Source: Cantharellus purpuraceus (taxonomy: Eukaryota; Basidiomycota; Agaricomycetes; Cantharellales; Hydnaceae). From it: DNA of 64,000 nucleotides. Of this stretch, positions 1 to 64,000 are shown piece by piece. Each line of letters opens with the position of its first letter. Within the stretch, counting starts at the first letter, position 1. The notes under the pieces were generated by a model, which was given only the letters and a program-made list of their open reading frames with translations, was not told the DNA's origin and did not search any database. A program made the translations under genes and the position numbers. The stretch lies in assembly GCA_025174535.1 (NCBI GenBank), contig JALBUN010000048.1, forward strand, positions 1,860,001-1,924,000, written 5' to 3'.

Positions 1-1429
1 TCCGGTCCTGTTGCAGTTAAACACTTGGACAACCCTTCTGATTCGAAGTGGTCACTTGACCCCAAAGGACACCTCTGACACAACAACCAGATATACGTCC
101 CCGCTGCCAATGGTCTCCAACTCCGAGTTTTGCAGTATTATCATGATCACCCAATTTCTGGCCATTTTGGGCAAAATCGCACACTGGGATTAATCCGACG
201 AGACTACATATGGCCAAAAATGCGAGAATACATTCAACACTACTGTAACTCCTGCACCACATGTATGCGCTCAAAATCACAAAGGCACAAACCCTACGGA
301 ACACTTAAGCAACTTCCAGTCCTGGAGCAACCATGGAACTCCATCTCCATGGATTTCATAGAGAAGCTCCCCCCATCGCTCAGATACGACACCATACTTG
401 TGATTGTCAACAGGTTCACTAAACAGTCACTATTCATTCCGACGCATGACACCATCACCTCTGCCTCACTAGCTAAATTGTTTGTTCTCCACATATTCTC
501 TAAACACGGAGTCCCATCGCATGTCACATCCAATCAGGGCTCAGAGTTCATCTCCTCCTTCTTCCACACATTAGGAAAGGCTCTTGACATGAAACTTCAT
601 TTCACCTCTGGATACCATCCCGAAGGAGACGGACAAACGGAATGAATGAATTAGTCCCTGGAACAATATCTCCAAGTCTAATTGTAACTATCAACAAGAC
701 AACTGGGCTGATCTACTTCCGATCGGAGAATTTGCCTACAACAATGCTCCAAACACAACTACTGGCGTCTCTCCGTTCTTTGCTAATAAAGGCTATCATC
801 CAAACATCTCTGTCCACCCTGAGAAGGAACTCACCTCCACCAAAGCCCACCAATCCGTAACCGACCTTGATCAACTACACAAACATCTCCGAAAAACCAT
901 CTCCGATGCTCAGAAACAATACCAGGTCTCTGCAGACCGATGCCACATTCCAGCTCTGGACCTGCAAATCAGAGACAAAGTATTCATTAAGGCCAAACAC
1001 TTCCAGACCACCCGTCCATCGAAGAAACTCTCTGAGAAATATTTAGGTCCTTATGAGGTCATTGCTCACGCAGGCAGCAGGTCCTTCACCCTCTGCCTCC
1101 CTGAACACTTCCGAGCAGTTCATCCGGTCTTCCATATATCAATGCTCGAACCTGCTACTACAAACGAGATCTCTGGTTGCACCCAACCTCCACCTCCCCC
1201 AATCATCATCAAAGGAGATAATGAATATGAGATATCTGAGATCCTGGACTCAAAGATCGACTGTCAATACAAGTGCAAGCTCCAGTACTTAGTCAAATGG
1301 ACTGGATACGAAGGCACCGACAAAGAGTCCTCATGGATCTCCATGTCTGAACTCGATCATGCATCTGAATCTGTCTCTGACTTTCACTCTGCTTATCCAG
1401 ACAAACCTGGCCCTCTTATGAATCTTTAA
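1..1429 (+). mobile_element. Ty3/gypsy chromovirus pol, 3' part (integrase and chromodomain), degenerate
   Basis: This is the end of a retrotransposon polyprotein that enters the window already inside pol. Around 130-270 the frame shows the integrase HHCC zinc-binding region (HDHP...SGHF, then CNSCTTC). It is followed by the integrase core with the first catalytic Asp in SMDFIEKLP (near 350) and the HPEGDGQTE block with the Glu near 620. The second catalytic Asp appears changed to Asn (TSNQGSEF, near 530). A TGA at 643-645 falls where the family normally has Arg, consistent with CGA to TGA. Reading continues in other frames, so frameshifts are also present. A chromodomain (YEISEILDSK...YLVKWTGYEG...SSWI) lies at about 1225-1390, and the frame ends at 1427-1429. 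The element is dead: stops, frameshifts and a lost catalytic residue. Assignment to chromoviruses rests on integrase plus C-terminal chromodomain. Confidence 0.93.
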
Positions 1430-1573
1430 GTTCGATTACTAATGCTAATTCTTTTATTTCACATTGTCATTTTATTACAAGTCACAAGGGAAATTACAAG
1501 CCTGCCCAAAAAACTCCGAAGGAATCACTCCACCTCATTTTTCTCCACTCCAAAATTTAATCATTTTCATTTT

Positions 1574-2010
1574 TTATACATTGTGTTTCCTTTTCCCCTT
1601 CCCCTTGTCTACTTCAGGCTCCACCTCCAACTCATCATCACTCTCCACATCCGACACCCAATCTTTCTCATCCCCCATGTCCAAATCCTCATCCAACGGG
1701 GCCATGAACTTCTGCAGCTGACATAACTCAGCCATCCGCCAACCCTCCAGAACCTCCTTCTGTTTCATCTTCACCAAGTCCACTAGCAACCCCTCTGTCC
1801 GCTGACGAGCCAGGATGCATCGAGGACGCATATCGAACCACTCTGACAGTCCAACTCCGCCAGCGTCTTTTCGTATCAACTTTTAAATAGCGCCGCAACT
1901 CCCTATACACCTCAGTCTCTAATTCGAGCCATCGATTGTCACTCGTGTTTCATCGCCATCAATCATTATCAGCCTTCTATTCACACCGATCCTTTCATCA
2001 TCATTCACAT
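1574..2010 (-). pseudogene. Antisense reading frame downstream of the chromoviral pol, frameshifted
   Basis: On the reverse strand just after the pol stop there is a protein-like frame. It reads NTSDNRWLELETEVYREL in one frame (about 1875-1965), then after a one-base shift near 1870 it reads DAGGVGLSEWFDMRPRC, VKMKQKEVLEGWRMAELCQL, DEDLDMGDEKDWVSDVES and a basic end KGKGKRKHN. It is acidic, helical in character and uses codons like a real gene, and it ends at 1574. The second copy of this region (from 12117) keeps the upstream part with stops. I recall similar antisense frames in retroelements of mushroom genomes, but I cannot name a family. Function unknown; a retroelement-associated antisense protein is my inference. 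Confidence 0.5.
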
Positions 2011-3217
2011 GGCTTCCCATTCTATTCCCCTCTCCAACAACACTTCTAATAATACGTCACACTGGTCTCTGGACACAGAGGACTATCAAAAATACGCCGA
2101 GCTCCATGGGCATGTTAAGCCACCTCCATGTGTCAAAATACTTCCAAAACTCTTTCAACGTCCAAGATCCCCACCATGTCTCTCTTATGCCATTGGCGAT
2201 CCCATATTCTTTCACAATTCCGTTGAACCATATACATTCCTCGACATTTCACCTCTATATCGTAACACGGATAGAAGAGTCGAACGTGAGGTAGAATTTC
2301 AGTCGCCATTGCCGACCTATCCTCCCACTTCAATCCGACTCAGGTTACATCGTGTCAGACAAAGGGACCAAATACTCTTGGAGCGGGATACCATATGGAG
2401 ACGGATCACTAAGACAATAAGGAGTATTTGTTGTGGATGCTGACGGAAGTCCTCATGTGACTCAGGGTCAATTAACCTTCGGAGCCGTAGGGAAGATGGT
2501 ATTGGTGGACGTTTCTATTGTTCTTTTATATGACTCACCCCTGTTTCATCTTTTAATTCATTCATACACGACTTACTCATCCTTGTTCTATTTTTGGTTC
2601 TTTTATTACTCATCGCCCCCTATTCTTACAAAGATTACCCCTATCTGTCGTTTCATTTCTCCATGATTTCCCCTTTAGTAGTTCAACTTCACACGCTTCG
2701 TCAGCTGGCTTGATCAGCATTTCTTGCATCATATCGCATCATTTGCTCCTCATATTGTGTCGTTGTCCCCTGGGGATTTGTATATAAAAGGGCGCTAGTC
2801 TTCGCCTTTGGAATCAATCAACAAGTTTTCAGCCCACGCTCTAAAGTCAAAGTCCACGCTCTAAGTCTACGCTCTACGCTCTACATCACAATCCATCATC
2901 TCTACACTGAGGTAAAACACCTTGGTTCAACGATCAGATTTCCCTCCGCCACCGAGAGGTTGATTCTCCTGAAACCAGCTTTCGCGTACCTCCCAACCGG
3001 GCTCCGCATTGTCATCCAGTCACAGAGCACGATCAGCCATCGGGACCGACCTTTTGCTCCCATCCTCATCCAACCACAGAGCACTATCCCACTTCCCTGT
3101 TACGTACCCCTCGCCCTGATTGATCTTTGGAGTGCTGAACAACTGCGTTACACACCGTCTGCTTGCTAGGACCGTTGCGCGCAGGCTTATAGGATCTATT
3201 CCTTAAGCGAACCGACA
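1808..3217 (+). repeat. Retroelement tail plus LTR-like sequence, copy 1 (pair with 12117-13569)
   Basis: This stretch matches 12117-13569 over nearly its whole length with many small differences. Copy 1 keeps many CpG sites where copy 2 has TpG or CpA (for example cgaggacgcatatcgaa here against cgaggatgtatatcaaa there). The right end of the match is at the sequence gaaccgaca, after which both copies run into unrelated DNA, so 3217 is the probable 3' end of an LTR. The left end of the LTR is not clear to me. A Met-initiated frame on the plus strand (MASHSIPLSN, 2009) is present in both copies but is short and frameshifted, and may only be a shadow of the antisense frame. Repeat identity is seen directly; the LTR interpretation is inferred from the terminal CA and the TATA-like box. 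Confidence 0.75.
2781..2790 (+). promoter_or_regulatory. TATA-like box in the LTR-like tail (copy 1)
   Basis: The string tatataaaag lies about 430 bp before the right end of the repeat and is followed by a run of short ACGCTCTA-type direct repeats (about 2838-2885) that would fall in the transcribed leader. The same box is preserved at 13057-13066 in the second copy. This is what an LTR U3/R boundary usually looks like. That it ever worked as a promoter is inference. Confidence 0.45.
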
Positions 3218-4639
3218 CCGCCGGAGGTGCTCCGACTGCAGGTTAACCAGCCAGATAAGCTGGCCCATGGTACTATTGGGCGCAGAGACGTGCCCTGTAC
3301 CTGCACCGGTCGTTGCCCCTTCTGATCTGACACCGCTACCCCCAGCTGCCACAGCACCCATCTCTGTCCGCCACTTTTTGGTCGGACAACCTTCCGATTC
3401 TTTCTCCGCCCCTCCTTGTACCACTAGTCGGGGCTTGACGCTCCAACTCTGGGGATCAAACTTTCCATCGATCCTACACCCTCCTTTCTGACCCTGACAA
3501 CGATCACAGGACCGAAGGTGGCGAGTTGGGCTGGTAGGCCACACACTCCATGCCCGCATCACGACACAAGTTGCAAATTATGCTGGGCCCACCAAATGGC
3601 TCCGCTGGAGCCAGAGCCTTGGGTGGTCCGCTCCTTCTCGACATGGCCTCCAAGTGTTCCCTCTCCTCCTCCTTGTCCTGCTATTCAGCTGCCGCCTTCT
3701 CCATCTCACGCTTGCAAAGCTGGATCACCGACCTAGCAACATGCAGCTCCTTCTTATGGGTTGCCAACACGTGACTCTCCACCTTGCACCATATGACCCT
3801 CCAATCCGCCTCCCGCTTCTCCATATCAGCACTCGGGTGCACCTTCATGAAAAGATCGTGACCTCGAGGTTCTTCTTGGTGGTAGCAGCATAAAGCTCTG
3901 CTCGTTTTTGAGCCTCGACCGCAGCTACCCAAGCCATCTCCTCATAGCAATTTGAGGTTGGATCCGGCTCCACATCCATCCCCACATCCACGCCCACCTT
4001 GGGCTCCACATTTGCATTGAGCTCCATATTGGCATTGGGATCTGCCTCCACCTCCGCCCTCTCCACCTCCGCCGCTTCATCTTCCTCAGCCGCACCCAAC
4101 CCAAATAATGGCCATGCCTGCAGACATAATGGCAAGTCCACCGCAGGGACAGTTGTCAGACGAGTTGTCTCCATCCACATAATGGAGATGATGGCAGCCT
4201 TGGGGGTCCCTGCCTGTATTGGCACACTTGGACTTCCTGGGTGGCTGGTTGCCCCTGCCCCAGTCACCTCCTCCTCTACCTCCATGGCAGCTTCTAGCTT
4301 GTGCACCTGCTCCTCCACTTCCTTCAGTCTCGTGGCCTCCATCGTGGCTGCAAGTCCTTGACCCTGCGGGCTCACTCAGCTTTCGCTTCCTCCTCTTTCC
4401 TTCTCCATTCCATCTCCACCTCCTCCTTCCGTCTCCATTCCATCTCCGCCTCCTCCTTCCGTCTCCATTCCACCTCCTCCTCCTCCTTCCGTCTCCATTC
4501 CACCTCCTCCTCCTCCTTCCATCTCCATTCTGCTTCCTCCTCCTCTTTCCGTCTCCGCTCCTCTTCCTCTTCCTTCCATCGGGCCAAGAGCAACTGCTCA
4601 AGCTCGGCCACACTCATGCTTGCCAAAGGGTTTGACATC
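3203..4639 (-). pseudogene. Cysteine-rich, coiled-coil element-associated protein, frameshifted
   Basis: Reverse strand, beginning MSNPLASMSVAELEQLLLAR (ATG complement at 4637-4639). It is followed by a highly charged Glu/Arg/Lys/Trp coiled-coil built from a 30-bp tandem repeat, a second frame with a helical segment (ATRLKEVEEQVHKLEAAM, about 4250-4340) and a glycine/glutamate-rich middle. The C-terminal part has two paired-cysteine motifs, CNLCRDAGMEC (about 3550-3590) and CDRCQGQKGGC (about 3480-3515). They read in different frames, separated by a one-base shift at about 3520, so the gene is broken. The paired Cx2C/Cx6C spacing suggests a zinc-binding module. I recall multicopy proteins of this build in Boletales-type genomes, but cannot give a function. 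It sits between retroelements and is probably mobile-element cargo. Confidence 0.55.
4390..4575. repeat. 30-bp tandem repeat encoding a charged coiled-coil
   Basis: About six units of a 30-bp pyrimidine-rich repeat (plus-strand unit ccattccacctcctcctcc followed by tccttccgtct). On the reverse strand they encode ten-residue units of the type EWRRKEEVEM. Units differ by a few substitutions and one or two codons. The period equals ten codons, so expansion keeps the frame of the coiled-coil protein annotated around it. Confidence 0.85.
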
Positions 4640-4784
4640 GTTAAGGATAAGACCTCAATCATGCCCCTCCTTTTATATGTCTCCAGACCCCCAGTATAAC
4701 TCCAACTGCACCTGACCATCTCACCTATTCAATCCATAGACATGAGGCCTCAGGGGCTCGGCCTTAAATGGAGAGATACTGTTA

Positions 4785-5168
4785 TGACTATATTCATTAA
4801 CACCCAGATCCCCGTCTGATCCACTCAGATCCCCACGCATATGAAATCTATACTCCATTTGGAAACCACCACATCTCCCTCTACCTGTCCGATTGTCACC
4901 ACCGATTCCACCCATCCATCTCCGGTTCCGATTGATGCATCAGCATCACCATAGGAACCCAGACATCCATCCCCATCAGACTCGGACATACTCATGTAAG
5001 GCTGTTGGCCTCAGAGACCCATCACCGGAGTAATTATTATTAGATTTCAAATATGTATTTAAGTTGCCCGACTGGGGACTTCAGTTCAAATATCAAATCA
5101 CGCCTAGTTCCTAAGTCTGATCCTAACTCTCTAAGTCATACTCTGTCTCCGAAATCTCAGACACCGGT
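4785..5168 (+). mobile_element. LTR with short internal leader, Ty3-like, 5' end TGTTATGAC
   Basis: The sequence from TGTTATGACT to about CTCAGACA has a second, reverse-oriented and decayed copy at 15170-15432. A third related piece lies at 15433-15790. It is followed by ggtattagtgagggcat, a plausible tRNA primer-binding region, and about 110 bp of leader. It then changes abruptly at about 5285 into the hairpin-rich element. I infer a truncated element: LTR plus leader, with gag lost. The LTR ends are estimates from TG...CA and from where the copies stop matching. Confidence 0.6.
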
Positions 5169-5284
5169 ATTAGTGAGGGCATAGCACATAAGCTGAAGCC
5201 AAGTCCATTCTGACCCCCGCAACGTACCCGACTCCTTCTCCAACTCCGACCAAACCTCCGACCCAATCTCCGACCCCCAATCGG

Positions 5285-8200
5285 ACCTAGTGTGTAACAA
5301 GTTGAGGGATCAATGGAAAGAAAAGTATGCTGACCTATTCAGCAGCATACCCTTAGAACTTCCCCCATTTAGGGAAGTTAACCACAAGATTAATCTCATG
5401 GATCCTGACAAGCAAATACATTATCGCTTGCCTAAGTGTCCAGAGCACTACTGATCAGAACTTTCAGAGAAAGTTCTGCGATACACCACTGCTAAATGGT
5501 GGATATTGGCTACAGCCTGCCAGGCTGTACCAATGCTATGCATTCCCAAAAAAAATGGGAAGATCCACACCATGTTTGACTTGCACGAACAGAATGATAA
5601 TACAGTGAAGGATGTAACACCCTTCCCTGATCAGGACAACATTAGACATGATGTTGCCTGCTGTACATATTGATCTAAACTCAATATGTCTGAGGCATAT
5701 GAACAGATATGCGTCAGACCGACAGATATACCCAAGATGGCATTTGCGACCATCTTGGGGACATTCATCAGTCAAGTCATGCAGCAAGGGGACTGCAATG
5801 CCCCCTCAACATTTCAGCAGCTCATGACTGCCATCTTTTGAGAATATATTGGAAGATTTGTCCATGTATATCTGGATGACATATTTGTGTACTCTTGTAC
5901 TATACAAGAGCATGAACACCACCTAGAGATGGTGTTCACTGAGCTCAGGAAAGCACATATGTTCCTGAGCAAGGATAAAATTGATCTATACTCAACAAGT
6001 ATGGATTGCCTTGGTCACCTAATAGATGACCAAGGCATGCACGCAGATGCTGATAAAATGCAGTGAATATGAGAGTGGAGATGACCTAGGTCATACCATG
6101 AAGTCCAATATTTTCTTGGACTAGTGCAGTATCTGGTGCACTATATGCCAGACATAACTGCATACACAACCCCTTTATCGGGCTGTGCTCATAATAATCA
6201 TCCATTCTTATGGACGCTGCTGCTGGAGAAATGCTTCAAAAGCATCAAGCTCCTAGCATGTAGGGCTCCAATATTGAAGCCCATCAATGTCAATAGCCCC
6301 AATACTATTTGGGTTATTACTGATGGCTCCAAAGCTGGAGTTGGAGCCATCTATGGACAAGGAAAAGATTGGCAGACCTGTCAGCCTGCCAGATTCCTAT
6401 CCAAGAAATTTAGTGCTGCACAACAGCACTATAAGACTCACAAGCACGAGACTATAGCTGTGCTTGAAGCCCTAATGAGATGGGAAGATAAGCTACTAGG
6501 ATGAAAGTTCATCCTAGTAACCAACCACAAGGGTCTCGAATACGTTGAGACCCAAAAGAACCTGCCTCCTAGACAGATTAGGTGGTGGGAGTTCTTATCC
6601 CGTTTCAACTTTACTACCCTGCATATAGACAGGGTAGAGAACAAAGTAGCAGATTGTCTATTGTGCTACTATGCTGATGACTCCCCAACAGAGAGTCATC
6701 CCAACTACATCTACATGAATGCAGATGTACATCTCAACCCTGAAGGAGAACTGCTCCCCATGGAATGGTTCATTGAGATCAGGACAGCAGCAGTCACCCA
6801 AAGGCGACTGCTCAAGAAAAAAGAAAACAGAGTGCTAGAAGCTGAAGCACTCAATGTTCAAACAGAATCATTGAATGATGATTCTAATTCCTCTAAAGAA
6901 ATAGGATGTTGGAGTGATGTCATCAGATGATGACGGAACACCATTGCAATCCCATGTTGAGCATGGGATCAACCTTGTGCAGATTGTACGAGGCACATAT
7001 AGAAAGGATACTGTCCTTTCTAAGGTGCTGAAAGCACCTAAAGAGCATGCACAATTTGGTGTGCATGATGGTCTAATATGGACCAAAAATATATACAAAT
7101 GCAATGTCGTCTGTATACCCCGCTCAGCGTTCCTGAAGGGGAGGCTGGTTGAGATAATAATCAACCAGGTGCACCAAGTAGTTGGCCATTTTGGTCAACC
7201 AAAGACCACAAATTACATTTGACAGCCATACTGGTGGCCAGGCATGACCACCAATGTCAAATCATCCTGCACTTCATGTGCAAAGTGCCAAATGAATAAA
7301 GACGGTATGAAGAAACCTACAGGGCTTCTTCATAGCTTGCCAGTACTGGAACAACCCTGGCAATCAATAGGTATGGACTTTATGGGTCCATTACCAAAAT
7401 TGAATGACTATGACTACCTACTGGTAGTCATAGATTGCTTCACATTGCAGGTACATATAATACCTATGAACACACATGTAACAGCGAAAGGAGTAGCATG
7501 GCTATTCCTTAAAGAAGTTGTACACCTTCATGGTGTACCAGACTTGATCATGTCTGATCAAGATTAGAAATTCACATCTATCTTTTGGCATGAACTACAG
7601 CAGATAATGGGAGTGAAACTCCTCATGTCCACAGTGTTCTATCCGCAAACAGATGGAGCAATGGAATGAGCAAATTGTTCCATTGACCAAATACTTCATA
7701 CCATTGTACAAAGTGATCAGAAAGATTGGGCACACAAGTGTCCAATGGTGGAGTCCATGCTAAACTCCAACATAAGCTCAACAATGGGGTTTACTCTGTT
7801 TGAGCTTAACCACAGGTATATGCCTAGAATAGGCATGCCCATGAACAATGACACCAAGTTCAAGGGTGTCAAACAGTTCACACAGCAGGCTCAAACAAAC
7901 CTGCTAGCAGCACACGATGTGATTATAGAAAGTCATGTCATTCAGATGTTTCATGCCAATAAGAAACGTCAGGAAGGTCCAACCCTCCAGAGAGGTGACA
8001 AAGTCTACCTCTCAACAAAAAACTTGACTCTACCTAAGGGTAAAACCAGCAAACTAGTGCCCAAGTATATCAGGCCCTATAAAGTAATTGAAGCCCATAA
8101 TAAAGCTTCGACAGCGACACTGGAACTGCCACCAGAACTGACTAGTAGGTGCATTACACCTATGTTCCATGTCAGTCTCATTTGACTGTATATGCCAAAT

Positions 8201-8416
8201 GATGAGATGAGATTCCCAAAATGGGAAGTGAAGTCATTTTATGACTTTGGGAACAATGATGAGCAAGAGTGGCCTGTCAATCAAATCATCACTCATCAAT
8301 GGATAAGCGATAAAGAACTTGAATTTCAAGTTCTATGGATGTTGGGAGATGTCACCTGGGAACCTTACACATCGTGTAAGGACCTAGAAGCTCTAGACAA
8401 TTATTTAGAACTTTGA
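5285..8416 (+). mobile_element. Hairpin-rich Ty3/gypsy element: RT, RNase H, integrase, chromodomain; broken
   Basis: Reading through stops gives a full pol order. The RT palm has CIPKKNGK, TPFPDQD, QQGDCNAPSTFQ and the catalytic VYLDDIFVYS box (about 5860-5895). RNase H follows (VITDGSKAGVGAIYGQG, about 6310-6360, with SKKFSAAQQHY). Then come an integrase zinc region (VVGHFG...CTSCAKC), a core with GMDFMGPLPK (about 7375) and YPQTDGAME (about 7640), and a chromodomain-like end (FQVLWMLGDVTWEPY, about 8320-8360). The sequence starts inside RT, so the 5' LTR and gag are missing. In-frame stops at 5451, 5671, 5839, 6082, 6502, 7221 and elsewhere mostly replace family Arg codons (CGA to TGA). 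The YLDD box itself is intact. The DNA throughout carries perfect short inverted repeats (see findings), unlike the other elements here. Confidence 0.93.
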
Positions 8417-8432
8417 GGGGTGACTCGAGTGT

Positions 8433-8670
8433 GAGAACTACCTCATAGATGGTAGTTCTCAGAGAGATGGAGCCCCAAAGATCTAATGGGGCTCAAGGGG
8501 GAGAAGTGGAGCTACCATCAATGATGGTAGCTCAATGAGGGGAGGAGGAACTACCTCAATTAATGGTAGTTCCTGGATAAGGATAGAGCCACCATAACAA
8601 CAGGCAGCTCAATGGCAGAAAAACTGCTCCCATAGGGAGCAGTTCACCATCGTGCTACTCATAGTAGCAC
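8433..8670. repeat. Tandem series of seven short hairpins between pol and the next ORF
   Basis: Six perfect and one imperfect inverted repeats follow each other. Arms are 8433-8442/8451-8460 (gagaactacc/ggtagttctc), 8470-8477/8487-8494, 8509-8519/8523-8533 (gagctaccatc/gatggtagctc), 8546-8555/8565-8574 (aggaactacc/ggtagttcct), an imperfect pair at about 8586-8610, 8622-8631/8635-8644 (aactgctccc/gggagcagtt) and 8652-8659/8663-8670. Loops are 3-9 nt. The words ACTACC/GGTAGT recur in several stems. It is not a CRISPR array, since arms differ and there is no constant repeat. Its role is unknown. Confidence 0.9.
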
Positions 8671-8808
8671 AAGAGAGGTAAGCAATAATTAATTGCATTA
8701 CACCCATGTGACATAGTCACTGGGAAAATTCTCAATAAAGAATTTTCGAGCTCAGCCATAAAAGGCTAGTGGTGTTTCTTTGAACCACCACAACCCCCCT
8801 CCATCAAA

Positions 8809-10745
8809 ATGTCATCTCTCAGAAGGGAGATGATGGATGCTCAAGATGAGCATCCAATGGAAGTTGAACAAACTTCCACAGCAGCAGCACTGGCAACAAG
8901 TGCTGCAGATATGATCAGAGGTCATCAAGATGAGATGACCTGGAAAATTGGCAGATGGCACAGTGGCACTGCCATCCATCACCCTCACAGGTGCAACAAG
9001 TGCAACGCATATGTGTTGCACTTAATCGAGGCCCAAAATGGAGGCCAATTATCTTTCCACTGCTGGTGGAAAGAACATTAAGAGCCATTTGGCCGCAACT
9101 TATATGTGACATCAAAGATGATGTCATGACACCTTATCGTGAAGACTATGATAAGATGTACAAGGATAACTCAGACCTGTTTGTGCAGGTCCAAGAACTT
9201 GAAGGACTTCTCAACAATGAGAAGTCCAAAGTAACTCATCTCAGAGATGAGTTGAAAACACTGAAGGAGGCCACTGATAGAGCACCTCCTACATTCAAGA
9301 CCAAGCTCACAACAGTGCACTTGGCCCCAGTAGCATCGCTATCACGTGCTATGGCAGGCAAATCATTACCTGCCATTATGCCATCACAGCCTGTGGCTTC
9401 ATCATCATGGGAAATGATCGATCTCACCAAAGAGGACAATCTCCCAAGCAAATTGCCTCAGGTCAACCCTCAAGGGTTCAAGGGTCAAGATTGGGATGAC
9501 ACTGACCCAATCTGGGAGGGATATGACCATGATCGTGGTCTCCTCCTGGCTAGCATCCCCAAGGGTGCTAAGCAACCAGGCAAACTCAAAGAGTTTGCCC
9601 TATCAGAAATTGAAGCTGAGGTTGATCAGCTTCAAAAGGAATATATGGCTGGTGACACCAGCCGTACCTTAAAAGACCCAGCATTGAAGATGCTGGAAGA
9701 AGCCCAGCATACAAATTATTGCAAATGCTGGGATGCTCTCAAGCATGCCAATGCAGGGAAATCATTCCCCAAATGGGCACTGTGGTTCATGACTGTGGCT
9801 GACCCTCCCAGAGCAGTCACTGGCCACCTGCCATGACCTCTGGGCAAGTCTGCCCCTATCAGGGCAGACTGGTTCAACATCTGCGATACAGACACTCTGG
9901 AGTTCATATTGCTCCATAAAAATGCATTGGCCACGCCATTCATGGAATGGACTGTACTGATGCACAGAGTCATCAAGAGAATGACTCTGCTGGCTTGCAC
10001 TGATAACACAAGTCTTATCGTCACTCTACCAACCACACCAGTAGACACACTTGCCCTCATACAGGGGTGGCAAGTAAACCCTAATGGGGTCCCCCCAGCT
10101 ATCCAACAGGAGTTGGATGGTATGATGAACTTGTCCAATGTGGACATCTGGATGTGGCTGCAAAAGGCCACTCCCAAGAAGGGTTCTTTTGTGTTCAAGA
10201 AGAACCTCTGGACCATGTTCCAGAATCCCAGCCACTGGGAATCATTGACCAGTGGTCAAAAGTTCTCACCAACTCTTGGTGACACCTTTCGTGCTTCAGT
10301 CACTGGAGTGTATGATTGGGGGAATTGCTCCCCCAAAGAACATACTGAATTAGAGCTTGTGCTCTGGTTTGGGTGATCAGGAGGCATCACCCCCGATCGT
10401 GCTGCTATATTAGAGGAGTTTGCTAAATGCATCGCCTCTGGAGCAGCTTCTAACCAGCCCGCTAGGGTTGGTAAGCAAAAGCAGGAGACTCAAGGAGTCT
10501 CCCAAGCAGCTCATAAAGCTGCTAAATGCTCTCTTGATGAGCATTTAGGTCACAATCAACTTAATCATGAACTCGATAGGGATGCTGCAGTAGCAATTGC
10601 ATCCTCCTCATCCATTCAAGTGGATGAGGATACTGCAACCACTTTGGGGACAACTGAGAGCCATCCTCCTCCAGAACCATATGAACAAGATGATCATATG
10701 GACACCGACTCATTGGAACAGCTTCATAAGGAGCTGTATGATTAA
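8809..10745 (+). pseudogene. Additional ORF downstream of pol in the hairpin-rich element
   Basis: The frame begins MSSLRREMMDAQDEHPMEVE at 8809, shifts frame near 8960-9030, then runs to 9836. After a TGA it continues at 9840-10376 and past a second TGA to a stop at 10743-10745, giving about 640 residues in the repaired reading. It shows an N-terminal low-complexity region, a probable coiled coil (VQELEGLLNNEKSKVTHLRD, about 9185-9245), a segment DLTKEDN and a Trp-rich C-terminal half (WDDTDPIWEGYDHD, WFNICDTDTLEF). There is no zinc knuckle or protease. A TATA-like ataaaagg sits about 50 bp upstream. It lies after pol and directly before the polypurine tract, the place where env-like or accessory ORFs sit. 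Product unrecognised; a gag-like structural role is possible but unproven. Confidence 0.6.
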
Positions 10746-10771
10746 GAAGTACTGAATGAGATCACGTCTCA

Positions 10772-11056
10772 TTCAAAAAGGGGAGGGTGTAAGTACCCAA
10801 GGTACTTACTTACTATAGTATATAAGTATAATTGATATATGCAGCATTCCCTTAAGGAATGTTGTCCTCTTGGTAGATGTATGCACCCATAGGGTGCATA
10901 TGTATAGTTATTATGTAAGCCAGTGGACCCAGTACATGTGTGGGTCCACTTATAGTAGATAGAACTTAGTTAACTACCACACTGTACAACACATTGCCCA
11001 ACCAATACACTTGGTTGAGTTCTGTGCAATGGTGTGAACTAAGACACACATTAACA
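10772..11056 (+). mobile_element. Polypurine tract and 3' LTR of the hairpin-rich element
   Basis: A purine run ending aaaaaggggaggg (to 10787) is followed at once by TGTAAGTACC, a classic PPT/LTR junction. The LTR would run to about ACATTAACA at 11056 (about 269 bp, TG...CA). It carries perfect inverted repeats at 10789-10797/10801-10809, about 10881-10900 (atgcaccc/gggtgcat) and 10922-10930/10942-10950 (agtggaccc/gggtccact), and a TATA-like tatataag near 10819. No second copy is in the window, so its ends are estimates. Confidence 0.65.
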
Positions 11057-11059
11057 TCC

Positions 11060-12119
11060 ACCCCTCTGCTTGGCCCTATCTACTTGCTATCCCAAAAAGA
11101 GCTACTGGCTCTCTGAACATTCATAGATGAGAACTTGGCTATGGGCTTTATCTGCCCATCCCTATCCCCCCATGGAGCTCCAGTTCTATTTGTCTGCAAA
11201 AAGGACAGATCACTCTGTTTATGTGTCAACTTCTGTGGACTCAACAAGATCACCAAGAAAGACTGGTACCCAATACCTTGCACCACAGACCTGCTTGAGA
11301 GCCCACAAAAGGCTAAAATCTATTCCAAAATACATGCCTATCATCTAGTCCGTATCTGAGGAGGTGATGAGTGGAAAACAACTTTCTGCACTTGATATGG
11401 ATCTTTCAAATGGTGTGTCATGCCCTTCAGACTAACCAATGCTCTGGCTGCCTTCCAGTGGTTCATGAACAATACATTTGCCAATCTCCTCGATGTTACC
11501 ATCCTCGTTTACTTAGACAACATTTTGGTATATTCAGATAATGAGGATGAACATCAGACACATGTCCAAGAGGTACTCTGATGTCTCCACAAACATGGCC
11601 TCTTCACCCATGCCAACAAATGTGAATTCCACTCCAACTCAGTTGAGTATCTAGGCTATATCCTCTCCCCTGCAGGACTGATAATGTCTGATGACAAAAT
11701 CAAAGCCATACAGGAATAGCCAGAACCACAGAAAGTCAAAGATGTACAGTCTTTCCTAGGGTTCACCAACTTCTACTGATGCTTCATCCACAACTACTCC
11801 AATATTACCATTCCGCTCACCTGGCTTACTAGGAAGGGTATCCAATGGAATTTCACTGATGAATGTAGACAGAGTTTTGAGACCTTGAAAAAGGCCTTTA
11901 CCTCTGCTCCAATACTAACTCATTGGGTTCCAGATGTTCCTATCCTATGAGAAACCGATGCCTCCAACTATGCACTCACTGCAATCCTGTCCATCATCTC
12001 TCCAGATGACAGACAAGTCCATCTGATCACTTTTCACTCACATACATTTATGCCCCCTGAACTGAACTATGATGTCCATGACAAAGAGCTCCTTGCCATA
12101 TATGAAGCTTTCCAGTGAC
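11060..12119 (+). mobile_element. Ty3/gypsy RT-RNase H fragment, degenerate, 3' end deleted
   Basis: A typical chromoviral RT reading with stops: [36 protein letters not shown], then the active-site box as [12 protein letters not shown] (YLDN instead of YLDD, about 11500-11530), YLGYILSPAGL, and the RNase H start (ETDASNYALTAILS, about 11950). It breaks off at KELLAIYEAFQ (about 12115). There it is joined directly to the antisense-ORF region of the 1808-3217 family through the shared word agccaggatgcatcgagga. An internal deletion of RNase H, integrase and chromodomain explains this. Stops are mostly TGA at family Arg or Trp positions. It probably belongs to the same element family as 1-1429. 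Confidence 0.88.
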
Positions 12120-13569
12120 AAGCCAGGATGCATCGAGGATGTATATCAAATCACTTTGACAGTCAAACACTGCCAGCATCATTTGTATCAAGCTTTTAAA
12201 TAGTGCTGCAACTCCCTCTCCACCTCAGTCTCTATGTCTAGCCTTTGATCATCACTCATGTTTCATTGCCATCAATCATTATCAGCCTTCTATTCACACC
12301 AATCCTTTCATCATCATTCACATGGCTTCCAATTCTATTCCTCTCTCCAACATCTCTTCTAATAATACATCACACTGGTCTCTGGACACAGAGGACTATC
12401 AAAAATACACTGAGCTCCACAGGCATGTTAAGCCACCTCCACATGTCAAAATCTTCCAAAACTCTTTCAATGTCCAAGATCCCCACCTTGTCTCTCTTAT
12501 GCCATTGGTGATCCCATATTCTTTGACGATTCCATTGAACCATATTCCTCTGCATTTCACCTCTATATCATAACACGGATAAAAGAGTCAAATGTGAGGT
12601 AGAGTTTCAGTTGCCATTGCTGATCTATCCTCCCACTTCAATCCAACTCAGGTTACATCATGTCAGGCAAAGGGACCAAATACCCTTGGAATGGGATACC
12701 ATATGGAGATGGAGTATTTGTTGTGGAAGCTGACTAAAGTCCTCATGTGACTCAGGGTCAACTTACCTTCGGAGCTGTAGGGAAGATGGTATTGGTGGAT
12801 GTTTCTATTGTTCTTTTATATGACTCACCCCTGTTTCATCTTTTAATTCATTCATACACAACTTACTCATCCTTGTTCTATTTTTTTTGGTTCTTTTATT
12901 ACTCATCACCTCCTATTCTTACAAAGATTACCCCTATCTGTCGCTTCATTTCTCCATGATTTCCCCACATGCTTCATCAGCTGGCTTGATCAGCATTTCT
13001 TGCATCATACCGCATCATTTGCTCCTCATATTGTGTCATTGTGCCCTGGGGATTTGTATATAAAAGGGCACTAGTTTTCACCTTTTGGAAGCAATCAACA
13101 AGTTTTCAGCCCACGCTCTAAAGTCCAAGTCCATGCTCTAAGTCTACACTCTACACTCTACATCACAATCCATCAGCTCTACACTGAGGTAAAGCACCTT
13201 GGTTCAACAATCAGATTTCCCTCCCCCACCAAGAGGTCACATCTCCTGGGACCAGCTTTCACATACCTCTCAACCAGGCTCCCCATCGTCCTCCAGTCAC
13301 AGAGCACAATCAACCATCTCACCAGAAAGTCCCAGAGTGCAATCTACCATCTTGACCATCCTTTTCACTCCCCATCATCCTCCAGTCACAGAGCACTATA
13401 AATCAGCTCAACAGCACCCTCTTCATTCACCCTCACCAGACACAGAGCACTATTACACTTACCCATTACTCAGTGCTACCCCTCGGCCTAACTGTTCTTT
13501 GGCATGCTGAACAACTGCGTTACACACCATCTGTTTGCAGGCTTATAGGATCCATTCCATAAGTGAACC
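12117..13569 (+). repeat. Retroelement tail plus LTR-like sequence, copy 2 (pair with 1808-3217)
   Basis: Second copy of the chromoviral tail. It aligns with 1808-3217 and differs mainly by C-to-T or G-to-A changes at former CpG sites, plus small deletions (for example near 12690 and 12965). It keeps the TATA-like box (13057-13066) and the right end gaaccgaca. After 13569 the sequence passes directly into copia pol. With 11060-12119 it forms the right half of one internally deleted element. Confidence 0.8.
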
Positions 13570-14795
13570 GACAACACTACTTGCTCTGGCTGCTCATCTG
13601 GACCTTGAACTGCATCAAATGGATGTCAAGACCATGTTCTTACATGGAGACTTGAATGAGGAAATTTACATGAACTTACCTCCAGGTTTCCACAAGCCAA
13701 ATGTGGTCTGGAAGCTCAAGAAGGGCCTATATGGTCTTAAGCAAGCAAGCCATGAATGGTATAAGAAAATACACACCAAATTCAAGGGACTTGGCTTCAA
13801 ACAATGCCAATCCAATCATGGCATTTTTCACCTATCCAAGGGTGACACACTGGTGATCATTGCAATCTACATTGATGACCTGTTGATTTTATTCATGTCA
13901 TTAGATGCTGTGAATGAGGTCAAAATGAAGCGCACGCTGGATCCTCGGTATGAAGGTCACTTGTAATTAACATGCTGTTAGCCTGTCACAACATTGCTAC
14001 ATACAGGACATCTTGGAACAACATGGAATGGCCAAATGTCAGCCAGTATCAATGCCAATGGTTCCAAATCTCACATTAGAGAAGCTCAAGGAGTCAGAAA
14101 TTGATGTAACAACTTACCAAAGTGCCGTAGGATCCCTAATGTATGCAATGATTGGCATGTGCCCCAACCTTGCACACGCAGTGGGTGTGCTAAGCCAGTT
14201 CAGCACAAATCCAGGTGTAGCACACTGGACCACACTCAAGTGTGTATTCCGATATCTACAAGGAAATGGAGACATTAGCATTGTCTTCGATGGAAAGAAA
14301 GGTGATACAGCACTTGCCGGATACATTGACACAGACTGGGCAGCTGACAAGAATGACAGCCATTCAATTACAGGCTATGTGTTCCTGTTATGTGGCAGCA
14401 TGATCAGCCAGAGCTCCAAGAAGCAGAGCTCAACAGCACAATCAAGTATGGAGGCCAAGTATATGGCCAGTGCACATGCTGCAAAAGAAGTTGTGTGGCT
14501 CAGGATGTTTTTATCAGAAATAGGACAAATTCAAGACTCACCGACTTCCCTTTACATTGACAATCAATCCACCATCACACTTGTGAAGAACCCAGAGTTT
14601 CATAACAGGACAAAGCACATTGCCATTCACTATCACTTCATATGCAAAAAGATTGAGGATGGTGAATTAACTCCAATATATGTGCCTACTGGCAAACAAA
14701 CTGCAGACATACTTACCAAAGGACTTCTGAAGGTGAAATTTGTCACTTTTGTACATGGGATGGGTCTTTGTCAGGATGGATTGGACACACAGTGA
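13570..14795 (+). mobile_element. Ty1/copia pol, RT C-terminal half and RNase H
   Basis: The frame enters inside RT: HQMDVKTMFLHGDLNEEIYM, GLYGLKQASHEWY and the catalytic IYIDDLLILF box (about 13870-13900). A break follows at about 13960-14010, then VGSLMYAMIGMCPNLAHAVG, the RNase H DTDWAADKNDSHSITGYVF (about 14330-14385), EAKYMASAHAAKEVVWLR, SLYIDNQSTI and the copia-typical end TADILTKGLLK, with stop at 14793-14795. The gag, protease, integrase and RT N-terminus are missing. The catalytic Asp pair is intact, yet the frame is interrupted and the 5' half is gone, so it is not autonomous. The order RT-RNase H at the very 3' end is diagnostic for copia. Confidence 0.95.
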
Positions 14796-14802
14796 GTGGG
14801 TG

Positions 14803-15166
14803 TGTTGCAAAAATGAACATGTGTTGTATAAGTGGGTCCACTATGGTCCGTAACCCTGACAAGAGTATAACAAGCTTACCCTTATTATACTAGAACAGCA
14901 TTCATAATGCTGTTCCAAGGGTCGGATCCACAGCAGGAGCCTGGATCCATATAGGGGGAATTTCTAGTATATTTAAGTAGCATAGTACCCTTCAGTATAC
15001 CTCAGTCTTCAATTGATATGAGACTGAGGTTCATTTGTTACATTTTCTATCTGTTGTTACTTGTCTAACTCTAGTACAGGTTAGATGACAATACAGTCTT
15101 TGATTGATATGAGACTGAGTTTACACTGCAGCTTTGCTGCATTTTTTCAACTTCAAAAATGTACAA
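14803..15166 (+). mobile_element. Probable 3' LTR of the copia element
   Basis: A sequence beginning TGTTGCAAAAATG starts 8 bp after the copia stop and runs to about TGTACAAC near 15166. It contains perfect hairpins (gaacagcatt 14893-14902 with aatgctgttc 14906-14915; cctcagtct 15000-15008 with agactgagg 15021-15029). It also holds a repeated 26-bp word around 15002 and 15095 centred on gattgatatgagactgag. A TATA-like tatatttaag is at about 14968. The right end overlaps the start of an inverted LTR fragment, so it is uncertain. Confidence 0.55.
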
Positions 15167-15169
15167 CTT

Positions 15170-15432
15170 ACTGTAAATACATGAATGAAATCTAATGATA
15201 ATTACTCCAGTGATGGATCTCCAAGGCCTACAGCCTTACTTGAGTATGTCCAAGTCTGATGGGGATGGATGTCCAGGTTTCTAGGGTGGTGCTGATGCAT
15301 CAATTGGAACCAGAGATGGATGGGTGGGAACAGTGATGATGATCGGATGGACAGGTGGGATGTGACAGTTTCCATAGGGAGTATAGATTTCATTTACATG
15401 GGGGTCTGGGCATAATGAATAAGGTCATAACA
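15170..15432 (-). mobile_element. Inverted, decayed copy of the 4785-5168 LTR
   Basis: Read on the reverse strand, this begins TGTTATGACC and follows the LTR at 4785 (ccatccatctctggttcc, gatgcatcagcaccaccc, tggatgtccaggtttcta against tggatgtctgggttccta). It has a small deletion near the start and loss of CpG. It is cut at its far end against the copia LTR. Confidence 0.75.
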
Positions 15433-15790
15433 ATGTTACAGTAGTTTGTATATTGAATAAGTGTAACACCTACTGTTCTACTTCTGTTGCTAGCTTCTTG
15501 ACAAGTCAAACTCTGGATCCTTGATCCAACTCCATAACCCCAAACTCTGAAATATTGGACAGATAATTTGAGGAGGCACAATGCATAAGTTGAGGCCAAG
15601 TCCACTTGATCCAACCCAATAATTCTGCACCATCTATCTCTGGTTGATATAGTAACGTCCTCATCCCTTACTACTCTTAACTCCAAACTCTGGTAACTCC
15701 TCCAGACTCTATCCGAACCCTTAACACAAATGTCATACATTATAACACCCTTTGAAGACCAAAAAGTTGATTGTCATGGACTAGCAGGTC
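15433..15790. repeat. Related LTR/leader fragment
   Basis: Part of this stretch (about 15560-15625, word gcataagttgaggccaag) resembles the leader after the first LTR (5150-5215, word cataagctgaagccaag) in the same orientation, at lower similarity. It looks like a more distant copy of the same family lying next to the inverted LTR. The last 200 bp before the DnaJ gene show nothing I recognise. Confidence 0.4.
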
Positions 15791-16024
15791 TGAGTAGTTG
15801 AAAGGCTACAGCATCACGACAGAGCCTTGGTATATGATGGTACCATGATATATATTCACATTCATGTGATAATCTAAATTGTGCGTCACAGGAGGTCCAA
15901 AACAAGCGGAATCAGAGGATGAAGGTCTTGTTGAATCAATCAATTAAGGTTTCCATTACAGTAAGATCGCCGAAGCATTGCCCGCATACTATGTGACCGT
16001 CCAAAATTTCACCGAGACGGAGAC

Positions 16025-18161
16025 CTACGGAACTCCTTGAGACTTCTCTTGCGGGATTGTGGAAGGCCCAGCATCCGGCCTGCCATAGGTGGCAGGCTTG
16101 TCTCGTCGACGCTTCTTGGGCGTTGCAGCTTCAGCGACCATCCTGGCGAAAACATGACAACATCAGGGTGAGTGTCAACAATCGCGTAGGAATCCAGGTT
16201 CCTGAGAATGATTGAGGCTAACAAACTAACCGTTCTAGTGCACGACGCTCTTCATCTGACTCGTCCGCTTGAGTCTGCTTAAAAATTGCACCGGTTATCA
16301 ATAATCCCTGAACCCCATTGGACGTCAGCGTCATCACGCAAGTTAGTTCTATCATGGTAAAAACCTTAGCGCGATTGATGAGTGTTTGCTCCGACACGCC
16401 TTGTTCCTTCAAAACGAGGTCGCACACCTTATCTTGCTGATGAGACCCAAAGTGGCAAAAATTGATGGGACAGAACACACCTGTCGTAATACATTGATCA
16501 CTTCGAAACGTGTCCCGCGCCAAGACGCAAGTAGGATTTTGCCCGTGACATCGTTTTCAAGATCACGCATCTGCTCTTCAGCAATCTCACCCTTCTCCTG
16601 CAGACGCGCCATTTGCTGATTACGAGGGGAAAAAAATAAATGAAACCCATGTGAATATGTAAGATATAATACAAGGACGAATGCTCACTTCAATGGATGC
16701 TTGCACGCCAAGGGCACTCCCGATAACACCCCACGCATCCTTGGCAAGAGTACCCTTCTCCTTGAGTCGGGAGAAAAAGCCAGGAATTCCAAGGAACTTG
16801 CGGGATTTCATGAACGATGTCGCTTTCATCATGTACACGTTCCCTATTGTATGTAAGAGCTGCAAAATAATTAACGCCAAGTATAGAATGGAGTAATCAA
16901 ACTCACCTCCACACCGAAGCTTTCAAACTTCAAATCTTCTGCCTCCTTTTGCATTCGTGCCTCGAAAGCTTTTGTCTCTGAGTCTTCTGGATGTCCTGGA
17001 TTCCTTGCCTCTACAAATGGTCTCAGCCTGTAAAATTACAAAGTTCTTCAGACGTCAAAGCGATGATTGAGAAAAGAATAATACCGTTCTACGAGTTTTT
17101 GGTGTAAATTCTTTACCCTCTTTTCCATTGCTTCTCTTCGCTCCTTTTCCAAAGCCTCCAACTTCTGCTTTTGCTCCGGTGTTGGTTTCCGCCTCCGCTC
17201 TCTTATCTCCTTCAAATCATTCTCTTTTTCCTTGGAAGATGCAGAGAGTGTTGGGGAGCCAGCGTCAGGGATGGTAAGCGTCGAATGTGGAGACGTAAAC
17301 GGTGGCGCTTCTGCACCATGTGCTTCGTTGCGATCACGTGAAGCCGCCAGTGGCGTTGGTGCGTCTTTTGCAGCTTCTCTTTGGACTTCAGAAGTAGGTG
17401 GCGATGGCGTTACCGTTGGCGATGTACCCTTCCCCTTCAGTTCCCGCTCTATCTCTGCCTTTTCTTCGTCCGTCATCATGGTCGTCGCCACACTGGTCAT
17501 CTCTTTCATTAAGGATATTTCTCCAATCTGGGCGTTTCTGGGTGAGGGTAACTGAGAACTAGAAATGGAAGACCGTACATAATCGACAAAACGATCTCCA
17601 CCGAATACATTAGCGAAGAAACCTGCAGCATCTTCCATCGACGCGCCCCCTTCCTTGTCCGCCATGGACTTCCCATTACGGTCATAAACGGCTCGTAAGT
17701 TCTATACAGTAGAGCACTCAGGATACCGTGACAGTTCCGATAAGAAGTGCCGCTCACGGGATCTGAAAGCACTTGATACGCTTTGCTAGACATACAATAA
17801 GCTGTCCCTCCTATACTTACCGGCAGACGCAGAACATGTACCTGATATCTTGAACATCCGTCGCTGATCAACTTCTGTTGCGTCGTGACTAAGATATGTA
17901 TATCTCACCTTTGAACATCTCCTCTGCATGTGGAGATGGATTCTTATCTGGATGGAACTGCAAACACACGATGTATTACCTTGCGCACCAAGCAGACACT
18001 TGACCAACCTTGATAGCCTGTTTCCGGTACGCTTTCTTTAACTCAATTTCATCAACATCTGTTGAGACACCCAGCTACGACAGCCACTTTCAGGGAATAT
18101 AGCAGCAAAAACGTGTGCCACGGCTCACCAAGTCGTAATATTCTGTTTCTACGGGTGCCAT
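16025..18161 (-). CDS. DnaJ (Hsp40) protein with DnaJ-X domain, Caj1/Djp1 type
   Basis: J-domain co-chaperone that would stimulate an Hsp70. The first exon encodes MAPVETEYYDL (ATG complement 18159-18161). After splicing the J-domain reads LGVSTDVDEIELKKAYRK, then FHPDKNPSPHAEEMFK with the essential HPD. A 7-nt exon (17842-17848) completes DIS, followed by KAYQVLSDP and NLRAVYDRNGK. Next comes a Ser/Pro/Ala-rich charged linker (about 17170-17560) with a Lys/Arg/Glu helix. The C-terminal DnaJ-X region includes LLHTIGNVYMMKATSFMKS, IPGFFSRLKEKGTLAKDAWG and RLQEKGEIAEEQMRDLENDV. The protein ends with a basic tail (TPKKRRRDK) and stops at 16025. About nine exons. Fungal relatives act in peroxisomal import (Djp1) or at membranes; which role applies here is not visible. 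Confidence 0.92.
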
Positions 18162-18645
18162 GGCTGGCGTAGGAGGAAAAGCAGTACGCTACAATTGTGT
18201 GGCTGTGGACCTCAGAATCGGCCGATCTGAATAGACTTCCACTCCGAATCAGACTCCGAAAACATAGACTTTATTTCGGGTGAAAGAAACAGAGAACCAA
18301 TTGGTAGGAAACAAGACTGTGCCAAACAGGAAACAAAAACAGATGGTGATGAGTGGGAGATGATCGGATGGCACAACTGCTGTGCTACGGAGAAGGTGAG
18401 GAGTTCGGATTGGTGCATGGTGAGTACGAAAGAAATGCAGAGAGAAAAACGGGATAAAACAGGATCTACTGCCACCATAGGAAGAGAGAAGAAATAAAGT
18501 TAGCCTGATACAATATCTCCTCCCATGGTCTCAGTCAGGTTGGTGCAGCAATCGAGCCAGCACTTGAGTAGTGCGTCCATCATACTTCAAATACTCCATA
18601 TGATCCGGCGCGAAACAACAGAGATAACAATGGTGAAAATGATTG
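18162..18645. other. Spacer between two reverse-strand genes
   Basis: About 480 bp upstream of the DnaJ gene and downstream of the next reverse-strand gene. It must hold the DnaJ promoter. I see no RNA gene, repeat or convincing reading frame. Confidence 0.5.
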
Positions 18646-19575
18646 TCATGATGTATGACCCTCGTGAATCGGGTTAGTAGTCCGTCTCCACGGCGAGCCC
18701 ATCCGGGCGAATGCATCAGACAAATGAGCCTTTTCCTTCTCTCCACCTCCTTCCACAGACAAATCCAGGCTGCGCGCACGTTTCTCCTCCCTGACACGCT
18801 GCGTCGAGAACCGCACGTGCCTGCGGCTACCTGCGGGACTCGACGCTGATGTGGATGGAGGCGTAGTAGTACGTGATGAGGAGGAGGGAAAGGAGAGAAT
18901 ACTAGAAGTGGGGGTGCTCATGGGCGTGGCAGTAGAGTGTGTCAATGTAGTAGTTGCAACCGACATGGTGAAGGACGAAGATGCGGTATGGCGGTGGAGG
19001 AAGCGCGTGAGGCGAGTTCGTAAAGGTTGAGTGTGTTGGGGTATTTCTGAAGCAGGGGTGGATGCGGGTCCAGGCTGGGGACAAACCGGTAGACTAGCGC
19101 TCGTGTGAGTGGGTGAGGGAGATGTAGGAATAGGAGTATGAGTGGAGGCTGGTCGGTATCCCGATGGAAGCCTGCTCCCAGACATGCGAACACGCCTCCG
19201 TGGCGGAGGTGACGGTGGCCGGGCCAGGGGCGGGCAATACACACTACTAGCTGACGACGACTCGTCCGTAGGTGTACTCGAACCTTGGGATTCGTGGACC
19301 ATGTACACTCTGCTCAGAGCCGCTGGGTATTTCGAGCGTGAAAACGACGACGTTGACGTTGTGTCTCTAGTCAACGCCTCACCAGCCTGCCGCGCCGGGC
19401 GTCAGAAGTTTAAGTGACAGGACAAGTGAATAGTAATGCCTACAATACTCACATGTATAGATGGCACATATGACTCTTCGCCGGACACAGGCTCGCGCTT
19501 CAGTTTGGGTGTGAGGCGGCGGATGGAAGTCAGGAGTGTCGGTTTGGAAGTCGATGGGGACGATGACGGGGTCAT
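18646..19575 (-). CDS. Ser/Thr/Pro-rich low-complexity protein, unrecognised
   Basis: Two exons. The first starts MTPSSSPSTSKPTLLTSIRR (ATG complement 19573-19575) and ends at about SYVPSIH before a GT donor (gtgagt, about 19453). The second starts near 19390 with AGEALTRDTTSTSSFSRSK and runs to a stop at 18646. The protein is about 280 residues, largely disordered Ser/Thr/Pro. It has two small ordered-looking patches: KYPAALSRVYMVHESQGS at the start of exon 2 and a basic motif RRHVRFSTQRVREEKRARSL near the C-terminus. No domain is recognised. The RHVRF-like patch resembles short docking motifs for phosphatases, but this is only a resemblance. Confidence 0.6.
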
Positions 19576-20723
19576 GGTTGAATTTTGAGAAATGACGGTG
19601 GTATGCGGGATGGATAACAGGGTGATATTTCCGACACCTGTGGAGAGCTGAGTGAGGCAAGACAGCGACGCTTAGCAACACGTCGCGGCGGCCAGCGACG
19701 ATAGACAGCGGCTGACGCGACCAGCCCGACCGGTCGTCAGTTCGGAGTCCGCAATGCGGATAATTACATAATTACCGAACCTCCCTGTCTCTCTTAAATC
19801 TCACTCTTAAAGTCAACGCTTACTGTACTGCTGGCACCACAATCATCTGACCACTCATACCTCATCAGTTCCCAATTACTAATTCTCTTTACTTAGCTCC
19901 GAGACAGCCCCGTTTTAGCCCTTTATGGTCCTGCATATCAGACGCACCTTTCGCAATGAGTCGCTTCTATTGATTCACAGTTGTCGAACAAGTTACATCA
20001 TGATCTATGCAAGAACGATGCTAACAACTGGCTCTTGGACACGTGCTCATTGGACTAAGGGATTGAGCTTCAACCAGGTTGGCCGACGTGGATGTCTTCG
20101 AAGCGACAATAGATATAGACACTATGCCTCTATATAGAAACAACCTCATTCATAAAACAGTTATGTACGTTGCGGAAGGGTCGCTGCACCCCTGAACTCC
20201 ACGACACCGTATGAAATCGCCAAACAATTGATAGACCGTTGTTGGAATTGCGCTATAATTGGATGATTTCCATACAGAACAGTATCTTCTTTGAACACAA
20301 ATTTCTACTGTCCTTAACCTATCAATCAACCATTCGATCGAAAGTGCGATGGATGGCAATGATTCAGCCAATTTAATGTGAATTTAACAAAGTCTTGTCA
20401 CAAGAACCTGAACGGAGTTGTCCGGGACGCCGTGCACCGTGCAGGCCTTCTGTGATATATATATATTTCCGGTGCATAAGGCCAGATCTAGAAATCCCAT
20501 GTTTGAGTTGGATAGATGACCAGTCAGGCCCAGAATCGCCCAAACCTATCATCGGAACTGTCAGGACTCGTCCAATTTGCTAGTCCCCATACTTCTTTGT
20601 ACTGATCTTCAAAGTCTATAAGTACCCCACAGGCATAAGGGGAATACTGCAATACTGCAATACTGCCCCGGGACCATCCACACTAGTCCTTCGCAGCAAC
20701 AGTTGAATTTGCATCGATAAGAG
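19576..20723. other. Divergent intergenic region
   Basis: About 1.1 kb between the reverse-strand Ser/Pro-rich gene and the forward phosphatase gene, so it should hold both promoters. Short reading frames here lack coding character. Apart from a short (at)n run near 20458 and a repeated ctgcaatactgcaatactg just before the phosphatase start (about 20646), I see nothing notable. Confidence 0.5.
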
Positions 20724-22444
20724 ATGGTGAAACTACCAGCTAGCCTCCTTGGCGTCGTTCTCCTCGCCCGACATGGCGACCGTCTGGAATTCTTCCAAGA
20801 CCCACTTACCTACAACCCCGTCGAGACACTGCTCACGCCACTCGGAACAGCATGTCCATACTTATCGTATCTCTATTCTCATTCATAACCAACCTTCACT
20901 GCTAGGTTCAAGAGTCTACCCTCGGAAACTTCCTGCAGCACACGTACCTCGATTCTTCATCACCCTCTGCAATCAGCAATATTTCCTTCCCTGTTGCCAA
21001 TATTGATCAGCTGCGAGTACGTGCGGATGCCGCCGGGGAAGGTAGCACCATTCTAGCCTCTGTTGGGGCTCTGCTTCAAGGACTCTTTCCCCCGACTGAT
21101 GCTTTCAACATCACCCTTGCAAATGGCAGTGTCGTCGTCGGCGCCGGTGGCGGCTACCAGTTTATTCCAGGTACGAACCTGATCACCGTCACAGTAGCCT
21201 AATTATCTTGACTCTGCCCCGACAAACAGTGGAATCAGTGGTACCAGACCTCGACATTTCGCTAAACTCGTTCACTTCCTGCCCCGTAATCAACATCTGT
21301 GTATAAACTAACAAACTATTTGACGTGCCATTGCATTATAGATCTTTGATCAACACACCTTGGACTTTTATGCTTCTCAAGAATTCAAGGCGAAGGCGAA
21401 ACAAGCAGCACCATTTCTCGCAAAGCTCCAGCCTTTCCTTGGAAATCGTTCAATTGATTTCATCAATATGGTTAGACCTTTGTCTCAAGCGTCCATTTTC
21501 GTTTCTGGGACTAACGTGCCAGCAATAGTTTAATGTACGCCAGGGATGCTGATATGACGATGCTGAAACTTAAGAAATTCAGCGCAGATTTTCGATTTCG
21601 TGAACGTACAAAACATTCATAACCAAACTTTTGCCAAGGAACTACCGCCGACATTCTCCGAGCAGGCTTATGACCTTGCTAATTTCCACGAGGGCGGCGT
21701 TTTCGGTGATACTGCCGCAGACGGCATTGGCAACAGTAAGTATCCCATCATTGGAGAGTATGTTGCACATACGGATCAGCAAAATTTCGGTAATTCGAAT
21801 CGGGACTGTTCCTGACAGTTTTTGCTGGTCCAGTCGTACATCATACTCTCATAAGCGGTTTTTCTAATAGCAAGTTGACGTGCAGTTGCCATCCGCACAA
21901 TTCTACCGTCCATATTCACGGACCTTGCACGTATCGCCAACGCATCCGATCCGCTCAAATTTGCGCTAAATGAAATCTCTTACAAGCCGTTCATTAGCTT
22001 CTTCAATATCATGGAGGCACGCGCGGACGTAACTGGAAAAGGCAGCCAGCTCCTCTCCGGAATAGGTAGGCGATTACCGAATCTTTCATAGAACCCTAAC
22101 TAAATACTGTTCCTGGGGTCACTGACAGTCGACTATGCATCGGCGCTTGCAATTGAGTTGCACGCTCCCGCGACTCCAGAATCAGAGCCAATCGTCCTTT
22201 TTCAGTTCAAAAACGGCACAAGCGACCCCTCGTTTCACCCAGTTACACCCGGGATTTTTGGCGGTAATGTTACGGCAGTGCCACTGAGTTCTTTCGTGGA
22301 CAGGCTGGAGGTGCGCGATGCCATCAGCCTGTTATGATAGTTCTGACATGTCTTGGTGAGTTTGCTGCCATCAACAGCACAGCGCAGTGGTGTGCAGCCT
22401 GCAATCAGACCGCCCTGAGAGGATGTGCTGCGTGTACGGCATGA
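20724..22444 (+). CDS. Histidine acid phosphatase family protein
   Basis: The protein starts MVKLPASLLGVVLLARHGDR. The RHG box carries the phospho-accepting His of histidine acid phosphatases, here 17 residues from the start. After splicing it continues ESTLGNFLQHTYLDSSSP, a region IDQLRVRADAAGEGSTIL, then FDQHTLDFYASQEFKAKAK, IFDFVNVQNIHNQTFAKE, SEQAYDLANFHEGGVFGD, KFALNEISYKPFISFFNI and VDYASALAIELHAPATP. It ends Cys-rich (AQWCAACNQTALRGC) at TGA 22442-22444. About eight exons, one apparently only 6 nt (21539-21544, Phe-Asn). No signal peptide is obvious, because the RHG box lies so close to the start; an upstream exon could have been missed. The first intron does not have a clean GT donor in the right frame. 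Confidence 0.85.
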
Positions 22445-23799
22445 AGGACTCGCGAAATAAATTGTTGGAATATACGAGCGGCGCATGTTCTTGGACAGCG
22501 CCGAGGTACTCTATAGTTGGATCACTTATGTAATTCCTCCTGGCATCACGTGATTTATAGATACCATCAGAAGTCGTTTAGGACCAGGGGGTTTTAGAAC
22601 CAGTAATTATAGCAAACTTAACAAACTGAATTGCAATCAATCGCCAATAGTTTCATTCAGCAAAACCGTCCGGCTATCATTGAAAAGGAGAGAGAATCAA
22701 TTAGAATGCTCCGAGCGCTCTGAGCGTTTATGGTGCGCTATCTATATTGCCACTCTACGTGTGTCGGAAGGGATTATTGCAGTTCAACTGCACAATGTGC
22801 AAAGAGGAGCCAGGTGGCCAGTGTTGCATATGGAGAGGATAAACCAAAATCCCGCTACTGAACCGACCCCAGAATGACCGATCCTCTAGAGGTTGGACAT
22901 GTTATGTGGACCAAAATATAGGGAGTGCTCGAAAACACTACGCATCAGTGTGAATGAAGATTTGAAATATCTGTCTTCCGAAGAAGCTGTATCCTGAGCA
23001 GCACTATTTTCTTGAGCTTACATTATGGTAAGGCTGAGAAACTAGCAAGACGGGTCTGGGCGCTTGAGCTGGTATTGCGCAATCCTGGCATGTAATAATA
23101 CAATCATGATGTGTTGGGACAGCGTACAGCTGCTTGCTTCAGACTTTGGCCGGTGGATGGATTCATAATCGATCAATTAATCATCACTGTCAGGGTATAG
23201 ACGAGTCAGAAGAGAATGGCTTAATCTTGCCAGTGGCATTCAAAAAAGGATTAGGAAGCACCACTGCGACCAGAATGTGTACCGCAAAGGTTGGCTGCAC
23301 ACAACCATTGAAGCGGAGCTTCTTCGATGACGCAACCAGTGGACACCGGAACGTTTTCCTGCATGCGAATGAAATATTAGTAAAACTGTCTAATTGTCTT
23401 AAACTGCACGGCTATACGTCTTTCCCCTGGCTGCCAAAACACGATGTCAGCAGATCAGGGGATCTAAATTCTCGGCGATGCTTTCAGGAAAGCATCTACT
23501 TCTTTCTGCGTGCACTTGGCAGTTCCCCTACCATTGCTCCTTGTGACATGCGAGGTTGCTTCCATTTCACGCTGCAATTATAGGCACTCTTGGAACTGCA
23601 AGCCTGTGATTACACACGATGATGTCAGCCTTTCACGACGCGCTATAGGCGCGCCATAATACGTACACAACTTGGGGCGCTCGTCGATGGAGTTGATCTG
23701 ATCCGGTAAACTCCGACTACCGTGACTGACAAGGCCGCAAGTGGCTCTCGTACCTATAAATGCTTCCTTCTCTCATAGAACCCGAAACCAAGCATCCCA
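22445..23799. other. Intergenic region with no supported gene
   Basis: 1.35 kb between the phosphatase and the nitronate monooxygenase. A 149-codon open frame at 23134-23583 starts with a non-ATG codon and has no protein-like composition. I see no tRNA or repeat. Confidence 0.45.
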
Positions 23800-25068
23800 A
23801 TGCAGCAGATTCACACTTCTCTAACCTCTCTCCTTGGTGATTGGCATCGTTTGATTCTTGTCGACGCTGGTGCTGAACCGGGCATGTTTTGCTTTCAGGC
23901 ATTAACACACCAATCGTCTCTGCGACGATGGTGGGTGCAAGCGGCGGCAAGCTGGCGGCGACAGTGACTTTGACGGGTGGATATGGGTTCGCTGCTGGTG
24001 GTCAGACTCTCATACTATTGTTAGCCTCACCCTCTGACTTATAGGCTAATAGGCTTTAATGACAGAGCTGGGTTCATGCGTGAACTTGATGAAGCTAGAG
24101 ACATTCTTTCCACCCCACGGGATGCGCCTATTAAGATTGGTGCGGGGTTTTTGGGCTGGATGCTTGACGCAGGGGGAAAGCCAGTCGATACACTGGACGT
24201 CGCATTGGAACAGCGTGTTGAGAGTATATGGCTCTCCTTCGGGAATGACTTGGGAAAGTGGGTTGATTATATTCGGACATATGACCAGAATCGATCCAAC
24301 GCGCACAAGACGTTGATCTGGATCTTGGTGAATTCGGTCGCCGAGGCGGAAGCGGCTACCAATAAGTTGAAAGCGGATGTATTGGTCGTCCAAGGCAAGA
24401 ATCAGACGAGGTTCTATCGTCTTGTTTCTCAACTTGGAACTACTTTTATATAGGGATCGAGGCCGGCGGCCACGGCCACAGTGAAGCCCTGCCTCTGATC
24501 ACTCTCGTTCCTCTCATCAAGGAGGCACTCCCAGACTCGCCGCCGCTAGTCGCAGCAGGAGGTCTCGTGAACGGGGGCCAAGTAGCCGCGTTGCTCGTTC
24601 TTGGTGCCTCGGGAGCCGTTCTCGGAACACGATTCGCGGCTACCGTGGAAAGTATCTATTCGCCAAATCAGAAGGACGCGATACTCGCTGCCACGCATTC
24701 TGTTAGGAGTTTTGTATTTGACCAGGTTAGAGGGCTACTGGCGTGGCCAGCTGGTGTGGACGGGAGAGCGTTGTATAACAAGACACTTGAAGAAAACGCC
24801 AATGGAGTTGATTTTGAAGTGCAGAAGAAGCGGTTCTCAGAGGCGATGCGAAACGACGATACTTCTCGCATAGCGGTTTGGAGCGGTGCCTCTGTTGGAC
24901 TGGTCAATGAAATTGTTGGGGCCGAGGTGTGTATTAGAGGATTCTCAAACTCTCTATGGTGCTCATAGTCGTGACTTTTAGATCTTGACAAAGACCATTC
25001 ACCAGGATATTCTGACGCACCTTGGGCGTGTTTCTGGAATTATCGGTGAGAAGCGATGGCGTTTATAG
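23800..25068 (+). CDS. Nitronate monooxygenase (2-nitropropane dioxygenase family)
   Basis: FMN-dependent oxidation of alkyl nitronates. The ATG is at 23800 (MQQIHTSLTSLLG). After the first intron the TIM-barrel start reads INTPIVSATMVGASGGKLAA, then GFNDRAGFMRELDEARDI, GAGFLGWMLDAGGK and the GGHGHSEALPLITLVPLI segment, whose His is the catalytic candidate. The phosphate-binding part is VAAGGLVNGGQVAALLVLG then GAVLGTRF. The end is ILTKTIHQDILTHLGRVSG with a stop at 25066-25068. Length is about 350 residues, normal for the family. The intron before IEAGGHG fits a GC-AG intron (CAAG/gcaaga ... tatag). Class is uncertain (nitronate or propionate-3-nitronate substrate). The gene lies 0.5 kb upstream of Arp8 on the same strand. 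Confidence 0.93.
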
Positions 25069-25579
25069 CGATACTCTTTACGTGTATTTTTGAGCCCAAT
25101 TGAAAGTAAAAAAAACACCCTTCTATGAGCAACCACTGTGCCATAGAGTTGGCTACTCGACAGACTTGAATTGAGTGAATAATATGGGCTCTTGGGTATC
25201 CTTGTAGGGGCTTTCAAGAATACGAACCTCTCTTCTTTCATGAACTCGTCACTACGTGACTGGTTTGTTTTTCTGTTTCCTTAGAGGGGGACAACTCCAT
25301 CTGATGTCCGATGTGTTTCTGGGACAAGCTTCCGAATAACGGCTCCCCGTCCTACACATGGACCTTGACTGAGAGTATGACTGGGTGAATCTTCACTTTG
25401 GCGCTGTACCCTTGGAGGCGTTGACATCCACATTTGGATAACCGGCCGTGAGAAAGTTGGCCATGTACAAGACACACAGACACCCACAAAGTCGATCGTA
25501 TTTGGTATCTTTGGGTCGTTTCAGTGTCGTTCTCTGTGCTGCTTTAGCTCCGTCCCAGGTCGCTCTACTCTGGTAAAAT
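25069..25579. other. Spacer between nitronate monooxygenase and Arp8
   Basis: About 510 bp holding the 3' end of one gene and the promoter of the next. Reverse-strand open frames overlap here, but their codons are shadows of the Arp8 first exon. Nothing else is seen. Confidence 0.45.
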
Positions 25580-28500
25580 ATGCCGCGGGGATTCCCAAGC
25601 ACTAAGAAGGATGAGGTTCCGATGCGGTTCACCTTGTTCAACATTCCACCCCAGTACGCGTCGATCGGCTCCACCGCAGCTGCGACTAACATGTTTGTAG
25701 AATGAACCAGAAGCAAGGGGGATCGCACTATGTCAAGTCTGAGGAGCAGACGCTGTGGGGTCGAAATAAGAAGCTGGCCAAGAACACGGAAGCCAGTGCA
25801 CCGCTGGAAGTGAGGCTTGTGTTGTTGCAATTCGGCTGGGTTCGATTGAGATTTCGCAGGGACGTCGTGGGTCCAATGTCATTGTGATTCACCCGGGAAC
25901 CCGCTTTTTGCGCATTGGTCGCGCGTCGGATGTCTTTCCTGTTGCAGTACCACACGTGATTGCCAGAAAATCAAAGGTTCCAGTACCGCCACCCGCGCAC
26001 GTATTGTCTATAGTGGGGAATACAAAGAGAGAGGCAAACAGGACAGAAAATAATCAGTCCGGTGAGGACGATGCTATGGACGTGGATGGTGCACCGCGAG
26101 AGCCCTGGGATCCTGTTCGTTCCTGTTTCTTATGACCATGTTCCTGCGTTTCTATGCCTCTCGTTTACAGATCGATCCAAGGACCTCACCGATTGCGTCC
26201 TCTCTTCGGGATAGAATGGTGTTTTATAAACTCCAAATCACGCCCCGGGCGACCGAAGTCTGCTCTGCGTTCAACGGCCAAGTCAAGGCAGAAATAGTTC
26301 CTGACCACAATGACCCATACAGAATAGAATGGATAGACGGAGAGTTGACCGATGATGTCCTCGTTGGCGAAAAGGCTGGTCTTGACCTACGCCAAGGTTT
26401 TTAAGGGGTAACCTGATGGTATGGTATGCATAGGCCCTCAGACTTGCAGATCCACACCGAATGGGTTATACTGTCCGGTGGCCATTTCGCGGAAGCCGAT
26501 TCAACGCCTTTGATTACGCACGTGCAGGGCCGCATGCGCTCTTAAACGACATTGAGGCTATATGGAGCTCGGTCCTGCGGAAAATGCTAAAAATACCATC
26601 CGACACTTTCAAGGTGCGTTTATTCCCCTGGACCCGTCCGAAATGACCATGAAAATTTCTTCTCCTGGCACAAGCTAATTGGAGCATGGACTGTGTAGGA
26701 CTTTTCAGTGGTTCTGATTGTCCCTGACTTGTTCGAACGCCCGTATGTGCGCGAGCTCGTCAACATGATCCTGGTTCAGATGGGGTTCAAACAGGTTTGC
26801 GTTCAACAGGTATGCACGTCTCTGAGTTGGCGCGAGTGTGAGATTATGCTTGGGTGTACTATCCACACTCTTTGTTCGTTTGTCTCTGGCATGAAGAGGT
26901 GTTGAGCTCGACTGTGACTGTTTAGGAATCTCTCAGTGCTACGTTTGGTGCTGGGATCTCGAATGCCTGCGTCATTGATGCTGGCGCGGCCAAGACGAGT
27001 ATTGCCATCGTGGACGAGGGACTTGTCCTCCCGGATTCTCGGTGCGTAGACTCACATATATTCACACTCGACGCCTCGCGAACGGACGCTTGGCTGATCT
27101 GTACGTAGGATAAGTCTCAACATGGGTGGTGACGACATCACCGAGTTTCTGCTGGCACTCCTTGAACGGGTCCACTTTCCGTACCGTGACGCAGATCTCT
27201 CGCACTCTTATGACTGGAATCTGATAGAGGAGCTGAAAGCCAAGCTATGTACATTGGCCGAGGTGAGTAGCCTCGTCTGTGCTGCGCTGCCCGACTCTGT
27301 GATGCGGAGCTGTCAGGTCGACGTGGCGATGGATATGAATGATGTGGTCGTGCGACGACCCGGGAAGCCGACCGAAAAGTACGCTTTTCGTGCCTATAAC
27401 GAAACCATACTGGCGCCAATGGTGCGTGTTTGTATGTCGCCAACGACACGACGACCGACGCTCTGCAGTGCCTATTCGAGCCACGCGTGATCGACTTTGA
27501 GCGCAAGCTGGTGTACATGCGCCCGCTATGGAATCCGGATGTGGGAGACGACATTGTCGAGCAGGCGGACGATCAGATAGTGAGCATGATCGTGTCGGGA
27601 TTCTACATGTGTACACTAACACGCGCCACGGAGACGCAAGCGATGAAGATCTCCACGCAGCACTTGTTCCCGCCCGCCGCGGTGGTGACACCCACTGCCC
27701 CCCCAGCAGCGGCCCCCGCACCGCCTGTCCCCGCACCGGCTCTGCCCTTGCCCGCTGCAGAGCGTGCACCCACGCCCCCCGCGCCGTCCCCGCCCCCCGC
27801 GGAAGCGGGGAGACGGCCCGTGTACGGACGGCCCATGTTTACGGTGGCTCCGCAGGCAGCGCAGGCGACTGATGCAGGGCCGCCGCCGCAGATTGGGTCG
27901 TTTGCGGGACGCACCGAGTCCAAGTTTATCTCGTTGGGTGCGAGCGATTTTGAGGCGGCGGTGCAGGGCAACGCGAGCTGGACGGGAGCGGGGGGGAAGG
28001 ATGGTGCCAAGGACGGGGCAGCAGCCCCGGCCGAGGCGACGAAAAAGGGGGACGGGGAGCCACAGCAGAGGCCAGAGGGTGCTGCAGGTGTGTGATTTCG
28101 GTGCATGCTTGCCAGGGCCGAGACCAATGAGTGCCAGACGTGGCTGGCACAGTGGCGCCTGCCGCGGTGCACCCGCCAGCACCTGGGACGCACGGCACGG
28201 GGGGAGGGTTCGGGATCGACGTGGCGTTCGAGGCAGGCAAGCTCCCGCTGGACGTTGCGATTTTCAACAGTGCGCGGGCTGCGGGGGGAGACGACAAGAT
28301 ACGCAAGTATCTGCAGGCTGTGCTGGTGGTGGGAGGGAGCGCACTGGTGCCGGGGATGGCGCATGCCTTGGAAAGTCGGTGAGTGGCCAATTGGGTCCGG
28401 ATCTGGGCGGGCATCGGCTTACCCATTTGTGGGCAGCTTGCAGGCGATTGCGACACCGCTTGTGGCGGATATGGACAAGGTGCAGATCATTGCGCCGCCG

Positions 28501-28725
28501 CGAGACGTGGATCCTCGGGTGTTGTGCTGGAAGGGAGGCGCCGTGCTGGGCAAGATGGATGCGGCGGCAGACCTGTGGGTGGGCAGGCATGATTGGGTGA
28601 GTGGGGGCGTGCCTTGGGCTGCCAAAAGGGGACAGCCTGCCATGTGAAGGGAACCAGGTGCTGACGGATATGGGCAGGAGTTTTTGGGGATGCGGGGGCT
28701 GAAGGAGCGATCGTTTTTCTTGTGA
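25580..28725 (+). CDS. ARP8: Actin-related protein 8 (INO80 chromatin remodelling complex)
   Basis: Arp8 forms part of the actin/Arp module of INO80 and binds nucleosomes or linker DNA. The start at 25580 (MPRGFPSTKKDEVPMRFTLF) splices to MNQKQGGSHYVKSEEQTLW, the Arp8 signature. Then follow VIVIHPGTRFLRIGRASDVF, a Ser/Asp-rich insertion, YTVRWPFRGSRFNAFDYARA, LMLKIPSD-like KMLKIPSDTFK, VLIVPDLFERPYVRELVNMI, ACVIDAGAAKTSIAIVDEGL, MGGDDITEFLLALLERVHFP and AVLVVGGSALVPGMAHALES. The end is EFLGMRGLKERSFFL with a stop at 28723-28725. A large Pro/Ala-rich insertion (about 27665-28095) precedes the last actin subdomain. About ten exons. The 3' half is much more GC-rich than the 5' half. Confidence 0.95.
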
Positions 28726-29633
28726 GCAAGGAGGAATTGGTCCGGGAGCACGTTGTCCGGCGATCGCTGCCGGGGCCGTTGCATGGGGCGTGGATGGGTG
28801 TTGCCGTGGGCTCACACGAGCCGCCCTGGGCCGTGATCAGGGGGGCGATGCGGTGCGCGAGAGGGGGGAAGGGGTGGCGGCGCGTGGGGGCGCCACTGGC
28901 GAAGGGGGTGTGTGTGTGTAGCGGCGGGATGTGCACGGAACAGAGCTGTTTCAGAGAGGTGCCCGACGCCGACCGAATGCGACATACAGGGCCAAACAGG
29001 GAGATATAACGGGATATATTGGCGAATTCTGTCCCCGGCTGTGGGGCAATCAAGATATCCCTAGATCCCACCCTTGCCCCGAACCTAGATACCACCCAAA
29101 CAGCAGGATCCGCCCCCGGACCCCGACGACGCCCGTCACGCAGACGGGCCCGTTTGGGACCGGATTTGCAGCCAAGTGGGGTGTGACGGCGTGACAGGGG
29201 GTCGGCGGGGTCTCTGCCCCGCACATCACGGAGGACCGGCACTGCAGGATGACACCTTGCCGGGGACACACACACTGGGGCTCAGCCCGCGGGGCCAGTC
29301 TGTTTTTGATTGCAAATTGGCATGCTGCTGTGGCCGCCGCCCAGGTGCCCGGCGCCGCGATCGCACCTTGGCGCCTCCGCTCGTGGCGGAGGCTGTTTGG
29401 CAGGGATTGGATTGGGTGCATATGCACAGAAAAATGTTTTTCTCGTGGATCCTCCCCCTTTATAGGCGGGGCCTTTGGCTGCTGCTCCCCAAGTTCCATC
29501 TCTCCTCCTCCTCCTCCTCCTCCCCCGCCGCTGCGTCCTGGAACACCGCCCCCCCCCCGACGCGTCCAGTCGCGCCCCGACCCGCCCGCCCCGCAGCAGC
29601 AGCTATCCCTCCCCAGACCCGCCCGTTGCGCCA
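28726..29633. other. GC-rich intergenic region and promoter of the CON7-like gene
   Basis: About 900 bp of GC-rich DNA. A CTC/TCC-rich run (about 29500-29530) and a C-rich stretch (about 29550-29560) lie just upstream of the next start codon, as in many basidiomycete promoters. Open frames on both strands are long only because GC-rich DNA has few stops. Confidence 0.5.
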
Positions 29634-31304
29634 ATGTCGCTGCACGACTTTGGTCTGCTCAGCGCGCCCGCCAGCCACGACCACTTTCCCTCTGCCTTCA
29701 TGCAGGGCTACCACCCCCACCCCCCCCCCCACAGCTACGAGCAGGAGCGCTACCCGTCCGCCGCCGCCCCGCCGCCGCCCCTCGACAGGTACATGCACCC
29801 CGTCCACGCAGACCTCCCCGCCCAGCTCCCCCGCGACCCGTACCTCCCCCACGACCGCCGTGGGCAGCCCGGCCTGTCCGCCGCGTCTGCGTACCCGCAC
29901 GCCTTTGAGTACACACACAACCCCATCGCCCACTCGTCCCTCCTCCATGCGCCCCGCGGCGCCCCCTCCGCGTCCCCCGACCGGCCCCCGCCCGCCGTCG
30001 TCCGTCCCGTGCTCGGCTTCGACCCCCGTCCCCCGCACGCCGGGTGGACCCCCAAGGAGGAGGTCGACGACGACGAGCAGTCCCGCGAGCTCCTCGCCGG
30101 TGCCGTCACCAGCCGCAGCCCCGCAGGCTCCCTCCTGCACAGTCCCGTGAGTCCCGCATACACCCACTGGCCGCACGCCGTTCACCCGTGCCCGCCCCAG
30201 ATCGAGCCCCGCGACGAGTCGCAGTCGCCCGCGCAGCCCGCCCCGTCTCCCGCCCCCTCCAAGACGTATTCCTTTGTCTCGCTCCCCGGAAACGCCGTCC
30301 GCAAGCGGCCCCGTCGCCGCTACGACGAGATTGAGCGGCTCTACGCCTGTTCGTGGCCGGACTGCACAAAAGCATACGGCACGCTCAACCACCTCAACGC
30401 ACATGTGAGTATGCAGCGCCACGGCCCCAAACGCAGCCCTGCCGGTGAGTCCCAGCCCCCTCCCAGCCCCCTTGCAGCCGGCACCCAGTGTTCATTCGCG
30501 CCCGCCCCCGCAGAGTTCAAGGAGCTGCGCAAGCAGTGGCGCCAACAGAAAAAGCACGACTCTGGCGCTGCCAGTCCTGCAGCCACCACCCCCCGCCCGT
30601 CGGCTGCCGCTGCGCCCCCGACCGCCCCCAGCGCAACCGCGGTCACGCGGCGTCGGCGCGCCACCGAGTCGGCACTGTCCCTGTCCCTCCCCAGCGACCT
30701 TGCCCTTGACCAGCACCAGCACCAGCACCAGCACCAGCCCCACCCGCAGCAGCAGGGAGCACATGCCGCGCACCGGCTCTCCCTGGGCGACCTGCGCTAC
30801 CCGCCCCCGTCAGACGACGAGGGCACCGCGCTCGGTCCGTCCCCCACGTCGACCACGTCGGATTCCGTGGCGTATTGGCAGGACTCGCCCATCTCGCCCG
30901 AGACGCTCGAGGCGCACCATGGGCACGCCGGGCACGCCGGTGGTGGTGGTGGTGGTGGTGGTGCTGGCGGCGGCAGCGGCGCGGGTGGAGTGGGGCGTTT
31001 GTCGCCTCCGCTGAGTCGCCTGCCGCCGGACAGCACGCTCTTGACGCCGCTGCCGGGGTACCGCGCGCCGTCCCCGTCCCCGCCGCCGCTGCCACACCCC
31101 CATGATGCGCACGCGCACCTGCTGCAGCACTCGCCGCACCAGCAGGGGCAGCCCATGTCGCGGCTGGGCCCCGGCAGCACGCTGTTGCAGCCGTTGCATG
31201 CCTCGACGCTGGCGACGCTGTCGCCGCCCCAGCCGCAGGACCATCACGGTGCGCGGTCGCCCGAGAGGGGGTATGAGATGTACCAGGACCGACGGCCTGC
31301 ATGA
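29634..31304 (+). CDS. C2H2 zinc-finger transcription factor, CON7-like
   Basis: The start ATG at 29634 gives MSLHDFGLLSAPASHDHF. A long disordered His/Pro/Ser-rich N-terminus is followed by a conserved block: TYSFVSLPGNAVRKRPRRRY, then EIERLYACSWPDCTKAYGTL and NHLNAHVSMQRHGPKRSP. This is one C2H2 finger (C-x4-C-x12-H-x5-H) with flanks. An in-frame 69-nt intron at 30445-30513 (gtgagt...ccgcag) interrupts the next part, so the protein reads SPA then EFKELRKQWRQQKK. This finger plus the EFKE(L/I)RK tail matches the CON7 family of ascomycete regulators of cell wall and morphogenesis genes. The C-terminus has (HQ)n and Gly runs and ends at 31302-31304. DNA binding is inferred from family; targets are unknown. 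Confidence 0.85.
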   Translation: MSLHDFGLLSAPASHDHFPSAFMQGYHPHPPPHSYEQERYPSAAAPPPPLDRYMHPVHADLPAQLPRDPYLPHDRRGQPGLSAASAYPHAFEYTHNPIAHSSLLHAPRGAPSASPDRPPPAVVRPVLGFDPRPPHAGWTPKEEVDDDEQSRELLAGAVTSRSPAGSLLHSPVSPAYTHWPHAVHPCPPQIEPRDESQSPAQPAPSPAPSKTYSFVSLPGNAVRKRPRRRYDEIERLYACSWPDCTKAYGTLNHLNAHVSMQRHGPKRSPAGESQPPPSPLAAGTQCSFAPAPAEFKELRKQWRQQKKHDSGAASPAATTPRPSAAAAPPTAPSATAVTRRRRATESALSLSLPSDLALDQHQHQHQHQPHPQQQGAHAAHRLSLGDLRYPPPSDDEGTALGPSPTSTTSDSVAYWQDSPISPETLEAHHGHAGHAGGGGGGGGAGGGSGAGGVGRLSPPLSRLPPDSTLLTPLPGYRAPSPSPPPLPHPHDAHAHLLQHSPHQQGQPMSRLGPGSTLLQPLHASTLATLSPPQPQDHHGARSPERGYEMYQDRRPA

Positions 31305-31866
31305 GTCGTGTTGCTCTGATCTATGCGTTTTGTTCTTGCGTTGTCTCCCCCCCCTCCCCCACCCAATACAGGTGATATCCCCCTGGGAGTCTTCCTTGTT
31401 CTTTTTCCCTTAAAGCGAACTCTCGACTCGACTTGGCCCCCCTCTCCTTTTATGGCATGGCTTCTTCCCGGTGTCGCGCAATTATTTCTTAAATCTATGT
31501 GCAATCTTTTGTTTTCGTTTTTTGTGTTTTTTTTCCGTACCCCGCATCCGCGATTTCTCTCTTCTACGTTGTATCCCTGGCTTTTTGTTGATACCGAGTA
31601 CCCCCCCCCTAGCCCTTTTTACTTACTACATACATACACACCCTCTCTACAAGTGTAAGTTACTCTAGTTTTGTGCATCCATTTTGCTTTCTTCTGAATA
31701 CAGGCCTGATCGCATCTGCCGCGGACGCCCGGCGAGAAGGGGATCAAGCAAGTCACCGTGCCCGGGCAGGACGGGACGGGTGGCATAAAAGTGGAATTAT
31801 CTTATAAGATCCATCAACAAATTCTGAAACAAGCTGGTCGTGTCTGATCACATTGGCTGGCGCGTG

Positions 31867-31897
31867 TGGGTCTGTGTGTGTGTGTGTGTGTGTGTGG
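31867..31897. repeat. (TG)n microsatellite
   Basis: About fourteen TG units after gtgggtc. A shorter run of the same kind lies at about 32178-32195 and a third (gt)n at about 36628-36638. Confidence 0.9.
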
Positions 31898-33534
31898 GCA
31901 TGCTTATCGAAAGGGCTGTATGGGATGACGATGTTGTATGTGCGTGTTGCCAGCCACGTGAGTGGGGGTGGGTGGCTTCTTCTGTCTTTGGTGTGCTTCT
32001 TTGTTCCTGCTCCCGGGCGTGTCAGGGCGGCCAGCGGGGCCGAATGCGAGCGAGCCAGCTCACGTGTCGAGCGCCCGACGCGCAGGGACACGACGCACCG
32101 TGCTTGATACCAGAGGCTGCTTTGATGATGCGCCACGAGAGATCTCATTCACAGGCAATCCAAGACCGGACACATCAATGTGTGTGTGTGTGTGCACGTC
32201 TTCTCTCTATTATGCCGTGTTATTTTCGGGTGCTCTTTGCATCATCATCAGGAATCGCGGCTGTAAATATATAGGCTGCCCGTTTCGTTTTGAATATATA
32301 CATATGTATAGATTGGGCAGGAGAGACCGCGTGTCGGGTGCAGTGAAATAGAGTTGTCCCCCGCCAAGAGCCTGACGGGAAATCCTCGCAGGCTTCCCTC
32401 TCCCCACCAGCGATGTGCATGCCCTGCCAGCCGGGAACGTCTGCCCGGCCCGACCGTTGTATGGCACACCCCCCACCCCCATCTCAGATACACTCTATAA
32501 GCCCTTGTGTCAACGTCGGGGCCAGAATAATCACCCGTGAGCCGTTTCTTTTCCCCCCCGTGCGAAATGGAAACAAGAGGGATAACATATGTGGAAACTG
32601 GCGCTGCCGGCTCGGTCACCAGCATCCCTGAGGGTGCCCTTGGGGGTCCTTTTCAACTACTGCGCTCTGATAGGCTGGCAACGCAGCTGAGGCGACCCAC
32701 CTTAAACTCCCGAAGAAGGGAAGAGCGTCGTCACGAGCATGTGCCATTTCGTTGCGCTTCCGCAGAGTGACCATCCCCGCAGTCATGCATATGTGTGGAC
32801 GTCCGCTGGGGAAACGAAACCGGCGGCTTCGTTTCGTTCGCTGTCGCTAGGAGCCTTGCAGGTGGGGAGGGTGTGGGTGTCGTTGAGGCCAAGGCACCAT
32901 CAGAAGCCATTATTCAGAGCCGAGATATCCCTGTTTGGTTCGCAAGGGGGACGCGAACAGCACACGCATTCGTACACAGACAGCAGGAGTATCCTGGATT
33001 CACTCCGCCCAGCTTTTCTATCAGGGGATGAAGGGGGATGGCGCACAAAACGAGGTGTGCACGCGGTGCACACTCTCTTGCATGCCTGGGGCCCCTCCTG
33101 CTCCGGTCTATGCCAACTGCCCCGTGTCATCGAGCTGTCAAACAACACCGTGGCGGCTCATGTCCGCGGTCAGGGTTGCTGCCCATTGCACATCAGAGTG
33201 AGCAGTCTCGCCAGCACGGGGGGCCTCGAGGGCAGAGTACGCGCGTACTTATTATTATGATCTACATGGAAATAGGTGTCGTGTCCGCTCAGACGGTCGT
33301 GGTGGTGGCGATCGGTGGGTGATGCTATATCCCCCCTGGCCGTTCCATTTGCGGCCACCAGCGGGCACCGCGGCGTAGCGCATGTCTTCGACGCTACAAA
33401 AACCGGCGATTTGCCTGTGGCCCTACGCTATTAACGGGCACCGTACCGTACCGCATATCCTCTGATGCGCTTGCATAACGGATGATTTGCCTGTGTGGGC
33501 CTTGCGCGCGCGCAGCGTCGCTGTGCGTGTGTGT

Positions 33535-33618
33535 GCTCCGGTGAATCGTGGAGCGTCTTGCCTTTGAGGGGCCTCATTTGGCCCTCCGGCGAATCGTGGA
33601 GTGTCTTGCCTTGACTAC
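33535..33618. repeat. Short direct duplication
   Basis: The word ccggtgaatcgtggagcg followed by tcttgcctt recurs about 48 bp later as ccggcgaatcgtggagtg followed by tcttgcctt. A second pair, gatttgcctgtg, occurs at about 33408 and 33482. These are local duplications in non-coding DNA. Confidence 0.7.
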
Positions 33619-34029
33619 CACGACCCGGATTTAGACTCTCGTGTGTTGCCAATGCTGGAAATAAGTCAAATATCCAAGGCTGATGAGGAGCTGAGGCAGT
33701 CATAAGGGACGCGCTTCTGCCATATATACCGCCATGTCCAGCCAGCACGATATTCGCGCTGGGCTGAACACGGATGAGGAAACAGCAGCCGAGCTGCCAA
33801 ACCCTTGATGAGAGAGACAGCACGGACACATAAGCTGTCCACTAGAATGCAACGATAAGAAAGAAGCACTGGAGTGTGGCCCGCGGGATCAACGCATCGC
33901 TCAATGTGGGCTGCGAGACAGGGTTTCTATAGACTACGACAGCGCTAAGACAAACGTCCTTCTGCGCCACCAGTCGCGGCTGACAAAGCGGATACTGATG
34001 ACGTACACACCCGTGTCCGACTGCTTGCC

Positions 34030-36194
34030 ATGCCGTCGCTAGCTGATATCCCAGTCGAGGTCTTCCTCGACAACCTCCTCCCATTAGTCCCCCTCAAGGA
34101 CATTCTCTCCCTCACAGCCACATGCAGGGACTATGCCGCGCTGTGCTCCGACGACACCTTCTGGAAACGCAAGCTGCAGGAAGATTACAATTTCTCTGAT
34201 GCGTCCAGCGCACGCACGAAAGGCTACAGGTTTCTCTACAAGGGCGTGCACAATGCAAAGGTGTACGTGTGGGGGTGAGTGACACTTTCCCCCCGGGGGG
34301 GCGGCGACGTATGAGGTTGGTTTCGTTGAGCATGGTGTAGATCTGCCAGCGACGGACGACTAGGTACCGGTGTAGAAAGGCCCTCGCGACTGGGTGGAAT
34401 ATTGAATGGGAGCATGCCTTATCCGAAGCATCTGAAAGTGCCCGGGCCGCGCATCGTCGAGCTGGCAGCCGGTGGCTGGTCAGTTTGACCCCCCCCCACT
34501 GCAGTCAGCCCTGCTCATTTGAAACCCCTAGGTCATTCCATGCCCTTGACTCGGAGGGGACCATTCACGTATGGGGTGATTCTCGATAAACCATCACATG
34601 GTGGCTTTTACGCTCATCCTCGTATCTCCAGGCCAGTTAGATGCGATGCAGATAGGGGGCTTGCATGGCGATCCGTTCTCCGAGCCTACCAAGCGTGCCG
34701 ACACGCCTACAATGCTGATCCTGCCGGAGCGTATGGCCAAGATCGGGTCCGTGTCTTTGCATCTCGTGACTTGTGTATCCGCTCATGCATCATGTGACGC
34801 AGGTGCGGCCGGGCGCACGCCACTGCGCTGTCATCCACCAACCGAGTTTGGGTATTTACCTCATGGGGCCGTCCCTACGTCCTCACCACCCCCCTTCTTT
34901 CAACATCGCACGCATTCAGCACGCCCCTCCAGGTGGAGTCTGGATGGATGTTCTCGGCGGTGTTGACCCACGGCGGGGAAGTCTACGTCTTTTGGCCGTT
35001 CCATGGGCAGTTTGCGGCGCTCAGAGATGCCCACTATGCGCAAAGCGACGGGGACCCCGCGCTGCGCGTGCAAGACGAGGATGACGTCGTGCATTGCCAG
35101 ACATGGGAAGCTGCCGCGGACCCGTGGCCCATTCGCGGCCTCGCGACTGAGTTGCCCAAGCTGAGGGAGGACGAGGAGGTGGGAGAGCGGATTGTGAAGA
35201 TTGCGGCGGGTGATGAATTTTTGATCGGCCTGACGGAGGGGGGCCATGTTCTGAAAGTGAATGTGCAACCTACTTTCGATGCTCCGTCGCGCCGTCCCAG
35301 GTGGGAGTATGTGAGTGTCTTACATCCTATATCGAATCCTTTGACTCAGGGATGTCACAGCTGGCACAGTTCAGCGAGGTTGAACATGTTCGGGGTCATC
35401 CCGTGTTTGACAAGAACGCGTCTGAAGGAGAACATGCGCCCGATCCCCCGGAAACGTTGAGAATTACACATGCAAGTCCATTTTGTCGTTTTATTTACAT
35501 TTCGCCTCACACCCGTATAGATATCTGCCCATTGGCTCAAATTCTTTGCATATTCTACCGGTTCCTCTTCCATTATCCTCGGAGGTTCACACGAGACGCA
35601 AACAGACACCGTTCCAGATATTCACCCCTCCCTGCAGAACCGAGGTGTCATTTCGATCATATTAGGAGACTATCACTTTGGTGCCTTGACTTCGACCGGG
35701 AAGCTTTTCACTTGGGGGTCCTATTCCTCTGGCGCACTCGGCCTCGGTGATCCTACACAGCTGCCCATCGGTAGCCCAGGTGGATACTTTCAAGATAGCC
35801 AGAGAGAAAGGGCAAAGCGGTATAGAATTATACCACCAGATGTGACTGAACCAACAGAAGTGAAGTTTGGGACTAGAAACGGAAGCAATGGACGTGAATC
35901 TTTTGTCTTTGCTGCCGCGGCTGCAGGTTGGCACACTGGCGCCTTGGTGATCAACCTGGAGGTATGCCATATTGCATCAATGTCAGACCGATTTCAGGTG
36001 GGTGTGTGTTAATGGTGTTAATGCAGGATAAGGACGAGGAACCTGTGGAGGAGGAAGAGAAGAGTGGCGGTCATGCGAGAATACATGACAGCCGTTCGTT
36101 GCCGGAGGTGCCGTGGTTCGGACACACGCCATTCCGGATTGGCTTGGCTGGTGCCCGGGGACACAGAGGAGGGCTTGGTGGAGGTGGTACCTGA
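34030..36194 (+). CDS. F-box protein with RCC1-type repeats (SAF1-like)
   Basis: Probable substrate receptor of an SCF ubiquitin ligase. The start MPSLADIPVEVFLDNLLP leads into an F-box (LKDILSLTATCRDYAALC, then DTFWKRKLQEDY, residues about 5-55). After splicing, RCC1-like blades follow: KVYVWG, RIVELAAGGW, SFHALDSEGTIHVWG, WMFSAVLTHGGEVYVFWPF, IVKIAAGDEFLIGLTEGGHV, DYHFGALTSTGKLFTWGSYS with GALGLGDP, and AAGWHTGALVINLE. The C-terminus is FRIGLAGARGHRGGLGGGG with a stop at 36192-36194. About eleven exons. This F-box plus RCC1 layout matches yeast Saf1, which directs adenine deaminase to degradation; the substrate here is unknown. Confidence 0.9.
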
Positions 36195-38269
36195 CACATC
36201 CCTGCGTGGCTCATCTTCATATCAGGTTCGTTTGGGAAGATGGCGACAAAGGGGGCGTGGCGGAGTGGTGCAAAGCAGAAGTCGTCGTCTAGCGGCACGT
36301 AAGAGGCGAGATGGAGGTGTGTATGATTGATGGTTGATCTTGAGATCTTTGTGAACATGCTGCTTTATGTACTTATCATCAACATCACCTTGACATCAAG
36401 GAACAACCCCTTGTAACGCGTAGCGCCTGACGTAACCGGCTTTCTCTCAAACAGGGAGCGGCAGGCTCATTTAGGCGAGATTCGACAGATGACATTGTCA
36501 GGCACGGTGGGACCATATCCAGTATTTTCCGACGGAGTTTCTGAGTGATCGAAATCCACGGCAACGCTGTAATTCGTGCCCAAATCGCGAAAGAGGCACA
36601 TGTGATAGGCTTCCAGCACTTTTTACGTGTGTGTGTGTACGCGCGGGTTACGGTGCTTTTGGGGGTCGAGTATGGATAATTAGCCGTCAGCCGTACGCCG
36701 GGAAGTAACATCAATCAAGGACCCAGAAAATCGAGACGCGATCATCAGTAGGTAACCGTCCAGATTCGAAAGGTATTGGGATCTTGAGTTTGGCTGCGTA
36801 GCGTTAGTCGTTTAATAGTCGTTTCCGAAGTTCCGCCCGAGTACCCCCATTGAATCGGACACTGGGACTGATGGCGGCATGTCTTAGCTGTGCAGTAGTG
36901 ACGCCCGCCGTATATATTATACATATATATATATATATACGTATATTATCAGACGTCGCTTGCGGCTACAAAATATTCGTTTTGACCTAATCGTGTCATT
37001 GACTACGGGTATGACAAGGAAGTCTGATGAGGTGTATACCCGTTGAATGGAAATAGTAGCAACATCGGTCAGAAGGTTCTTTGAGTATAGTAGTCGGAAA
37101 CCTTTTTATGGATATATTGCTTGGGGCGGGGAACGGAGGCGGAGTACATGTTAGATGTATCGAGGTATTCCAAGATGGCCGTGGATGGCCGTCCCAGAGG
37201 TGATATCCCTAGTCATCGGGAGTCATTGGCCGTTGAGAAAACCCGTAATGTCAGATGTATAATAATTGAGCGCAGCAAGTAACTTGAAACCCATCGGGTG
37301 CTGTTCGCCTCATCCCTTTTTTTTTTTTAATTTTGGAACCCCAAAGTACACCGTAACGGCCTGTGATTTGAAGTAACGGCGTATGCAACCCAACCAAACG
37401 TCTGCGGGTTTGCGTTGAACATGCTCTCCGTAGACTGTGTCGCGCTGCAGAGCAAGATTCAGGGCGATCAAGGACATCCGAGTGTTTTGCACTGTTGTTG
37501 AAAGAACTACATAGCTTTGAGGGTGGTAAGGTACGCGTAGTATCACATTTCGGAAAGAGTTGACGTAAACGCTCTTATGGTCATACTGTCCAAGGCGGGC
37601 AGCCACGGCGGCGAGTAGAATATAATTTATTGCCGTGACGTCTGGGCATACAAGCGGGTCCGGTTGACCGTCCTAGAGTGATGGAGTCGTCCGACAACCC
37701 TGATTCAATAGAAGGGTCTTTCTGGGATCTGCACAGTTGCCCTAACTGGCGCGCTGCCTAAAAGCCGAGGGCAAGAATTGAATATTGAAGATTGAATGTT
37801 TGTCACACGAAGGTCATACGAATTGACGCAGCGAACAGATCGAGCCATGGATCGAAGGATTCCTGGGGGTTTCAACGGTCCAGTCACCCACCCCCAAAGT
37901 ACACTATAACCGCTTGAACTGAGAAGCAAGGCCATAGGCAAACCCTTCCATCTATGGTCAATCTTCTTTGTATTGCATGCAGGCCTTTGGAGTCAATCGG
38001 ACTATAGTCTTGATGGATGGCGTTGATAGCGATGCTTCTCGTATAAAGTTTGAACATCGACAAACCGGTGACGCCCAAGAAAACTGAATTGCTGTCAAAG
38101 AGCTTTGGATCATGCTATGCAGGAGAACCATAAATTACGTAATCTATCGGCAGGATCCGGTGGCTTTATTGCTTTTCGGCAAGTATTCTCCAGACTGACT
38201 TTATACAGATACTTTTTGGGTCTAAATCCCAGGCCCTGGGTGTCACGTCGCTTTCCGCGTTTATTTCCA
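36195..38269. other. Intergenic region with microsatellites and a diverged duplication
   Basis: 2.1 kb. It holds a (gt)n run at about 36628, an (at)n run at about 36913-36940, an 11-nt T run at about 37316-37328 and two diverged related segments (see the repeat entry at 37330). No gene is supported. The Pus1 promoter and possible upstream start (38117) lie at its right end. Confidence 0.5.
37330..38092 (-). repeat. Two diverged copies of one segment (about 37330-37480 and 37890-38060)
   Basis: The words ccaaagtacaccgtaacggc (37343) and ccaaagtacactataaccgc (37895) begin two segments that remain loosely similar. On the reverse strand both end in similar peptides, FKSQAVTVYFG and FSVQAVIVYFG, and upstream share an Ile-Ala-x-Asn patch and a GLHAIQRR/GEHVQRK-like patch. 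This looks like an old tandem duplication of a gene fragment or transposon piece. No function is assigned. Confidence 0.45.
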
Positions 38270-40223
38270 ATGGAATCCATGGATCCAGATACACCCGAGT
38301 CGTTAAAAAAGAGATCGTTGGAAGGCGACTCACTGACTGTACCTGAAGCGAAACGTTCCAAGACCGCTGACGAGGAACAGGCAGCTGTTTTGGATGGTGG
38401 CGGGACTCGGAAAGAGACTGGCGGAGGAGGACGAGGGAAGAAAAGGCGCGCCAATGTTGGACCTAAGGATGGTCGACGTGATCGAAGAGGAACAAGGGGA
38501 ACGCGTAACATGGAGACGGAAGGAACCGTGGAAGGTGACGATAGTGCGAAGATGCCTCGTCTCCCGAAGAGGCAGTGTGCTCTTTTGATAGGATTTTGTG
38601 GCACAGGGTGCAATGGCATGCAAATGTGTGTGAAGGTGGAAAACACTTTCAACAAGCGACTCATGCCCGTCATATTAGACAGCCCAACGTGCGTACGATC
38701 GAGAGCGTTTTGTTTGGTGCCATGGTCAAGGCAGGCGCGGTATCTCAGGACAATGCAGATGATCCCGTCAAAGTGAGCCCCCGTGTGGCACTGTGGCTTA
38801 CTATTAATCGGGATTGCCCCAGGTTGGTCTTGCACGTGCTGCTCGCACTGATGCTGGCGTACACGCAGCTGGAAATCTCATATCCATCAAAATGATCACC
38901 TCTGTGCCAGGTATCTCCGATATGGTAGCTCGAATCAATGAGGAACTACCGCCAGAGATTAGGCTGTGGTCCTTTTTGCGAACCCAGAACTCGTTCAACG
39001 CTCATTCGTAGTATTTATCTCTTTCTTTCTCCAGTAAACAACTGAGGCGCTCTTGCAGGTCTTGCGACAGTCGCATGTATACATATTTCCTACCATCGTA
39101 CATCCTTCTTCCCCCGAAACCTAGCAGTGGTCTCACCAAGTCCCTAAGGACCTGCAGTGAGGAACTTGGCACGCCTATCGAGCACACAGTTCACCCATTT
39201 TGGAATGGTGTTGATCTGATGAGCACGTCAAGCGAGGATCTCCAGAGAAAGAAACAATGGCGAGTTGATGCTGACACGCTTCAGAGAGTTCGACATGCTG
39301 CCATTAAATACCTGGGAACTCATAATTTCCATAATTTTACTGTGGGGAGGGAATTTAGTGATCGCAGTAATCAGCGTCATATGAAAAAAATAGAGGTGAA
39401 CAGATATTAAATGAGTAAACCTTAAACTGTGCTCATATTCATGGAGGTGCAAGATCCCGCTGTATACGGTAACACCGAATGGATCTCTATATTGTTCCAT
39501 GGACAGAGTTTCATGTTGCATCAGGTGAGTACTTGTCTATAGGAATTCATCAAACATTAACCCACTGTTTTCTTACAGATTGTACGTTCATTTTAGAAAA
39601 TTATACGCAGTGCTCACAATGTCTTCACAGCGCAAAATGGTCTGCGCCCTAGTATTAGCTTGTCGAACGGGCACACCACCTAACATACTCGACGAAATGT
39701 TCGGCCCGCGGAAAGTCGTGGTTCCCAAAGCTCCCGCACTTGGGCTTTTATTAGAACAGCCACTGTTCGAGTCGTATAACCGCAGAGTCAAGGACATAAA
39801 CGCGAAACTGGAAAGCGAGGCAGACCCCAACTATCGACCGGTGATTGACTTTGAGCGCCATAGGACAGTGATCGATCAATTCAAGCAGGATCAGATTTAC
39901 AATCGTATGAGAACACAGGAGGAGAACGATTCGACGTAAGTCGGACTCACCCCTGATAACATGACATGGCGATGACATTCTGTCCTAGATTTGATGCGTG
40001 GATACGGTCCATAGACTCGTATGCTGGCAACGACTTGCTATACTTGAATCCCAAAGGGATTATTCCTTCTGTTGCTGTGCTCAAAAAAGGACAGCCGCGG
40101 CCTAATGCCTTCCGGGAAAAGAAGCGTTTCGATGCCAGCGGCCCCGTTGTTGCTAATGTGCAAGCCGATGAAGATGACGAGGAACATCTAGATCAGGCAA
40201 AGCTCAAGGATATGGAAGGGTAG
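38270..40223 (+). CDS. PUS1: tRNA pseudouridine synthase, Pus1 type
   Basis: Converts uridines in tRNA (and some snRNA/mRNA) to pseudouridine. The start at 38270 reads [20 protein letters not shown], then a basic tail and [19 protein letters not shown]. After an intron it continues [20 protein letters not shown] and then the catalytic box [16 protein letters not shown], with the invariant Asp in RTDAGVHA. Further blocks are [55 protein letters not shown] and [17 protein letters not shown]. The stop is at 40221-40223, and there are about eight exons. An in-frame upstream ATG at 38117 would add about 51 residues rich in Arg and almost without acidic residues, resembling a mitochondrial presequence. 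Confidence 0.93.
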
Positions 40224-40724
40224 TGGCTATCGTGTGGAGCCGATGCATTCAAACGCAGTCGCCACGTTTCGTAGCCATCAGACGAGTTTTCGAACGACTT
40301 ATAAACCTGAAGGGTTATATGTACTGACTACATGTCGTGTTTGTTCTGTCAGTTGGAAATATCGCTTCTATCATGAGAACCGCGCTATGTTATGGCAAGT
40401 TTGAATCCCATTGCAACTCCTAATAGGGTGATTTGGTTCGGACGAATATGACAGATCGAGGTTTACCCGGCAGGACTACCCCAATTCCTCATAAGCTGAA
40501 AGCTTGCACACCAAATCTCCTAATTACAGCCACTGTTCAACAATTTTCCAAAGTCATCATCACAGCGCGTTCCTGCATGTACAAGCAACACAGGGGATAC
40601 TTGGCAAACCCCTGTCAGAGCTGGCAAACCACTGTCCGTGTTCATTATACCGGGGTGCCTACTACTTAGCATTCCGGTATAAATCAATCGGAATGGATTT
40701 ACTTTTCAAGGGTGTTACTCTATC
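40224..40724. other. Spacer between Pus1 and the RBR ligase gene
   Basis: 500 bp with no recognisable feature beyond the expected 3' end and promoter. Short open frames here are not protein-like. Confidence 0.4.
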
Positions 40725-41962
40725 ATGTCTATCACGCCCGAACAGTTGCCGCAAGATACTTCGAACGGTGATGCCGACCTGGAGACGATTGCATCATCAC
40801 TCCTCGAGGACGTTGGCGAAGTCAATCGTCTTCGTAAGGATAAAAGAAGGGAAGATGCCCTACCGACAGATGAAGAGGTTGCGGTTGAGTCAATCGCCGA
40901 AGAGCTCAGCTCCACGCCCTCCATACATCATCATGAGCGAATGGCTCAAAGCCTGGCCACAGCCGTGGAGACAGATCAGGCTCTAATCGAGGAATTGGAA
41001 CAAACGAATTATCAGATCCTTCAGGACAGAGCGTTAGCTATCATGCTAGACCAAGAGGGAGAAGTTTATCTTCATCCTTCCATCCCAGCCCAAGGGACAT
41101 CAATCGCGGGAACTAGCAGGCAACCCCAGTCTGTGCAGTCCAGCAAGAGCACCGCATCCACTAGTCAAGCCCCAGACAATGACAATCGCTTACCCAACGT
41201 CTCGCGTCCAGCCTCTCCGTCCGAACAGCAGTATGTCCCTATTTGAGTATATCTACTGCAGCTAATGACATACGGACATCACCTGTCATTTCATAGCTGT
41301 GTGCTCAAATCGTAAGAAATTTTGTAACTCCTTGGCCTCTTCTTCAATTGACCTCTCGCGGGCCCAGGATTGTCCCATGCACTATATGTACGGATCTGAC
41401 TGAAGAGTCAGATATCTCGTTGCCATGCACGCATACGTATCATGTAGCCTGTGCGGTTCAGCTGTTTGAAGCAGCGATCAAGGATGAAAGTTTGCTGCCT
41501 CCTTGCTGCTGCAGTATCCCGATTCCCGTTGAGCTGGTCACCCCTCACCTTTCGGCCACCTCTGCCGCACTCTTCACAGAAAAATTACAAGAACATCAGA
41601 CACCTAACCGGCTATATTGCCCCGAGGCCTCCTGTTCGCAGTTTATTGGCTCTGCTCAAACGGAGCGGGCCGAAGTTCGATGTGCCAAGTGCTCTACACT
41701 TGTATGTCCTACTTGCAAGTCGTTTGCTCATCCGCGCAACGTGCTTTGCCCGTCTGACACGGACTCACAAAAAGTTCTTGATCTGGCGGAATCCAAGGGC
41801 TGGAAACGTTGCCCAGGATGCAGCACCATGGTCGAGCTTAAGCATGGATGCTACCATATGACATGTCTTTGTCGTACGGAGTTCTGCTATCTATGCGCCA
41901 CACCTTGGAAGAAATGCACTTGCAAGCATTGGGATGAGGCGAGGCTGATTGTCACTACATAG
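40725..41962 (+). CDS. RBR-type E3 ubiquitin ligase (RING1-IBR-RING2)
   Basis: Two exons. The first (ATG 40725, MSITPEQLPQDTSNGDADLE) is acidic and helical with a Ser-rich end. The second begins IVPCTICTDLTEESDISLPC. RING1 is CTIC...PCTHTYHVAC...LLPPCC (about 41375-41515). The IBR has YCPEASCSQFIG...VRCAKCSTLVCPTCKSFAH. RING2 has RCPGCSTMVELKHGCYHMTC followed by LCRTEFCYLC. The Cys of HMTC corresponds to the thioester-forming residue of RBR ligases and is present; the usual Asn before HM is Tyr here. The stop is at 41960-41962, about 370 residues. Substrate unknown. It lies just upstream of the tRNA-Pro gene. Confidence 0.9.
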
Positions 41963-42081
41963 CAGTTGGAAATATTACAGAATATGTATACATGCATTTG
42001 GGGTCAATCTAGCGGGTGAGACAAACTGGTCGGCTGAGCCATAGTATGATGATAACTGATTTCAATCCCCGGCCCTCCACC

Positions 42082-42179
42082 GGCCTGATGGTCTAGAGGT
42101 ATGATTCACCCTTAGGGCTATGTCTTAGACGCTATGTCACTATTGGGTGAGGTCCCGGGTTCGATTCCCGGTTAGGCCC
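42082..42179 (+). tRNA. tRNA-Pro (anticodon AGG), intron-containing
   Basis: A full cloverleaf can be drawn. The acceptor GGCCTGA pairs with TTAGGCC and the discriminator base is C. The D-arm region is TGGTCTAGAGGTATGA. The anticodon stem CACCC (42107-42111) pairs with GGGTG (42145-42149), and the T-arm is CCGGGTTCGATTCCCGG. The loop is TTAGGG plus T with anticodon AGG at 42114-42116. A 26-nt intron (42118-42143) interrupts the loop one base 3' of the anticodon, the standard place. A-box and B-box sequences (tggtctagagg; ggttcgattcc) are intact, and a T run follows from 42180. Confidence 0.93.
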
Positions 42180-43492
42180 TTTTAGCTCATTTCTGGAGTT
42201 CCCAAGACAGTCTATATCCCATGTTTTCTCTATACACTTGGGTCAACTTATGTTTTGATCTGTTCTAGCGTCCAATCTTGGAACTGCATTACATAGGTTA
42301 TTTCGCAATCTCTCTCTCTTTTTTTTTTTTCCTTTTGATTATGGGTTAAAGGTTGTTCCAGCCCTAGTCGTGCATATTTTCTACCACATTAGGCACATAG
42401 CTTTCCTAACCAACAGAAGAAATATGCCGGCAGCTAGCGATCATCTGTTGGAAATCTATCTGTCTTTCAAGTTTTCAGAGATCAATAATTCTAGAACTCA
42501 GCCATCAATAATCTAAGCGGCAACATGTTCTTTAACAATGAAACCCCTGATCAAGGTAACACACCATTCTGTGGACAACCACAGAATGACCCAACAAGGC
42601 AATAAACAATGAACTCCATTTTGTAGCGCACCCATCACTTCGACACTGCTCATCTGATCGTCCATCCTCCAAGGCCACGACGAATCGCAAAGGTCTATTA
42701 CTCGCGACGAATGTCTCCCTTGACGTTATGATCGGCCGAAGGCAAGTACCGTACATTAGTAGAGGATAGCACGAGCGGCACAACAGAAGGCTCAAGTATG
42801 GCTATTACGAAATTGTGTGTTGTTAATGACGAGGAGTTCGGCTTCCATCTAGGTTTACAGGAGCAAGTTTCCCGATACTGGCGGTGACCATCATAGGCAA
42901 AAGGGACAAACGTTATGCTTCAGCCGATCTTTCTGTATGATATCTAAGGAAAAATATTCGCCACCGTGCCACGAGCACATTCAACCCATAGTTCTGGTAA
43001 GAGGATTTCAGACGACGAACAGGCCAGTTGAAAACGCCACAAGTTGAATGATAATGTAAAGTGTGATATGACCTGAAATCAACAAACCGCCAAACAGGAT
43101 GTTGCGGATAAGCAAGACTTGTCTCCGGTCTTATGTTATCGTATCAACAATATTATGTAACTACAAGGTCCATTCGCGCAGTGACAAACGCTTGGGCGGT
43201 GGCTACGCTGGTTCCCGAAACCAATCGGTTTTCAGTTTTCGTCATCTGGAAGTAAGCGAAAATACAGAGATCAAGGTTGGAGCTTAAGAGAGGCGCACGA
43301 TAAGATAACTTACGTAAATAGGTCACAGGCTTCGAATCACCCTGTGGCCACCTCTGGCTACGTCTTCTCACCCTGGCCTGGTTTTCCCGCGGGAAACGAC
43401 TCGGACAGCACTACGCATTACTTCCAGTTGGTCCCGGTCCACAACCCGCCTCTCCAGCCTCTGTCATATCTCTGCCAGACTCTGAGCACGAT
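42180..43492. other. Intergenic region
   Basis: 1.3 kb between tRNA-Pro and the transporter gene. It has a (ct)n/T run at about 42311-42333 and no convincing reading frame. The transporter's start was chosen at 43493, but an upstream exon in 43340-43490 cannot be excluded. Confidence 0.45.
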
Positions 43493-45342
43493 ATGGTTCA
43501 ATTGTATGGTGTTGCAGATCATGAATACGCATCAGAATCCTCAGAGAGGCAGGACCCAAGTGCTGCGTCTCCATTACTTGGCAATACCGTGAACAGCAAC
43601 GGTAAACAGAGGCATGGGGCTAGCGAGCATGATGGTGGCCACGCAAGTATTGCGAGTTGTGTGGGAAATCTATGCAATACAATCATGGGTGAGCAGTTAC
43701 GCTTTGATGAAGGGGCCCAGTTATTCACGCATATCCACAGGCACAGGTGCGGGTTAATATGGATCATTGAGTATGCGGATGAACTCACGTCTCTCACCAG
43801 GAATGCTCACATTTCCACTGGTCTGTTTTGTTTTCATGTACACTTTGATGTGGACTGAAGGCTGTATCAGTCTATGGCCGCTTCCGGCCTGCTTCCAGGC
43901 ATATTAACATGTTTCTTTTCTGGAGGCATCGGTGCATTTGGGCTCTATCTTCTGTCACTAACTGCAACGCGCGCTCCCCATCGTCGGGCATCCTTCTTCG
44001 CCATTTCTCAGCTCACATTTCCAAAGGCTTCCATTTTCTTTGATGCCGCCATCGCCATCAAATGCTTTGGTGTGTCGATCAGGCAGGTGATCTATCTCAA
44101 TTTTGCGCTTCAAGGACTAGAGTTTTTGCGTTCAGTTACCTGATAATCATTAAAGGCCTCATGCCCAATGTGGTTGCATCTCTTTATCATGATCTTTTGC
44201 CCGGTGACCCTCCTGAATGGTCATTATCCGGGCGGCTCTGGATTACACTCTTTATGGCTGCGCTCATTCCACTTTCCTTCCTACGTCGGTTAGATAGTTT
44301 GAGATATGCATCCTTCGTCGGTGTCTGTGCTGCCGGTGAGACTCCGAGTTCACTTACACGGATAGACGTTTATTGCTGAACCATCGGATAGTCTACCTTG
44401 TGCTAATTGTCATCGTGTGCTATTTCCATCCATTGAAGGGCACTCTCCCAGCTGGACCTGTCTATTTAATCCACTTCACTCCCAATTTCGTTTCCACCTT
44501 CCCTGTGCAAGTGTTTGCATACACTTGCGCGCAGAACGTGCGTTTCGCCCATTAATCTGCCGATGACACCTCAATGCATTCTTCCAGATCTTTCCGATCT
44601 ATAATGAGCTCGCTACAAACACGCAGACGCGTATGAACAGGGTTATTGGGACAGCCATTGGTTCTGCTGCGCTAGCATACGAAATTATCGCGGTGTTCGG
44701 CTATCTTACATTTGGGACTAACGTTGGATCAAATATAGTCGCCATGTATCCGTCAACATCTTTGTTCATCGCTGTGGGACAGCTTGCCATCGTAGTTACC
44801 GTGTTACTTGGCTATCCTTTACAGGTGCACCCATGCCGAATCTGCCTGGACAAGGTGTTCAGCCCAGTGCATAAACCCATTGTGGCTGCGCACGCAGAAA
44901 TCCAGGAGGAGGAGGGTGATGATGATCATGGTGTTCTGGATGCAGAAGATGATCATGGGAAGGGCGATATGACGGCATTAAAACACACAGTTTTGACGAG
45001 TTTGATCATCTCCTGTGGGTTTCTGATCGCGTATTTTGTGGATGATCTGCGACTTGGTGTGTGTGATAATTTCAATCCCCCACCGGGTACTCATCATCTA
45101 TATTATAGTTCTCTCCTTCGTTGGGTCAACTGGTTCAACAACAATCAGTTTCATTCTTCGTATGTTATCATACTATACATTGTATTGCACACGCGCCTGA
45201 TCGTGATTTCTTAGCGGGTCTCTTTTTCTGGCGTCTCTTCCGTGATGATCCACAAACAAGCAAAGTGCTCAAATGGGGCTCCTTGGCGCTAGTTGGATAT
45301 GGTGTAATGATCTTTGTGTTCTGGTACGTAAGCAACCATTAA
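43493..45342 (+). CDS. Amino-acid transporter, AAAP/SLC38 (vacuolar AVT-like) family
   Basis: Multi-pass proton-coupled amino-acid transporter. The N-terminus MVQLYGVADHEYASESSERQ is soluble and acidic. The first membrane segment starts ASIASCVGNLCNTIMG and continues through a 20-nt exon (43801-43820) giving MLTFPLS, the conserved GxGxLxxP-like start. Later helices include GLLPGILTCFFSGGIGAFG, IIIKGLMPNVVASL, LWITLFMAALIPLSFL, VYLIHFTPNFVSTF with PVQVFAYTCAQN, IFPIYNEL, AALAYEIIAVFGYLTFG, IAVGQLAIVVTVLLGYP and TVLTSLIISCGFLIAYF. A long acidic loop (EEEGDDDHGVLDAEDDHG) precedes the last helices. The end is GYGVMIFVFWYVSNH. About nine exons. Vacuolar location is inferred from the family. Confidence 0.9.
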
Positions 45343-45637
45343 CGGTGTTGCTTCGCGGCTGATGGTTTGTTTGATAACAGCTTGAGCTACAATGTATACC
45401 AGCTCATTCATGGCCCACAATCTTAATACCCGATTTGTTCTCTGGAATGTAGATGTATTTATTGTGTAGCAGGCACATAGCAGAGCTTTGTTCAAACTCC
45501 GCTGCGCTGCCCCGCTACTTCTGTCAAATGATAAACCACCGCCTGTCTGCGGTGTGATCTCAACTCAATTCATTGGTTACAGTAATTTTCTTCTTGTTAG
45601 TGGTGTTGTCTTCCACCCACTTTCGCCGACCCTGTCC

Positions 45638-46755
45638 ATGCCCTACGAGCCCGTGCTCAATCTTCCTGGAGAACTAGCGAACGAGGATGATTCAGAGGGT
45701 GACGTGGATCCGGATGACGATCAAGCCAACGAAATTGAGCCACTGGTGCCTACAAAAGGGCATGCAAGGAGCCCCTCACCATCATTGGGACGTAAGATCT
45801 TGGGTGGCTTCCTCAGCAGCACAACACACTTTCACAGCCATCACTTACTTGGAACCCCCGCTGTTGAACTTACACCGTCAACACCAGTCAGCAGCGATGG
45901 TGTCTTTGCCAACATTCCTGCGAAGCCGACATCGTCCAGTGAGCGTCTTACACTGGACGAGGAGTTAGGGGAGGACGAATGGATATTCATGACTCCAGAG
46001 CAAAGAAAGAAACTGGCGCCTCCAGTACGTCACTTATGCTTCACATATACTGGCTTGATGGGGAATGGGGGTGTTCTCATCTTATACAGAAATACAACAA
46101 GATTAAACGCGATAGGGCACCCACGTATACAACCGAATATGATCCCCCACACAACCTGCTTGCCGGCGCTCGCTCTGGAAAGAGTCATCGCCGTCTACAC
46201 GCTGTCAGCCCCCGCATTAACTCCCTCCCTGCAGGGTCTAGTTGGCTGTTTATCATGGCGGCTTTCATGTGCGCGCTTCTTCCATTGCTTGGTTACTTTA
46301 TCGTATACTTGGCTAGCCGAGGTCGCTGGACATCGCATGCGACAAGACTTGGTTCGCGAATGGGTTTGGGTCTGGGACTCTTTCACATCGGTGCCATGAT
46401 CTTCTACATCCCCGCGCTTATGCCAGGTGTACTTACATCGTCTATGCCGCTACTCTTGTTCCTATCATGGACCGTGTTCATTGGGATTCCGGTTGGGTGG
46501 CAGCTCTCGCTGCGTGCAATGAAAGAGTACTCATGGCTGAAGGTTCAGGAGAGGGTGTTAGTCGAGAGGATTGTACGTGCTAATTTGGTTGTGGCTACTG
46601 ACAACAGGATGGAGGGGGAGGGGAACGAGGATGATATTGAGAATGGATACAGGTACATTGAAGGTACGGATATGAGGGTGCGTGATTTAAAGAAGGTGTT
46701 GGCTAGGGCAAGAGATGCGAGGTTAGCGCGGTCACTTCGAGCTGCTGGGTTTTAG
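45638..46755 (+). CDS. Fungal membrane protein with acidic N-terminus, unrecognised
   Basis: Two exons. Exon 1 runs from the ATG at 45638 (MPYEPVLNLPGELANEDDSE) to 46024 and encodes an acidic stretch, a Ser/His/Pro-rich linker and EEWIF-like DEWIFMTPEQRKKLAPP. The intron is 46025-46089 (gtacgt...tacag). Exon 2 begins KYNKIKRDRAPTYTTEYDPP and has three hydrophobic segments: SWLFIMAAFMCALLPLLGYF, GLGLFHIGAMIFYIPALM and LLLFLSWTVFIGIPVGWQLS. A cytosolic-looking charged helix ends at RSLRAAGF (stop 46753-46755). Length is about 350 residues. The family is unknown to me; the gene structure and composition look real. Confidence 0.75.
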
Positions 46756-48887
46756 GTGAGCCTCTGCAATAGGCTAGTTGCATGCCACTCATTATTTTTG
46801 TTGTTTTCGAACTTTCAAGGAGCTTGTAGAACATTGCGTAAAACCTATACAATCTTATCTATCAGGAGATACACAACTGTCTAACAAAACGAGGTAGCTC
46901 TTGTTTTTACGTTCCTGGCTTTCTGCTCACTTGACAATGCTATTTACGTCATCGATCGATCGATTTCTTTGCTGTTCAGGTCCGCAACATTATCATTAAA
47001 ACCAATGCATTCCTAGGTTTACACATCATCCATCGTCTCTAATACTCTCCTCAAGACGCTTTGAATGCACACGTGTTCCATCTGAGCTAGACCTGACTCT
47101 GAACCAATCGCATTAACAAGAAATGGGTGGAATAATATTTACTTGCCACATCTAGTACCGAAATACCATTCAAATCGGGACAGCGATTCCGTGCAGGGGC
47201 TTTGGCAAAACACGAGGACAATGTGGCGGTGCCAGGAGCTTGTAGCCAAAAGCAAGATCTTCATCTTTCTATGGGTGCATCGGGCAATCATATCCTCCAG
47301 CAACCAACACAGGCTCGATACGGGTATGTCATGACGCGAACTTGTTGATCGACATTGCTCATGAGATGGTCATTATTGGACTTGGATGCTCATGCAAAGG
47401 CCTCTTTGTTTCCTGCTGATGACGGCTTGTCTTTCATATTCCAGATCTTCAATGACGCACATACGCTCTCGGTTTTTAGGAAACGCGCCACACAGGCGCC
47501 TCTAGTGCTAAGCGTTTCTATAAATCTCACGATGACACATACCGGCCCCGCGTGTTCCTGTACGGCTGAAATTACCGACTGACCGAGTTAAACTTTTGCC
47601 TTCAAAAGGCAGGTGCACGATCCGAACCATCTGTGCTTGTGAGGTTAAGTAATGAAGGACGCCGTGAACGACATCGCTTGACAAATTATTTATGTCACAT
47701 GCCAGCGACGACCAGTCGCATATGAGGTACTTTACCCGATCCTCTTCTGTGAAGATTCAACCGCAATCCACAGAACTCCCGGGTAATTTGCTCTAATTCG
47801 GGGCGCGGATCCTGTCTTCTCAACTCACACACAATAGCGTCCGAGTTAGGCCTGAAGGCACTGCTACTCATAATCATGATCTTATTATTGGATGCATGAT
47901 GGCGAGGTACAACTAACTTATATTCTGTAAGTTCTGCACGACCCACAACTCCATATAAAGTTAGTGTTGATAAAATCACTGTCTTACTTGACAATCTCTG
48001 AGAGACGGGCGCCATGCCGGTTGCAAGGCGCTTGTGTCCAATCTTAAACCACGATTTCATGTGTCTAACTTGGTACCTTAGCATCGAGGCATCGCCACAG
48101 TAAAAGAGGTATTGGAAATTATCTTTACAGATACATCTGCTTTGTCTTCCCTGTCCACCCATGGTCAACACCTTGCCTCTTTCTGTGCAATTCCCTGCAC
48201 GTCTTCTTCCTCGTCTCGGGATAGTTCGGATTCACTTATGCAACGTCGGAGGAATAGTATCGGAATCCCGGAGATAGTGCCTAAAAGAATATATAGAGTA
48301 ACTCCGAGATTGGATTCAAAAACGATTAGGACGCACCCGTGTCTGAAAGGTAGGACGTGGATACATGTAGCTAGGAAGACTTGACCTCAATCATGACTTG
48401 GTTACGTCGAGTTGTTTCAGAGTCCGACCCCTTTCAGTCGGCCTCTTGCGGGGAATTCTTTGGTTGCCGGTGATGCATTGATGGTTAAAGTCGCTATGCT
48501 CAAAGCTCAAACATGGCATGTAGTCCAATGGCCTTACTTCCACATCCCACTGTTATCTTTAGGGGCGATTGGCTGTCCAGATACGCGAAAATTAACTTGC
48601 TTCTCGTCGGATTAGGAGCGCCATTCATATCAGGATCACCCTCAGCTTGGCAGCTGTATTGACGCAATCTCAAATCATGTTGTTTCTCTACTACAAATCG
48701 TGTCACAGGGATTGACTGACTAGTCTATTGTGCCTCTGTTCCCCGGTTTGTGTCGGGGATGAAGCTGTATATAGGGCAACTCGGGGGACTACAAAGCGCG
48801 AGCTCGGCGAACGGGCAAGCCAAGTTCTGTACAAGGATTCGAGCCTCCCGCCCCCCACCCCCCATATACATCTAGAAACTATCACAG
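46756..48887. other. Intergenic region with no supported gene
   Basis: 2.1 kb. A reverse-strand open frame of 158 codons at 47695-48171 has no recognisable domain and is not clearly protein-like. A tcgatcgatcgat run at about 46952 is the only simple repeat seen. A C-rich run at about 48850-48862 lies shortly before the terpene synthase start. Confidence 0.45.
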
Positions 48888-50130
48888 ATGGCCAGTTCAA
48901 CCACTACATCTCCTGATGTAACTCCCGAAGTAGACGGTCAAGATGTTGTCTCAAACCATCACAAGGGTATATGGCCTCTATTTTTTTGTATCGAGTAGAT
49001 TTAATTTCTAATCTGTTTCCTTGCAGATGATGAGGCTTCAATTGTCAATGCACTTTTATCTGACGTCCGGAACAATGCGGTGGACATTAAGCTTCCCAAC
49101 CAGCCACTCGAAGACTTCATGCGAGCCGAAATGGAATCCAGAAATTTTGTTTGTGGTCAGCTTGAACGAACGCTTCACCTTGCGGCCAGCCTAATCGAAG
49201 TACAAAAATTTCACGCTCTGCTGTCTGGACATAGATTGATGCGACTATAGTTGGCCTACCATGATTGCACCTTTACTGAGAAGAAGATCATTGCGCTGTG
49301 CAACTGGTATGTGAATTGGAAGCAAGTGTTGATGGTGCAATGACTCGTACAATGTCAACAGGTATCTCATTTACGTGGACGACGTGGCAGCTAAGAATCC
49401 TGCCACGTACGGTGACTTCGAGCAGCGCTTCTTACGTGGTCAGCCACAGCTGGACCCCGTCCTTGACGCACTTGTAGAAGTGCTTATGCATATGTGGGAG
49501 CAATACGACACTCTTGCGGCCAATTCCATCATCTCCGCGGCATTCGATTTCATCACCACGTCTTGCATGGAGCCTGATCTTGAGAAGATGTCGCTTGTCC
49601 GGGGCACGCAGCGATTCTCGTATTATTTGCGGGAGCGTACAGGAGGATCGTACGCATATGCATTCCTGCTTTTTCCAAAGTCGTCTCAGATAAGTGTGAC
49701 GGAGTATATCCAGGCCATGCCTGACATGTGCTTCTGGATCTCCATGGTGAATGATCTGATATCGTTGGTGTCCCTTTTGTGCTGGTGTATTATATCATCT
49801 GAGGCTCTTTTCTGCTAGATTCTACAAAGAGGAGTTATCAGGAGAGACAAGGAACTATGTCCACACCCGGGCATATATCGAAGATAAGGCTCCCTTGGAA
49901 GTATTGGCTGAAATGGTGGAGGAGATGGAGACCTCAAGGAACCTCATACACAAAGCTTTATCGACCAATCCCAAGGCCCTGCTGATATGGAAGGTCTTTG
50001 AGCGTGGATACCTGTGAGTCTCTCCTATTCATATTTGTCCAAGAAACTAAGCCGTGTCATTTGTATCCGACATAGCGCGTGGTATTTGACGCATGACAGG
50101 TACAAGCTCTCAGAGTTGGGCGTAGTATGA
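48888..50130 (+). CDS. Sesquiterpene synthase of the trichodiene-synthase (TRI5-like) family
   Basis: Class I terpene cyclase acting on farnesyl diphosphate. The start is at 48888 (MASSTTTSPDVTPEVDGQDV). After splicing: DDEASIVNALLSDVRNNAVD, QLERTLHLAASLIE, LAYHDCTFTEKKIIALCNWY and then LIYVDDVAAKNP, the Asp-rich metal site (here DDVAAKN). Next are GTQRFSYYLRERTGGSYAYA, with a diphosphate-sensing Arg, and WISMVNDLISFYKEE, an intact second metal motif (ND..S..KE) split by an intron. The C-terminus HDRYKLSELG carries the Arg-Tyr pair. The stop is at 50128-50130. Length is about 330 residues and there are about six exons. The product cannot be predicted from sequence. I see no clustered P450 or other tailoring gene nearby. 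Confidence 0.9.
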
Positions 50131-50368
50131 ACGTGAGGAGGAAATATAAGTATTTTACCTTTCGCTATTATGTTGTGCTATGCTTTCTGGTATGTCGAAG
50201 TGTATGTATGAGCACGGTCTCCTTTAAATAGGTTTCGATTACAAGCTTACAGAGTTGGCCGTAGTATGAATTCGAGGAGATATGAGTATTCGATCTTTCA
50301 CTACTATGTTGTACTGTACTTCCTGAAATGTCAAAGTGTTTGTATGAGCATTGTCCCCTTTCAAAATT
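50101..50368. repeat. Tandem duplication of the terpene synthase 3' end
   Basis: The last ten codons plus stop and about 100 bp of 3' flank (50101-50229) are repeated at 50240-50368 with scattered differences. The words tacaagctctcagagttggg and tacaagcttacagagttggc both run into cgtagtatga. The second unit repeats the coding tail but is not joined to a reading frame, so it is a relic. Confidence 0.85.
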
Positions 50369-52711
50369 TCACGCAACTTCACATTTGTAGCACAAAAGGT
50401 TCAGTTTACAAGGTTTCGCCATCTTTCATCAGTGACGTAACCTTTTACTCACTGTGTACGCCTTTCCCTATTAGTCTTGATCCTCCATAAACTTAAAGCA
50501 GTGATGAAATTTCAAGAAGCCTGAGGATGTCATCGGCGGAAAGCGAAATTGAGTCTCTGCTTGGGCTGGTAACGCACGAGGGCTTCAACGTTACTGTAAA
50601 TTCTTTACCTCATCTTCTCATAGGAACATTGAAAAACTCAGGCGGTTTCAAGGGGTCCTAGAAGTGAAGCCCTTTAGAGTACGAAGCTTCAACCGACCTG
50701 ATCCCTTCTGGCCTGTCCGTCGACTGGGTCCCTCCTGATGATTTCGAGCACCATAATTAGAGGCGGGATGACGGCACTAGTGAACCCAACGAGCCCGGGT
50801 CTGGGCGAAGGGTTGTTCCGAACTCCCAAGAATGCAATCCTAGAACGAGATACGTGGGCTTATGCTCACATACCCAGCCGATGACCCCTAGTTGGCCCTT
50901 GCCTCAGTCATTCTGGATGTTGCTACGAGTGGACTCAACGGTGCGGAGACAGAGGTATAGCATTGCCGATATCCAATGGTGGCCAGAGCGTGCTGGTGGG
51001 AGACTTGGTAGTGCATAGAGTGCCAGGAGAAGAACGTACAGATACGCCTTCCGATCATTGGACACGGCATAAGCATAGCCTGACCACGGTGCCACCGATG
51101 AGGTTAAGACACTTAGTGCACTGCAAAGAATTCTTACTATGGCCCGATCCCATGCTCAACGTAATGGTTCTTTGCCCCAGTCAGCAAGACAATTAATCTC
51201 ATTTCAGGGTCCAGGCAGTTCTTTATACTATTTCTGACCCCATCTAATAAGAAAATTAGCTTAACTGAAAGATAGCGCTAGTCTTCTGGGGATACTGTGA
51301 AGGGTCCTTTTCAACAATGACCCGTACTATTCGGTGGACACGCTTACGGTGAGTGAGCTGGTGCCACCGCACACATCCTTTCTCCGCCATCGAACAATCA
51401 GAAGTCAGGGTCATCTGCCGTGGGCAGAAGTAAGGGTAACACATGTGAGGGTCTTATAGAATTGGCTGTTCTCGTATTACCTCATAATTAAGAAGCTGGG
51501 AAGTCCACAGGGCGCCTGGGAATGCGAGAGTACGCCTGGGTACACAGCTGATGATCTATTGACCACGTGGCACGCTTCATGGTAGACTTCTTCGGATATA
51601 TGCAGCCAACACAGCCTCTCCGATGCGAATGTATACGACGGCTATTGGCCATATAGCGCTTGAAGCGCGCTTCATAGAAGTTGTGGCCAAGAATGAATCT
51701 TATCCGATCGTTCCACGTCCCACAGTGTGTCAATATCAATGACTTGATATCTGCTGTCACCGATGCTAAAGTCGTCGTTCAGCTCAGCGGATTAAGGACG
51801 TATTCCTGTCCGATCTCTCCGCGGTCGATAGTGTGTCAATATCAACGACTGGATATCTGCTGTCACTGATGCTGAAGTTGTTGTTCAGCCCAGCGGGTGG
51901 ATTTACGCATAACTGAAGTACTCTTGCGCTTCGGCCAGCACGGATACTCTATTATTGGGTCTATCATTTGAATCCGAAACCAAAGCGAGCATCGGTTTCT
52001 CGGTTTGCCAGTGACTTGACGTGGAACAACTATTTGCCCAAGGACATTTAAGGTAGCGCAGTTGGCGAGAGCTCCTAACACAGAAGTAGGCCAAGAGAGT
52101 GACCGACGAGCTGAAATACTTCCAACATCACATGATATCACAATGAAATGGAAGAGTAATCTTATACTCTCAGGGATGTTTACTTGCTCGCTTGGTTGAC
52201 ACGTACAATTCTTGGGGAATTACGCCAGAGAGGCCGGGGTACTTGTTGTGGCAACACGTTGCTGGAGGAACGTATACGTGAGCAATCTCTGAAATTCATT
52301 AGCGATATGCAAGTGTATGAGATCTTCAACTCCTCAAGTTTGAAATTGATAGGTTCAAGCGACGCCAACGCAACTGCTGTTCTCCAAGATGTAAAAGGGA
52401 AGGAAATGTCAACTGTGATGATCGATGAGGAGTTTTCAAGTATCGGATGTTAATGGCTTCAGTATGCCACGTTTCCCAAGCCAGCATTACATGATTCGAC
52501 GGACCCGTGAAATGAAAGGAAGTCACGATTTTGTACCCTAGAGACATGCGACTGGTCTTGGCAACACGAAATTAACAAACAACATGCTCATGATCTGTAT
52601 GCACATACTCGAGTATCAGAAGAACTAGAACAACAGAAGGGAGAGTAAGAATAGCTCATAGTCATAGCCATAGCATATGCCCCATCGATGGAATGGCTTC
52701 TCTCATGCGAT
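50369..52711. other. Intergenic region with no supported gene
   Basis: 2.3 kb. Apart from the tandem duplication at 51724-51896 I see no RNA gene or protein-like frame. Open frames under 95 codons occur on both strands without recognisable motifs. Confidence 0.45.
51724..51896. repeat. Direct duplication of 67 bp, 106-bp period
   Basis: 51724-51790 and 51830-51896 share agtgtgtcaatatcaa followed by gact(t/g)gatatctgctgtca. The differences are mostly C/T or G/A at CpG positions (gtcgtcgttcagctc against gttgttgttcagccc). The copies are separated by 39 bp of unrelated sequence. Confidence 0.8.
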
Positions 52712-54753
52712 CTAATCGCCCGCACCTCCCCATGATTGCCAAGCTCGAGGCGTCATGGCTTTGTTCTGGCTGGGTTTGCGCGCTTTGGAACGGACGCTGG
52801 CCATGATTCGACGGCCTTCAGGGGATAGTTCGGAGGAAGACGCTGGTGAGGGATGGGAAGGTGTTCGAAGTTGTGTGACGGCCGGGTTTCTCACCGGTGT
52901 CGTCGGAGGTGTTGCTTGAAGGTAAACATGATCTGAATGAGAGGAAACAGTATGATATCAACGAGCGTCGACGTGCTCAAGAATACTCAACACACCATTA
53001 TTGCGAGGGGTCGGAATGAGAGTGTTCTGCTCGTTCGGCAATGCACTCTTCAAGGGAGATAATTTATGTGCAATTTCCTTACGCCGGGAAGGCCTTGTAC
53101 ACTGGCAGTCTCTAGAGGTATACTTGCGCGCCTGTCCCCTCACAGGCCGCGCTGGGGCACAAGGAGGGTTATTCTCCCCCACCATACCATGGTTACCCCT
53201 CTTCCCGTGCATGGCGCGGCGTGCAGCGATGGGCGTGTATGGATCCGTGTCCACCCCATTTCCTTGCAGCTCAATGTTGGGATATACGGACGAAGCAACG
53301 GACACGGATCGGGAAGAGACGTTACGTGGCATCATCTGGCCAGCAGGACTGGAGCCGTCCCCGTTGCGCAGCTCATCAAATGGGGTTCGGTGGCCAAGCG
53401 GGGGCGGCTTTGGTCGTACGGGTCTGGCGGTGATTTGGGTTTGGGCTTGGGCTTGGGTCTGGGTTTGGGTTCGTGTGGGAGGCGCGGGGAAATGATGTGT
53501 CGTCTCTGTGCGATGGCGTGGTGCAGGCGATACTTGGGCAAAGCTCTCCTTTGGACCGTCGCGCACGAAGAGGACGGGGATCTTGTTGGTGCCAAGGCTG
53601 GTCTTGTTGTCCACAATTGTAGATGTGGTGGTCTGTATCGAATGAGAGTCATGTAAAGAAGGTAGCTGGGTTACAGAAGAGACACTGTCAGAGAGGAGAT
53701 CAGAAGTCTGAGGGTCGACTCCTTCAGAAAGAAACTTGAAGAACTGCGAGGCGCGGCGAGTTGGACTGGTAAGTCCGACCATGGGCGGGTGGACCATTAT
53801 AGAAGAGTCTTCAGCGGTGCCACGCTCAACTTGCATAGAATCAATACCTGCGTCTATATCACGCGAGGAAGAAGTAGTGTCCAATTGACTAAAATAGAGG
53901 CGTTCAGGAGAAATTGAACTCTTGAACAAGTCATCTGGAATTCCAAGAGAAGACGTGGGTTGACTTGAGCATGGAGAATCAGAACGTGCGGATCTAAATA
54001 TTGCTTCAATCGGCCGCATATACGGGAATGGAACATGACTACTCACCTGATGTACCGATCGGCCCAGCTGATATCACTCTCCTCTGCGCTAGTCTTTGAA
54101 GTAGTCAAGCTCGGTGGACCGGGGTTGCCCAAAAGTACTCGTAACGAAGCATCGTGATGTTCTCGTCTAACAGGTGTGTTGGAAAATGCCTGGGGATCAG
54201 GACGACCCGTGTCATCATAGATATCTAATAAACTCAGCACGGATGCGTCCTGTCTGAGTCTTGATAAGCGATTTCTGTCTCCTGGAGTGAGCTGCGGGGA
54301 AGAATGTCGTCGAGTGGGGGATCTGGAAGGTGAGGAGCTGCCCTTCAGGCTGCAGTTGGCATTTGGAAACTCTGTGCGTGAGTGGAGGACACGGCCATGA
54401 ACTGTTACTGTATAAGTATCTGCTTGCGTTGCGTTAGAGATAATAGAGGGTGCACGGAGGACATTATTGATAGGATGCGCTGGGTAAATGCTACTTCAGG
54501 TATCATGCCTGAGAGGGTAGTTCTGAATACACTCACGGATTGGAGGCAGGGCGCGATATTCCGTCTCTGAAAGAACAGAGAAATGGGTTGAAGACGAGCG
54601 TAATAGTCGGTTTACAACAGCTTCCTCGTCCTGGGGCACTTGGAGAAGGTGGGTGTTACTCATTGATGCTGCATTTTTCTTGGCCTTGTCGTTCTTGCCG
54701 TTCTTTCTCTTCGACCTCCCACTAATGGAAAAAAAGCGGGTCAGAAATCCCAT
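52712..54753 (-). CDS. Long Ser/Thr/Pro-rich protein, unrecognised
   Basis: The start is MGFLTRFFSISGRSKRKNGK (ATG complement 54751-54753), a basic N-terminus after a short hydrophobic patch. Further exons hold STHFSVLSETEYRALPPI, LSLLDIYDDTGRPDPQAF and SAEESDISWADRYIR. A long disordered exon (52960-54040) has PRRASQFFKFLSEGVDPQ-like TRRASQFFKFLSEGVDPQ, a TQTQAQAQTQ run, PVRPKPPPLGHRTPFDELRN and CAPARPVRGQARKYTSRDCQ. The last exon runs to GRRIMASVRSKARKPSQNKA and stops at 52712. About 600 residues and seven exons. Basic SR-type motifs and PxxP segments suggest a signalling or cortical adaptor, but no domain is recognised. Confidence 0.65.
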
Positions 54754-56106
54754 GAGTGCGGCGGGAGCATGCGTTTCGCAAGTGTCAGAGATGGTTGTTT
54801 GCGCTTGGTTTCAAGACTGTGGGAATCCCGCTAAAGCTGGGCATCTAGCGCCGATCATAAGTTATCCTAATACGATGCTTCAACGACACCAAAGACGGCG
54901 CTGAGCTACTTTGCTTTATGCCGACAGTCTGCTTGACACCAAATATCAGTATAGTTTGCCAATATTTTCCTCCAGTCCAAGTTGGATAAGCCTCGAGGAG
55001 CTATCCGGTCTTTATCGTATGCATACAGGCGTCTTTGAGAACATCCTACACAGTAACGCGTCTGTTTTCGATTTTACGCCTCTGCTGTCTCCGTTGGCGG
55101 CCGTAGATGATTGATGATCCGTCCTCGCGGTCTGTCACAGTGGTCACGCGATGACTCGGAGATATGGAGGTAGACTAAGGGCCGACGTGAGCCAACAATG
55201 TTAATTTCTGAATGCCCTGCTCTTATTCTTGATTTTCAATCTATGTGTTGCTACAATATCTATTGATGAATGAAGGTCGGTCCGACACGTGCATAATCCC
55301 CAGCGAGGAAGCTATTTATCGAGACGAATAATGGCGAAGTAACATATGAAAGCGCTCATGTGGGTGATTGGGGAATCCACCAATCAAGTTAGTTAATCTG
55401 CGTTGCGCTCTACACTATCCGGTCCAGCTTACCGAGACCAATTATCAAGATCCCAACACTCCCTCAGGCGGAAGTCAGCCTACCCTTGCGGCGAGGGATT
55501 CTCTTGGGAGCCATGACTGGTGGGATATCATCTGTCGATGTCCCGGAATACATCCAACATACCGGCTAACACTGGGATACCATCTGTCGAGTGTTACGCG
55601 CTTCACATTATCAGCTAGGACTTGGAATAAGCCGTGAGCCGTGTCGAATCCTTGGTTGCAGTACAACAGCCTCACAACAACATTGAATCGGGGCTGTGTG
55701 TCATGTCTCTCATTTTCAAGATGCAGAGCACGCGTAACGCTGGACGGCCCGGGTAATTACAACGGTTATACATGATGCCATGGTGGCTGCACGGGGGTTA
55801 TCACGAACGGCCTTGGGCCCGACATGGTAGTCAGGCGTACATGTGGCTTGTGCGCTTCTCGAGAAAGGCAATGAGTAGTCTAAACATGCTGCTTGTCGAC
55901 ACAGCGTCCTTAATTCACCGTGCTCGGGACAACACCGCTTGGCGCGTGTTCCACGTGTGTCCAATTGGTCTTTCAGGCAAATGTGAACACCACTTTTTTG
56001 AAAGCATCTTTCACTTGCTGCTCGCTTTTTTGTTGTGACAGGGCAGCGTAATGATTCCGGACACAATCTGTCACGCGTCACGCGTGACTCCGTCGTCTCT
56101 ACCGCC
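54754..56106. other. Divergent intergenic region
   Basis: 1.35 kb between the reverse-strand low-complexity gene and RPB4, so it should contain both promoters. A short local duplication is visible at about 55520-55590 (gggatatcatctgtcgatg and gggataccatctgtcgagtg). Nothing else is recognised. Confidence 0.45.
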
Positions 56107-56718
56107 ATGGCCCCGCGCTTGCGTCGTCGTAAGGAAACAGAAGAGGAAGATGCCGCGCTGTTGAAGTTGGGTTCTGGTACATTTTGTCCATCAATCGGTC
56201 GTCGTCGTTCTTGTTAAGCATGCGATACAGAGTTCAACAACGCCGGTTGCTTGCTGATCTCCGAAGTCAAATATCTACTAGAACATCGTGATGAGTCCAA
56301 GGCGCCTCCGGACACGCCGTAAGTGCTTATAACGTTGCAAGAAACCATGCTTATAAACATGCTTGTTCAGTGTGTACAATAAAACATTAGAATATGTAAA
56401 AACGTTCACCCGGTTCCAGACCAGTGACTCTGCAGGTGCTGTCCGGGAGTGAGTTGTAAGCGGCCTGTTCTCGTCTTATTCTGACGCTCGTACAAGTATA
56501 CTGCGACGAGAACCCGCGTTAACTCAGTTTGAGACCGCCCAAATAGCCAATTTGTGCCCGGTCACTGCCGAAGAGGCGAAGAGTTGTATTCCCAGGTGCG
56601 AGAGTATTTGGGTCGTCGTGGCAGACACTCATTTGCTTCTAGCCTTGTGAAGCTGGATGATGACAGACTGCAGGCACTCCTTGGCGAAATTCAAACGATG
56701 CGTAAATTTCAGAATTGA
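56107..56718 (+). CDS. RPB4: RNA polymerase II subunit Rpb4
   Basis: Small stalk subunit of RNA polymerase II, which pairs with Rpb7. The start is at 56107 (MAPRLRRRKETEEEDAALLK). After splicing: LGSEFNNAGCLLISEVKYLL, EHRDESKAPPDTP, VYNKTLEYVKTFTRFQTSD, AGAVREILRREPALTQFETA, QIANLCPVTAEEAKSCIPSL and VKLDDDRLQALLGEIQTMR. The stop is at 56716-56718. The full HRDC-like fold of the family is covered, about 140 residues, which is normal. Five exons; the first intron begins at 56178 (gtacat). Confidence 0.95.
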
Positions 56719-57069
56719 TTGGATGCGCGCTCCGGCGTGGGGGCCCTGGTTTTCCGTGACGTTCTTTCCACTTCTGGCTGTACTATTCCTCTGTCGGCTT
56801 ACCATGGCGGTGCTAATGCCATGAATCCGACATGTAATGACGTGTAACCATAGCTTTGAAGTCAAATAGAAGAAGAGTGTAATCAATAGTGACCAGAGAG
56901 AAAGGAGACCTGTTGCAAAATTTGTTACACATCTGGAGGATTCAAACTCAGCCACCCTCTCCCTACAGCGCCGAAGCGGGCCAGTCGCAGATTTGAACGA
57001 CGACGCTCACTTTACTATATTCGAGGTTTTCTTTAAAGTAAGCTCATCGCAGCGGTGCCCCTCCCTGTG

Positions 57070-60000
57070 ATGTTCTTTGCTCATTATGTCCCTATAGTGC
57101 AACCCTCTGAGCTCGAGATCCGCCGTGAGGTCGAGGCTTTGAAGGACATCAGACGTCGTTCTTCAGCTCAGGGAGGTCCAGGTGCCATACCACTCGATCC
57201 TGATCTTCCTGAACTCCCACCTTCTCCCTCATCTCCCCACACCTCGTCGCCGTGGGCCGGTTCACTAAGCTCTGACGAGCAAGAATCCGATGTCACCGAG
57301 GATCCTTCTCATCTCTTCTGGGTCCCAGCTCGTCTACATCCGGAGCTTGCACCTGGGGAATTTCGTGCGTTTCTTAAAGAGCATGCCAGAGATAGCGGCG
57401 CTGCACTGCAGCGTGCCAACTCTGGATCTTCGTCATCTACGTCATCGCTCGGCCGCAAGAAGTCTATGCTCAGCAGACAATACCGACCAGCCGAATCTGA
57501 CGGTGTGGAGGAAGAGCATGTCGTACCCATTCGACGCAGCAAGAGCGGCTTGTACTCTAATCCCGCGCCACAACTCACCATAAGCGATCTCCAGAAACTC
57601 GAGGCACTTGCCGAGGAAGCTTCGGTGAGCGACGACCCAAGCAAGCTGAGGAGTATGCTGCGCCGTAGTTTGAGTCTTAATGTGTCTCCTTCGCGTATGG
57701 TTTCCACTTGCCTATACTCTTACGTGTCATGCTGACGGAGCTCCCTACAGTCATAGACCAGATGGACGATATGCCGGATGTAGGCGACGAGGCGGATTCA
57801 CCTATCATCGTTCCACGTCCTAACCAGATCCTACGTCGTGCCGCACGTACCAAGATTCGCAAGCCTAACCTTCAGGGTGACGGTGGCGGTCATCGATTCC
57901 CATCCACGCGACGTGGCGGGCAACGGTCGCAAACTATTGCGACCTCGGATGGCAGTGAGCAAGATCATGACGATATTTCAATGCGGCAGCAGGCCCCAAC
58001 TATTGACACTCCCGATGATCGTCCCATCTCTTACACGGACGAGGTGTTCATTTTTGATGCCTATGCCGATAGGCGAGACTCTTTGACGTCCTCTGAGTCT
58101 CATGAACGATCAGAAGAGGACTCACGCGAACATCAACTTGCGTCATCACCTCCGCCTAGTCTCCCACCATTGCCTGTGTTGCCGCAGGCAGCGTCACCGC
58201 GTCTGGAACTTTCACAAGCATCGGCCCCTCCATCTCTTCCACAGGCATCAACCCCTCCACCTGCTACATTATACGAGCCTGTTCCTCAGCGTACTCTTTC
58301 CACAGCTACTCCTAGCATTGCGATTCCTTCCCGAACACCCTCGCCACCTTTTTCTGACTCTGGCTCGACAGAAGTAGCTGCCTCGTCATCCACAAGATCG
58401 TATGCGCCTCTATCGCCCAGCGAGGCCCTTGCCATGAGGCGTGAGGAGCCACCTCCCGTTCAGGTGCGGCCGCATCCGTCGCCGTCGCCTTCCCCGTCAC
58501 CATCCCGCAAAGATAAAGAGAAGAAGGGCGGGTTGTTCAGCAAGTGGGGTGCTAAAGAAGACAAGAAAAAAGGTAGCAAGGGCGAAAGTGCGCGCGAAAA
58601 GGAACTACGGGAGCGGGAGAAGGAATCCGGATTTTTTGGCTCGTTGTTTGGCGGCAAGAAGAAGCACGAGGACTCGGCGGCACCTCCAGGATTGTTACAT
58701 GGAAGCTCGGGGCCTGCGACTGCAGCTGCATTGCTTGGTGCAAGCAAATCCAGCAAGTCATACATTTCATTACCAGCTCCTCAACTCGCCGGCGCGTACG
58801 CGCGGTACCCCATACATGTCGAACGTGCAGTGTACCGTCTCAGCCATATTAAATTAGCGAACCCACGTCGGCCATTGTACGAGCAGGTGCTCATCAGTAA
58901 CCTTATGTTTTGGTATCTCGGTGTCATCAACAAGGCACAGAATGGTGGTGCGGGAGTGGGTGCAGGGGTCGCGCCAGGGACTCAAGGACAGACGCAAGCG
59001 CAAGGACAGGCTCATGAGGTGGTACAGCCAGATAAGGAGACTCAAGAACGGGAACAGAGGGAGCGGGCTGAGAAGGAGCGACTGGAACGGGAGCGCGAGC
59101 GGGCTGAGCAGAGTAAGCGAGAGAGCGGGCGTAAGGGAAGTTTGACAAAAACGCCGAAACCTGGAGGAGAGGGGGGAGGTCCGCGACGCGCTGAGATGCC
59201 GGTGCGAGGACCACAATACGAGTCGCAACATCGGGCTATAGAGCAGGAGTATGGGTATGGCGGGAGTCCGAGTCAAGGACCTTCTACATCCCCGCCGATT
59301 CGTGCTGGGTCGGCGCCGCCTAGTACTATGGCTGGTTCGTCGGGATATCATCAGTATAACAATCATCGAATGCCACCAGCCAGGTCCGGCTCGCCGCCCG
59401 GACATGCGATGCAGCAGGGCAGATCAGAGTCATTCTCTGGACATCACTCAGCGCAGCAAGGAAGGTCAGATTCTCCCCCTAAACACCATGCCATGCAGCA
59501 GGGGAGGTCAGCGTCACCACCTGCGCATCATATGATGCAGCCGGGTATGCAGCAAGGACAATATTATTACAACCACGGGATGGAAAGCCACGGACACAAT
59601 CAGATACCTCATCCTGGTATATCTTACACCCTTCCTCCAGGCGCGATGATGCCTCTAGGCTCGATGGATCAGTCGTGGTTCCCTGCTTCCACAGGCTCTG
59701 TACAGTCTGTCTCGCCGCCATCGTCGCCTCTAGACTCTTCGACATATAATTTCACGGCAGGCCCTCCCGGACAGCAGCAGCCTCCAGCCAATCCCCGCCG
59801 GCAGCGGTCGCCGCCGCCGAACCACCTTGCTAGCCCAGGTCACCCAAAACACCCCACCGTCACGCCTCCGGGGGCACGTCTACAGGGACGCTCACTCTCG
59901 GCCACGGCGGTGACGCCACAGTCACAGCAAGTACCACCGAATGGCCGATTGAAGAAGAAGCATTCCAGTGCGATGGCGGTTCCCGTGCAACGACGGTCTA

Positions 60001-60083
60001 GCGATGGCGGAGGGGCATTTGGCGACGAGGATCTGCCGCTTGCTGTGTGGCAGCAGCAGCAAAGAGCTAGCGGTCGAAGGTAA
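57070..60083 (+). CDS. Zds1/Zds2-like protein with C-terminal Zds domain
   Basis: The N-terminus reads PSELEIRREVEALKDIRRRS after a possible start at 57070 (MFFAHYVPIVQ) or an upstream exon spliced at ctatag just before 57107. It continues with Pro/Ser-rich regions, SHLFWVPARLHPELAPGEF and FRAFLKEHARDSG. An intron lies at 57695-57750. The middle is disordered. The C-terminal Zds domain (about 58795-58935) reads YARYPIHVERAVYRLSHIKL, then ANPRRPLYEQVLISNLMFWY. After it come Gln/Glu/Arg-rich and Ser/Pro/His tails with repeats of the type QQGRS(E/D)S. Yeast Zds proteins regulate PP2A-Cdc55 and mitotic exit; that role is assumed by family only. Stop 60081-60083. Confidence 0.85.
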
Positions 60084-60707
60084 CGGACCACGGGGAGGTT
60101 AGATCTGTAATCACAAAGCCCACTCTATATATCGACCGAAGAACTCTTATGCCGCGCTCATAGTCATTTTTCCTCGCTTTCGGTCTCTGTTACTTTCTCT
60201 TTCTCCTTTACTCTTTCTTTCTCTTTTCCCTATTCTCCTTCCTCTTTTCCTTCGTTTCGGTCCATCACATCCACCCGCATGCTGAATTCAAACTTACGAC
60301 TTCTGTTTCTTTACCATTCGAGCCTCTCCTGCATTTGACCGGACATTGGCGTTTTCGGCCCTCATTCATGCGTATGTAACTTTGCGGGGCAAGATTTATG
60401 ATATGAACGGAGAAACACATGAATGATGGGAATGAAATGCTTCGAAGATGCTAAGTCGCTGACCAGAAGATCGAGAAGATATGAGCTTCGTGAACTCAAC
60501 TTGCGCACGTGAGGAAACTGTATCCTGATATAGCAGGACGCAGTTTGCATGAAGTTACTGTATGAGACCGTTTCATTACTCATGCCCTTAGACTTGAAGC
60601 GAAGTTACAACATTTACTTTATTTGCAGGGAGAGAAAAAGGCACGACAGATCAATACCAAACAAGAGTGAAAGAAAACACGATGAGCAACAAACACGTCT
60701 AGCTACC
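60084..60707. other. Convergent 3' region with a pyrimidine-rich tract
   Basis: 620 bp between two genes that end toward each other. A strong CT-rich tract (about 60165-60255) lies shortly after the Zds-like stop and would be U/C-rich in its 3' UTR. No gene is seen. Confidence 0.5.
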
Positions 60708-63580
60708 TTAGTTCGAAGCACTCTCACCATACGTCAACGCATTGCCCTGCTGCTGCTCCCCATGATTCTCCTGCTGCCCAATCCGCAACTCGCTGACACG
60801 GTCTACAAGTATCGCATTAGCAATCGCCTCTCCCCGCGCACTCGCTTTGTCTTTATCCTTATCCTTCTCCTGAACCACCTGTACCTTCCGCGTCGGCGAC
60901 TTGGTTCCACCCCCTGCCCGCGCCCCACCACCGACCCCCGTCGCATTCGGATTAAACAGCTCCCCACCCGCCTTCGGACCCGGCCGCTCAAACGCACCAT
61001 CATGTTCATCCAGCCGTGTATTCTGCTCCTCTCGCTCCGGCAGGCCGTTCCCGTTCCCATTCATAATGTTCACGCCAGACCCGTTGTTCATCCGCCCGAG
61101 CGGCGGTCCCAGAATGCTGCGAGTCGTGGAGGACCCGGCCCACACCCCGCCGAGGGTGGGGCGTTTCTCCGCATTCGGAGGGGACACTGTGAGAGGCGGA
61201 AAGTCGGTCGACTGTAGGGGCATTGGGATAGGCGGACGTTGATGATGCACGTGGGCCTGCGAGGGAAGATGACCGTGATGTGACCGAGGCGATGAGTGGT
61301 GAGAATTCGAGTGATGTAAGGTGGGTTGTGGCTTAAGGCCGACGGCCCAGTCGGGTCGTGCAGGTAAAGGATGCTTTGAAGAAGTTGATGTGAATGTCTG
61401 CTTTGATGATGATGAGCTTGTAGATGATGACTGGGACAGCAGTGCTTTGAACACTCATTCAACGCAGCAATTATGAAGACTCACAGCAGTACTCGCTGTC
61501 TCGTCACCGTGGGTCCTGCCTCCTGTGAACGCACCCGGAACACTATTCCCCCCACTAGTGCGTCTAGCAGTGGTCATCCGAGGGCCTACTGCTTCCCCCG
61601 TGAGTCCCACTCCCGCTCCACCAACACCAGGTCCATAACTCCAAGGAGACCGCGTCGGTCCCCGCTTTTGCCCCGGCATACCTACACTTCCGCCATTGCG
61701 TGACACAGATGATCCACCAACAATCGGACCTTCGTATGCGCCAGATTGATACAGCTGAGGCTGAGAACTCGTCCCGTTGGCATGCTCCATTGCGATATTC
61801 CCCCTATGACCGTCGCGTAATGGACCCAGACTCTGCGAGCGGTTAGGGGGGTGTGCGTACGGATGTGGTGGAGGCTGCGGTTGGGACTGTTGCTGGGGCT
61901 GCGGCTGCGATTGCGGGGGTGGTGGCTGCTGTTGCGGCTGAGATTGCACCGGGGGAGGGAGCTGTTGCATATACCCCGGAACAGGGGCTGGATACGTGTA
62001 TGCATGCACAGGGGGAGGTGGATACTGCTGGTGCCCAAAGTCCGGATGACCTTGTGTAGAATGGTTTGGCTGCGCTTGATTGTGTGTTGACGGCGGATGA
62101 CCTTGATGATGCGGCGGAGGCGGAGGGGCTGGTGCACTCCACATGTAATGGTTGACAAAAACAGGCGGGGGATACACGTCCGCAGGACTTGAACCAGGGC
62201 TATCATTTGACGTGGCTGATGAATCGGGAGGAGGAGGAATATGGTGCGGAGGAGGTGGATGTGGATAAGGATAATATGCGTAGGGAAACGGTGCAAGGTA
62301 CGCGGGCGCCCCGTACTGGTAGACCGGATACAGAGTTGGCTGATAAGGGGCATGGGAAGAGGAACCGGGTGCGGGTGAAGAGTCATATGAAGTCGAGGAT
62401 GTAGACGGGTTGGTGGTTGGCTCATACAAAGTTGGGTATATGAACCCAGGCGAGTGGCCGTGTCCGTTGAAAGGAGGTGCAGTGGACCGAAGGCTTCTTG
62501 AGCTCCCCGACGCTGCGCTGCCTGTTCGCCGTGCCCCATTCTTTTTGTCTTTGTTGGCATCAGTAGGAACCCAATCGCGATCAACACTCCCTGTGTCATC
62601 CAAACTCTCTCCAACACTGCTAGAGCGACCACCGCCTCCTCCTCCAGATGAACTACCGGCACTCGGCAAACTCAGTGTAGAGGAGCTCGCACTCATGTCT
62701 TTTTCCTTTTCCTTGTCCTCGAGATCCTTGAATATCCTAGATCTGGCTTCCTCGTACTGAGCCTGGCGCTCAGACATGGTGAGTGGCTTCCTGCGAGAAC
62801 CGCGGGAGGAACCAGCTTCAGAGGGGTCGCCGTCGGACAAGTCGCCCATCCCAGGCGCGCTGTCGTCATTGCCCGATCCAGTTTGAGAGGATGTCTTGGA
62901 GCGTGGTGTGCGACGCATGATCTTGAAAGCCGGGAGGGGAGAATCGTCGGGCGGAACGAGGTCCGCTACCCGACGCGATGGACTATAAAAGACACTTGTG
63001 AGCAGGGGTGAAGCAAGGAATGCCAACGTACACTCGGCTGTCAGATGCGATAACGATCGTGATCGCCTTTGACCCGCTCTCGGTTTCCGGTATGAGCTTG
63101 TAATAAGCAGCACAGCGATGAACAAGCAGCTTATGGTAGGTGCTGGCGGGTGTCAGTTCTACTCTACTTCGAATGCTAGATCGATGGTTGCGTGATAAGA
63201 GTGGGTCGGATAAAGAAGAGCACACGAGTAGCTTACTGGCGTTCCTGGATAAGGCTCTCCATGTTCTCTCCGAGCTTGAGGACAAAAAGTCTGTCCTTGG
63301 GGCTCCTGAGAGCCTCGAGGATCTGCGCGTCCGCCTCCGGCTCTGGCTCTGGCTCTGGCTGCGGTTGTGGTAATGGCCCTGACACTGCGTCTGGGATGTC
63401 GACCAATCGACCATGAGATTCGAGCTCAAACGTCGCGTCAGAGGTCAGCGGTTCGCAATAGTCGGTACTGGCGAGAGACATGAGAGAGACTGAGTGTGAA
63501 TATAGTTGCGGCTGAGGTTCTGCGTGCTGTGCAGCACTGGCTTCAATGGCCACGGGTAGTTCTTCTGCACCTGAGATCAT
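60708..63580 (-). CDS. R3H and SUZ domain protein (RNA-binding type)
   Basis: Probable single-stranded nucleic-acid-binding protein of the R3H-SUZ group. The start is taken at 63580 complement (MISGAEELPVAIEASAAQHA). Then come a PQPEPEPEPEA run and DAQILEALRSPKDRLFVLKL. The R3H part spans two exons: LGENMESLIQER, then RVELTPASTYHKLLVHRCAA and YYKLIPETESGSKAI. The SUZ part is SPLPAFKIMRRTPRSK followed after a Ser/Asp-rich insert by KPLTMSERQAQYEEARSRIF. A long Pro/Gln/His-rich prion-like tail with many Tyr follows, and a last exon ends at about GNALTYGESASN (60708). In the R-x3-H signature the Arg appears as Lys (KLLVH). About six exons. Confidence 0.87.
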
Positions 63581-64000
63581 AAGTCTTCCTCGCCGGTGGA
63601 AAACATACAAGTCTATGCCATCTTAGATACTCACCAAGAGACATAGGAAGCGTGGTCAGCGATGGGCAAGCCTTAACTCGTCGAGGACCGCATCGAGCGT
63701 GGGTGAAGGGCTCTGAATCTTTACTTGCGGAGTTGAACTGAGCTACAAAACTTATTTTCAAGCTGTAAGTATCAGCTCTACTGATGCTTGGCGCTGCTGT
63801 GTGGCTACTACAAGACACACCGAACAGCAGCCTTGTCTAGCATGCACACGAGTTCCTCGACAATAGCGTTCCGATCACATTTGGCAACTGAATCTAAACT
63901 TGCTCCGTTTCATTAACTGTCGCCTCCCTTGTGCTTACCACACCAACCTTTCCTCCACCATCGACATCAGCACAATAGCATTCATCACATTTAGGAACTG
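63581..64000. other. Upstream region of the R3H-SUZ gene, window end
   Basis: 420 bp with the probable promoter and 5' UTR of the R3H-SUZ gene; one more 5' exon is possible. The word cacattt(a/g)g(g/c)aactg recurs at about 63878 and 63988. Nothing else is recognised. Confidence 0.4.

Follow-up and report, generated by a model that had tools for sequence, protein, structure and literature searches.

A Ty3-type retroelement of Cantharellus purpuraceus is saturated with short perfect hairpins. The copy described here lies at 5300..11056 on the forward strand of the window, the 64,000-nucleotide stretch of DNA that was analysed, and extends from inside pol through the whole 3′ LTR. It carries 60 stems of at least 8 bp against 1.7 in shuffled sequence, and belongs to a family with many copies, about 90% identical, across the 40-Mb genome. 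The element is ordinary Ty3-type machinery carrying a sequence property that lies far outside the samples surrounding it.

The 60 are maximal perfect inverted repeats from a search for stems of at least 8 bp with loops of 3–20 nt. Every loop is 18 nt or shorter, and the stems comprise 27 of 8 bp, 17 of 9 bp, 10 of 10 bp and 6 of 11 bp, with none longer. Dinucleotide shuffles of the interval gave a mean of 1.69 (SD 1.30, maximum 6, n = 500), and a smaller set 1.8 (maximum 6, n = 100), matching the first-pass annotation's expectation of about two in random sequence; its count of about 47 hairpins, with stems of 8–11 bp and loops of 3–18 nt, was right in kind and too low. All eight examples it cited are present, two of them pairing one base further in (arms at 5456/5469, 10 bp, and 6322/6341, 11 bp). 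In 200 synonymous-codon shuffles that kept amino acids and codon usage, stems of at least 8 bp again fell far below the observed numbers: 0.55 (maximum 4) against 16 at 5302–6925, 0.55 (maximum 4) against 11 at 6905–8415 and 0.29 (maximum 2) against 11 at 8955–9836. Both shuffle checks that the annotation had proposed thus leave the pattern standing.

The excess sets in at a stem of 5 bp (100 versus 69) and is found mainly at short loops. A total absence of long-loop excess was considered and overturned, as loops of 21–400 nt lie slightly above shuffles (46 versus 34.3, SD 5.3, maximum 48 in ten shuffles). Direct repeats show no excess (3 versus 4.3) and mirror repeats are few (3 versus 0.95). 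No clear preference was found for the codon positions that pair in stems, the hairpins are spaced nearly at random, histograms of gaps and centre distances giving no sign of a set period, and an Rfam search of 4500–12200 returned nothing above the gathering score. Adenine occupies both stem flanks in 25 cases, with 12 expected. With decay allowed for, 120 hairpins with stems of at least 7 bp cover half of the element, where false pairing rules give 19–31, and even then stems longer than 11 bp are few. Allele-compatible stems of at least 8 bp number 22.2 per kb in the LTR, 20.3 in the spacer, 15.1 in pol (47 in 3.1 kb, or about 23 per 1.5 kb) and 12.8 in an extra open reading frame.

The Ty3-type identity proposed in the first-pass annotation is borne out by Pfam domains, an LTR and a polypurine tract, all on the forward strand. 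Reverse transcriptase pieces interrupted by TGA codons lie at 5674..6063 (RVT_1, E = 4.1e-10 at 5842–6063 and 0.0011, under the cut-off, at 5674–5838), followed by an RNase H domain at 6088..6927 (RT_RNaseH_2, E = 2.7e-15, and RT_RNaseH) and an integrase at 7223..8182, with Pfam zinc-binding, rve core (under the cut-off) and Tf2-like SH3 domains. The canonical order of reverse transcriptase, RNase H and integrase is present in a frame broken by stops; RVT_1, RNase H, integrase zinc-binding and SH3 each pass the cut-off in at least one piece, and rve and the first reverse transcriptase piece fall under it. Homologues among public predicted proteins are 61–78% identical for RNase H (47 aligned) and, among the matches listed, 43–72% identical for integrase. 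A gag-like frame in locus L054, called by eye, adjoins several pol copies by mapping.

Downstream of pol, the spacer at 8414..8954 is the most hairpin-dense stretch of this copy (11 stems of at least 8 bp in 541 nt, 20.3 per kb against 8.7 in the same copy's pol), and its end may be coding, with an open frame from about 8809. The hairpin-saturated extra open reading frame at 8955..9836 has no Pfam match and three homologues, 43–48% identical; its start is uncertain, and most genomic copies align only from about residue 33. Another open frame, also lacking a Pfam match, follows at 9909..10376. The polypurine tract AAAAAGGGGAGGG at 10775..10787, read from the sequence, precedes a 3′ LTR of about 269 bp (10788..11056, TG...CA) that is matched by LTR-like insertions in two other loci, L018 and L027, the latter with the 5-bp repeat AACTC on its flanks. 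Exact searches place hairpins throughout these parts: an 11-bp perfect stem in the translated RNase H stretch TDGSKAGVGAI (6322..6351), a domain that also holds the hairpin at 6494; 11-bp stems in the integrase (7408..7433, loop 4) and spacer (8509..8533, loop 3); and a 10-bp stem in the LTR (10922..10950, loop 9).

At its 5′ side the copy breaks off at 5300, where another LTR element interrupts it. Alignments start exactly there in 19 of 31 loci and cross it in none of the 31, and a repeat at about 4780–5299 that adjoins the element at 5300 also occurs inside or beside other copies. Simple truncation was rejected on finding this LTR-like repeat abutting the copy.

Saturation is a property of the family. 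All 30 fetched loci (one being the window copy) carry 18–49 stems of at least 8 bp against 0.6–2.6 expected from five shuffles each, and two gag-side loci are likewise saturated (16 versus 0.75 and 19 versus 1.38). As the pattern is common to all of these, the stems were already present in the source element. Before it multiplied, the source sequence consisted of short perfect Watson–Crick hairpins strung together, their stems 7 to about 11 bp long and their loops mostly 3–10 nt, through the gag side, pol, spacer, extra open reading frame and LTR. With a mean pairwise transversion distance of 0.0077, the copies look like one recent burst. They are strongly depleted in CpG (observed/expected 0.16–0.20), and after insertion their stems decay neutrally, mainly by CpG deamination. 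Non-CpG variation is 2.2% in stems and 2.1% in linkers, and shared variants occupy 51 of 1,287 stem sites and 56 of 1,575 linker sites, showing no depletion in stems in a comparison to which so short a burst gives little power. These analyses dropped L015 and L025 as near-duplicates of L014 and L024, and columns with fewer than eight rows.

As far as sampled, saturation is specific to this one family, since it is missing from neighbouring sequence and from the other sampled retroelement loci. The first-pass annotation had seen no such pattern in host genes or in the adjacent Ty3 remnants, and counting agrees: 0 versus 0.2 at 1–1429, 1 versus 0.35 at 11060–12119 and 17 versus 11 at 12200–64000. 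Pooled counts are 13 versus 6.8 for nine loci of about four further Ty3 families and 54 versus 26.3 for 29 other integrase loci, a mild excess to be read beside the 17 versus 11 of ordinary window sequence; L035 (5 versus 1.2) and L058 (3 versus 1.3) also show milder excesses. A second saturated family seemed to be represented by L054 (8 versus 0.8), but 10 of its 18 stems of at least 7 bp fall at 253–900, in a gag-like fragment of the family described here that is joined to another integrase-bearing element. Families that share about 41% integrase identity lack saturation, which counts against the template-switching account set out below, in that its process would have had to arise or strengthen in this lineage. 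Comparison of sequence pieces with L031–L060 gave only weak matches (best E = 0.027), and searches of viral_contigs and genome_contigs for DNA of relatives in other genomes found none.

Maintenance of the stems by compensatory change, raised in the first-pass annotation, is unsupported among this genome's copies. Double changes restore pairing in 142 of 158 cases, against 47 expected; nearly all of these fall at CpG-derived sites, and the states of the two arms are independent in the 41 pairs where both vary (Mantel–Haenszel odds ratio 0.95). Independent CpG decay, arm independence and uncompensated shared variants led us to reject compensatory evolution among copies, and the pair 8724/8747 (six of eight copies) may be a true double change. 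The further claim, of joint evolution of protein sequence and complementarity, holds in effect. Where codons are conserved across copies, 36 of 43 in stems and 125 of 155 others encode the homologues' majority residue, and in the two stretches examined no cost of the hairpins in amino acids could be measured. Homologues aligned were 31 of 158 (A1), 47 of 251 (A2) and 3 of 3 (A3, the extra open reading frame); A3, codons with fewer than ten homologues and 24 both-arm or partial-stem codons were left out.

We infer that templated mutation during the element's own replication produced the hairpins. The account we favour, tentatively and at slightly less than an even chance, is that quasi-palindromes became perfect before the burst through fold-back template switches of the element's own reverse transcriptase. 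During reverse transcription, most likely in plus-strand DNA synthesis, the nascent strand would fold back at a weak quasi-palindrome, copy a few bases off its own 5′ arm and rejoin the template, leaving a 3′ arm that is its perfect complement. Over many cycles filtered by protein function, most tolerated quasi-palindromes would become perfect hairpins; if copied tracts reached only about one helical turn, a ceiling near 11 bp would follow, and the process would be inactive after integration, leaving integrated copies to decay.

Family specificity, strand symmetry, locality, a 5′-arm bias, differences in stem density between parts of the element and the neutrality of resident copies all support template switching. 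The 5′ arms look native and the 3′ arms copied, in that the former match the element's base usage better in 38 hairpins and the latter in 22 (stems of at least 8 bp, p = 0.010; p = 0.0035 with L066 added; p = 0.92 for chance hairpins elsewhere). This fits the report, in part of PMC8794818, that the 5′ base dictates the correction. The asymmetry is modest, with p ranging from 0.0035 to 0.03 over the several variants tested, and is absent in L064 taken by itself (p = 0.50 and 0.67). Toy switching runs on random proteins reached the observed density in some settings, provided that conservative amino-acid changes were allowed and switch attempts vastly outnumbered point mutations; frequent point mutation abolished the effect. 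With amino acids strictly fixed they gave 0–20 stems of at least 8 bp per 1.5 kb, mostly below 10, against about 23 for allele-compatible pol, and runs with an 11-bp maximum still produced stems of 12–16 bp, the drop past 11 bp being no natural outcome. These runs were first taken to speak against template switching; with conservative changes admitted and the runs lengthened, they were read as favouring neither side. Template switching is weakened by the fixed-protein shortfall, the L064 result, the modest asymmetry, the drop after 11 bp and the flanking adenines, for which it does not account; no conversion event has been caught, and all is drawn from one source sequence.

The main rival to template switching is selection for a short-hairpin chain in genomic RNA, single-stranded cDNA or DNA cruciforms, serving packaging, protection or evasion of silencing. 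We regard it as a real possibility, well short of even, and give the same weight to its corollary that the limit near 11 bp might keep duplexes too short for sensors or Dicer to act on. Dense hairpins at no amino-acid cost suit selection, and the stem-length ceiling resembles design. Hill-climbing on random proteins with fixed amino acids reached 9 and 10 stems of at least 8 bp per 450 nt in two runs, exceeding the allele-compatible density of pol. Folding energies are strong, RNA being more stable than shuffles in 10 of 10 pieces (z = −3.8 to −9.0), but the minus strand folds well too (−2.2 to −10.4). A signature of selection on RNA, G–U favoured over A–C and the sense strand over its complement, is likewise missing from these pieces and from the stems: conserved single mismatches within stems are G–T in 18 cases (11.3 expected) and A–C in 21 (14.9 expected), and at stem ends 11 (12.9) and 18 (17.1). 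The likeness of G–T and A–C and the folding of both strands argue against selection for RNA pairing. The near-nil excess of long-range pairing and, with the little power noted above, the undiminished shared variants in stems also count against selection.

We think it unlikely that host DNA replication or repair perfected the repeats by template switching in an ancestral chromosomal copy that then multiplied. Switching during DNA replication is reported, in part of PMC8794818, to make and maintain hairpins, and strand symmetry would follow; yet other sampled families of the same genome are unsaturated, resident copies show only neutral decay, and the sequence had to remain functional while hairpins built up. 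Chance, assembly error, CpG decay or repeat copying is very improbable: CpG depletion is real and paired double changes are nearly all CpG decay, but the excess survives both kinds of shuffle and recurs in 30 of 30 loci, similarly CpG-poor elements (L061, L062, L069) lack it, and the listed stem arms share no sequence to the eye. Among the three causes that the first-pass annotation proposed, template switching during reverse transcription stands as the best, if unproven, and RNA-structure selection and host repair acting on resident copies are disfavoured.

More broadly, and with rather less than even confidence, we propose that the replication machinery of a retroelement lineage keeps turning the element's genome into short perfect hairpins, in a process that is element-encoded, genome-wide and protein-filtered. 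If true, this mutational regime would be directed and of a kind new for a mobile element. Either a mutational habit of reverse transcriptase shapes every kilobase, or selection overlays a hairpin structural code on the protein code; both readings open to test the shares of mutation by template switching and of selection in the evolution of hairpins.

No description of a comparable hairpin-saturated element was found in the literature searched, from which subscription journals are mostly absent. In its reverse transcriptase, RNase H, zinc-binding and SH3 integrase, polypurine tract, TG...CA LTR and 5-bp repeat the element resembles Ty3/Gypsy (Metaviridae); it differs in its perfect hairpins every few dozen bases and in an extra 3′ open reading frame without a Pfam match, and other sampled Ty3 families of this genome lack saturation. 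Plus-strand RNA viruses have ordered RNA structure on a genome scale, with coding-sequence folding energies far under shuffles, as here, whereas in this element the strands behave alike, G–U is not preferred and the stems are mostly local and perfect. Template-switch mutations make and maintain RNA hairpins, and intrastrand switches correct according to the 5′ base (Monttinen and Loytynoja 2022, PMC8794818, in part). Those hairpins share the perfect Watson–Crick stems and short loops; they are single events in structure-selected RNA genes, whereas a whole coding element is saturated here with no observed event and no known reason to preserve structure. A survey of inverted repeats in 118,019 genomes gives means of 1.91 for Eukaryota and 1.93 for viruses and a maximum of 180, in a partitivirus; its text, which uses ‘transposable’ three times and ‘retro’ once, may discuss mobile elements (PMC13155455, in part). 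By its criterion (arms of at least 10, spacer of at most 8) our copy has 51 inverted-repeat bases per kb, or 102 if allele-compatible, and window positions 12201–64000 have 0.8. Plant Sireviruses are also LTR elements with palindromes, repeated near env and in the 3′ LTR and thought to be regulatory, but theirs are described, in part of PMC2829016, as copies of one kind of motif, whereas the hairpins here are dozens of unrelated sequences, mostly in coding DNA.

An exact search of the Ty3-type element at 5300–11056 (+) finds 60 perfect inverted repeats with stems of 8–11 bp and loops of 3–18 nt, bearing out the hairpin excess claimed in the first-pass annotation; 500 dinucleotide-preserving shuffles gave a mean of 1.69 and never more than 6. 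The excess also vanishes when synonymous codons are shuffled with protein and codon usage retained (16 observed versus 0.55, 11 versus 0.55 and 11 versus 0.29 in three coding stretches). It begins at 5-bp stems and lies mainly in short loops, with a slight excess for loops of 21–400 nt (46 versus 34.3, s.d. 5.3, 10 shuffles).

The element encodes, in order, the Pfam domains RVT_1, RNase H, integrase zinc-binding, rve (below cut-off) and a Tf2-like SH3, and a polypurine tract (10775–10787) immediately precedes its 269-bp TG...CA LTR (10788–11056); an LTR-like insertion in one genomic locus, L027, is bounded by a 5-bp repeat. At the other end, a TG...CA LTR-like repeat (about 4780–5299), which recurs within or next to several other copies, abuts the element at 5300. 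Because alignments start exactly at 5300 in 19 of 31 loci and none crosses it, the 5′ half of the window copy must have been displaced or lost. Further upstream, at 4086–4635 on both strands, a tandem arginine- and serine-rich repeat can be read as several overlapping ORFs. The extra ORF region between the integrase and the 3′ LTR (8809–10745) has many genomic copies, and its ORF, whose start is uncertain because an open frame in another phase begins near 8809, has no Pfam match but three JGI homologues (43–48% identity); we read its product as a putative accessory protein of a Ty3 lineage. The 40.15-Mb genome (50 contigs) holds many copies that are about 90% identical, with at least 52 DNA matches (40 of 254 candidates scored) and 146–151 protein matches listed for each of three queries, many of them fragments and, in two of the three, the last-listed belonging to other families.

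Hairpin saturation is real and, as far as sampled, specific to this element. All 30 fetched loci, including the window copy, contain 18–49 stems of at least 8 bp versus 0.6–2.6 expected, and two gag-side loci contain 16 versus 0.75 (L064) and 19 versus 1.38 (L066). The nearby Ty3 remnants are near background, as the first-pass annotation had judged by eye (none at 1–1429; one versus 0.35 at 11060–12119), and so is the window remainder at 12200–64000 (17 versus 11). Pooling nine loci drawn from roughly four other Ty3 families gave 13 versus 6.8, five of the 13 coming from a single locus, L063, and two of those from a duplicated stretch; 29 integrase loci pooled 54 versus 26.3, compared with 17 versus 11 at window positions 15501–64000. 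A mild excess is thus the general rule here; saturation is not. L061–L063, from families about 41% identical in integrase, show no saturation. L063:1–3001 has a mild excess (8 versus 2.7 stems of at least 7 bp, partly from internal duplication), which may be a fainter version of this pattern.

The CpG observed/expected ratio is 0.16–0.20 in the element versus 0.89 in the window remainder, and 5300–11056 contains in-frame TGA codons at apparent arginine positions, presumably a product of CpG decay; together these suggest that methylation drove the decay of a resident element. This decay undercuts the proposal that stems are kept by compensatory change: among copies, 142 of 158 double stem changes restore pairing, but nearly all of these fall at CpG-derived sites (pair 8724/8747 being a possible exception), and where both arms of a pair vary (41 pairs), they do so independently of each other (odds ratio 0.95). 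Outside CpG sites, stems vary at 2.2%, linkers at 2.1% and loops at 2.8%. At least three copies share a minor allele at 51 of 1,287, 56 of 1,575 and 23 of 513 sites, respectively, and such sites in stems are mostly uncompensated. Transversion sites behave likewise (single-copy, 93 of 1,506 in stems versus 92 of 1,780 in linkers; shared, 13 versus 12), with a mean pairwise transversion distance of 0.0077 among 22 copies. The source element thus already contained the perfect stems, with no visible force maintaining them afterwards.

Scoring two columns as paired whenever the bases present across copies permit it, we recovered a source pattern of 120 non-overlapping hairpins with stems of at least 7 bp in 5,757 bases, 50% of which are spanned, loops included, and 36% lie in stems; false pairing rules gave 19–31 hairpins and 8–14% spanned. 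For stems of at least 8 bp the counts are 89 versus 9–12, with densities per kb of 15.1 (pol), 12.8 (extra ORF), 20.3 (spacer, 8414–8954) and 22.2 (LTR). Stem lengths run 31 (7 bp), 34 (8 bp), 22 (9 bp), 19 (10 bp), 12 (11 bp) and 2 (12 bp). At 5300–11056, adenine flanks the stem on both sides in 25 of 91 cases versus 12 expected. Single copies do carry a few stems of 12–14 bp: nine across every locus searched, of which four or more belong to a single repeated 14-bp hairpin. A 14-bp perfect hairpin is part of a repeat present in other integrase loci (L035:2043–2608, L058:2172–2779 and L054:1–176), where in L054 it adjoins a gag-like piece; L010, L018, L020 and L021 contain this hairpin too.

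Selection for short hairpins, which we consider the less probable origin of this pattern, can reach the observed density in a toy simulation even with residues fixed. Selected RNA pairing should favour G-U over A-C, and no such preference appears: conserved mismatches within stems comprise 18 G-T (11.3 expected) and 21 A-C (14.9 expected), and stem-end mismatches in the window copy 11 G-T (12.9 expected) and 18 A-C (17.1 expected), or 5 and 16 at conserved sites only. Folding z-scores in ten element pieces are −3.8 to −9.0 on the plus strand and −2.2 to −10.4 on the minus strand, versus −2.0 to +1.3 in six pieces elsewhere in the window. With both strands folding well and G-U not preferred, the hairpins come close to a strand-symmetric, inverted-repeat property.

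We tentatively favour fold-back template switching during the element's own replication, in which a plus-sense nascent strand would fold back and the 5′ base would dictate correction of the 3′ arm. Intrastrand template switches correct by the 5′ base, according to one study (PMC8794818). Base usage of unpaired element sequence fits 5′ arms better than 3′ arms, a suggestive agreement with this prediction (P = 0.021, 0.029 and 0.030 for stems of at least 7 bp and 0.011, 0.010 and 0.007 for at least 8 bp, at Markov orders 0, 1 and 2). Adding L066 gives P = 0.008 and 0.0035, and L066 alone 0.016 at both thresholds; neither L064 alone (P = 0.50 and 0.67) nor chance hairpins in the window remainder (P = 0.92) show the asymmetry.

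Where codons are conserved between copies, the homologue majority residue occurs in 17 of 21 left-arm, 19 of 22 right-arm and 125 of 155 other codons in two stretches; where they vary, in 8 of 18, 12 of 18 and 24 of 51. Toy fold-back correction on random proteins mostly yields too few stems when no residue may change; in some settings that allow conservative changes, with switch attempts far outnumbering point mutations, it attains or surpasses the observed density. With partly free codons, one model predicts an excess of changed residues in 3′ arms (0.51 versus 0.24) that the element does not show, and another predicts no such excess. These simulations delimit what is feasible without deciding between the readings. 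Neither reading accounts for the fall in stem counts beyond 11 bp or for the flanking adenines.

The element is unlike anything met in our searches. By the criterion of a published survey (arms of at least 10, spacer of at most 8; PMC13155455), it carries 51 inverted-repeat bases per kb in the window copy and 102 when pairing is allowed by any bases seen among copies, compared with the eukaryote average of 1.91 given in that survey.
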